Positions 1-39,278 of a DNA stretch of 39,278 nt are shown in pieces (the first letter of the stretch is position 1; the number at the start of each line of letters is the position of its first letter). Source of the DNA: an uncultured Bacteroidota bacterium (GTDB taxonomy: Bacteria; Bacteroidota; Bacteroidia; Flavobacteriales; Flavobacteriaceae); contig CABXBH010000009.1 of the NCBI GenBank assembly GCA_902510415.1, positions 1 to 39,278 on the forward strand. Reading direction: 5' to 3'. Both the position numbers and the translations under genes were made by a program. The notes beneath the pieces were generated by a model, which saw only the letters and a list, made by a program, of their open reading frames with translations, searched no databases and was not told where the DNA came from.

Positions 1-1
1 T

Positions 2-802
2 ATTGATATATTAATTTTTGATATTCAAGATGTTGGAGTAAGGTTCTATACACACATTTCGACTCTTCATTATGTAATGCAAGCTTCTGCAGAAAATAAT
101 ATTCCATTAATTGTGCTTGATAGACCTAATCCAAATGGTCATTATGTAGACGGTCCCGTCTTGGAAATTAAGAATAAAAGTTTTGTTGGAATGCATGAGG
201 TGCCAATTATATATGGTTTAACCATTGGAGAATATGCCAAAATGATTAACGAAGAAGGTTGGCTAAATGATAAAGTAAAATCTAAATTACATGTAGTAGA
301 ATTAAAAAACTATGATAGACAATCAGAGTATGATTTACCAATAATTCCATCACCAAATTTACCAAACAAAAAATCAATTAATTTATACCCTTCTCTTTGT
401 TTATTTGAAGGAACAAATATTAGTGTTGGTAGAGGAACTAACTTACAATTCCAAATTTATGGAAGCCCTTTTTTAAATAAAGAAAAAAATGATTTTCAGT
501 TTAATCCTACAAAAAATAGTGGGTCAAAGTATCCAAAGCATGAAGATAAATTATGTTATGGAAAAAATTTATCACTAACAGAAAGACTAAATGAATTTAA
601 TTTAGAATTCATTTTAAAGGCTTATACAGATTCATCTAATAAATCCGAATTTTTTAATAATTATTTTATTAAACTTGCAGGTGTAGATGATTTAAAAAAC
701 CAAATTATCAGTGGCTATTCTCAGCAAGAAATCAAAGAAAGCTGGCAAAAAAAATTAGAGAAATATAAGTTAATGAGAAAGAAATATTTAATTTATAAAT
801 AA
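2..802 (+). CDS. NamZ-type exo-beta-N-acetylmuramidase (DUF1343), 5' truncated
   Basis: This is the C-terminal 266 residues of a DUF1343 protein; the reading frame is open to the first bases of the window, so the start lies outside. Family hallmarks are visible: DIQDVGVRFYTHISTLHY right at the edge, DRPNPNG, and LYPSLCLFEGTNISVGRG near the middle. Characterised members (NamZ) remove terminal N-acetylmuramic acid from peptidoglycan fragments, usually as exported proteins in muropeptide recycling. The signal peptide cannot be seen because the N-terminus is missing. It ends 11 bp before ftsE, so the two may be co-transcribed. Family assignment is firm; the exact substrate is inferred from the family. 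Confidence 0.88.
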   Translation: MDILIFDIQDVGVRFYTHISTLHYVMQASAENNIPLIVLDRPNPNGHYVDGPVLEIKNKSFVGMHEVPIIYGLTIGEYAKMINEEGWLNDKVKSKLHVVELKNYDRQSEYDLPIIPSPNLPNKKSINLYPSLCLFEGTNISVGRGTNLQFQIYGSPFLNKEKNDFQFNPTKNSGSKYPKHEDKLCYGKNLSLTERLNEFNLEFILKAYTDSSNKSEFFNNYFIKLAGVDDLKNQIISGYSQQEIKESWQKKLEKYKLMRKKYLIYK

Positions 803-813
803 TAAATCAATCG

Positions 814-1518
814 ATGGGAAAAACAGTAGTAGAATACAGTAATGTTGAGATTGGATTAAATTCTGATTTTAAAATTCGAGAATTATCTCTTACTGTAAAT
901 AAAGGGGAGTTTGTATATCTAATTGGTAAGACCGGGTCTGGAAAATCGAGTATTTTAAAATCTATGTACGCTGAGAAAAAAATTATAACAGGTAAAGCAT
1001 ATATTTCAAAAACTAATTTAGCTACTATCAAAGATCGAGAGATTCCTTTATTAAGAAGAAAAATTGGAATTATATTTCAAGACTTTCAGCTACTTAAGGA
1101 CAGGACCGTTTATAAAAACCTTGAATTTGTACTTAAAGCAACTGGTTGGACGAATTCAATGAGTATTAATGAGCAGATTAAGTCATGCTTAGACAAAGTT
1201 CATATCTCAGAATTATCTGAAAAATATCCTAGTCAACTTTCTGGCGGACAAAAACAAAAAGCAGCAATTGCAAGGGCTTTATTAAATAATCCTGAAATAA
1301 TTATTGCAGATGAGCCAACAGGCAATTTAGACCCAAAAAGTAGTGTTGAAATAATGAATGTTTTAACTGAAATTAATCAAAATGGAAATACTATTTTAAT
1401 GGCAACACATGATTTCCTTTTGCTAAAGCAATATAGGGGGAGAATTTTAAGATGTAATGAAGGTATGATTGATGAAATTGAATCTAAAGATTTAAATATT
1501 GAAACTGTTTACGTATGA
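814..1518 (+). CDS. ftsE: Cell-division ABC ATPase FtsE
   Basis: A 234-residue ABC ATPase of the FtsE/LolD class. Walker A GKTGSGKS is at residues 38-45, the Q-loop glutamine at 89, signature LSGGQKQK at 142-149, Walker B EIIIADE at 161-167, the TGNLDP D-loop at 169-174 and the switch histidine at 199. FtsE works at the inner face of the membrane with FtsX to drive periplasmic peptidoglycan hydrolysis at division. No FtsX gene lies next to it; a glycosyltransferase gene overlaps its stop by 4 bp (ATGA), implying translational coupling. FtsE fits best by length and motifs, but a LolD-like role cannot be excluded from sequence alone. Confidence 0.82.
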   Translation: MGKTVVEYSNVEIGLNSDFKIRELSLTVNKGEFVYLIGKTGSGKSSILKSMYAEKKIITGKAYISKTNLATIKDREIPLLRRKIGIIFQDFQLLKDRTVYKNLEFVLKATGWTNSMSINEQIKSCLDKVHISELSEKYPSQLSGGQKQKAAIARALLNNPEIIIADEPTGNLDPKSSVEIMNVLTEINQNGNTILMATHDFLLLKQYRGRILRCNEGMIDEIESKDLNIETVYV

Positions 1519-2390
1519 TTTCTATACTAATTCCGTGTTATGATTTTAATGCATATCCGCTTGTAAACATATTAGAAAAACAAGCATTAATGTTAAATAT
1601 AAATTATGAAATTATTTGTATTGATGACGGTTCATTTTCTTCAAAAAATGAAATAAATCAAAAAATAAATTTGTTGACTAATGCAAAGTTTATAGAATCA
1701 AAAAAAAACTTAGGCAGAATTAAAAATAGGATTTTATTAGCAGAGAAATCTCAATATGACTGGCTTTTATATATTGATGTAGACACAATACCTAAGAATG
1801 AATATTTTCTGGCAAACTACATTACTTTTTTTAAAAAAGAGGTAATAATTTTTGGTGGCTGTAGTTATAATAAACCTCAAAATAAAAATTCAAATTTAAG
1901 ATATAAATTTGGAAAATTTAGAGAAGAAATAATTGCATCCACAAGAAACAAAAATCCCTATAAATATATTTCTTCATCAAATTTTATGTGCAGAAAAAAT
2001 ATTTTATTAAATACTTTAAAAAAAATTGAAAGTATTTCTTATGGAAATGATTATATATTTGCGTCTTTGCTTAAGCAGGATAAGGTTAATATAACGCATG
2101 TTGATAATAAAGTTATTATTGAAGATATTGATGACAATCAAAAATTTTTAAGAAAAACCGAACAAGCTCTTGAAAATTTGTTGAAGTGCTATAAAAAAGG
2201 TTTATTAAATATACATAGCATTTCTATTCTAAGTGCATATGAATTTCTAGACAAGTTTTTATTAAAGAAAATTTTTGTTAAATCAACCAATTTATGCAAA
2301 AAAATAATCGATAATAATCTAGTAAAACAAAATCCAAATTTATTTTTATTTGATTTGTATAGACTGAGATATCTATGTCAGCTTAAATAG
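1515..2390 (+). CDS. Glycosyltransferase family 2
   Basis: A 291-residue GT-A fold glycosyltransferase. The N-terminus MISILIPCYD is the typical first strand, DDGS at residues 37-40 belongs to the nucleotide-sugar site, and DVD at 88-90 is the metal-binding DXD-like motif. No membrane segments are evident, so it should act at the cytoplasmic face. Donor and acceptor cannot be read from the sequence. Its start overlaps the ftsE stop by 4 bp, and its stop overlaps the convergent cupin gene stop by 8 bp. The coupling to ftsE rather than to the glycan cluster downstream is noteworthy. Confidence 0.85.
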   Translation: MISILIPCYDFNAYPLVNILEKQALMLNINYEIICIDDGSFSSKNEINQKINLLTNAKFIESKKNLGRIKNRILLAEKSQYDWLLYIDVDTIPKNEYFLANYITFFKKEVIIFGGCSYNKPQNKNSNLRYKFGKFREEIIASTRNKNPYKYISSSNFMCRKNILLNTLKKIESISYGNDYIFASLLKQDKVNITHVDNKVIIEDIDDNQKFLRKTEQALENLLKCYKKGLLNIHSISILSAYEFLDKFLLKKIFVKSTNLCKKIIDNNLVKQNPNLFLFDLYRLRYLCQLK

Positions 2391-2799
2391 TTTTAAACTT
2401 TTTAAATTCTTTGTAATCTCTAAAATAATCTGATTCTTTAAAATAATCCGACGCTAAAACCATACAAACTGCAGCTGATGAAAAATCATCCATTTCTCTC
2501 CAAATTCCTTTTGGAATCAATAATCCTTTATCAGGCTTATTAAGCATTATTATTTTTTTGTTATTTCCGTCATCTAGATGAACATCAAAGCTACCACTTA
2601 ATGGAATCATGAATTGAACTAAATCTTTGTGAGCATGCCCGCCTCTATACGCATCACTTGGCACATCATATAGGTAGTACACTCTTTTTATATCAAAAGG
2701 GATTATATCCTTTTCAATAAATGAAAGCTTACCGCGTCCCTTTGGATCAATTATTTTTGGAATATCAATAATTTTTATATCGTCTATTGTCGTTTTCAT
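2383..2799 (-). CDS. FdtA/QdtA-like dTDP-sugar 3,4-ketoisomerase (cupin)
   Basis: A 138-residue single-domain cupin of the FdtA/QdtA/WxcM C-terminal family. Family features are the DPKGRGKLSFIE segment near residues 18-29, the RGGHAH motif at 52-57 carrying the catalytic histidine pair, and the following LSGSFDVHLDDG strand. Characterised members convert dTDP-4-keto-6-deoxyglucose to the 3-keto isomer, a precursor of amino-deoxysugars such as Fuc3NAc or Qui3NAc. The usual partner aminotransferase and acetyltransferase are not in the window, so the product sugar is unknown. Its ATG overlaps the stop of the upstream glycosyltransferase by 4 bp, forming a two-gene minus-strand operon. Confidence 0.82.
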   Translation of the reverse strand: MKTTIDDIKIIDIPKIIDPKGRGKLSFIEKDIIPFDIKRVYYLYDVPSDAYRGGHAHKDLVQFMIPLSGSFDVHLDDGNNKKIIMLNKPDKGLLIPKGIWREMDDFSSAAVCMVLASDYFKESDYFRDYKEFKKFKTI

Positions 2800-3605
2800 A
2801 TTGATTTAAATTTATTTATTCCTTTAATACCTACTAAAAACTTATTTAAAATTTGATCATTTTTAATCATATTCTTTTTTTTCAGCAAGTATATATGATG
2901 AATTAATTTGAAATATGATAAATAACCGAAAAACTTATAAAAAATTGCTGCTCTAGCAAAAATATTTTGATCTCTATGTGCCATTTTTCCAGAACTATCA
3001 GAATTATGACTTAATATAATTGCTGAATTTGAAATTATATTTAAGCCTTTATCTAAACACTCCATTAAAAAAACATATTCGTCACCAGTGGGAAAGATAG
3101 ACCCTAAACCAAACAAGGGGTCAAAACTTAAATTATTTTTAATAATAGATTCTCTTTTAAATGCAATAACAACTGAATTAATATCTCTAATAGTTCTTTC
3201 ATCATGGTATTCTATATTTTTATAATCTTTAAATAATTTTCCCGATTCATCCACCATCCTGAATGTAATAATATCTGCATTTGGATTATTTTTAAATGAA
3301 GTTGATATAATAGCATAAAAATCTTCTTTATAGACTATATCATCATCAGCAAATACACAATAATCAAATGACGAATTTTTTATTGCTAAATTTCTACTAA
3401 TAGAAAGACCTTTTGAATCAGAATTAATTACATTAATATTTTTAAAATTTGAATTAATGTTATTATCAGATTGATTAACAACTAAAATCGGATATTTAGA
3501 TTTATTACTTTGAAAAAAAATATTATCTATAAAATCTAAATTGTTTTTATTCGTTGTAGAAATTAAAATCTCTAAATTATTTTTTTTGTCAATCAGATTC
3601 GGCAT
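2796..3605 (-). CDS. Glycosyltransferase family 2-like
   Basis: A 269-residue GT-A-type glycosyltransferase. It has ILISTTNK as first strand, a G66-L-S..R71-N stretch typical of the family's nucleotide-binding region, and ADDDIVY with DDD at 87-89 as the metal-binding motif. A hydrophilic C-terminal half follows and there is no clear membrane anchor. It is the first gene of a minus-strand pair with the ketoisomerase-like cupin, and is divergent from the glycosyltransferase at 3642. The natural reading is that it transfers a sugar during synthesis of the same surface glycan; specificity cannot be stated. Confidence 0.75.
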   Translation of the reverse strand: MPNLIDKKNNLEILISTTNKNNLDFIDNIFFQSNKSKYPILVVNQSDNNINSNFKNINVINSDSKGLSISRNLAIKNSSFDYCVFADDDIVYKEDFYAIISTSFKNNPNADIITFRMVDESGKLFKDYKNIEYHDERTIRDINSVVIAFKRESIIKNNLSFDPLFGLGSIFPTGDEYVFLMECLDKGLNIISNSAIILSHNSDSSGKMAHRDQNIFARAAIFYKFFGYLSYFKLIHHIYLLKKKNMIKNDQILNKFLVGIKGINKFKSI

Positions 3606-3613
3606 TAAAAATA

Positions 3614-3621
3614 TATATTTG
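3614..3621 (+). promoter_or_regulatory. Candidate Bacteroidetes -7 element (TATATTTG)
   Basis: TATATTTG matches the Bacteroidetes -7 consensus TAnnTTTG and lies 20 bp before the ATG of the glycosyltransferase at 3642. The nearest upstream TTTG (3585-3588) is 25 bp away, slightly beyond the usual 17-23 bp, so the -33 half is imperfect. The position between divergent genes supports promoter activity. Confidence 0.4.
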
Positions 3622-3641
3622 AAACAAGTGATAACAATATA

Positions 3642-4781
3642 ATGAAAATCTTACTCATAGGTGAATATAGTAATCTCCACAATTCTTTAAAGCAAGGACT
3701 TGAAAAAGAAGGTCATAAAGTTGTTTTATTAGGAAATGGTGATGGCTTTAAAAACTACAATGTAGATATCTTAGTAAAATCATCAATTTTTGAAAATAGA
3801 ATATTAAAAATTATAGCGAAAATAATTGATAAGATTTTTACAATTAGCCTTAATGAAATAGAAATTTTTTTTAAAGCAAGAAGAAAACTAAAACTTCTCA
3901 AAGGATATGATATAGTTCAACTAATTAACGAAAGAGCTTTTAATACATCTCCATTTTTAGAAAAAAAACTTTTAAAAGAAATATTTAATAATAATCAAAA
4001 AGTTTTTATGTTAGCCTGTGGGGTTGACCATAGAAGCGTTAGTTATGCAAATCAAAAAAAATTTAGATACTCAATTTTAACCCCGTACTTTGAAGATGTT
4101 TCGCTTAGAAAACAATATAAGTTTATTTTAAAATATTTAAAGCCTAATTATTCCAGACTTAGTGATTATGTCAAAAGTAATGTAGCTGGTATAATTAGCT
4201 CAGATCTTGATTATCATATTCCGTATGAAGGCACAAAAAAATATATTGGAATGATTCCAAATCCAATTAATACTGATAGTTTGAGATTAGAGCAAAATAA
4301 ACAAGAAAGAAAAATTATGATTTTACATGCTATAAATTCAAAGAACAGAATTAAAAAAGGTAATGATATTTTTGAAAAAGCATTATCAATTATAAAGGAT
4401 AAGTATTGTGATAATATTGAAATAATCAAAACGATTGATAAACCATATTTAGAGCATATAAATAATATTAAGAAAAGTGATATAGTTTTAGACCAAATTT
4501 ATGCATATGATCAAGGATTTAATGCTTTAGAGGCTATGGCCTTAGGGAAAATAGTATTTACAGGCGCTGAAAAAGAATGGTTAGAAAAATATAATATTAA
4601 AGAAAATACAGTCGTTATCAATGCATTACCAGATGTATCTAATATTGTCAAAAAATTATCTTGGCTAATTGAAAATCCAAAGGAAAGAAATTACATATCC
4701 AAAAATGCAAGAAAATTTATTGAAGAATTCCATGATTATAAAAAAATTGCAAATAAATATTTAGAGGCGTGGGCAATATAA
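3642..4781 (+). CDS. Glycosyltransferase, GT4-like (GT-B fold)
   Basis: A 379-residue protein with the layout of a GT-B glycosyltransferase. The N-terminal strand MKILLIGEYS is followed by a helix for the acceptor domain, IPNPIN at about 205-210 begins the donor domain, and NALEAMALGK at 294-303 corresponds to the EX7E region that binds nucleotide sugar in GT4 enzymes. It is soluble or peripheral at the inner membrane. It starts a plus-strand run with the sulfotransferase (13 bp overlap) and the flippase, so it very likely builds the glycan that these sulfate and export. Sugar specificity is unknown. Confidence 0.72.
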   Translation: MKILLIGEYSNLHNSLKQGLEKEGHKVVLLGNGDGFKNYNVDILVKSSIFENRILKIIAKIIDKIFTISLNEIEIFFKARRKLKLLKGYDIVQLINERAFNTSPFLEKKLLKEIFNNNQKVFMLACGVDHRSVSYANQKKFRYSILTPYFEDVSLRKQYKFILKYLKPNYSRLSDYVKSNVAGIISSDLDYHIPYEGTKKYIGMIPNPINTDSLRLEQNKQERKIMILHAINSKNRIKKGNDIFEKALSIIKDKYCDNIEIIKTIDKPYLEHINNIKKSDIVLDQIYAYDQGFNALEAMALGKIVFTGAEKEWLEKYNIKENTVVINALPDVSNIVKKLSWLIENPKERNYISKNARKFIEEFHDYKKIANKYLEAWAI

Positions 4782-5686
4782 ACAAACATTTTAAACCGAA
4801 TTTTTTTATTCCAGGAGCTGCTAAATCTGGGACAACAACTTTACATGATTTATTAAATACTCACCCTCAAATATCAATGTCAACAAACAAAGAGCCTGTT
4901 TATTGGAATAATAAATCATTTGAAAAATATGATAAATTTGAAAAAAATAGATATGCTAATTTATTTGATGAAAATGCAAACATTAAAGGTGAATCAACAA
5001 CATCTTACATGTATTATGACAACTTCATTAAAAATGTAAAAAATAATTATGATAAATCTCCAAAGTTTATTTTTATTTTAAGGAATCCAATTGATAGATA
5101 TATTTCACACTTTTGGTGGATAAAAGGGTTAGGCTTAGAGAAAAACAATATAAAAGACGTAATAAAAAAAGGAATTCAAACCGATTTTACAGAATATGAT
5201 TATTATCCAAAACATTATTTTCAATTTGGCCTATATTCAAAGTGGATACAACGTTTTATTGATAATTTTGGGCTTGAAAATATTAAAATAATAACTCTTG
5301 AACGTCTGATTTCAAATCGACTTGATACAGTTAATTCATGTTTTGATTTTTTAGGATTAAAAAAACTTGAATCAATACAAGAAAAATCCTCAAATAAAAC
5401 TACAAGAATAAAGTATTCATGCATGTATCATTTTGTAAGAAAGTCTTCAATTGGTAAAATGAACTACACAAAAATTGGTAAAATATTTTTATCAAAGAAA
5501 TCGATTCATAAAATAAAGAATAAATTGAAAGAGATAATAATAAATTGGAAAACAGAGGAATTTAAATACGAACCTTTACAATCAGAATATAGAAATTACT
5601 TAAAAGATGCTGGATATAATAGTGACGTGGAAAAATTAAAAGATATTTTTGATTATTCATTCGAAGAATGGAAAGACTTTAATTAA
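4769..5686 (+). CDS. PAPS-dependent carbohydrate sulfotransferase
   Basis: A 305-residue sulfotransferase resembling the heparan-sulfate NST/2-OST group. The 5'-phosphosulfate loop GAAKSGTTTL is at residues 16-25. The 3'-phosphate site is RNPIDRYISHF at 105-115, with Arg105 and Ser113 expected to bind PAPS. GESTTSY at 74-80 probably contains the catalytic acid/base Glu75. The most upstream start is GTG at 4769 and is supported because the conserved FFIPGAAKSG strand begins only 11 residues in. It overlaps the preceding glycosyltransferase by 13 bp and is followed at once by a flippase, so the acceptor is probably the exported glycan. Confidence 0.88.
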   Translation: MGNINKHFKPNFFIPGAAKSGTTTLHDLLNTHPQISMSTNKEPVYWNNKSFEKYDKFEKNRYANLFDENANIKGESTTSYMYYDNFIKNVKNNYDKSPKFIFILRNPIDRYISHFWWIKGLGLEKNNIKDVIKKGIQTDFTEYDYYPKHYFQFGLYSKWIQRFIDNFGLENIKIITLERLISNRLDTVNSCFDFLGLKKLESIQEKSSNKTTRIKYSCMYHFVRKSSIGKMNYTKIGKIFLSKKSIHKIKNKLKEIIINWKTEEFKYEPLQSEYRNYLKDAGYNSDVEKLKDIFDYSFEEWKDFN

Positions 5687-5692
5687 TTGCAA

Positions 5693-6949
5693 ATGAATTT
5701 TATAAAAACTTCCTTTTTATCTGGATTAAGTACCGCAATCAGTTTATTAGCTCGACTAATCTCAACAAAGATTGTTGCCGTTTATTTAGGTACTAACGGG
5801 ATGTTTCTGATGGGGCAGCTTAAAGATTTTCTAAGACTAGGTAATACAATTGGTTCATTTGGAATTGAAAATGGTATTGTAAAATATGCGTCAGAATATG
5901 AAAATAATGAAAGAAAACTAAGTGACATAATTGGAACAAGTTTTAAGATAAACTTTGTAAGTGCACTGATTTTTTCAGGTATGATTTTAATTTTCAAAAA
6001 TCAGATAGCGAATTTTCTTCAGATAAATTTCAGTGTAAAATTTTACTTTTTAATCTTGATTTTGTCGATTATATCAGCATCCATTCACACCTGCTTCTTG
6101 GCTATATATAATGGTCTAAATAAAATTAAACTATATGTGTTAGTTAATATTTTCTCTAATATCCTATCTGCTATTATTCTCGTTTTATTGGTATTAAAAA
6201 TGGAGATAATAGGTGCATTTTATGCCCTTGCAATAAATCAAATATTTAGTTTATTTATCAATATTATATTTTTTACGATTTATAAACCATTCAATATTAA
6301 ATGGATTTTTAGAAAATATTTATATGACAATTTAAAAAAATTATCCAGCTTTTCGATAATGGCTGTTGTTGGGCCAACGTGTTTAATAATATCAACATTT
6401 ATAGTAAGAGATTATATATTTGAAGAGTTTGGAGCTGATTATGCTGGATCCTGGGAGGCAATGTGGAGGATTTCAGCAATTTATCTTTTATTTCTAATAA
6501 CTACCTTCAAATTTTATCTAATACCAACTTTTTCTAAGCTTAATGAATCAGATCTACAGAAAGAAGTATTTAAAATTTGGAGGGTTGTTATTCCTATAAT
6601 AATTATTATCACAGCTGGAGTTTATTTAACAAAAGATATCATTATTAATGTATTATTATCAAAAGAGTTTGTTTTAATAAATTCAATAATTTTCTTCCAT
6701 CTAATTGGAGATATTATTAAAATAAATTGCTGGGTACTTGGTAATATTATGATATCAAAAGCAGATACAAAAAGTTTTGTATTTTTTCAAATTGAATGGT
6801 CAACAATATTTGTGATCCTAAGCTACATTTTTATTGAAAAATATGGATTTGTTGGTGTATCAATTTCTTATTTCATCACGTATATTATTCACTTTAGTTT
6901 ATTAAATATTTACTTTAGAAAACTACTTTGGATTAATCATAAATCTTAA
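5693..6949 (+). CDS. Wzx-like polysaccharide flippase (MOP superfamily)
   Basis: A roughly 418-residue very hydrophobic protein with about 12 predicted membrane helices and a start typical of O-antigen/lipid III flippases (FLSGLSTAISLLARLISTKIV). It would flip lipid-linked oligosaccharide across the inner membrane. TTG at 5687 is an in-frame alternative directly after the sulfotransferase stop; ATG at 5693, 6 bp after that stop, is preferred. It closes the plus-strand glycan operon and converges on the membrane acetyltransferase gene with a 7 bp gap. No Wzy polymerase is recognisable in the window. Confidence 0.85.
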   Translation: MNFIKTSFLSGLSTAISLLARLISTKIVAVYLGTNGMFLMGQLKDFLRLGNTIGSFGIENGIVKYASEYENNERKLSDIIGTSFKINFVSALIFSGMILIFKNQIANFLQINFSVKFYFLILILSIISASIHTCFLAIYNGLNKIKLYVLVNIFSNILSAIILVLLVLKMEIIGAFYALAINQIFSLFINIIFFTIYKPFNIKWIFRKYLYDNLKKLSSFSIMAVVGPTCLIISTFIVRDYIFEEFGADYAGSWEAMWRISAIYLLFLITTFKFYLIPTFSKLNESDLQKEVFKIWRVVIPIIIIITAGVYLTKDIIINVLLSKEFVLINSIIFFHLIGDIIKINCWVLGNIMISKADTKSFVFFQIEWSTIFVILSYIFIEKYGFVGVSISYFITYIIHFSLLNIYFRKLLWINHKS

Positions 6950-6956
6950 AGTTAGA

Positions 6957-8027
6957 TTACACCTTTAAAAATATTTTTCTCTTGTATAATTGATATATAA
7001 TTATATAAATAAATAAAGTGTAAAATATTGCCCAGGTTAAAGATGTAAGTTTTGTATATAGACCAAACTTAATGCCTATATCCATCCATAGTTCTTGTAT
7101 GCCCATATTATCAATTAGTTTTATTTGAAATAATTTCCACAAAACTCCATGTAGAACATATGCAGTAATTGCATTTGATCCAAAAGCAATACTAAATTTA
7201 AGTTCAAAATCATAGCTTTTATAATCTATAATAAAAATTGAAATAGCTAATATTACCATTGCTATTCCAGAACTAAACATAACGTATGAGCTTGTCCAAA
7301 TATGCTTGTTAATAGGAAAAAAAATATCCCAAAATAAACCAATTATTAATAATAAAGACCCTAATAAAATTAAATTTCTAATCTTATCAGAATCGTATTT
7401 AATTATTTCTCCCGTTATAATTCCTGAAATACAAGTGACTATTGCAGGAATTGTGCTGAAAAACCCTTCAGGGTCCCATGTTGTCATATACATTCGACCT
7501 GGAACTATAAAGCTATCCACCCAAGCGGCAAAATTTATACCTGGTTCAATTGTCCCCGCGTCAAAACCACCAAACGGAACAAACATCATTAAAATCCAGT
7601 AAAAAATTAAAATAAGAAAACTTGTAGTTACGAAAAAAACAAGATTGAAATTAAGATATAATATGGAGCAAATTAGGTATACTAAAGCGATTCTTTGCAG
7701 AACACCCACAAAACGAAGGTTATAAAAATCAAAATCAGGGAAAAGTGATAAAAATATTCCTAGAGCAAATATAATGACTGATCTTCTTATTATTTTGAGA
7801 TAAATATTTCTATTAAAATTATTTTTTATTTTAACAAATGACAATGAAATTGATACTCCAACAATAAAAAGGAAAAAAGGAAAAATCAAATCAGTTGGGG
7901 TAGCACCATGCCATTCAGCATGTCTTAAAGGGTTATAGACATATGACCAGCTTCCTGGTGAATTAACAATAATCATCGCTATTATTGTAATACCTCTAAA
8001 AAAATCTAAGGATAATAGCCTTTTCAT
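6957..8027 (-). CDS. Membrane acyltransferase, HGSNAT/DUF5009 family
   Basis: A 356-residue multi-pass membrane protein. The N-terminal SLDFFRGITI motif, HGATPTDLIFPFFLFIVG near residues 40-57 and about ten hydrophobic segments place it in the DUF5009 / heparan-alpha-glucosaminide N-acetyltransferase family, which moves acetyl groups across a membrane onto amino sugars. The bacterial substrate is generally not known. It is the last gene of a minus-strand run after blh and the GNAT-like gene (8 bp gap), and abuts the flippase gene on its other side. A role in acetylating envelope sugars is plausible from context but is inference. Confidence 0.82.
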   Translation of the reverse strand: MKRLLSLDFFRGITIIAMIIVNSPGSWSYVYNPLRHAEWHGATPTDLIFPFFLFIVGVSISLSFVKIKNNFNRNIYLKIIRRSVIIFALGIFLSLFPDFDFYNLRFVGVLQRIALVYLICSILYLNFNLVFFVTTSFLILIFYWILMMFVPFGGFDAGTIEPGINFAAWVDSFIVPGRMYMTTWDPEGFFSTIPAIVTCISGIITGEIIKYDSDKIRNLILLGSLLLIIGLFWDIFFPINKHIWTSSYVMFSSGIAMVILAISIFIIDYKSYDFELKFSIAFGSNAITAYVLHGVLWKLFQIKLIDNMGIQELWMDIGIKFGLYTKLTSLTWAIFYTLFIYIIIYQLYKRKIFLKV

Positions 8028-8035
8028 GGAATTTA

Positions 8036-9007
8036 TTAAACAATCAGATTTCTTAATTTATCAAATTTAGAAATTTCAATTTCATAAAAATCTTGAATTA
8101 AAGATTTAGCACCATAACCCTCTTTCCAGTAAATTAACCCTTTGTTAATTTTTTTCCCTTGTTGTTCATTTGAGGTACCAAAATCAAAATACTTATGTTT
8201 AGGAAAAATCTTGGTTATTAAGTTATAAAATAAAAAATCTAATGAACCAAGTAAGTTCTTTTCCATATTAGAACCAATATATTGAACATGAATAACATTT
8301 TTAGTTTGAAAAATTGTTGTACCAGCAACTATTTCTTCATCATGGTATACATTAAACTGCCTAATATTTTGTTTAAAATTATTTTTTAACTTTTGAATTT
8401 CACCCAAGTTATGAACTGGTTTAACAGAATGCTTGTCAGATAGCCTAGGGATTAAAATTATATTCCAAAATTCATCTAAATCATCAGTTTCTTTAATTTC
8501 TAAATTATTTTTTACTCCTCTTTTATAACCCTGAATTCTATCTTTTGAGAAATTAAAATCATTTTGCATGTCAATTACTGAAATAATATCTCTTCTATAA
8601 ATATTAGCCTCAGTAATAAAGGCTAAATAATCTAATTCTCCATTGAAATCTGAGTTATAAATTGAAGGAATTTGTTTGATAAATAATTTTTCAAAAGATT
8701 TTTCAAAATAGTAATTTAAAATATTTTCGAACAGTTCTAAATACTGGGTAAATTTCATATCGCTTTTAACTAGGATTCCACCATAGGTAAGTCCCTGATG
8801 GGAATAAACACTTTTTCCAATAGTGTTTGAAGGAAATAAAGCAATTAACTCAGAATCTTTAAAAACCAATAAAGAATGGTCGTCAAACTTATCAGAATGA
8901 TAATCCATAAAATCTCTTCTAAATAAAAAAGTAGAATTTTTGGATAAATTTATAAAATCATCCCATCTAGATTTATGAATCTTACTATAAGCTTCAATCG
9001 AAACCAT
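8036..9007 (-). CDS. GNAT/FemAB-like acyltransferase
   Basis: A 323-residue soluble protein with the double-GNAT look of FemAB / BioF2-type acyltransferases. It has WDDFINLSKNSTFLFRRDFMDYH at the N-terminus, a central basic YKRGVKNNLEIKE stretch, and the C-terminal half VAGTTIFQTKNVIHVQYIGS followed by YFDFGTSNEQQGKKINKGL, a pattern seen in GNAT-fold proteins of glycan and lipid clusters. (No single quoted run defines a known substrate.) It sits 11 bp after blh and 8 bp before the membrane acyltransferase, so all three are likely co-transcribed. Substrate unknown. Confidence 0.7.
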   Translation of the reverse strand: MVSIEAYSKIHKSRWDDFINLSKNSTFLFRRDFMDYHSDKFDDHSLLVFKDSELIALFPSNTIGKSVYSHQGLTYGGILVKSDMKFTQYLELFENILNYYFEKSFEKLFIKQIPSIYNSDFNGELDYLAFITEANIYRRDIISVIDMQNDFNFSKDRIQGYKRGVKNNLEIKETDDLDEFWNIILIPRLSDKHSVKPVHNLGEIQKLKNNFKQNIRQFNVYHDEEIVAGTTIFQTKNVIHVQYIGSNMEKNLLGSLDFLFYNLITKIFPKHKYFDFGTSNEQQGKKINKGLIYWKEGYGAKSLIQDFYEIEISKFDKLRNLIV

Positions 9008-9018
9008 ATGAATATTTT

Positions 9019-9882
9019 TTATTTATCCTTGACAAAATCCTTCATGATAAAAACATGAGGAACCGTCAAACTTGAAATAACAATAAATACAAACAAAATT
9101 AAGTTATCACTTGTCAGTAAATCATTGTTGTACTGATATAGTAAAAAACCAAAAATTATTGAAAGTATTGTGAAGGGTAAAGTTTTTAAGTAAAATTTTG
9201 CAAAATTATCATTTTTGAACTCCTTAAACTCTAACATCAACATTGGTAAGGAATGACAAAAACCAAAATATAAAGCGAAAGATGTGAGTAAATCAGTATG
9301 AAAAAATACCATATATAAAATTGTTATCTCTGCATATAAAGGAACCTTCCTCTTAATATCAAAATTTATAATTGATAACATTAAAATAGCTACCGAAATA
9401 AGAAGAAAAAACACATTGTCAAAGCCCGATAAATCTAAATTTGAAAATTCAGGAATTATGTATAATATTTCTTGAAGTTCTGCAATATTATTTAAAAATA
9501 AAGACAATAAAATATTAGCGCCAACCACAAAATTTAATAATTTATTATCAGTGGAATTATATCCAATCACCTGAGTTTCTCCAAAATGATAACAGGAAAT
9601 AATTAGAAAAACTAGTAGCCCAAGAAAAGGTGATATAATCCAAAGAATTATATTTAATATAATTAGAGATACATAAGTAAGAAAAAATACAAACTTGCTT
9701 TGAAATTTTCTAGCACTTGGATTTATAAAAGCAATAATATGATCAACTGACCCATGAGGTATACCAATTGATAGCATAACTATCATAAATAATAAAACTG
9801 AATAAGAACTTTCAAGACCAAAAAAAATAATAGAGAAAGCAAGAATCAATCCAGCTATTTTAGATTTAACAACAACATTCAT
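9019..9882 (-). CDS. blh: Brp/Blh-type beta-carotene 15,15'-dioxygenase
   Basis: A 287-residue integral membrane protein of the Brp/Blh family, which cleaves beta-carotene into two retinal molecules, the chromophore of rhodopsins. Conserved histidines expected to bind iron are visible: PHGSVDH with His43 and His48, YHFGE with His99, GFCHSLP with His210 and VPH with His276; several hydrophobic helices surround them. It lies 86 bp downstream of the proteorhodopsin gene on the same strand, the usual flavobacterial arrangement, but a strong hairpin terminator lies between. No carotenoid genes (crtE, B, I, Y) are in the window, so beta-carotene must be made from another locus. Confidence 0.93.
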   Translation of the reverse strand: MNVVVKSKIAGLILAFSIIFFGLESSYSVLLFMIVMLSIGIPHGSVDHIIAFINPSARKFQSKFVFFLTYVSLIILNIILWIISPFLGLLVFLIISCYHFGETQVIGYNSTDNKLLNFVVGANILLSLFLNNIAELQEILYIIPEFSNLDLSGFDNVFFLLISVAILMLSIINFDIKRKVPLYAEITILYMVFFHTDLLTSFALYFGFCHSLPMLMLEFKEFKNDNFAKFYLKTLPFTILSIIFGFLLYQYNNDLLTSDNLILFVFIVISSLTVPHVFIMKDFVKDK

Positions 9883-9916
9883 AAAGGTTAGTTTATTTGA
9901 AATAAATATAAAAAAA

Positions 9917-9942
9917 AAAGGTGAGGATAAAACCTCACCTTT
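9917..9942 (-). terminator. Intrinsic terminator after the proteorhodopsin gene
   Basis: A perfect 10 bp stem (AAAGGTGAGG with CCTCACCTTT) encloses the 6-nt loop ATAAAA; on the minus strand it is followed by a run of T residues (complement of 9911-9919). It lies 27 bp past the proteorhodopsin stop and 34 bp before the blh start, so it should end most proteorhodopsin transcripts and let only a fraction read into blh. The other face also has a short T-rich tail, so it may work in both directions. Confidence 0.88.
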
Positions 9943-9968
9943 TCTTTAAAGTTAATTATTAAGCAAAA

Positions 9969-10694
9969 TTAGCTTCTTGCAGCATGCCATACAGCCATAC
10001 CAAATCCAATTTTGTTAATAGCATCACCTACGTTGTAAATGATATTCATAGCTCCTTCATCGATAGCTACAAAAGCATACCAACCGTCAGTTCCTGCCAT
10101 ATATCCAAGAGGATAAATAGCCCAACCAACAAGAACGAACCATTGTAACATTCTACCAGCCTCTGGAATTTTACCAGAACCACTAGCTAAAGCGTTACCT
10201 ACAGCACCTGAAGGACCACCGAAGATAGATAAACATCCAACTTCATAAGCCATCCAGAAGTAAGCAAGACCTGAAACAGCACCCCAAGTTTGAGCGTCTA
10301 ACATTCCTGTTACACCTGACTCACCGAAGTACCCAGCTACTAACATTACAACTGATGCCCAGAATAATTTTCTCATTCCTACACCTGTTAATAGAGCAAA
10401 TTCTACAACCATTAACGGTACAGTAAGAATCCAGTCTATGTACCTTAATTCAGTTGGAGAAGATCCGTCAAGAACCCACTGCTCTCTCATGTAAAAATAA
10501 TGCACAGCTGCAATACCTGTAATAAGTGCTGCAACAAGCATTGAATCTTTAAATTTCTTGTCAACTTGACCGTGTTGCATTAAAAACCACACAGTTGCTG
10601 CTAACATCGAAACTGAGCCGATAAAAAATGTAAACCCAGTGAAATCACCTGGCTTAATTGAAGCGGCGTCAAAAATAAAATTTAACATTTCCAT
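9969..10694 (-). CDS. Proteorhodopsin, green-tuned light-driven proton pump
   Basis: A 241-residue seven-helix rhodopsin. Aligned by eye to green proteorhodopsin, the counter-ion/acceptor Asp97 is residue 87 (RYIDW), Thr101 is 91 and the proton donor Glu108 is 98, giving the DTE signature of an outward proton pump. His75 corresponds to His65 (HYFYMR), and the retinal Schiff-base lysine is Lys228 (DAINKIGFG). The spectral tuning site (105) is Met95, typical of flavobacterial green-absorbing forms. Base composition is clearly more G+C rich than the neighbours, consistent with high expression. It is divergent from kdsA, has its own terminator and is followed by blh. Confidence 0.96.
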   Translation of the reverse strand: MEMLNFIFDAASIKPGDFTGFTFFIGSVSMLAATVWFLMQHGQVDKKFKDSMLVAALITGIAAVHYFYMREQWVLDGSSPTELRYIDWILTVPLMVVEFALLTGVGMRKLFWASVVMLVAGYFGESGVTGMLDAQTWGAVSGLAYFWMAYEVGCLSIFGGPSGAVGNALASGSGKIPEAGRMLQWFVLVGWAIYPLGYMAGTDGWYAFVAIDEGAMNIIYNVGDAINKIGFGMAVWHAARS

Positions 10695-10723
10695 AATTAT
10701 ATAGTGTTTAATTTGTTATACAC

Positions 10724-10731
10724 CAAAATTA
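10724..10731 (-). promoter_or_regulatory. Proteorhodopsin promoter, -7 element (TAATTTTG)
   Basis: On the minus strand TAATTTTG matches the Bacteroidetes -7 consensus TAnnTTTG exactly and lies 29 bp before the ATG, giving an expected leader of about 23 nt. The only close TTTG upstream (complement of 10746-10749) is 14 bp away, shorter than the usual 17-23 bp, so the -33 half is weak or the gene relies on another activator. Confidence 0.55.
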
Positions 10732-10780
10732 CACAAATTATATGCCAAATTGTTAAAAAAATCTTAATTTTTTTTATAAT

Positions 10781-10810
10781 GATTCAATAAAAATGGTACC
10801 CAATTGAATC
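10781..10810. repeat. Inverted repeat GATTCAAT / ATTGAATC upstream of proteorhodopsin
   Basis: Perfect 8 bp arms at 10781-10788 and 10803-10810 with a 14-nt centre that includes GGTACC, itself a palindrome. It lies about 50-80 bp upstream of the proteorhodopsin -7 element. There is no T-tract next to an arm long enough for a terminator, so an operator is the more likely role. Function is inferred only from position. Confidence 0.45.
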
Positions 10811-10892
10811 TCTTTTATTCATTTTTAACCTGTAAAAGTTTAAAATTATTTAATTCTGAAAGGTAAATAAGGATTTTTAAGAAAGTTAAAGA

Positions 10893-10966
10893 AAGTACTT
10901 AAAATACCCCGGAAAAACTTGTAAAATGTCAATATTGGGTATAATTAGGCTTTAGTTTAAGTACTT
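10893..10966. repeat. Pair of AAGTACTT palindromes as 11 bp inverted repeats
   Basis: AAGTACTTAAA (10893-10903) and its reverse complement TTTAAGTACTT (10956-10966) face each other 52 bp apart; both contain the self-complementary octamer AAGTACTT, centre to centre about 64 bp or six helical turns. Such a pair would suit a dimeric regulator that loops DNA between the proteorhodopsin and kdsA promoters. No regulator is known to me for this site. Confidence 0.4.
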
Positions 10967-11042
10967 GTTTGTTAGAAATTTATCAAAAAAAATGTTAAAT
11001 ATTTAAAGAGTTAATAATTATTAAATATTACAAATTATATAA

Positions 11043-11050
11043 TAAATTTG
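11043..11050 (+). promoter_or_regulatory. kdsA promoter, -7 element (TAAATTTG)
   Basis: TAAATTTG fits the Bacteroidetes -7 consensus and is 19 bp upstream of the kdsA ATG, predicting a leader of about 13 nt. No TTG is found 17-23 bp upstream, so the -33 half is not recognisable. Confidence 0.45.
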
Positions 11051-11069
11051 TTTTAATTATCTTTCAAAA

Positions 11070-11888
11070 ATGAAACTATCCTCGATTCCTAATATTAAGT
11101 TCTTAGATTCTAATAATTTCTTTCTGATAGCAGGCCCATGTGCTATCGAAAGTGAAGAAATGGCATTTAAAATTGCTGAAAGAGTAATTGAACTCTCTGA
11201 AAAATTAGAAATTCCATACATTTTTAAAGGAAGTTTTAAAAAAGCCAACAGAAGTAGACTTGACAGTTTTACGGGTATTGGAGACGAAAAAGCTTTATCT
11301 ATTTTAAGTAAAATTAGAAAACATTTTAAGGTTCCTGTTACTACAGATATTCATAATATTCATGATGCTGATTTTGCTGCTAAATATGTTGACATATTAC
11401 AGATTCCAGCATTTTTGGTAAGACAAACTGATCTTTTGGTGGCTGCTGCAAAAACAAAAAAAGTGGTTAATCTTAAAAAAGGACAATTTATGAGCCCTGA
11501 GAGTATGCAATTTGCAGTAAATAAGATAATTGATAGTGGGAATAAAAATGTTATGATAACCGATAGAGGCACAATGTTTGGATACCAGGATTTAGTTGTT
11601 GATTTTAGAGCAATACCAACTATGAAGACTTATGCTACTACAATTCTTGATGTGACTCATTCACTGCAGAAACCAAATCAAAATTCAGGAATTACAGGTG
11701 GTCTACCATCCATGATTGAAACAATCGCAAAAGCTGGGGTTGTTAATAATGTTGATGGTTTATTTATTGAAACGCATCCTGAACCTTCAAAAGCGTTAAG
11801 TGATGGAAAAAATATGATTCCCCTAGATAATCTTGATAAACTACTTTCTAAGCTGGTTGCTATCAGAAAAACTATTAACTCTTTCTAG
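11070..11888 (+). CDS. kdsA: 3-deoxy-8-phosphooctulonate synthase (Kdo8P synthase)
   Basis: A 272-residue class I DAHP/Kdo8P synthase that condenses phosphoenolpyruvate with arabinose-5-phosphate to make Kdo8P for lipopolysaccharide inner core. Recognisable blocks are IAGPCAIESEE at 20-30, KANRSR at 58-63, QIPAFLVRQTDLL at 111-123, DRGTMFGY at 165-172 and ETHPEP at 234-239. Cys24, His197, Glu234 and Asp245 match the metal ligands of the metal-dependent type (Cys11, His185, Glu222, Asp233 in Aquifex), unlike the metal-free Escherichia coli enzyme, which has Asn at the first position. It is transcribed alone, divergent from proteorhodopsin and converging on the M28 peptidase gene. Confidence 0.95.
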   Translation: MKLSSIPNIKFLDSNNFFLIAGPCAIESEEMAFKIAERVIELSEKLEIPYIFKGSFKKANRSRLDSFTGIGDEKALSILSKIRKHFKVPVTTDIHNIHDADFAAKYVDILQIPAFLVRQTDLLVAAAKTKKVVNLKKGQFMSPESMQFAVNKIIDSGNKNVMITDRGTMFGYQDLVVDFRAIPTMKTYATTILDVTHSLQKPNQNSGITGGLPSMIETIAKAGVVNNVDGLFIETHPEPSKALSDGKNMIPLDNLDKLLSKLVAIRKTINSF

Positions 11889-11910
11889 AAAGAAAAATTT
11901 CAGAATTTTA

Positions 11911-13290
11911 CTACAACTTAACTTTATTAATGATACCATATTTATCAATTAGGTAAACTAGTGCAGTCATTGTTGCAGCACCTAATTCAAGCTCTCTTTT
12001 ATGAATAGACTCAAAAGTATCATTTTCTGAATGATGATGATCAAAATATCTTTGAGAGTCTGGCTTAAGACCACTCAGGACATTATAAGGAGTTTTTAAG
12101 GGGCCTATATCCGCTCCGCTACCTCCAAGTTCAAAAAAATGAATTAAATAAGGCTTAAATAATTCTTTCCAACTTTGAATTTGAGCAAAATTACTTTCAT
12201 CAGTATCAAAATAAAAACCCCTTGGGGTAAATGCACCGGCATCACTTTCTAAAGCAAAAATATGATTCTCACCTTTTCTGAAAGCCTCCTCAGCATATTT
12301 ATTACCTCCCCTAAGTCCATTTTCTTCATTCATAAACAACACAACTCTAATACTTCTTTTTGGAGTAATTCCTGAAACTTTAAGTAATCTTAAAACATCC
12401 ATAGATTGAACACAACCAGCTCCATCATCATGTGAACCGTCTCCAATATCCCAAGAATCTAGATGACCTCCAACTAAAATATATTCATCAGGATACTCTG
12501 AACCTGTTATCTCACCAATCACATTATGTGATAAAACATCATCCATCTGCTTACAGTTTTGTTTAAAATAAAACTGAATATCATTATCCATCTTTAGCAT
12601 AGAACTAAGTAAATCTGCATGTTGTGTACTTATAGCAGCAGAAGGAATTCTGTCATTAACTGGAATTTTACCATATGTCATACTTCCTGTGTGTGGAGAA
12701 TCGTCAATTGCTAAATTCATAGATCTTACAATGACACCAGCCGCACCATACTCGATAGCATGCACTGCACCTTCATATCTTTGATTAACACAACCACCAT
12801 AGGCCTTAAATGTATCTATCAAGGTTGCATCCATAGGTCTATTGTAAAAAACTATTTTACCTTGGATTTTATCTTTACCTAATTTTTCAAGCTCCTCAAA
12901 GCTTTTCACTTCTATAAGATTTGCTTTAAGTCCAGTTGCAGGAGTAGCTATTGAACCTCCTAGGGCACAAATATTAACTTTAGTGGTTTTGCCTGGAGCT
13001 GTTTCGATGTAAGCAAACTCTGGAGCTCCTCTAACCCATTTAGGTACCATTACAGGTTGTAACCATACTTTGTCGAGTCCCATTAACTCCATCTCGGATT
13101 TGGTCCAATTGACAGCTCTTTCAGCATTTAATGAACCTGAAAGTCTTCCCCCAATCTGATTAGATAAATAATCTAGCCATTCATAACTTTTACCATTAGT
13201 GAGAGAATTTGAATAAATCTCTCTTATTACTTTTTCATCACTTTGAGCAAATGAAGTGAAAGAAATAAATAAAATAATAATATATCTCAT
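11911..13290 (-). CDS. Exported M28 metallopeptidase (carboxypeptidase Q-like)
   Basis: A 459-residue exported zinc peptidase. The preferred start, ATG at 13290, gives a clean signal peptide MRYIIILFISFTSFAQ; an in-frame ATG at 13317 would add nine residues and overlap the preceding gene. A PA-like insert spans roughly residues 120-250. The M28 metal and catalytic residues follow: GGHLDSWD with His276, HDDGAGC with the bridging Asp, MNEENG with the Glu pair at 322-323, ESDAG with Asp350, and HHHSEND near the C-terminus. Length and motifs resemble plasma glutamate carboxypeptidase/CPQ, which trims dipeptides. It is the last gene of a minus-strand run from the ABC ATPase. Confidence 0.88.
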   Translation of the reverse strand: MRYIIILFISFTSFAQSDEKVIREIYSNSLTNGKSYEWLDYLSNQIGGRLSGSLNAERAVNWTKSEMELMGLDKVWLQPVMVPKWVRGAPEFAYIETAPGKTTKVNICALGGSIATPATGLKANLIEVKSFEELEKLGKDKIQGKIVFYNRPMDATLIDTFKAYGGCVNQRYEGAVHAIEYGAAGVIVRSMNLAIDDSPHTGSMTYGKIPVNDRIPSAAISTQHADLLSSMLKMDNDIQFYFKQNCKQMDDVLSHNVIGEITGSEYPDEYILVGGHLDSWDIGDGSHDDGAGCVQSMDVLRLLKVSGITPKRSIRVVLFMNEENGLRGGNKYAEEAFRKGENHIFALESDAGAFTPRGFYFDTDESNFAQIQSWKELFKPYLIHFFELGGSGADIGPLKTPYNVLSGLKPDSQRYFDHHHSENDTFESIHKRELELGAATMTALVYLIDKYGIINKVKL

Positions 13291-13291
13291 C

Positions 13292-14455
13292 TTATATTTT
13301 AATAAAATCTTTAACATTTTTTACGGAAATTTCTTTATCTCCTAGGATAATAAGTCTTTCAATAACATTTCTTAACTCTCTAACATTTCCTGACCAGTCA
13401 TATTTTTTCATTAAATCTATTGCTTTGACAGTAAACTTCTTGATATCATTTCCTTGAGAATTAGCAATACTTTTAGAAAAATGTTCAATTAATAAAGGAA
13501 TGTCATCCTTTCTTGAATCTAAAGGAGGAACATCAATTATTATTACTGCCAATCTATGGTACAGATCTTCTCTAAATTTACCTTCTGAAATTTCTTTTTT
13601 TAAGTCTTTATTGGTTGCAGCAATTACACGTACATCTATTTTTATATCCTTACCTCCACCAACTTTTTGTATGCAGTTATCTTGTAAAACTCTTAATACT
13701 TTTGCTTGAGCAGATAAACTCATGTCTCCAATTTCATCTAAAAAAATTGTTCCATTGTGAGCTGCTTCAAATTTACCTACTTTATCTTTTATAGCACCAG
13801 TAAATGAGCCTTTAACATGTCCAAATAGTTCACTTTCAATTAACTCACTAGGAATTGCTGCACAATTTACTTCAATTAAGGGCTGATGTGCTCTTTTGCT
13901 TAAAATATGAATTGATTTAGCAACAAGCTCTTTACCTGATCCATTAGGACCATTAACTAAAATCTTTGCGTCAGTTTCTGCCACTTTGTCGATTAGACCT
14001 TTAATCTCCTTGATTGCCTTACTTTTACCAACCATTTCAAAGTTTTTACTAATTTTTCTTTTAAGCATTTTATTTTCAACTACTAATTGTTTTCTGTCAA
14101 GTGCATTTCTAACAGTAGTTAATAATCTATTAAGATCGGGAGGTTTAGAGATATAATCAAAAGCACCTTTTTTCATTGAATCAACCGCTAATTCAAGGTC
14201 GCCGTGACCTGATATCATTATAATTGGGGTTTCAGGTGTGTTTTTTTTTGAATAGTCTAATACTTCAATACCATCAACTTTTGGCATCTTAATATCAGAG
14301 ATAATTAAATCAAAAGAAGTTTTTTTAATCTTATTAATTGCTTCAATACCATTTTCAGCTTCTTCAATTTCATGAGATTTATCCTCTTCGGATAAAATTT
14401 TAACTAACACTCTCCTTATTGCAGGTTCATCTTCTATTATTAAAATTTTAGACAT
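13292..14455 (-). CDS. NtrC-family sigma-54 response regulator lacking a Fis DNA-binding domain
   Basis: A 387-residue protein. An N-terminal receiver domain (about 1-120, phospho-acceptor Asp54 in ISDIKMP, Lys104) is joined to a sigma-54 AAA+ domain (about 140-370) with Walker A GPNGSGKE at 169-176, a sigma-54 contact loop reading GSFTGA at 216-221 instead of GAFTGA, and Walker B IFLDEIGD at 237-244. The chain stops just after the AAA+ lid at VKDFIKI, so the C-terminal Fis-type helix-turn-helix of NtrC is absent. It should therefore act from solution or through a partner. No histidine kinase is adjacent. It lies 5 bp after the ABC permease gene, so it may be co-transcribed with it. Confidence 0.88.
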   Translation of the reverse strand: MSKILIIEDEPAIRRVLVKILSEEDKSHEIEEAENGIEAINKIKKTSFDLIISDIKMPKVDGIEVLDYSKKNTPETPIIMISGHGDLELAVDSMKKGAFDYISKPPDLNRLLTTVRNALDRKQLVVENKMLKRKISKNFEMVGKSKAIKEIKGLIDKVAETDAKILVNGPNGSGKELVAKSIHILSKRAHQPLIEVNCAAIPSELIESELFGHVKGSFTGAIKDKVGKFEAAHNGTIFLDEIGDMSLSAQAKVLRVLQDNCIQKVGGGKDIKIDVRVIAATNKDLKKEISEGKFREDLYHRLAVIIIDVPPLDSRKDDIPLLIEHFSKSIANSQGNDIKKFTVKAIDLMKKYDWSGNVRELRNVIERLIILGDKEISVKNVKDFIKI

Positions 14456-14460
14456 ATTTT

Positions 14461-15765
14461 TTAATATTTAAGCCATTTAATTAACTCTTTGTATGACGGC
14501 TTTTTTCCATACATTAAGATACCAATTCTATATATTTTTGCAGCAATCCAAATTATTAAAATAACAGATAAAAATAAAATTAAAACCGAAATTATCTGTT
14601 CAATCAAAGGAACTCCATGTGGAATTCTCATCATCATAACAATTGGTGATGTCAAAGGAACAAATGAAAAAATTTGAGCAACAATTCCATTTGGATCTTC
14701 CGGAACGGTTAACATTCCAACATACAAAGCGACAATTAAAATTATTGTGATAGGCATTAAAAACTGCTGAGCATCAGTTTGATTATCAACTGCTGCACCT
14801 ATAGCAGCAAAAATTGATGCATAAAGTAAATAGCCGCCAAGAAAATAAAGAACAAATGCAATCATAATATTTGTCAATGGTAAATTAATAAATGCAGAAA
14901 TCATACCAAGAGCTGCAGAGGATACAGCGCTGTCTTGTGATGCGTTCAAAACAATTTGAGAATCTTCATATGTTGAAGATATACCAAAAATTGAAGAAAT
15001 TATTGATGTGAAAATAAAGAACAATACACCCCATACTATAAATTGAGTTAAACCAGCTAATGAAGTTCCAATTATTTTACCTGTCATTAGATAAAAAGGT
15101 TTTACTGATGAAACCACAATTTCAATAATTCGATTTGTTTTTTCTTCAATAACGCTCATCATTATCATACTACCGTAGACGAAAATAAACATATATAGCA
15201 GCATTCCTAAAACAAATCCAAAAATATATTTTACTAATCCGTCAGACTTAGTAGTTTTTTCACCTTGAAAGGTCTCTTGCAATAAATTGACATATATTTT
15301 TTTACTGTTAATTTTTTCTATATCAATTCCTTCAATTTTAAAATTTTCATTTGTTAATATTTTCTCCAACTGAGATTCAATATTATTAATAATTGTTAAT
15401 GATGAAGCCTCTTCAGAAATAAAAGAAATAGAATCTGCAATTGATTTTGGTGATTCTAAATTATTTATATATAGTAATCCATAATCAGATTTAGTGTCAG
15501 AAATAATTCTAGCTTCTTCCAACGAAAAATCTCCCAATAATTCATATTTAATTGAATTAGATGATTTTAGTTTGTCATATATATATCCTGTATTATCTAC
15601 AACAGAAATATTTTTAATTCTTTCGTTATTAACACTCGTTAACCATCCGATAAAGAAAACAATTCCAGCGATAAAAAGAGGGGTAAGCAACGTGGATAAA
15701 ATAAAAGTTTTATTAGTTATTTTATTAAGATATTCTCTTGAAGTAATAAGTGTAAATTTTCCCAT
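14461..15765 (-). CDS. ABC-2 type transporter permease (NatB-like)
   Basis: A 434-residue permease: one N-terminal helix (about 20-42), a large extracytoplasmic domain (about 45-180), then five to six membrane helices to the C-terminus. This is the ABC-2/NatB layout. The segment MMSVIEEKTNRIIEIVVSSV just after the second helix is a hallmark of this family. With the ATPase encoded 1 bp upstream it should form an exporter; NatAB of Bacillus subtilis extrudes Na+, but the substrate here cannot be assigned. Confidence 0.85.
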   Translation of the reverse strand: MGKFTLITSREYLNKITNKTFILSTLLTPLFIAGIVFFIGWLTSVNNERIKNISVVDNTGYIYDKLKSSNSIKYELLGDFSLEEARIISDTKSDYGLLYINNLESPKSIADSISFISEEASSLTIINNIESQLEKILTNENFKIEGIDIEKINSKKIYVNLLQETFQGEKTTKSDGLVKYIFGFVLGMLLYMFIFVYGSMIMMSVIEEKTNRIIEIVVSSVKPFYLMTGKIIGTSLAGLTQFIVWGVLFFIFTSIISSIFGISSTYEDSQIVLNASQDSAVSSAALGMISAFINLPLTNIMIAFVLYFLGGYLLYASIFAAIGAAVDNQTDAQQFLMPITIILIVALYVGMLTVPEDPNGIVAQIFSFVPLTSPIVMMMRIPHGVPLIEQIISVLILFLSVILIIWIAAKIYRIGILMYGKKPSYKELIKWLKY

Positions 15766-15766
15766 A

Positions 15767-16693
15767 TTAGTCGTTTTCTACAGAATTAATAAATATTTCG
15801 TTTGCGGTTGGAATCACCTCTTTAAAGTGTATTATTTTAGAGCGTTCATTTAGTAATTTAATCAGGTCATCAGAGTTTTGATTGGACTTTAATTTAACAT
15901 TCATCTTTAAATTATCTCCAATAGTTCTAAAAGTAGGTTCTAAAATATCATATTTTAATTCTAATTGTTTTTTTAATGTTTGGACTTCGTTTGAACTAAC
16001 AGCGATTTCAAAAGTGTTAGTTCTAAAATTTCTCTTAATATCATCAAGTTTTCCGTCTAATATTTTATTGGACTTATTGATAAGAGCTATATATTCACAT
16101 AATTCCTCCACTGACTCCATTCTGTGTGTTGAAAATATTACAGTTGCACCGTCTTTATTTAATTGTAAAATTTCATCTTTAATTAAATTTGCATTAATCG
16201 GATCAAATCCTGAAAACGGCTCATCAAAGATTAATAATTTAGGCTTGTGCAACACAGTCACTATGAACTGAACTTTCTGTGCCATTCCTTTTGAAAGTTC
16301 TGTTACTTTTTTATTCCACCAATCAGATATCTCAAATTTTTCAAACCATTTTTTTAGTTCTAGTTTAGCTTTCTGTCTATCCATTCCCTTCAACTGAGCT
16401 AAATAGATTGCTTGTTCACCAATTTTCATCTTCGGATATAGGCCTCTTTCCTCAGGCAAGTATCCAATTTCTTTGATATGATTTATATTAAGCGCACTGT
16501 TGTTAAAAAGTATCTTACCTGTATCTGGAGCAGTAATCTGATTAATAATTCTAATCAAAGTTGTTTTTCCAGCTCCATTAGGCCCTAGCAAGCCAAATAT
16601 TGAACCTTCAGGAATATTAATTGAAACGTTGTTCAAAGCCGTAAACTGTCCAAAGTGTTTACTGACAGAATCGATAGAAAGTAAATTATTCAT
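15767..16693 (-). CDS. ABC transporter ATP-binding protein (NatA-like)
   Basis: A 308-residue ABC ATPase. Walker A GPNGAGKT is at 37-44, the signature is the variant LSKGMAQK at 133-140, Walker B LLIFDEP at 153-159, and the switch histidine is in FSTHRM. About 90 residues follow the ATPase core, the DUF4162-like C-terminal domain common in drug/sodium exporters of the NatA/CcmA group. It is the first gene of a compact minus-strand run with permease (1 bp gap), sigma-54 regulator (5 bp) and M28 peptidase. Substrate unknown. Confidence 0.88.
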   Translation of the reverse strand: MNNLLSIDSVSKHFGQFTALNNVSINIPEGSIFGLLGPNGAGKTTLIRIINQITAPDTGKILFNNSALNINHIKEIGYLPEERGLYPKMKIGEQAIYLAQLKGMDRQKAKLELKKWFEKFEISDWWNKKVTELSKGMAQKVQFIVTVLHKPKLLIFDEPFSGFDPINANLIKDEILQLNKDGATVIFSTHRMESVEELCEYIALINKSNKILDGKLDDIKRNFRTNTFEIAVSSNEVQTLKKQLELKYDILEPTFRTIGDNLKMNVKLKSNQNSDDLIKLLNERSKIIHFKEVIPTANEIFINSVEND

Positions 16694-16770
16694 GAATTAT
16701 TAAGGTTAAGTTTTAAATATAATATTTAAACTTGTGGTAAACGTATTTAACCTTAATATTTAATAAAAAA

Positions 16771-17880
16771 TTAAGAAAACATATCTTTTACCCTATCAAA
16801 AAATGACTTATCAGAGTTCTCAGGTTTCGGATCAAAATGCTCATTTTCTTTCATCGATTCAAAAAACTGTTTTTGTTTTTTATCCAAGGTTTTTGGTGTC
16901 CAAACATTAACATGCACAAGCAAATCTCCACTACCATATCCGTTTATATTTGGAACTCCCTTACCTCTAAGTCTGAGGATTTTACCCGATTGCATTCCAG
17001 GTTCTATTTTAATTCGCACTTTTCCTGAAACAGTTTCTAGTTCTTTACTAGATCCCAAAACAGCATCAGGTATACTTACATATAATTCATAATGCAAATT
17101 ATCTCCTTCTCTTTGAAGCTTATCATGGGGAACCTCGTTAATTACTACAAGTAAATCTCCGCTAATTCCATTTCCAGGTGCTTCATTACCCTTTCCAGTC
17201 ACCTTTAGCTGCATATCATCAATAACCCCTGCTGGAATAGGTATTTTAACCGTCTCTTCTTTGGTAATCATTCCATTGGCATCTGAACCACTAGGTCTAT
17301 TATCAATCTGCTGACCAGACCCTGAACATTTTGGGCAAGTTGTAGATGTTTGCATTCTTCCAAGAATTGTATTAGTCACTCTTGTAACTTGACCAGCGCC
17401 ATTACATTGTGAACAGGTGGAAAAAGTAGCTCCTGGTGCAAGCACCTTTCTTTTAACTTTAATTTTTTTATCGACTCCATTACAAATTTCTTCTAAAGAT
17501 AAATTAACTCTAACCCTAAGATTACTTCCCTTTACAACACGTCTTCCTTGAGAACCACCAAATCCACCAAATCCACCAAAGGCCCCTCCAAAAATGTCAC
17601 CAAATTGACTGAATATATCATCCATATTCATTCCTCCTCCAAAACCGGCTCCGCCGTTTTGAAAAGCTTGATGTCCAAATTGATCGTATTTTGCTTTCTT
17701 ATCAGGATTACTTAAAACATCGTATGCTTCTGCAGCTTCTTTAAATCTTTCCTCAGCTGCACTATCACCTGGATTTTTATCAGGATGATATTTTATAGCC
17801 ATTTTTCTGTAGGCTTTTTTTATTTCAGAAGCAGAAGCTCCTTTACCTACTCCTAAAATTTTATAATAGTCTTCCTTCAT
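16771..17880 (-). CDS. dnaJ: Chaperone DnaJ with a reduced two-repeat zinc domain
   Basis: A 369-residue type I DnaJ/Hsp40 that delivers unfolded proteins to DnaK and stimulates its ATPase. A J-domain (HPD at 32-34), a Gly/Phe-rich linker (about 72-112) and C-terminal substrate-binding domains are all present. The zinc domain has only two CXXCXGXG units (CSQCNGAG at 156-163 and CPKCSGSG at 182-189) instead of the four of Escherichia coli DnaJ, so at most one zinc site of this type forms. I recall similar reductions in other Bacteroidetes but could not check. It follows grpE by 2 bp and shares its promoter. Confidence 0.95.
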
Positions 17881-17882
17881 AA

Positions 17883-18398
17883 TTATTTTCCAATTACAAC
17901 TTTTGGATATCTTATAACCTTATCACCTAGTTTATATCCTTTTTCAATTATATCAATAATTTTTCCCTGCATATTTTTACTTGGTGCTGGAATTTGTGTA
18001 ACAGCCTCATGATCATCTGCGTTAAAATCATCACCCTTGCTAACCTCAACCAAGCTTAATCCCTTTGATTTTAGAGTATCAAACAACTTATTCTTTATCA
18101 ACAAAATTCCTTTAAGCGTTTCGTTTTCTTTATCCTTTTCAATCTCTACAGAGGCTCTATCAAAGTCGTCTAAAACAGGCAGCAATGAAACCATCACCTC
18201 TTCACTTGCAGTTGAAAATAATTCGATTCTTTCTTTTGCGGTTCTTCTTTTATAGTTTTCAAACTCTGCAAATAAACGCAAGAATTTATCTTTCTCAATT
18301 TTTAACTGTTCATCCAAACCTACTTCTTCAACCTTTTTTTCAACAGATTCGTTAGTTTTATCTGAATCAATTTTTTTATTTGATTTTTTTTTCGCCAT
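17883..18398 (-). CDS. grpE: Nucleotide exchange factor GrpE
   Basis: A 171-residue GrpE, which releases ADP from DnaK. The N-terminus is a charged, low-complexity lysine/glutamate region (about 1-35), followed by the long dimerising coiled coil with [18 protein letters not shown] and then the C-terminal beta domain ending [12 protein letters not shown]. It is 2 bp upstream of dnaJ, and a consensus promoter sits directly before it. dnaK is not in the window. No CIRCE or sigma-32-type site was found, so heat control, if any, is not evident. Confidence 0.95.
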
Positions 18399-18422
18399 CT
18401 ATTTGATTTAATTACTCTATTG

Positions 18423-18455
18423 CAAAATTACTGCCATATTGGTATAAATGCCAAA
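18423..18455 (-). promoter_or_regulatory. grpE-dnaJ promoter (TTTG - 21 bp - TAATTTTG)
   Basis: On the minus strand TTTG (complement of 18452-18455) and TAATTTTG (complement of 18423-18430) are 21 bp apart, an exact Bacteroidetes -33/-7 pair. Transcription should start near 18416, leaving a leader of about 18 nt before the grpE ATG. Confidence 0.72.
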
Positions 18456-18458
18456 ATG

Positions 18459-19364
18459 TCACTTTAAAATATTTGTAATTGTAGTTTCAATCTCATTAAA
18501 ATGAAACTTAAATCCAGTTGCTTCAATTTTTTGACAGGAAATCTTTTGACTTTTGAATAAAATAATATGCATTTCACCAAAAATAATTTTAAAAAATATT
18601 TTTGGAATAGATATCCAAATATAAACGTTGCCCTTAATTTTTGAGACAATCTTAGTAAATAAATAATTAGACAAAGGATTTGGGGCTACTCCATTATAAA
18701 TTCCATTTAATTTCATCTCAACAGAGTGTATAAATAATCTAGAAATGTCTTTGATATGAATCCATGATTGCCATTGTTTACCAGACCCAAAATATACACC
18801 AAAACCAAATGTCATAGGCTGCATAGTTTGTTTTAGAACTCCACCTTTATTTGATAAAACTAGGCCTATTCTTATTATAGCTACATTTTTAATAATATCT
18901 TTAAAGGAGCTTGCAGCATTTTCCCATTGTTTTATTACATCAGCAAGAAAATAATTACTTTTCTTAATTTCATTTTCATCATATTCATTATCATCAGAGC
19001 TCGGGTAAGCTCCAATTCCACTAGCAGAAATAATCGTATCAATATTGATATTGTTATTTACGATAGTATCCTTTAGGAATTTTAAACTATTTACTCTACT
19101 ATTTAAAATGAGTCTTTTATTTTTTTTTGACCATAGCCTGAATATAGATGCTCCTGACAAATTAATAATAGCGTTAACTCCGTCAAAACATGCTAAATCA
19201 ATCTTTTTTTGCTCAGGATTCCAATAATATCCTTTGCACCCATGAAAACTATGTATTTTGCTTTTACTAGTGGTTAAAAAATTTATCTTAATATTCTTAT
19301 TAAGACAATCCTCAACTATTTGAGATCCTATCAGTCCAGTTGCACCGGTAATTAATATCTTCAT
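18459..19364 (-). CDS. TIGR01777-family sugar epimerase-like oxidoreductase
   Basis: A 301-residue NAD(P)-binding protein of the short-chain epimerase superfamily. The Rossmann motif GATGLIG is at residues 7-13. Family blocks NLSGASI, SASGIGAYPS and SWIHIKDI are visible, and the C-terminal DUF1731-like segment is present. Members (YfcH in Escherichia coli) have no established reaction. It lies divergent from ilvE with 67 bp between the chosen starts and 60 bp upstream of grpE on the same strand. The catalytic YxxxK of classic epimerases is not obvious, as is usual in this family. Confidence 0.85.
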   Translation of the reverse strand: MKILITGATGLIGSQIVEDCLNKNIKINFLTTSKSKIHSFHGCKGYYWNPEQKKIDLACFDGVNAIINLSGASIFRLWSKKNKRLILNSRVNSLKFLKDTIVNNNINIDTIISASGIGAYPSSDDNEYDENEIKKSNYFLADVIKQWENAASSFKDIIKNVAIIRIGLVLSNKGGVLKQTMQPMTFGFGVYFGSGKQWQSWIHIKDISRLFIHSVEMKLNGIYNGVAPNPLSNYLFTKIVSKIKGNVYIWISIPKIFFKIIFGEMHIILFKSQKISCQKIEATGFKFHFNEIETTITNILK

Positions 19365-19376
19365 TTATTTCTAAAG

Positions 19377-19409
19377 TTGAAGTAAATATAATTTAAATGA
19401 TTAATTTTG
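19377..19409 (+). promoter_or_regulatory. ilvE promoter (TTG - 22 bp - TAATTTTG)
   Basis: TTG (19377-19379) and TAATTTTG (19402-19409) are spaced 22 bp, within the Bacteroidetes range. The predicted transcription start near 19416 lies after the first in-frame ATG (19411) and so favours the next ATG (19432) as the true ilvE start. Confidence 0.68.
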
Positions 19410-19431
19410 CATGAATTTTATTCCTTTTAAT

Positions 19432-20487
19432 ATGCACCAAGAATTGAAAATTATAAAAACTGAAAAAAGCAAAATTCATGATATAGATTTTAACCGCTTT
19501 TCATTTGGGTCTGTATTCACAGATCACATGTTTGAATGTGATTTTATTGACGGTAAATGGGTAAATCCAATTATTAAACCTTACCAAGCTATTTCAGTTG
19601 AACCATCAGCAAGTGTGTTTCATTATGGTCAAGCTATTTTTGAAGGAATGAAAGCTTATAAAGATAAAAATGATGAAGTTTGGTTATTTAGACCTGATCA
19701 AAATTTTGAAAGGATTAATAAGTCTGCTGTAAGAATGGCAATTCCTGAATTTCCAAAAGATTTATTTTTTGAAGCACTCACAAAACTAGTTGATATTGAA
19801 AGAGAGTGGGTTAAACACGGCGAAGGAAGGTCGCTTTATATTAGACCTTTTGTTATTGGAAATGAATACGCTATTCAAGCTGTTCCTTCAAAAAACTATA
19901 AGTTCATGATTATATGCGCACCTGCAACTCTTTATTATACGAAAAAATTAAAGGTTAAAGTAGCCGATAAATTTAGTAGAGCTGCTTCAGGTGGTGTTGG
20001 ATATGCTAAAGCTGCTGGTAATTATGCTGGACAATTCTACCCGACAAATCTTGCTAAGAAAGAAGGTTTTGATCAAATAATATGGACAGATTCAAACGAG
20101 CACAATTACTTGGAAGAAGCTGGTACAATGAACGTTTTTTTTAGAATCAATGATACGCTAATAACTGCTCCAACTACTGATACCATTTTGGATGGAGTAA
20201 CAAGGAAAAGCATCATTCAAATTGCAAAGGATAATGGAATTTCAGTTGAAATCAAAAAACTAAAAATTGATGAATTAAAATCTGCCGCAAAAAACGGTAG
20301 CTTGAAAGAAATTTTTGGTGCTGGAACTGCAGCTGTAGTTAGCGAAATAAAAGCTTTCCAACATATGGGAGAGTTATTTGAGTTGAATATACAGAATGAT
20401 TCATATGCAGAAAGACTCAAGACAAATTTAGTTGGGATTCAAACAAATCAGCTTGATGACCCACACAATTGGAGATGTAAGGTTTAA
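19432..20487 (+). CDS. ilvE: Branched-chain amino-acid aminotransferase
   Basis: A 351-residue class IV PLP aminotransferase (BCAT, type II), which interconverts leucine, isoleucine and valine with their 2-oxo acids using glutamate. The PLP lysine is Lys193, counted from the chosen start, within GYAKAAGNY. The family motifs FHYGQAIFEGMKAY, EAGTMNVFF and GAGTAAVVSEI are intact. An in-frame ATG at 19411 adds seven residues but would fall at or before the predicted transcript start, so 19432 is used. The stop overlaps the convergent pyrophosphohydrolase gene stop by 4 bp. Confidence 0.95.
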   Translation: MHQELKIIKTEKSKIHDIDFNRFSFGSVFTDHMFECDFIDGKWVNPIIKPYQAISVEPSASVFHYGQAIFEGMKAYKDKNDEVWLFRPDQNFERINKSAVRMAIPEFPKDLFFEALTKLVDIEREWVKHGEGRSLYIRPFVIGNEYAIQAVPSKNYKFMIICAPATLYYTKKLKVKVADKFSRAASGGVGYAKAAGNYAGQFYPTNLAKKEGFDQIIWTDSNEHNYLEEAGTMNVFFRINDTLITAPTTDTILDGVTRKSIIQIAKDNGISVEIKKLKIDELKSAAKNGSLKEIFGAGTAAVVSEIKAFQHMGELFELNIQNDSYAERLKTNLVGIQTNQLDDPHNWRCKV

Positions 20488-20870
20488 GAATCTAAAATCC
20501 CTTTAATATTTGGTTTAAAATAGTTGGGGCCTTTTAAAACTTTACCATCATCACGATATATTGGATTCCCATCATCCCCTAATTTACTCATATTGCTATT
20601 TTGTATCTCACTAAAAACCTCATCAATTTTATGCTGCATTCCATGCTCAATAATAGTACCACACAAAATATAAAGCATGTCTCCCAAAGCATCAGCAACT
20701 TCAATCATGTCATTGTTATTAGCAGCCTCTAGATACTCCTGATTTTCTTCTTTCATTAAATTGAAACGCAAATTATTCTTATTAACTCCTAAGTCAGCCT
20801 TTGGTTCTTCCAAGTAATCCAACTTAAATGCTTTATGAAATTCTTTGACTGCTAATATTTTATCTTTCAT
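20484..20870 (-). CDS. MazG-like nucleoside triphosphate pyrophosphohydrolase
   Basis: A 128-residue all-alpha NTP pyrophosphohydrolase. The Mg-binding pattern is seen as EENQE (Glu42, Glu45) then EVADALGD (Glu57, Asp60, Asp64), and the C-terminal NPIYRDDGKVLKGPNYFKP segment is typical of the PRA-PH/MazG-like subgroup found in Bacteroidetes. The enzyme probably hydrolyses a non-canonical nucleotide to its monophosphate and pyrophosphate; the actual substrate is unknown. It converges on ilvE with a 4 bp stop overlap and is divergent from the small membrane protein gene 42 bp away. Confidence 0.82.
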   Translation of the reverse strand: MKDKILAVKEFHKAFKLDYLEEPKADLGVNKNNLRFNLMKEENQEYLEAANNNDMIEVADALGDMLYILCGTIIEHGMQHKIDEVFSEIQNSNMSKLGDDGNPIYRDDGKVLKGPNYFKPNIKGILDS

Positions 20871-20912
20871 GGTATTAAATTATTCTAATATTTATTAGTT
20901 TCGCAAAAAAAA

Positions 20913-21098
20913 ATGTTTTCTCAAGGTCAATTAATTTTTGCTTTATTATTCACTATTGTCTTCTCTATTTTGTTGTTTTTAGCATATAAAAAAGATGCTA
21001 AATTACACAGAAAATATTATAAAGGCAGCGCTTGGGTTTTACTTGCTTTTATAGGCTTCATTGGACTTATAGCAGCAATTAAATTTCTATTTGTTTAG
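20913..21098 (+). CDS. Small two-helix membrane protein (61 residues), function unknown
   Basis: A 61-residue protein with two hydrophobic helices (about 8-24 and 41-60) around a basic loop YKKDAKLHRKYYKGS. I recognise it as resembling a small conserved flavobacterial protein of unknown function, not as a shadow frame. It fits its gap exactly: start 42 bp from the divergent pyrophosphohydrolase gene, stop overlapping the convergent peptidase stop by 4 bp. A near-match to a -7 element (TAGTTTCG, about 20896-20903) precedes the ATG. No function can be given. Confidence 0.75.
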   Translation: MFSQGQLIFALLFTIVFSILLFLAYKKDAKLHRKYYKGSAWVLLAFIGFIGLIAAIKFLFV

Positions 21099-23113
21099 TC
21101 TAAAAACCCAAATCTATCACTATACTGTAGCATTTGATACTCAAAGCTATTTACATATTTTACCTCAATATCAATTAGTTCATTCTCAGTATTGTAAACT
21201 GGAATTAACTCAGGATTGACAAAGCCTGAATATGCAGCGCCTTCAAATTTTTCATTTCTCTTTAATATTTCTGCGTGTAAATCTTGATCGACCTTAACAC
21301 CAAAACCTTCAACTAATTTTTCAGCGGCATCATAGTCTCCCTCTGATTTAATTCTTTGCGTCTCTCTCAATAATTGGCCAAATAAAACTCTTAGCTTATC
21401 ATAATCATTTATATTAAAATATGTTTTTCCATCTCTTTTAACTTGTTCAATTACATTATCCTTAAGGCCTTTTTCATACACCCATTCACTAACCCATTTT
21501 CTATTTCTCATATGAGCTTGTTCAACATCATCTCCAAGATTCAACCTGATTAATTGAGTCATCATACCATTTCTTATATAACCATCATAGGAAGCTTTTC
21601 CAACAGCTTTCCAATCATCAACAAGTCCTAGTTCTTGAATTTTTGAATTATAAACGTAATATAAAGCCAATAGATCAGCTCTACCCTCTTCCATTGTTGA
21701 CCTGTAAGTTTTGAGTGTTTCACTTGGAGTACCAACACCAGGATTAATTTGACCAGAAGCATGCCCAATAACTTCATGCAATGCAGTATGCATATTATCA
21801 GCTAAAGCCCCATATTTTAACTCCAGCTCATATTCTTCATCGTCATTAACAAATTCTTTAAGTCTACCACTGCTTCCTGCATTATTATAAGCATTCTTAA
21901 TATTACCAAGTGAAACTGATTTACTTCCAATAGAAGCTCTAATCCAGTTTGCATTTGGTAAATTAACTCCAATTGGAGTGCTTGGAGATGCATCACCAGA
22001 TTCACCAGCAACATTTACTGTTTTATAGCTGACCCCAACTACCTTAGCTTTTTTATGCTCTTCCATAAGGGTAGTATTATTCTCAAACCATTGTGCATTT
22101 TCTGATAATTCTGACATTTTTCTTGACATGTCAAAATCGTTTATTTGAACAATATTTTCATAAGAACCTCTTAAACCAATTGGGTCATTATATACTTCAA
22201 TAAATCCATTGATATAATCAATATTTCCTTCTGTTGCCTTTGTCCAAGCTACACAGTAATCATCCCATGTTTTTAAGTCTCCCGTTCTGTAATAATCAGC
22301 TAATATTTTTAAGGCATCACCCTGCGGTTTATTTTCTGCAACTTCAACTGCCTTATTTACCCATTTGATAATTTCAGAAATTGATTCTCCATAAAGACCA
22401 TCAGCTTTGTATACAACTTCTTTCACCTCACCATCTTCTTTAACTAATTTTGAATTTAGACCATAAGAAAGCGGCTTAGTTTGATCAGGTTGTTTTTTTG
22501 CATTATAGAAATTAATCACATCTTCAGTAGTGATATTAGGTCCATAAAAATTAACAGCAGATTTTAAAACATTATCAACTCCTTTAGTTTTATCTACCAT
22601 TTTTGAATCTTTATCATTAAAAATTACTTCGTACGCATCCCCAGTGAGTATGGTATTTGTCGATACTAATAAATTATCGAAATATTTTTTAGAAAAACCA
22701 GGCATCATTTTATCATTTGAATAATGATGATGTATCCCATTACTAAACCAAATCCTTTTTAGATATACTTCAAAAGCAATCCAATTATCAGAATTTTTTT
22801 CTCCATTAAAATTTCTGTAAATATTTTCTAATGCTGCTCTAATCTCAAGATTGTGTCTATACTTTTGGTCCCACATAATATCTCTACCAGCTAATCCAGC
22901 TTGGGTTAAATAATAAACTAGCTCCTTTTCTTTTAAAGTAAGCTCATCCCATCCTGGAATTTGATATCTAAGGATTGCTAAATCGGCAAATTGATCAACT
23001 TTATATTCAAAAGAATCTGCGCTTGTTGGAACATAAAAATTACTTTTTTCATCAGTGCAACTAAAAAATGTAACTGAAATTATTAATGTTAAAATTAATG
23101 GTCTGAATTTCAT
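21095..23113 (-). CDS. Lipoprotein dipeptidyl peptidase III (M49)
   Basis: A 672-residue zinc peptidase that removes dipeptides from peptide N-termini. The N-terminus is a lipoprotein signal (VTFFSC, lipid-attached Cys19), so it is anchored in the envelope, unlike the cytosolic eukaryotic enzyme. The M49 zinc motif is HEVIGH at 446-451 (family HELLGH/HEXXGH) and the second motif EEGRAD at 475-480 (family EECRAE). It is transcribed alone. It fits with the other exported peptidases here in a protein-degrading lifestyle. Confidence 0.92.
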   Translation of the reverse strand: MKFRPLILTLIISVTFFSCTDEKSNFYVPTSADSFEYKVDQFADLAILRYQIPGWDELTLKEKELVYYLTQAGLAGRDIMWDQKYRHNLEIRAALENIYRNFNGEKNSDNWIAFEVYLKRIWFSNGIHHHYSNDKMMPGFSKKYFDNLLVSTNTILTGDAYEVIFNDKDSKMVDKTKGVDNVLKSAVNFYGPNITTEDVINFYNAKKQPDQTKPLSYGLNSKLVKEDGEVKEVVYKADGLYGESISEIIKWVNKAVEVAENKPQGDALKILADYYRTGDLKTWDDYCVAWTKATEGNIDYINGFIEVYNDPIGLRGSYENIVQINDFDMSRKMSELSENAQWFENNTTLMEEHKKAKVVGVSYKTVNVAGESGDASPSTPIGVNLPNANWIRASIGSKSVSLGNIKNAYNNAGSSGRLKEFVNDDEEYELELKYGALADNMHTALHEVIGHASGQINPGVGTPSETLKTYRSTMEEGRADLLALYYVYNSKIQELGLVDDWKAVGKASYDGYIRNGMMTQLIRLNLGDDVEQAHMRNRKWVSEWVYEKGLKDNVIEQVKRDGKTYFNINDYDKLRVLFGQLLRETQRIKSEGDYDAAEKLVEGFGVKVDQDLHAEILKRNEKFEGAAYSGFVNPELIPVYNTENELIDIEVKYVNSFEYQMLQYSDRFGFLD

Positions 23114-23215
23114 AAAACTTATTTATAAATTGAATATCTAATGTAAAGATTTTTTTTGGCTCTTAATAATGTTGAATAAACTATTAACAGTAAATTAGCA
23201 GTGATAATTTATGTT

Positions 23216-23584
23216 ATGAAAAGTTTTATTTTGGTATTCATTGGAGGTGGATTAGGAAGCGGTCTAAGATATTTAATTTCTAATGCAATAAGTCAATACT
23301 CTAAGGCATTACCATATGGTACATTCACAGTGAATATATTAGGGTGTCTACTGATTGGAATTATACTTGGATATGCCCAAAAAGAAAATGCACTTAGTAG
23401 TAATCAAACACTTTTATTAGCGACAGGGTTTTGTGGAGGTTTTACTACATTTTCTGCCTTTGCAAATGAAAACTTGGAACTAATAAAAAACGGAGAAATC
23501 TTTAATTTCTCTTTTTATACTATTGGTTCCGTTTTAATCGGAATTTTCGCTGTTTTTATTGGTTTTTATCTTACCAACCGATAG
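23216..23584 (+). CDS. crcB: Fluoride channel CrcB/Fluc
   Basis: A 122-residue four-helix membrane protein of the CrcB/Fluc family, which as a dimer exports toxic fluoride. GGGLGSGLRY at 10-19, the conserved Asn in FTVNILGC at 37-44 and GFCGGFTTFSAF at 71-82 (channel phenylalanines and the Na+-site region) are intact. A GTG at 23201 would give five more residues; ATG at 23216 matches the family N-terminus and is used. I found no convincing fluoride riboswitch in the 102 bp upstream. It converges on the DUF1684 gene with a 21 bp gap. Confidence 0.93.
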   Translation: MKSFILVFIGGGLGSGLRYLISNAISQYSKALPYGTFTVNILGCLLIGIILGYAQKENALSSNQTLLLATGFCGGFTTFSAFANENLELIKNGEIFNFSFYTIGSVLIGIFAVFIGFYLTNR

Positions 23585-23605
23585 ATTGATTAATAATCAT
23601 TAGGA

Positions 23606-24208
23606 TTAATTTTTAACAAAGTTTTTAACCCCAGCCATTATTCTAGCATTTAAAAAGTTTTCTCTTGGTACTAAAGGGCAAGAGAAATTTTCATCATAAA
23701 CACATTGAGGATTATATGCCTTATTAAAATCGACAGTTATTGAATCATTATCATTAAGATAGAGGTCTAGGTATCTTCCCCCTCCATATGTTTCATCTCC
23801 GTTAGTCATGTCTAAAAAGGGAAGAAACACATAATTTTCATATCCATCTAAATCCCTGTATTCTAAATTTTCGTAAACTGATAATATGAATTCTTTATTA
23901 TCCATCATAAAAAATAAATGACCGAATTTTCTAAAATCAGCAGGTGTGTCAGTGGTAGTTTTCATTTTAAATGGAAGGCTCATAGGAGTTTCTTCGATTT
24001 TAGCCTTTACTACATATTTTGAGTCAAATTGAAAAAAATCTAATCCTTGAAAATTTTTTAAATCTTTTGCTTTTAAAGGAGATACTGAAGCATCTTTGAA
24101 AAAATTATTTACCTGCTTTTGATGTTCAGTTAAATTATCATTTTCATATCTCTTCTGTTCTCTACATGAAAAACAAAAAATAATGACTATTACCAACAGT
24201 ATTCTCAT
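23606..24208 (-). CDS. DUF1684 lipoprotein
   Basis: A 200-residue protein starting with a lipoprotein signal (MRILLVIVIIFCFSC). An earlier in-frame start at 24247 would bury this signal behind 13 residues, so 24208 is chosen. The body carries DUF1684 features: PLPFKMK-like strand, KFGHLFFM, YGGGRYLDLY and NPQCVYDENFSCPLVP near the C-terminus. The family is exported and has no established biochemical function. The gene is single, divergent from the M14 peptidase with 83 bp between starts. Confidence 0.85.
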   Translation of the reverse strand: MRILLVIVIIFCFSCREQKRYENDNLTEHQKQVNNFFKDASVSPLKAKDLKNFQGLDFFQFDSKYVVKAKIEETPMSLPFKMKTTTDTPADFRKFGHLFFMMDNKEFILSVYENLEYRDLDGYENYVFLPFLDMTNGDETYGGGRYLDLYLNDNDSITVDFNKAYNPQCVYDENFSCPLVPRENFLNARIMAGVKNFVKN

Positions 24209-24291
24209 AGTTTGTAAAATTAAAAATATCCCGCAAAACCAAATCAATAAATTTTAATTATTAAATTTATGATTCCCCCAAAATTAGAATT

Positions 24292-26814
24292 ATGAAAAAA
24301 ATATTAGGTTTAGTTACATTACTGTTTTGCTTAAACACATTAATAGCACAAGATTATTACTTAGAAAATAATGGTCCTTACGAAAATAATATACAAACAC
24401 CAGAAGAATTTCTAGGCTATGAAATTGGATTTGAACACACTCGCCATGATCTTATCGTAGCTTATCTAAATTATTTATCAAATAGCTCAGAAAAAGCTAA
24501 ATTGATTAAATACGGAGAAACTCATGAGGGAAGAGACCTTATAATGCTTATAGTTTCATCTAACAATAACTTAAATAATCTAGAAAAAATAAAAAATGAG
24601 CATCTAAAGTATACGTTACCTGAAACTAGGCTAGAAGTAGATGAAGATCTGCCTATAATTATAAATCTTGGTTATGGTGTGCATGGAAATGAACCATCCA
24701 GCGCAGAAGCTGCAATGTTAACAGCTTATACTCTTGTTGCTTCAAAAAATATTAAAATTGAAAGGTTTATAAATAACTCCGTAATTTTTATTGACCCAAC
24801 TATCAATCCTGACGGAAGAGACAGACATTCTCAATGGGCAAATCAATATAAGTCTATAAATCTTGTTGCCGACAGTAATGATGCTGAGCATAATGAAGCA
24901 TGGCCAAGGGGAAGAACAAATCATTATTGGTTTGATTTAAATAGAGATTGGTTGTTAGCAGTTAATCCTGAGAGTAAAGGAAAATTAAAATGGTTTCACA
25001 GTTGGTATCCAAACGTTGTGACAGATTTCCATGAAATGGGTACAAACAGCAACTATTTTTTTGAACCAATGAAAAGAAATGCTTCATTGAAACCTTTAAT
25101 TCCTGATGAGAATTACAGTGTATTAAGCCCGATATTTGCCGAATATTATGTTGAAGCTCTTGACAGTATTGGATCATTTTATTACACCAAAGAATCCTTT
25201 GACGAAACATACCCAGGTTATGGCTCGTCATATCCAGATGTTCAAGGAGCGCTAGCAATTTTATTTGAACAAGCTAGTTCAAGAGGACATTTACAAGAAA
25301 CTAATTATGGAACAATGTCATTTGGATTTACAATTAGAAATCAATACTTGTCTAGTATTGCAACGGTGGAAGCAGCTGTTGATAATAAAAATCTTTTAAG
25401 AGATTATCAAAATAGATTTTTTAACTCATCTGTAACAGAATTTAAAGATGAGAAAGTTAAAGCTTATGAATTTGGAGACATGTATGATCAAAACCGAAAC
25501 AAAGCATTTATAGACAAGTTGATATTACATAAGATTAAAGTATACAATAACAAGGGCAGATATGTGGTCCCTATAAATCAAGCACAATCTAGAATGGTTA
25601 AAAACTTTTTTGAGACTCATAGCCAGTATGTAGATAGTGTATATTATGATGCATCAGCGTGGAGTGTCTCGAATATGTATAATATGAAATCTAAGAAACT
25701 TAAAAGTTTTTCAGGTGAATCTGAGATTAAAAACACAGAAAATTTTGTTAAAAATGTAGACGTTAATAAATCAGAATATGCATATATTTTAGATTGGGAT
25801 GATTATAATTCGCCCGCCGCTCTAAACTATTTACAAGAAAATGAAATTATAACTTATTCAGCTTTCAAACCTTTTACTGTAAAAGTTAACGGAACAAATT
25901 CAGTTAAGAAATTCAACTACGGTGCTGTATTAATTCCTGTCAGTAAACAAAATATAACATCAAATGAAGTATTCAAACTTGTTCAAGAAATACAACAGAA
26001 GTACAATGTTCCTGTTTTCAACTCTGAGTCTGGATATAGCTTGAAAGGGATTGATCTTGGTAGTAATAATTTTAGAATCAATAAAGCTGTTAAAATAGCT
26101 ATGCTTATTGGTGAAGGTGTAAACTCTTATGAAGCTGGTGAGGTATGGCATCTTCTAGATACTCGAATTGGTATGCCGTTAACCAAAATTAGACTTAATC
26201 AATTTTCTAGTGTTTCTTTGGATAGATATACAACTTTAGTTATGGTTTCTGGATCTTATAATCAACTAAATAAAAAGCAAATTGATAAAATTAAAAATTG
26301 GGTTGGCAAAGGCAATACACTTATTACAATTGCAAGAGGATCTAGTTGGGCAATCAATAGTGAACTAATCAACGAAAGTTTGGTGGAATCAAAAAAAGAT
26401 TCAACTTATACAAGAAAAAGATATGTTGATGCAAGAGAGCATATAGGAAGAGAAAGGATTGGAGGATCAATTCTAAGTGCCGATTTAGACTTAACTCATC
26501 CACTTGCCTTTGGCTATAATGATAAATCAATACCAGTTTATAAAAACAATAATGTATTTATAAATAAAACAAAAAGTGACTATTCCTCAGTAGCAATTTA
26601 TTCTAAAGACTTTCACATTGACGGCTATATTTCTGACGCCAATAGAAAGGATTATGTTCCTGGATCAGCTTCGTTAATTGTTTCAAAAATAGGTTCAGGA
26701 AGAGTTATAGTTTTTGCAGATAACCCAAACTTTAGAGGAACATGGTACGGAACTAACAAATTATTTCTAAATGCTATATTTTTAGGGAATAGTATTTCAG
26801 TACCAACAAATTAA
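24292..26814 (+). CDS. Exported M14-family zinc carboxypeptidase, large
   Basis: An 840-residue exported protein: signal peptide to about residue 19 (LNTLIAQ), then an M14 carboxypeptidase domain to about residue 360. His131 and Glu134 (GVHGNE) and His247 (TDFHEMG) bind zinc; NPDG at 172-175 and Glu326 (LFEQASSRGH) are the other active-site blocks. The remaining 450 residues include a class I glutamine-amidotransferase-like fold around 600-720 (KIAMLIGEGVNSYEAGEVWHLL) seen in long flavobacterial M14 proteins. It lies 10 bp before the amidohydrolase gene, probably co-transcribed. Peptide specificity unknown. Confidence 0.9.
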   Translation: MKKILGLVTLLFCLNTLIAQDYYLENNGPYENNIQTPEEFLGYEIGFEHTRHDLIVAYLNYLSNSSEKAKLIKYGETHEGRDLIMLIVSSNNNLNNLEKIKNEHLKYTLPETRLEVDEDLPIIINLGYGVHGNEPSSAEAAMLTAYTLVASKNIKIERFINNSVIFIDPTINPDGRDRHSQWANQYKSINLVADSNDAEHNEAWPRGRTNHYWFDLNRDWLLAVNPESKGKLKWFHSWYPNVVTDFHEMGTNSNYFFEPMKRNASLKPLIPDENYSVLSPIFAEYYVEALDSIGSFYYTKESFDETYPGYGSSYPDVQGALAILFEQASSRGHLQETNYGTMSFGFTIRNQYLSSIATVEAAVDNKNLLRDYQNRFFNSSVTEFKDEKVKAYEFGDMYDQNRNKAFIDKLILHKIKVYNNKGRYVVPINQAQSRMVKNFFETHSQYVDSVYYDASAWSVSNMYNMKSKKLKSFSGESEIKNTENFVKNVDVNKSEYAYILDWDDYNSPAALNYLQENEIITYSAFKPFTVKVNGTNSVKKFNYGAVLIPVSKQNITSNEVFKLVQEIQQKYNVPVFNSESGYSLKGIDLGSNNFRINKAVKIAMLIGEGVNSYEAGEVWHLLDTRIGMPLTKIRLNQFSSVSLDRYTTLVMVSGSYNQLNKKQIDKIKNWVGKGNTLITIARGSSWAINSELINESLVESKKDSTYTRKRYVDAREHIGRERIGGSILSADLDLTHPLAFGYNDKSIPVYKNNNVFINKTKSDYSSVAIYSKDFHIDGYISDANRKDYVPGSASLIVSKIGSGRVIVFADNPNFRGTWYGTNKLFLNAIFLGNSISVPTN

Positions 26815-26824
26815 AATCGATTTT

Positions 26825-28405
26825 ATGAAAAATTTTATACTATTATTCGTTATTATATTTTCATTTAATATTTATTCTCAGGAAAAATATTTAGGTGATG
26901 GCCCTTTTAATCAACTTATAATTAGAGGTGTAACCTTAATTAATGGTGACGGTTCACCACCCAGAGGTCCAGTAGATATCATTGTTGAAAACAATATAAT
27001 CAAGGATATTAAAAGTGTTGGTTATCCCGGAATCGAAATTAATGATTCATATAGACCTAAATTAAAAAAGGATGGATATGAATTAGATGCAAACGGCATG
27101 TATCTTCTTCCAGGATTCGTCGATATGCATGGACATATTGGCGGAAATGGTCAAGGTGCAGATTACGATTATGTTTTTAGACTTTGGATGGCTCATGGAA
27201 TTACAACAGTCAGAGAGCCTGGCGGAAGAGGAATAGATTGGACTTTAAACCTCAAAAAGCTAAGTGCAGAAAACAAGATTGTTGCTCCTCGTATTTTTGC
27301 ATATACAAGTTTTGGACAAAGCGGTAAAAATTTCAATCCCTTAAATGATGCACCAATAAGCACTCCTGAGATGGCAAGAACTTGGGTAAGGGCTAATGCA
27401 AAAAAGGGAGCTGATGGTATCAAATTTTTTGGTGCTGAACCCGAGATTATGACTGCAGCCTTGGATGAAAATAAAAAACTAGGGTTAGGTTCTGCAGCAC
27501 ATCACGCACAGCTTAGTGTTGCTAGATGGAATGTGTTACACTCTGCTAGAGCAGGTTTAACATCAATGGAGCACTGGTATGGTTTACCTGAGGCTCTATT
27601 TGACGACAGAATTGTGCAAAATTATCCTGCTGGTTATAATTATCAGAATGAACAAAACAGATTTGAAGAAGCTGGAAAATTATGGAAACAAGCTGCTGAA
27701 CCACACACTGAGCACTGGAATAATGTAATGAATGAGTTGATTTCGCTAGATTTTACAATTGTACCTACCTTCAATATTTATGAAGCAAATCGTGACCTAC
27801 ATAGAGCAAGAAGAGCTGAATGGCATGAGGATTATACCCTACCCTCTTTATGGAAATTTTATGAGCCAAGTAGAATATCCCATGGTTCCTATTGGCATTA
27901 TTGGGGGACAGAACAAGAAGTAGAATGGAGAAGAAATTATGATTTATGGATGAATTTCATTAACGAATATAAAAACAGAGGAGGTAGAGTATCAACAGGA
28001 TCTGATTCTGGATTTATTTATCAACTATATGGGTTTGCATATATAAGAGAATTAGAATTATTAAGAGAAGCAGGCTTTCATCCACTTGAAGTAATTAAGT
28101 CCGCAACATTAAATGGTGCTGAAGCTTTAAAAATGGATGATAAAATAGGAAGCGTTCAAATAGGTAAGTTAGCAGATTTTGTTATTGTTGAAGAAAACCC
28201 TTTAGAAAATTTTAAATCCTTGTATGGTACTGGTGCAATTAAATTAAACGAAAACAATGAAGTTGTGAGAGTTGGTGGAGTAAAATACACTATTAAAGAT
28301 GGTGTTATCTATGATGCAAAGCGGCTCTTAGGTGAGGTTAAAGAAATGGTTGATAAAAAGAAAAAAGAAGAAAATTGGGAATTAACTCAACCAGGCATAA
28401 ATTAA
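26825..28405 (+). CDS. Exported metal-dependent amidohydrolase
   Basis: A 526-residue amidohydrolase-superfamily enzyme with signal peptide MKNFILLFVIIFSFNIYSQ. The metal centre reads VDMHGHIG (His102, His104), GIKFFG (Lys200, possibly carbamylated), AAHHAQ (His226/227), MEHW (His250) and STGSDSG (Asp394), and the C-terminal GKLADFVIVEENPL strand closes the composite domain. Members include imidazolonepropionase-, prolidase- and dipeptidase-like enzymes. Since it follows the carboxypeptidase by 10 bp, a role in periplasmic peptide or amide breakdown is likely, but the substrate cannot be named. It ends 4 bp from the convergent DUF4396 gene. Confidence 0.9.
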   Translation: MKNFILLFVIIFSFNIYSQEKYLGDGPFNQLIIRGVTLINGDGSPPRGPVDIIVENNIIKDIKSVGYPGIEINDSYRPKLKKDGYELDANGMYLLPGFVDMHGHIGGNGQGADYDYVFRLWMAHGITTVREPGGRGIDWTLNLKKLSAENKIVAPRIFAYTSFGQSGKNFNPLNDAPISTPEMARTWVRANAKKGADGIKFFGAEPEIMTAALDENKKLGLGSAAHHAQLSVARWNVLHSARAGLTSMEHWYGLPEALFDDRIVQNYPAGYNYQNEQNRFEEAGKLWKQAAEPHTEHWNNVMNELISLDFTIVPTFNIYEANRDLHRARRAEWHEDYTLPSLWKFYEPSRISHGSYWHYWGTEQEVEWRRNYDLWMNFINEYKNRGGRVSTGSDSGFIYQLYGFAYIRELELLREAGFHPLEVIKSATLNGAEALKMDDKIGSVQIGKLADFVIVEENPLENFKSLYGTGAIKLNENNEVVRVGGVKYTIKDGVIYDAKRLLGEVKEMVDKKKKEENWELTQPGIN

Positions 28406-28409
28406 TTGT

Positions 28410-28829
28410 TTAATGACACCCATACCCCCATTTTTTTAATCTGTAATAATTATATGGCAGTGGAGTTATAAATCCTACAAACAACATAATTGGGATTACC
28501 CACCATGTTAATTTTGCTCCGCCCGTAAGTAAAACATCTATCACATTCATTGATGCTTCCATCGCAATCATGCTTATAAAACTCATACCAATAGCAACCT
28601 TGAATGCCTCCTTCAAATTCATTTGTCTAAAAAGAATAAATGTTTCAAGTAAAATGCTTGTCAGCAGTCCATTTGTAATCGCCAATCCCATAATTTGCCA
28701 AGTCAATAACGAATGTTCAATCGATTGAAAATAAAATATTGTTCCGAAATCACCAATACTACATCCAAGCAAACACCAGAGAGTATTTACAGATGCTTTT
28801 TTCCAAGTATGTTTGCAATTCCAATTCAT
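28410..28829 (-). CDS. DUF4396 membrane protein
   Basis: A 139-residue membrane protein with four hydrophobic helices and the DUF4396 pattern: TLWCLLGCSIGDFGTIFYF near residues 16-34, ETFILFRQMN, a helix with AMEASMNV and the C-terminal PLPYNYYRLKKWGYGCH. The conserved charged and polar residues in helices (Asp27, Glu62, Glu91) suggest ion or metal handling, but no function is established. It is the last gene of a minus-strand string after pyrF and the MBL-fold gene (5 bp gap). Confidence 0.75.
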   Translation of the reverse strand: MNWNCKHTWKKASVNTLWCLLGCSIGDFGTIFYFQSIEHSLLTWQIMGLAITNGLLTSILLETFILFRQMNLKEAFKVAIGMSFISMIAMEASMNVIDVLLTGGAKLTWWVIPIMLFVGFITPLPYNYYRLKKWGYGCH

Positions 28830-28834
28830 AAATG

Positions 28835-29743
28835 CTAATCTAGAAATAATTTTAATCCTTTATGTGCAATATTAAACCCTAAAGCTTCAATATTACTTTT
28901 GACATTATCTTTATTTGTTAGTAAAGGATTGGTATGGTTTATATGAATAAAATAAATTTTATTTCTTTCTTTTATTGGCTCTTTCAAAAATAAATTAACA
29001 GTTTCTTCAACAGAAGGGTGAGGAATTTCATTCATATCACGGTTTAGTTCCTTTCCATTGTAAAAAGTACCATCGAGTAATGCATAATCAACTAATTTGA
29101 CCTCTTGAACAATATCCTTTTCCCATTCACTCCATTTATCAATATCAGGTATAAATAATATTTTTTTTGATTTACCTATAATTTTGTAACCAACAGTTTC
29201 AGAATACTCATCTCTATGTGGCACCTGTATAGGAATTACTTCTAAATTTTTTGAAAGAATAACAGAATTTTTATTCTGCATTTTATTTATAACAATATTT
29301 TTTAAGTCAACTAGCTGATTCCAAGGACCATTATTCTTTAAAAATTTAGACATTCTATCTAATGCATAAACGTTTATTTCAGCCCCACCTAATCCTTCAC
29401 GCCCTAAATACATTAAACCTGTATAATGGCCAATATGTGCATGTGTTAGAAATATACCATCAACTAGGTTTGTACTATAAGAAAAACTTTCTAAAAACCT
29501 TAACTGATTATGTAAATCAGGTGTAGCATCAAATAAATACCTCTTTTTATTCTCTTTATCAACCAAACCGATGCAACTAACAAAATACTCGCCGGGTGAT
29601 ATACCTTCACAACAACTTCTTTCACATCCAATATGAGGAAATCCAGCATCTTGAATAATACCTAATACTTGTACATAGTCTTTCTGTGAAAATGAACTAA
29701 AAAATACTAGCAGAAATAATGAGTTAAGAATAAATGATTTCAT
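28835..29743 (-). CDS. Exported MBL-fold hydrolase, PqqB-like, with atypical HXHXGH motif
   Basis: A 302-residue metallo-beta-lactamase-fold protein, related in length and order of motifs to PqqB. ATG at 29743 gives a clean signal peptide (MKSFILN...SSFSQ) and lies 7 bp past the pyrF stop; a start at 29764 would overlap pyrF. The metal motif reads THAHIGH (about 100-106), so the usual second-site Asp of HXHXDH is Gly. A Cys-rich CERSCCEG segment sits at about 40-47, and VPHRDEY, FIPDIDKW and HINHTNP supply further possible ligands. No pqqA, C, D or E genes are here, so PQQ synthesis is unlikely. Function unknown. Confidence 0.8.
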   Translation of the reverse strand: MKSFILNSLFLLVFFSSFSQKDYVQVLGIIQDAGFPHIGCERSCCEGISPGEYFVSCIGLVDKENKKRYLFDATPDLHNQLRFLESFSYSTNLVDGIFLTHAHIGHYTGLMYLGREGLGGAEINVYALDRMSKFLKNNGPWNQLVDLKNIVINKMQNKNSVILSKNLEVIPIQVPHRDEYSETVGYKIIGKSKKILFIPDIDKWSEWEKDIVQEVKLVDYALLDGTFYNGKELNRDMNEIPHPSVEETVNLFLKEPIKERNKIYFIHINHTNPLLTNKDNVKSNIEALGFNIAHKGLKLFLD

Positions 29744-29750
29744 GGAAAAA

Positions 29751-30572
29751 TTATTTTTCTTCAAACATAATGGTCTTCATTTGCTTTTGAAGCTTTACCG
29801 CCTCTATTGCTGCTGAATTTGCAAATTTTTCGTCATTAGATGCATAAATAATAGACCGAGAAGAATTAACAAGTATTCCAATATTGTCATTCAAAGCGTA
29901 TTTACATATCTCCTTTAAATCACCACCTTGAGCACCAACTCCAGGCATCAGTAAAAAATGATTAGGAATTAATTCTCTTATTTTTTCTATATACTGAGGT
30001 TTAGTAGCACCAACAACATACATCATATTATCTTCATTACCCCAAACCATTGAAGATTTAATCATCTCAATAAAAACATGTTCATTATTTATTTTTTTTA
30101 ACTGAATATCCTTGGCTCCAGTATTTGAGGTTAAACCTAATAAAATAGAAATCTTATTTTCAAACTCTAAAAAAGGTTTAACTGAATCAGATCCCATATA
30201 CGGATTAATTGTAACGCTATCAAAATTCATCTTTGCAAAAAAAGTTTGAGCATACATTTTACTTGTATTACCAATATCTCCTCTTTTTGCATCAGCTATG
30301 GTGAATAACTCTGGGAAATTATCATTAATATAATCAATAGTCTTACCCATAGAAATCCATCCCTGAGTTCCCAAAGATTCATAAAATGCAGTGTTTAGCT
30401 TATAAGCAACACAATACTTATTTGTTTTATCAATTATAGATTTATTAAAAGAAAAAATAGGATCTTCTTCATCAAGAAGAAATTTAGGAATTTTGCTAAT
30501 ATCAGTGTCTAAGCCAATACACAAGAAAGAAGATTTGCTATTTATTTGATATATTAAATCCTTAACTTTCAT
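29751..30572 (-). CDS. pyrF: Orotidine 5'-phosphate decarboxylase (type 2)
   Basis: A 273-residue OMP decarboxylase of the longer type 2 group; it makes UMP in pyrimidine synthesis. The catalytic DAKRGDIGNT segment begins at 94, with Lys96 as the key residue, followed by DSVTINPYMGSDSVKPF, and MPGVGAQGGD is the phosphate-binding loop. It lies 1 bp downstream of prfA, in a run purM-prfA-pyrF that would couple purine and pyrimidine synthesis genes with a translation factor. Confidence 0.95.
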   Translation of the reverse strand: MKVKDLIYQINSKSSFLCIGLDTDISKIPKFLLDEEDPIFSFNKSIIDKTNKYCVAYKLNTAFYESLGTQGWISMGKTIDYINDNFPELFTIADAKRGDIGNTSKMYAQTFFAKMNFDSVTINPYMGSDSVKPFLEFENKISILLGLTSNTGAKDIQLKKINNEHVFIEMIKSSMVWGNEDNMMYVVGATKPQYIEKIRELIPNHFLLMPGVGAQGGDLKEICKYALNDNIGILVNSSRSIIYASNDEKFANSAAIEAVKLQKQMKTIMFEEK

Positions 30573-30573
30573 T

Positions 30574-31641
30574 TCAATTATTTGCTTTAAGTATTTCCGA
30601 ATTTTCAGCTAGCATCAACTGATCAATAATTTTTTGGATATCACCGTTTATAATTTTAGGTAAATCATAAAGGGTTAAACCAATTCTATGTTCAGTTACT
30701 CTACCTTGAGGATAATTATATGTTCTGATTTTTGCACTTCTATCTCCAGAAGAAACCATACTTTTTCTCTTTAAAGAGTCAGCTTGTCTTCTTTTTTCAA
30801 CTTCTAATTCATAAAGCCTAGTTCTCAAAACTTTTAATGCCTTATCAAGATTTTTATGCTGTGATTTTTGGTCTTGACAGCTAACCGTGATACCTGTTGG
30901 CTCATGATGTAACCGAATAGCTGAATATGTGGTATTGACTGACTGACCGCCTGGTCCAGTTGATGTTGTTCTTTCTATTCTCACATCTTGCATATCCAAT
31001 TCAACATCAAATTCTTCAGCCTCAGGTAAGACAATTACTGAAGCTGCACTTGTATGGACTCTACCCTGAGTTTCAGTTTGAGGAACTCTTTGAACTCTAT
31101 GAACTCCAGCCTCAAATTTTAGGTTTCCATAAACATCTTCACCATTGACTTCAAAAATTATTTCTTTATAACCTCCTGAGGTTCCTTCGTTTAAATCAAC
31201 CAGATTAACTTTCCATTTTTTTGATTCAGAAAATTTGGTATACATTCTGTATAAATCCCCCGCAAAAATACTTGCTTCATCACCACCGGTACCAGCTCGT
31301 ATTTCAACTACAACATTCTTTGCATCATCTGGGTCTTTAGGGATTAATAAAACCTTTAAATCCTCTTCTATCGAAGGGATTTTTTCTTCGGCTTCTTCTA
31401 ATTGCATTTTTGCCATTTCTATCATTTCTTCATCTTTTTCATTTGAAATAATTTCTTGGGCTTCAGATTTATTTGAGATTAAATTTTTATAAATACTTCC
31501 TTTTTCAATAATTTTTTTAATCTCTTTATACTCCTTTGATATTTGAATATATTTTTTTTGATCGGAAATAATTTCTGGATTAATAATTAAATCATTTAAT
31601 TCATCAAATCGATTCTCAACTAATTTTAACTTTTCTAACAC
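30574..31641 (-). CDS. prfA: Peptide chain release factor 1
   Basis: A 355-residue class I release factor that terminates translation at UAA and UAG. The stop-codon reading motif is PQT at 187-189 (PXT of RF1, not SPF of RF2), the peptidyl-tRNA hydrolysis motif is GGQ at 231-233 within [16 protein letters not shown], and the domain with [10 protein letters not shown] is at 115-124. The start is GTG at 31641. It lies 26 bp after purM and 1 bp before pyrF. Confidence 0.96.
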
Positions 31642-31667
31642 GTTATATTTTTTCTGCTCTTCGTAAT

Positions 31668-32852
31668 TTAATAATTAAACTCTCCAAATTCTGATTTTAT
31701 TGTAAGTTTTTTGGAATTTGAAGCATCAACTCTACCGATTATTTGAGCATCTATATTAAATGATTTTGAAATTTCAATTATTTCGTCTGCAAATTTTGGA
31801 TCGACATACAACTCCATTCTGTGACCACAATTAAAAACTTTATACATCTCTTTCCAATCAGTACCAGATTCTTCTTGTATCAATTTAAAAAGAAAAGGTA
31901 ATCGAAATAAGTTATCCTTAATCACATGTAATTTTTCATCTATGAAATGCAATATTTTTGTTTGTGCTCCTCCACTACAATGTATAATACCGTTAATATT
32001 TTTGCTGCCAATCTTTGCAATTATTTTTCTAATAACTGGAGCATACGTTCTAGTTGGTGATAAAACTAATTTTCCAGCATTAAGACTAACATCTTCAAAG
32101 GTTTCAGTCAATTTTCTTGTTCCAGAATAAATAAGTTCCTCAGGAACATCGTGATCATAACTTTCTGGGTATTTTTCTGAAAGTAGTTTGTTGAAAACAT
32201 CATGCCTAGCAGAAGTTAATCCATTACTTCCCATTCCACTATTGTATTCAGTTTCATATATTGATTTTCCGTCTGAAGCTAAACCAATAATAACATTCCC
32301 TTTAGAAATTTTAGAATTATCAATTACATCCTCTTTTTTTAATCTAGCCACCACTGTACTATCAACAATTATGGTTCTAACAACATCTCCAACATCAGCA
32401 GTTTCACCTCCGGTCATATGAATATTAATACAATGATTTTTTAAATCCTGAACAATTTCATTTGTACCATTTATTATTGCAGATATTACCTCTCCAGAAA
32501 TTTTGTTTTTATTTCTTCCTATGGTTGAAGAAAGTAATATGTTGTCAGTTACTCCAACACAAATAAGATCATCAATATTCATTATTAACGCATCTTGGGC
32601 TATTCCTTTCCAAACCGAAATATCTCCGGTTTCTTTCCAGTACATATATGCTAATGAACTTTTTGTGCCTGCTCCATCTGCATGCATTACAATACAGTGC
32701 TCATCACTTCCAGTTAAAAAATCAGGAACTATTTTACAGAAAGCATTTGGGAAAAGACCCTTGTCTAAATTTTTTATCGCATTGTGCACATCTTCTTTTG
32801 AAGCTGAAACTCCACGAAGCATGTATTTATGGGTTGAATCCAAATTTGACAA
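31668..32852 (-). CDS. purM: Phosphoribosylformylglycinamidine cyclo-ligase (AIR synthetase)
   Basis: A 394-residue PurM in the longer Bacteroidetes form; it closes the imidazole ring of AIR in purine synthesis using ATP. Characteristic segments are [14 protein letters not shown] (13-26), [10 protein letters not shown] (57-66), [13 protein letters not shown] and the [12 protein letters not shown] loop. The start is TTG at 32852; the next ATG (32822) would lose ten residues that resemble the family N-terminus, so TTG is kept. First gene of the run purM-prfA-pyrF-MBL-DUF4396. Confidence 0.9.
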
Positions 32853-32867
32853 TAATTAATTCGAACA

Positions 32868-32875
32868 CAAAAGTA
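32868..32875 (-). promoter_or_regulatory. Candidate purM promoter, -7 element (TACTTTTG)
   Basis: TACTTTTG on the minus strand fits TAnnTTTG and lies 15 bp before the TTG start, giving a leader of about 9 nt. TTTG copies upstream are spaced 5 and 12 bp, too close, so the -33 part is not convincing. Confidence 0.42.
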
Positions 32876-32943
32876 TTAAACAAAACACAAAAATTTACTA
32901 TCTCAGACGATAAGATTATTAAATTAAAAAAAATGATAATTAT

Positions 32944-32958
32944 GTTATTAACAATAAC
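32944..32958. repeat. Dyad GTTATT-AAC-AATAAC upstream of glnA
   Basis: A perfect 6 bp inverted repeat with a 3 bp centre, 174 bp before the glutamine synthetase start and 92 bp before purM, in a 279 bp A+T-rich divergent spacer. Its size suits a dimeric regulator. Chance occurrence in A+T-rich DNA is a real alternative. No sigma-54 or NtcA-like site was found in the spacer. Confidence 0.3.
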
Positions 32959-33131
32959 ACGATAAAATAAATATACATTGCATTTTTCATATGAATAAAT
33001 ACAATTAATTAAAATGTTTATAAAAATCCTTTAAAATCAAAAAAATAATCTCAATGAATTTCAAATTTATTGATATATTATGCAATCATTTAAAAACAAT
33101 AATTAACTAAAAATTTAAAATTAAATAAAAA

Positions 33132-34136
33132 ATGAGCACAGCAAAATTAGAATATATTTGGCTAGACGGATATGTTCCTACACAAAACATGCGTAGTAAA
33201 ACAAAAATTTTGAAAAATTTTGACGGAAAACTTGAAAGTTGTCCAGTATGGGCATTTGACGGTAGTTCTACTAAACAGGCAGAAGGAGGTTCTTCAGATT
33301 GTTTATTAAAACCTGTTGCTATCTTTCCAGACCCAACGAGAGAGAACGGATTTCTTGTGATGACTGAGGTGATGAACCCGGATGGTTCGCCACATATTTC
33401 AAATGGAAGGGCTACCATTGATGATGATGATAACGATTTTTGGTTTGGATTTGAACAAGAATATTTCATAATGGATTCTGAGACAGATCTTCCATTAGGG
33501 TTTCCTCCTGGCGGATACCCTGGACCACAAGGTTTATATTATTGTTCAGTTGGTGGAAAAAATACGCATGGAAGACAACTTGTTGAAGATCATGCTGATA
33601 TTTGCCTTGCAGCTGGTATTAATATAGAAGGAATTAATCAAGAAGTTGCATGTGGACAGTGGGAATTTCAAGTTTTTGGAAAGGGTGCAAAAAAAGCTGG
33701 TGATCAACTTTGGGTAGCAAGATACGTTCTTGACAGATTAACTGAAGATTATGGTTATTATATTGAATATCATCCAAAACCCGTCAAAGGAGATTGGAAT
33801 GGATCTGGTATGCATGCTAACTTTTCAAATGAAATTTTAAGAACATGTGGGTCAAAAGAAACATATGAAAAAATTTGTGAAGCATTTAGACCAGTTGTTG
33901 ATGAACATATAGCTGTTTACGGTGCATATAATGATCAAAGATTAACAGGTCTTCACGAGACTCAATCAATTGATCAGTTTAGCTATGGAGTTTCAGACAG
34001 AGGAGCATCTATTAGAATTCCTATTATCACTGTTGAAAATGGATATAAAGGCTGGCTAGAAGATAGACGCCCTGCATCAAATGCTGATCCATACAAAATT
34101 GCTGCTAGAATTGTTAAGACAGTCAAATCAGCTTAA
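33132..34136 (+). CDS. glnA: Glutamine synthetase type II (eukaryote-like)
   Basis: A 334-residue GSII enzyme, much shorter than bacterial GSI (about 470) or GSIII (about 730); it joins ammonia to glutamate with ATP. The N-terminal beta-grasp carries WAFDGSST (40-47). The catalytic domain shows FGFEQEYF (105-112), NQEVACGQWEFQ (169-180), WNGSGMHANFS (222-232) and RGASIRIP near 294, matching plant and animal GSII motifs. The GSI adenylylation loop is absent, so control must be by another route. It is monocistronic with its own terminator. A second, GSIII-type enzyme may exist elsewhere. Confidence 0.94.
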   Translation: MSTAKLEYIWLDGYVPTQNMRSKTKILKNFDGKLESCPVWAFDGSSTKQAEGGSSDCLLKPVAIFPDPTRENGFLVMTEVMNPDGSPHISNGRATIDDDDNDFWFGFEQEYFIMDSETDLPLGFPPGGYPGPQGLYYCSVGGKNTHGRQLVEDHADICLAAGINIEGINQEVACGQWEFQVFGKGAKKAGDQLWVARYVLDRLTEDYGYYIEYHPKPVKGDWNGSGMHANFSNEILRTCGSKETYEKICEAFRPVVDEHIAVYGAYNDQRLTGLHETQSIDQFSYGVSDRGASIRIPIITVENGYKGWLEDRRPASNADPYKIAARIVKTVKSA

Positions 34137-34156
34137 CAAAAATATTTTAGCTTATT

Positions 34157-34190
34157 AAAAAAGGAATTGTGTAATTACAGTTCCTTTTTT
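34157..34190. terminator. Bidirectional intrinsic terminator between glnA and the antiporter gene
   Basis: A 14 bp stem (34157-34170 with 34177-34190, one G-T wobble, closed by AAAAAA/TTTTTT) and a 6-nt loop lie between two convergent genes. T-runs on both strands make it serve both glnA and the minus-strand antiporter, whose stop begins at the next base. Confidence 0.85.
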
Positions 34191-35192
34191 TTATGAGAAC
34201 GCTTGAAAGATAAAAAAGAAATATCCTAGGAGCATTATCAATCCTTTATACTTTGATAATTTATCTTTTTTAGGTAGGAAAGCTAAAATAAAGATCAAAA
34301 GTGCAAAAATTAACATCCAAATTAAATCTCTATCAATAATTTCAGCTGCAACAGTTATTGGTTTTATAATAGATGTTATACCCAACACCAAACCGATATT
34401 AAAAATATTTGAGCCAATTAAATTTCCAACCGAAATTCCTTTTTCTTTTTTTGAAATTGCAATCAACGATGTTGCTAATTCAGGAATACTTGTACCAATT
34501 GCTATAACCGAAACAGAAATTACTGCTTCACTAATGTTAATCTGTTGTGCAAAAATAACCGCACCATTAACTAAAAATTCAGCTCCAAAATAAAGGGAAA
34601 GAGAAGATATAATTAACCAAATAAATATTTTAGTATTTGAAACTAAATATAAGTTTTCATCTATTGAACCGGAAATTTCTTCATTACCAATACGAATAGC
34701 TTCAGAATATTTTTCCTCACCTAAAGCACGTCTTAACGCAGAATTAGCAAATTCCGATTTTCTCAAGAAATAAACAACAAATAGTATTAGAAATAGCAAT
34801 AACATAGTGCCTTCAAATTGACTAATGATATTGTCATTTTTAGAGAACAAATACACAAGAATTGAAAAAACAAACATAATAGGCCAATCCTTTTTATAAA
34901 AACTATTAGAAACAACAATAGGACTAAGAATTGAAATTAATGCTAAAACCAAACCTATATTAGCAATATTAGATCCTATAACATTATTAATAGCAATTGA
35001 AGGCGAATTATTAAGAGCAGCATTTACACTAACTATTAGCTCAGGAATTGATGTAGCAAAAGCAACCACGGTCATTCCGATTATAAACTTAGAAATATTA
35101 AATTTTAAAGAGATAGCAATGGAAGTTCTAACAATAAATTCTCCCCCAATAACTAACAAAAAAAATCCTAAAAATATGTATATCAAGTTCAT
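34191..35192 (-). CDS. Na+/Ca2+ antiporter (CaCA family, YrbG-like)
   Basis: A 333-residue ten-helix membrane protein with the two inverted alpha repeats of cation/Ca2+ exchangers. Repeat 1 is at about 40-80 (TSIPEL 47-52, GSNIANIG 73-80) and repeat 2 at about 227-267 (TSIPEL 234-239, GSNIFNIG 260-267). These repeats hold the ion-binding Glu and Asn/Ser residues. A hydrophilic loop (about 145-185) joins the halves. It should export Ca2+ using Na+ entry, sensible in sea water. Stop and start touch neighbours: the endonuclease gene ends at the base before its ATG. Confidence 0.92.
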   Translation of the reverse strand: MNLIYIFLGFFLLVIGGEFIVRTSIAISLKFNISKFIIGMTVVAFATSIPELIVSVNAALNNSPSIAINNVIGSNIANIGLVLALISILSPIVVSNSFYKKDWPIMFVFSILVYLFSKNDNIISQFEGTMLLLFLILFVVYFLRKSEFANSALRRALGEEKYSEAIRIGNEEISGSIDENLYLVSNTKIFIWLIISSLSLYFGAEFLVNGAVIFAQQINISEAVISVSVIAIGTSIPELATSLIAISKKEKGISVGNLIGSNIFNIGLVLGITSIIKPITVAAEIIDRDLIWMLIFALLIFILAFLPKKDKLSKYKGLIMLLGYFFFIFQAFS

Positions 35193-36320
35193 CTATTTTA
35201 TAATAATTTTAGAATTTACAACTCTTGAATTATTTGAAATTTTCAATAAATAAACACCCGATTCCAAATCAAGCTTTAATGAATTTGAATTAATAACTTT
35301 TTTATCTAAAATTTTATCGCCTTTTAAAGAAAATACCTCAATTTTTTCATTATTTAAGGTTTTATTAAAATTTAATAAACCTGATGATGGGTTGGGAAAA
35401 ATTATTAGTTTATCACTTAAGTTATTTAAACCTAAATTCTCATTCCAATTATCTCCAGCATTATCTCCCCAAAGGAAATTCACTAGGTTGGGGTGATCAA
35501 TAAATGGATTTCTGTTTTCTTGAAATTCGTAAATTATCTCATTTCTATTAATTTCAAAATCATCTACGGGGTCATCATTGTGCCATTGAATTAATGATGA
35601 TAATTTACCTAATATTGGATCATTGTTATTTGGGGTTGTATAATCAACTAGTTCTAAATCAAAACTATTATTATTGTGATCATATCCGGGATCGTAACGA
35701 ACAACCATATAAAATAAAATTCTTGCGATGTCTCCCTTTACTGAATTAGGTGGCTCCCAGCTATCGGAATCTGTTAAACATTCTATAGCCTCTGAATGTT
35801 CACTGCCGCCAAAATCATAGTCTTTAGTACCACGTGAAGAATTGACAGATCTATCACAAGGTTTTAGATTATGTACATCTGTGTAAGCATTGTCATCTTC
35901 ATCAGGGAAACCATGAGATTTAGGCCAAACATGTTCTCTATTCCATGAGTTGCTTTGATTACCATTACCGTTTTCATATTGGGAATAATTTCCTGTTCCA
36001 TCTCTATAGTCTTTATCTTGAGATCGACCGGTATATACCAAAATCATATTATCATGATTTTCTGGATCCTGATCTGATAGTTGTATGATATCCCATGTAT
36101 CTGTAGATGATGAAGTATAAGGATAAGTAATATGATTTGAAATAATTTGATATAAAGCTTCTTTTAATTCTCCAGATGATTTACCGTCTGCCTCTTGGTA
36201 ATAATCTTGAGGAATATTTTGCTGAACAATTCCGTAAGTTGGATTTGAAGGAGGGCCAAAATCAGACTGTGCCTGCAAATTAAAACACAAAAGAAAGATA
36301 AATATAACATCACACCTCAT
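35193..36320 (-). CDS. T9SS-exported endonuclease I (EndA/NucM family)
   Basis: A 375-residue secreted nuclease with three parts. The signal peptide starts at ATG 36320 (MRCDVIFIFLLCFNLQAQ). The endonuclease I domain spans about 45-290, with catalytic NREHVWPKSH at 127-136 and RGTKDYDFGG. The C-terminal type IX sorting domain covers about 305-375 (IIFPNPSSG, GVYLLKI, KIIIK). The enzyme would be released to, or fixed on, the cell surface to degrade environmental DNA for phosphate and nucleosides. An earlier in-frame start at 36350 lies upstream of a -7 element and puts ten residues before the signal, so is rejected. Confidence 0.93.
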   Translation of the reverse strand: MRCDVIFIFLLCFNLQAQSDFGPPSNPTYGIVQQNIPQDYYQEADGKSSGELKEALYQIISNHITYPYTSSSTDTWDIIQLSDQDPENHDNMILVYTGRSQDKDYRDGTGNYSQYENGNGNQSNSWNREHVWPKSHGFPDEDDNAYTDVHNLKPCDRSVNSSRGTKDYDFGGSEHSEAIECLTDSDSWEPPNSVKGDIARILFYMVVRYDPGYDHNNNSFDLELVDYTTPNNNDPILGKLSSLIQWHNDDPVDDFEINRNEIIYEFQENRNPFIDHPNLVNFLWGDNAGDNWNENLGLNNLSDKLIIFPNPSSGLLNFNKTLNNEKIEVFSLKGDKILDKKVINSNSLKLDLESGVYLLKISNNSRVVNSKIIIK

Positions 36321-36325
36321 ATATA

Positions 36326-36333
36326 CAAAGATA
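36326..36333 (-). promoter_or_regulatory. Candidate endonuclease promoter, -7 element (TATCTTTG)
   Basis: TATCTTTG on the minus strand fits TAnnTTTG and ends 5 bp before the chosen ATG (36320), so the transcript would begin about at the start codon (leaderless or nearly so). No -33 TTG is seen at the proper distance. Confidence 0.35.
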
Positions 36334-36398
36334 CTGCTAAAATTGGTCATATTTAATTAAATATAAATAAATGGCATAAGGTTTGTTCAATCTAAAAT

Positions 36399-36770
36399 AT
36401 GAAATTTAACCTCTACCCAATCTTATTGATTATTTTGATTCTACATTCTTGTGGAACAAACAAAAATTTGAATAAATCTTCATCTAGTTATTCCATTTCT
36501 CCGGCTGCTACAACACTTATGGATGTAATTGTTGGAAAATTTCCAGGTGTTACCGTAATCGGTGATAAGGTCCTAATTAGAGGTGGAAGTTTGTCAATAA
36601 ACAATCAGGCATATGCTATATACGATATTGACGGAAATATTCAGACCGATTATCCTTCATACGTAGATCCCCAAATGATTAAAAGTATTACAATTCTCAA
36701 ATCACTAGCAGCTACAAATAAATACGGGGGTATGGCAAGAGGGGGAGCAATAATTATTAAATTAAAATAA
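36399..36770 (+). CDS. Stand-alone TonB-plug-like lipoprotein
   Basis: A 123-residue lipoprotein: signal and lipobox LILILHSC (Cys18), a short Ser/Asn-rich linker, then a single domain resembling the plug of SusC/TonB-dependent receptors (VIVGKFPGVTVIGDKVLIRG, AIYDIDGN, DPQMIKSITILKSLAATNKYG, ending GGAIIIKLK). There is no beta-barrel. Such mini-plug lipoproteins occur in flavobacteria without known function. Its stop overlaps the start of the SOUL gene by 1 bp (TAATG), so the two are translationally coupled. Confidence 0.8.
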   Translation: MKFNLYPILLIILILHSCGTNKNLNKSSSSYSISPAATTLMDVIVGKFPGVTVIGDKVLIRGGSLSINNQAYAIYDIDGNIQTDYPSYVDPQMIKSITILKSLAATNKYGGMARGGAIIIKLK

Positions 36771-37315
36771 TGAAATACATACTTTTAAGCTTACTTATGG
36801 TTTTTAGCTCGAGCAAATATGAAACGCAGAAATATGATATAATTTTTGTCGAAGATAACTTTGAAATAAGGTTCTATCAAGCCACATTAAAGGCAAAAGT
36901 TGTATCTAATAGAAACGCTAATGGAAATTTTTATAAACTATTTCAATTTATCAGCGGAAATAACTCAAACGGTGAAAAAATTGCAATGACTACGCCAGTT
37001 TATATGAAAAATGGTGACAATAAAAATACAATGGAATTTGTAATGCCGTCCTCATATAATATTGAAACTATTTCAAAACCAAAAGATGAAAATGTAGTTG
37101 TATTCGAATCAGATGCTAAACACTATGCATGTATTAGATATGGTGGATATTCAAATTCAAATAAGTTTAATAATCATTCGAAGAAACTTATTGAAAAATT
37201 ATCTGATTTAAATATTAAAACAGTCGGTGAAATATTTTATGTTTCTTACAATAGCCCTTATAAAGTATTCGGAAGAAGAAATGAGGTAATGGTAGAAATA
37301 GACTACACAAATTAA
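36770..37315 (+). CDS. SOUL-family heme-binding protein
   Basis: A 181-residue SOUL/HBP protein. Features are YDIIFVEDNFEIRFY near the N-terminus, the FQFISGNNSNGEKIAMTTPVYM block and YGGYSNSNKF followed by the C-terminal RRNEVMVEI strand. Members bind heme or tetrapyrroles; here a hydrophobic N-terminus (MKYILLSLLMVFSSS) suggests export to the periplasm. It is coupled to the plug-like lipoprotein gene by a 1 bp overlap, and its stop overlaps the DUF4920 gene stop by 4 bp. Heme binding is inferred from family only. Confidence 0.87.
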   Translation: MKYILLSLLMVFSSSKYETQKYDIIFVEDNFEIRFYQATLKAKVVSNRNANGNFYKLFQFISGNNSNGEKIAMTTPVYMKNGDNKNTMEFVMPSSYNIETISKPKDENVVVFESDAKHYACIRYGGYSNSNKFNNHSKKLIEKLSDLNIKTVGEIFYVSYNSPYKVFGRRNEVMVEIDYTN

Positions 37316-37752
37316 TTTTCTTCAATTGCTACACCTGTAGCAATCATATTAATCATATATTCAGGTTCGGAAATTAAATCTATTTCTGTCCTTGACTTTT
37401 TAGCATCCTCCGCGTAATGTTTAAGTCTTTCAACTGAAATAGTATCTTTAAAAATTTCACCAGTCATCAAAACTTTTTTTCCTTGAATTCCTGATTTGGG
37501 AACAAAAAAACCATAGTCTTTAAATTTAACGAAAACTGTATCAGTATTAACTTTAACATTCATCCAACATCCTTTTTTTGGACAAACATCTAAAATTTCA
37601 CCTGAAATATTACTGATATCTAAATTATCATCAATTGTATTATAGAATTTCACATCACTATTAATATCTTCTCCATAACTTACAAAAACCTCTTGTGTAC
37701 ATGAAAAAATTGTTAATAAAGTAAAAAAACTGAATAGAAATTTAATTTTCAT
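37312..37752 (-). CDS. DUF4920 lipoprotein
   Basis: A 146-residue lipoprotein (lipobox LLTIFSC, Cys18) with an OB-fold-like DUF4920 domain: SNISGEILDVCPKKGCWMNV (Cys pair around residues 57 and 62), VFVKFKDYGFFVPK and GKKVLMTGEIFKD. The CPKKGCW segment recalls metal or redox sites but is not proven. The function of the family is not established. Its stop is shared with the convergent SOUL gene (4 bp overlap), and it is divergent from the SRPBCC gene 48 bp away. Confidence 0.82.
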   Translation of the reverse strand: MKIKFLFSFFTLLTIFSCTQEVFVSYGEDINSDVKFYNTIDDNLDISNISGEILDVCPKKGCWMNVKVNTDTVFVKFKDYGFFVPKSGIQGKKVLMTGEIFKDTISVERLKHYAEDAKKSRTEIDLISEPEYMINMIATGVAIEEN

Positions 37753-37778
37753 TTTATTTATTTTTACAAAACAAATTT

Positions 37779-37792
37779 ATCAAATTTTTGAT
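37779..37792. repeat. Short dyad ATCAAA-TT-TTTGAT between divergent genes
   Basis: A perfect 6 bp inverted repeat with a 2 bp centre in the 48 bp spacer between the DUF4920 and SRPBCC genes. It could be an operator, but its A+T richness makes chance likely. Confidence 0.25.
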
Positions 37793-37800
37793 TTTTATAG

Positions 37801-38304
37801 ATGGATAAGCTTAAAAATATTTGGAAAATTGAACACGAAGAAAAAATAAGTACATCGGTTGAAAAACTTTGGGAACTGATTACTTCTCCTTCAAATCTTG
37901 AGCTATTTCATCCCTTTTGCAAATCAAATAAAGTAATAGCATGGCCTGGAAAAAATTCTGTTGATGAATTAATATATTTAAATGACTTAAAATATATAAG
38001 AAGTTTTATTTCATGGGAAGAATTTAAGGGCTATAGTCTACTTATTGGAGAAGAAAACCAAAAACAATCTTATGTAATTTGGAAAATCTATAAAAAACAA
38101 GGATTGGTTTTTCTTAAAATTACTATTTACCCTTATTTTTTGAGAGATATTCCAAAAGCAATTTCATACTTACCCTACAAACTCTTTGTAATTCCTAAAA
38201 TGACATCTTATTTAAAGAGTGTGATAGGGGGAATAAATTATTATGTAGAAAAAAAAAAGAAAACACCAAAAAAATATTTCGGAAGCCACAAATGGTTTTC
38301 TTAA
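37801..38304 (+). CDS. SRPBCC (START-like) family protein
   Basis: A 167-residue protein with a helix-grip (SRPBCC) fold: opening strand WKIEHEEKISTSVEKLWELITSP with the typical first helix, then alternating strands and a long C-terminal helix around SYLKSVIGGINYYVEKK. The family binds hydrophobic ligands or catalyses varied reactions; nothing here fixes a ligand. The basic tail KKKKTPKKYFG is unusual. The next gene follows 51 bp later on the same strand. Confidence 0.65.
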   Translation: MDKLKNIWKIEHEEKISTSVEKLWELITSPSNLELFHPFCKSNKVIAWPGKNSVDELIYLNDLKYIRSFISWEEFKGYSLLIGEENQKQSYVIWKIYKKQGLVFLKITIYPYFLRDIPKAISYLPYKLFVIPKMTSYLKSVIGGINYYVEKKKKTPKKYFGSHKWFS

Positions 38305-38355
38305 AAAAATTTGTGTTTGGTATAAATTTTGGTTGTAAAAGTATTTACAATTACA

Positions 38356-39063
38356 ATGAGAAAGGTAAATTTATTTGAAGAGTTACTCAAGGAAAGAAAT
38401 AAGGAAATTAGTTCTAGCGAATTAAAACAACTAATCAAAAATATTTGGACTAAAGATGAAGCTAAAAAATCCCAAATATTAAAGTCACTACACAAAAAAA
38501 ATTCGGAAAATTATAACGAGCTAGAATTTAATAAGATGGAGTCCAAAAATATATTTCACAAAAAAACTATAAGAAAGATATGTGTGATGTATAGGCTAAG
38601 ATTTTTAGATTCTAACTTATTTAAAGGAGATTATCCTAAAAATATCACTAGTATCATAAGCAGTTTAGAAAAAAGACACAATACTAAGCTTAAAGACTTT
38701 ATGATAATGGCACCTTCAAAACTTTTTAAAATTAAAAGTCCTGATGACCCAATCTTGTTTGTTCCTATCGGAAATGATTATTACTATTTAATACATAAAT
38801 GGGGGAAAGAATTTAATCTTTTAAGAAAATTAATAGTTCTTCCATTCAAAAATATTGACAACCTCACAATTTTTTCAATTTTGGCAAGTGTTGTGTTTGC
38901 CTTAATCGGTAAATTGATAATGCCAAGTTTAACAATCTCTGAAGTTTTCATCCTGTTTCTGTTTCTTGTAAAAGGATTTATCTTTATTTTCTTCTATTTG
39001 TTCTTTTTAACAAGAAGAAATTTTAGTGAAAGTATTTGGAATAGCAAATATGATTCTTTTTAA
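38356..39063 (+). CDS. Unrecognised protein with two C-terminal membrane helices
   Basis: A 235-residue protein I do not recognise. The N-terminal third is charged and helical (MRKVNLFEELLKERNKEISS...), the middle has LKDFMIMAPSKLFKIKSPDDPILFVP and a WGKEFNLLRKL segment, and two hydrophobic helices lie at about 175-195 and 200-225, followed by a short tail. It could be anchored with its bulk in the cytoplasm. A TTG at 38329 would add nine residues; ATG at 38356 is preferred. The stop overlaps the convergent partial gene by 4 bp. Confidence 0.7.
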   Translation: MRKVNLFEELLKERNKEISSSELKQLIKNIWTKDEAKKSQILKSLHKKNSENYNELEFNKMESKNIFHKKTIRKICVMYRLRFLDSNLFKGDYPKNITSIISSLEKRHNTKLKDFMIMAPSKLFKIKSPDDPILFVPIGNDYYYLIHKWGKEFNLLRKLIVLPFKNIDNLTIFSILASVVFALIGKLIMPSLTISEVFILFLFLVKGFIFIFFYLFFLTRRNFSESIWNSKYDSF

Positions 39064-39278
39064 GATTTTCTTTCGTAATAACCCATAATAATATTTTGGA
39101 TCTCACTATTTATACCATGTAAATTATTTTTCTTTCCAAAAACTATAAACTCTCCTTTAGTTAATACTAGTTTGGAGCTTAAAATATTATAGATAAAATA
39201 AGGGACAATTAATAAATAAATATAGCTTTTAGGATCATTTAAAACTGAATTAAATCCGTTAAAAAACAAATCAAAAGA
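39060..39278 (-). CDS. C-terminal end of an unrecognised membrane protein (cut by window edge)
   Basis: The last 72 residues of a minus-strand gene whose frame is open to the end of the window, so the start lies outside. It has one hydrophobic helix (YIYLLIVPYFIYNIL) followed by a strand-like LVLTKGEFIVFGKKN and a basic tail, a layout reminiscent of small bacterial PH-like membrane proteins, though this is only an impression. Its stop overlaps that of the preceding gene by 4 bp. Confidence 0.55.
   Translation of the reverse strand, partial: SFDLFFNGFNSVLNDPKSYIYLLIVPYFIYNILSSKLVLTKGEFIVFGKKNNLHGINSEIQNIIMGYYERKS

Follow-up and report, generated by a model that had tools for sequence, protein, structure and literature searches.

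Among the closest described systems, the TBDT Oar of Myxococcus xanthus is needed for secretion of the subtilisin-like protease PopC, and an Oar variant without the plug domain does not secrete PopC, the variant itself being less stable, as passages on Oar in PMC6434023 describe. For type IX secretion (T9SS), parts of a review list the subtilisin SspA as a secreted effector and describe a Plug protein that obstructs the translocon (PMC10202324). The sole bacterial lead on SOUL proteins that we found in the literature comes from Dinoroseobacter, in which SOUL expression is induced by peroxide together with iron proteins, according to a portion of PMC8007024. No title on an arrangement of plug, subtilase and SOUL genes was found in the literature outside subscription papers and preprints, a search into which SOUL proteins of flavobacteria effectively did not fall.

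Here, we analyzed a plug-only lipoprotein gene and an adjoining SOUL gene in a window of 39,278 nucleotides (the whole stretch of DNA under study). Its host is, judging from isolate names, probably a marine bacterium. As the comparison of related loci shows, the two genes are the remains of a three-gene envelope cluster of plug lipoprotein, T9SS-tailed S8 subtilase and SOUL protein, which occurs in three related genera.

The plug lipoprotein and the SOUL protein

The features of the locus are collected in Table 1. The coordinates, strands and TAATG overlap of the plug and SOUL reading frames are all as an earlier note on this DNA had given them, and both are genuine genes and not chance reading frames, both being conserved with low dN/dS. 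Elsewhere in the window, a proteorhodopsin-like reading frame (9969-10694, minus strand) is followed by one for a Brp/Blh-like membrane protein (9019-9882, minus strand), both named by eye from their translations.

Table 1. Genes and junction at the plug/SOUL locus, in positions of the window (g1, genus of the window; g160, a related genus).
Feature	Positions	Strand	Remarks
Plug-only lipoprotein, 123 aa	36399..36770	+	Signal peptide, lipobox Cys18, Plug from about residue 33 to 123, no barrel
SOUL/HEBP-family protein, 181 aa	36770..37315	+	Short hydrophobic N-terminus
Plug/SOUL junction (TAATG)	36762..36775	+	Site of a subtilase gene of about 2.8 kb in 10/16 genus members; missing here
T9SS-tailed endonuclease I (EndoI)	35193..36350	-	Left border of the cluster in g1 and g160
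DUF4920 gene	37312..37752	-	Right border of the cluster in g1 and g160
Weakly START/polyketide-cyclase-like (SRPBCC-like) protein	37801..38304	+	Below Pfam cut-offs; next gene rightward in g1

That the first gene encodes a 123-residue lipoprotein with a Plug-like domain, as the earlier note had proposed, was borne out by its lipobox (ILHS-C, with the cysteine at residue 18) and by a Plug match just below the Pfam gathering score. Pfam Plug (PF07715) matches with an E-value of 8.8e-5 and 23.4 bits (gathering score 23.9) over profile positions 21-107 of 107, so that the first fifth of the profile, the N-terminal part of the plug, is missing. The SusC/RagA model TIGR04056 gives an E-value of 6e-7, but its 28.1 bits do not reach the curated cut-off of 368 bits. 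A profile built from the 16 plug lipoproteins of the genus matches RagA and SusC chains in the PDB, the best six with E-values from 5e-5 (RagA) to 1.3e-3. There is no C-terminal beta-barrel: the reading frame of the window ends with the plug at residue 123, and the downstream genes are those for SOUL or the subtilase.

The lipobox cysteine is invariant in 22/22 aligned rows (22 of the 26 known loci were aligned), preceded by S in 20 rows and N in 2, the signal peptide being judged by eye. An acidic residue at positions +1 to +6 after the cysteine occurs in 3/22 aligned rows and is missing in the window. Surface-exported lipoproteins of Bacteroidota carry an acidic export signal just after the cysteine. 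By these rules for the phylum, the lipobox together with the near absence of acidic residues would place the plug lipoprotein on the periplasmic face of the outer membrane. No acidic-hydrophobic TonB box was seen by eye in the lipoprotein, in which only 14 residues separate Cys18 from the conserved IS(P).

The structure model of the lipoprotein is poor (pLDDT 61.5, pTM 0.45). In a Foldseek search with this weak model, the best six matches are TBDT chains (probability 0.92-1.00, E-value 0.017-0.098), and neither inhibitor-type nor other folds were found among the best 50 of 286 matches. The dN/dS of the plug gene is 0.06-0.12 in 7/8 pairs and 0.30 in the close pair G004-G005; dS exceeds 2 in 3/8 pairs, and some of the divergence may be older than the protease losses described below.

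The SOUL protein matches PF04832 over the whole profile (1-173 of 173) with 131.4 bits (gathering score 27). Its structure model (pLDDT 79.9) aligns with human SOUL/HEBP2 (3r8k) at Z 17.6 over 158 residues with an rmsd of 2.7, and with heme-bound murine HEBP1 at Z 16.8. The dN/dS is 0.04-0.12 in 7/8 pairs where dS is not saturated. No histidine is invariant in an 18-row SOUL alignment, and thus a conserved histidine ligand is not evident. The earlier note had described an exported SOUL protein: the family assignment stood (131 bits), while export is suggested only by eye, from the short hydrophobic N-terminus. In two other genera (g48 and g58; L040, L050, L051 and L053), the SOUL gene lies between genes judged by eye to be DNA-glycosylase-like and glutathione-peroxidase-like, which hints at an oxidative-stress context.

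The subtilase gene and the TAATG junction

The genus of the window is represented by 21 genomes of 56-86% completeness, in which the absence of a gene elsewhere in the genome is weak evidence. The plug lipoprotein was found in 16/21 and SOUL in 17/21 of them. Neither is present in G008, G010, G012 and G014. The flanking endonuclease gene likewise lacks a close match in these four (G012 gives one match of 34%), and probably these assemblies do not include the plug/SOUL region.

Among the 16 genus members in which the plug gene can be seen, 10 have plug and SOUL separated by a gene of about 925 codons. At these ten loci it overlaps the plug stop in nine cases, the SOUL start in seven and both neighbours in seven; in G003, which is additional to the ten, it overlaps SOUL and the contig starts inside it. 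The product combines an S8 subtilase domain, a PKD domain, Vps10/BNR-like repeats and a type IX secretion tail, with 158 and 39 bits for the S8 domain and Por_Secre_tail in P0001 (G019) and 148.5 and 55.8 bits in P0002 (G018). The subtilase is absent between plug and SOUL in the window (G000) and in G004, G005, G009, G017 and G020. Elsewhere in these six genomes (56-79% complete), no subtilase match was found at 1e-20 save a 36%-identical S8 domain in G017. The resulting junctions are TAATG in the window, ATGA in G004, G005 and G017, and a 4-nt gap in G009 and G020. In addition, the subtilase frame is broken in G015 (L070) and G016 (L064), and the SOUL frame of G016 contains a stop; these broken frames may represent decay in progress or assembly errors.

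Since the related genera g160 and g175 also have the subtilase beside the plug, its absence in the lineage of the window would be a loss, which we consider very probable. A two-gene plug-SOUL operon as the ancestral state was rejected, given the subtilase between the two genes in those 10/16 genus members and its presence in g160 and g175. On a tree of four locus proteins (EndoI, SOUL, DUF4920 and SRPBCC-like; hereafter the flank tree), the presence and absence of the subtilase needs five changes, of which at least four are forced by well-supported branches. Trees built from plug, SOUL or EndoI singly have poor resolution.

With regard to the mode of deletion, we compared locus L163, which has the subtilase, with two loci in which it is absent. 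Identity to L162 is 91% to the right of the gene and 85% to the left, and identity to L182 is 90.7% and 84%, respectively. Both comparisons show a clean gap. As the stop/start overlaps at its two ends have 8 bases in common, its position is defined to within nine equivalent breakpoints, from -3 to +5 of the plug end. Identical repeats of 11-13 bases bound the subtilase in register in G002, G006, G015 and G016 (equalled by 2-5 of 300 random placements). End matches of 8-9 bases are out of register in G001, G011, G013 and G019 (14-22 of 300 controls equal), and the 5 bases shared by the two ends in G007 and G018 are no more than chance would give (equalled by 227-228 of 300 controls). The best reading of the losses would be deletions between the stop/start overlaps that flank the subtilase gene and resemble each other in sequence. 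Such a loss would have put the plug stop on the SOUL start and thereby produced the TAATG junction.

Subtilase and flank trees are mutually incompatible in the AU test (p 4e-4 and 1.3e-5), and G002 is joined with G011 in the SOUL tree, as it is in the subtilase tree. This indicates that recombination also moved alleles, and the number of separate deletions is therefore uncertain. Losses may have spread by recombination instead of arising as separate deletions, in which case our count would include too many separate losses.

These results bear on the proposal that translational coupling implies joint action of plug and SOUL. The two genes do co-occur and stay neighbours, but the TAATG junction is derived, the ancestral order in g1 being plug-subtilase-SOUL, and the coupling is, as judged from the compared loci, the scar of a lost gene. 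In a small genome, a tight gene overlap can be such a scar and not evidence of a functional pair.

Gene arrangement across the family and partners of the plug

In total, 26 plug-lipoprotein loci were available: 16 in the genus, six in four genomes of g160 and g175, and L163, L167, L178 and L180. The loci were found mostly via the plug, which favours plug constancy; among complete genus loci found via SOUL or subtilase, none is without the plug. The order plug-subtilase-SOUL is seen at 13/26 loci and plug-SOUL at 7/26 (the six genus genomes and L167). At one locus (G194:C23) plug and subtilase adjoin with SOUL elsewhere, and at two (G209 and G390) the order is subtilase-plug with a convergent SOUL gene 7-8 nt away on the opposite strand. 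The plug stands alone at its usual place in L180 (1/26). Extra plug copies account for 2/26, one alone (G381:C1) and one separated from SOUL by about 1.9 kb that include an ABC-F-like gene (by eye; G194:C20). On the latter contig (L145), the SOUL gene (4324 to about 4860) has an in-frame stop; it follows an mnmE-like gene (by eye) and is separate from the plug-subtilase pair.

Same-strand contact of the plug is with the subtilase at 16/26 loci (overlap or 0-2 nt, in both orders and in all three genera), with SOUL at 7/26 and with neither at 3/26. Where the contig allows, the full-length subtilase always has an adjoining plug (10/10 in the genus, 4/4 in g160 and g175 together). Since the contact is kept in both gene orders, the protease would be the most likely first partner of the plug; whether it is also the main partner we regard as evenly balanced. 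The protease cannot be the sole client, because the six protease-less genomes and L167 have an intact plug, and at L180, L176 and G194:C20 the plug adjoins neither partner. A further point against the protease as main partner is that SOUL in g1 shows the same constancy as the plug (17/17 genomes that include the region).

Our preferred explanation is that the plug lipoprotein acts as a lipid-anchored, barrel-less protein-binding adaptor related to longer CarbopepD_reg-Plug proteins, a mechanism that we propose as a tentative possibility. It might retain or direct the subtilase on its way out, or act in this way on the outer-membrane barrel that receives the subtilase, and would serve another client in lineages without the protease. 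As a special case of this explanation, the plug could be a chaperone or inhibitor of the periplasmic pro-subtilase, which it would bind and prevent from becoming active before export by the T9SS. The tight spacing at the 16 loci in either order and the constant company of plug and full-length subtilase are consistent with such a role. The plug is nevertheless kept without the subtilase at six genus loci, at L167 and at L180, and its model (pLDDT 61.5) is too weak to judge structure, and we consider this special case quite unlikely.

Next, we surveyed 397 genomes of the family, counting as plug lipoproteins small reading frames with an E-value below 1e-40 among the best 10 candidates per genome; for the subtilase, the best 2 candidates per genome were considered. 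SOUL is present in 50/397 genomes, 49 of them over the Pfam cut-off. The co-occurrence expected by the earlier note was confirmed in one direction, in that the plug lipoprotein was found in 7/397 genomes (best 10 candidates per genome) and 7/7 have SOUL, but not in the other, as 43/50 SOUL genomes show no plug lipoprotein (best 10 candidates per genome) and the plug genomes fall into three related genera. The hypergeometric probability of the co-occurrence is 3.4e-7 by genome and 0.0023 by genus, the latter with these three related genera only. A weaker plug-type reading frame of 157 aa in G415, away from the SOUL gene, was not counted, nor was a SOUL fragment with a stop in the L180 genome, below the cut-off at 24.6 bits. 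The full-length subtilase occurs in 6/397 genomes (best 2 candidates per genome), each time beside the plug lipoprotein. Four further genomes match its C-terminal half only (best 2 candidates per genome). Homologues of this half (residues about 506-921) are reading frames of 435-458 aa in G432, G300, G030 and G375 (L157-L160), with no match to the S8 half.

The plug lipoprotein gave no match in 11 SOUL regions outside the genus, where the subtilase was not a query. Across 31 SOUL loci from 23 genera, these 11 included, none of the neighbour families found in at least two genera is plug- or subtilase-like by eye. By their SOUL proteins, g1, g160 and g175 make up a single clade (support 93), and the sister genus g5 (88) has SOUL and no plug match. 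Hence, the plug-SOUL association is genuine but rests on one clade.

This association could reflect a functional pair, in which heme or another tetrapyrrole is handed over within the periplasm, or in which the plug acts in trans as the gate of a receptor for the SOUL ligand, with the protease as an optional third member that frees heme from outside proteins. Besides the co-occurrence in all seven plug-lipoprotein genomes, the two genes remained neighbours through the five inferred protease losses and are neighbours in g175 in the rearranged, convergent order. In G194, SOUL is gone from the old locus yet lies near the second plug copy, and the SOUL model matches heme-bound HEBP1. On the other hand, most SOUL genomes show no plug lipoprotein among the candidates considered, same-strand contact of plug and SOUL is confined to the seven loci without protease, the plug loci of G194 and L180 lack SOUL, and the SOUL alignment has no invariant histidine. 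We regard a plug-SOUL pair as rather doubtful, and joint action of the plug with the lost protease would be the more likely of the two.

Another possible explanation is mere synteny, that is, three unrelated envelope genes travelling together, with no joint function, in the stable glnA-to-DUF4920 region of small genomes. In g1, the EndoI, DUF4920 and SRPBCC-like genes are equally conserved as neighbours; moreover, the relatedness of the three genera seen in the SOUL clade would favour this explanation. It is harder to reconcile with the plug-subtilase contact kept in both gene orders across genera, and with g175, in which the flanking genes are others save for a distant endonuclease-I-type neighbour and subtilase, plug and SOUL are still together. 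We consider mere synteny unlikely.

Within the preferred adaptor explanation, SOUL would most likely be a separate tetrapyrrole-binding periplasmic protein on the common transcript, perhaps collecting heme freed by secreted proteases. In a further scenario, which we hold to be very unlikely, the plug would be a free-standing gate at the inner leaflet of the outer membrane that closes or opens the T9SS translocon or a TonB-dependent barrel in trans for subtilase export; after loss of the protease it would have been kept for another client, possibly a SOUL-bound tetrapyrrole. If this were true, a plug domain would act on a barrel encoded elsewhere. More broadly, if the plug works in trans, plug domains could be a more general adaptor in the envelopes of Bacteroidota. 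The loci with and without the protease, and with and without SOUL at the locus, in which the plug is kept, are natural replicates and thus a ready comparison for the role of a barrel-less plug lipoprotein.

Comparison with known systems

The genome of the window itself encodes a longer protein of 673 aa (P0003, L002) with CarbopepD_reg_2 and Plug domains, the latter passing the Pfam cut-off with 30.4 bits. It is 52% identical to residues 28-123 of the lipoprotein (48% over 105 columns by tblastn). At 1e-12, the lipoprotein profile matches in 67/397 family genomes, lipoproteins included (best 10 candidates per genome), and the 15 longer reading frames inspected resemble the CarbopepD_reg-Plug family by eye. 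Clusters of plug-domain matches in reading frames of about 580-840 aa were also observed among the best 10 candidates per genome, with at least six in about 13 kb (G407:C4:446289-459535, L126) and at least four in about 6 kb (G234:C1:144490-150322, L140).

A tree of 50 plug domains unites the lipoproteins in one group (support 87), which joins the CarbopepD_reg-Plug proteins against eight SusC-type plugs (support 96). This tree, with its long branches, is moderate evidence that the lipoprotein is akin to the CarbopepD_reg-Plug proteins and not to SusC. A truncated SusC gene was rejected as its source: the lipoproteins are a conserved family with invariant lipobox and low dN/dS, and group with the CarbopepD_reg-Plug plugs, long branches being present. 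The lipoprotein had been put forward as a new use for a plug domain; barrel-less plug domains already occur in the longer CarbopepD_reg-Plug proteins, and the module is not new.

These longer proteins share with the lipoprotein a Plug domain without a barrel, besides the grouping in the tree, but differ in their length of about 580-1000 aa, their CarbopepD_reg domains (by Pfam on P0003) and their TPR-like and further C-terminal regions (by eye). SusC/RagA receptors (TIGR04056; PDB 6sli and 5t3r) resemble the lipoprotein in plug-domain sequence, as seen in the RagA match, whereas the lipoprotein has no barrel, no CarbopepD_reg/STN extension and no N-terminal part of the plug, and carries a lipid anchor instead. 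The SOUL protein of the window is homologous to HEBP1/HEBP2 over the whole domain (131 bits, Z 16.8-17.6) and differs in being bacterial, with a hydrophobic N-terminus and about 20% identity.

With Oar and PopC, as far as passages on them describe, the cluster has in common a plug-domain outer-membrane protein tied to the export of a subtilisin-like protease. In contrast, Oar is a complete TBDT, barrel and TonB box included, and PopC was considered to lack a signal peptide, whereas the protease here is T9SS-tailed. The Plug subunit of the T9SS SprA translocon, in the account given in parts of PMC10202324, blocks, on the periplasmic side, the entrance to an outer-membrane barrel through which T9SS cargo passes; it is set beside PF07715 plugs here on similarity of name. 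Altogether, the plug/subtilase/SOUL cluster is a lineage-specific variant of known modules.
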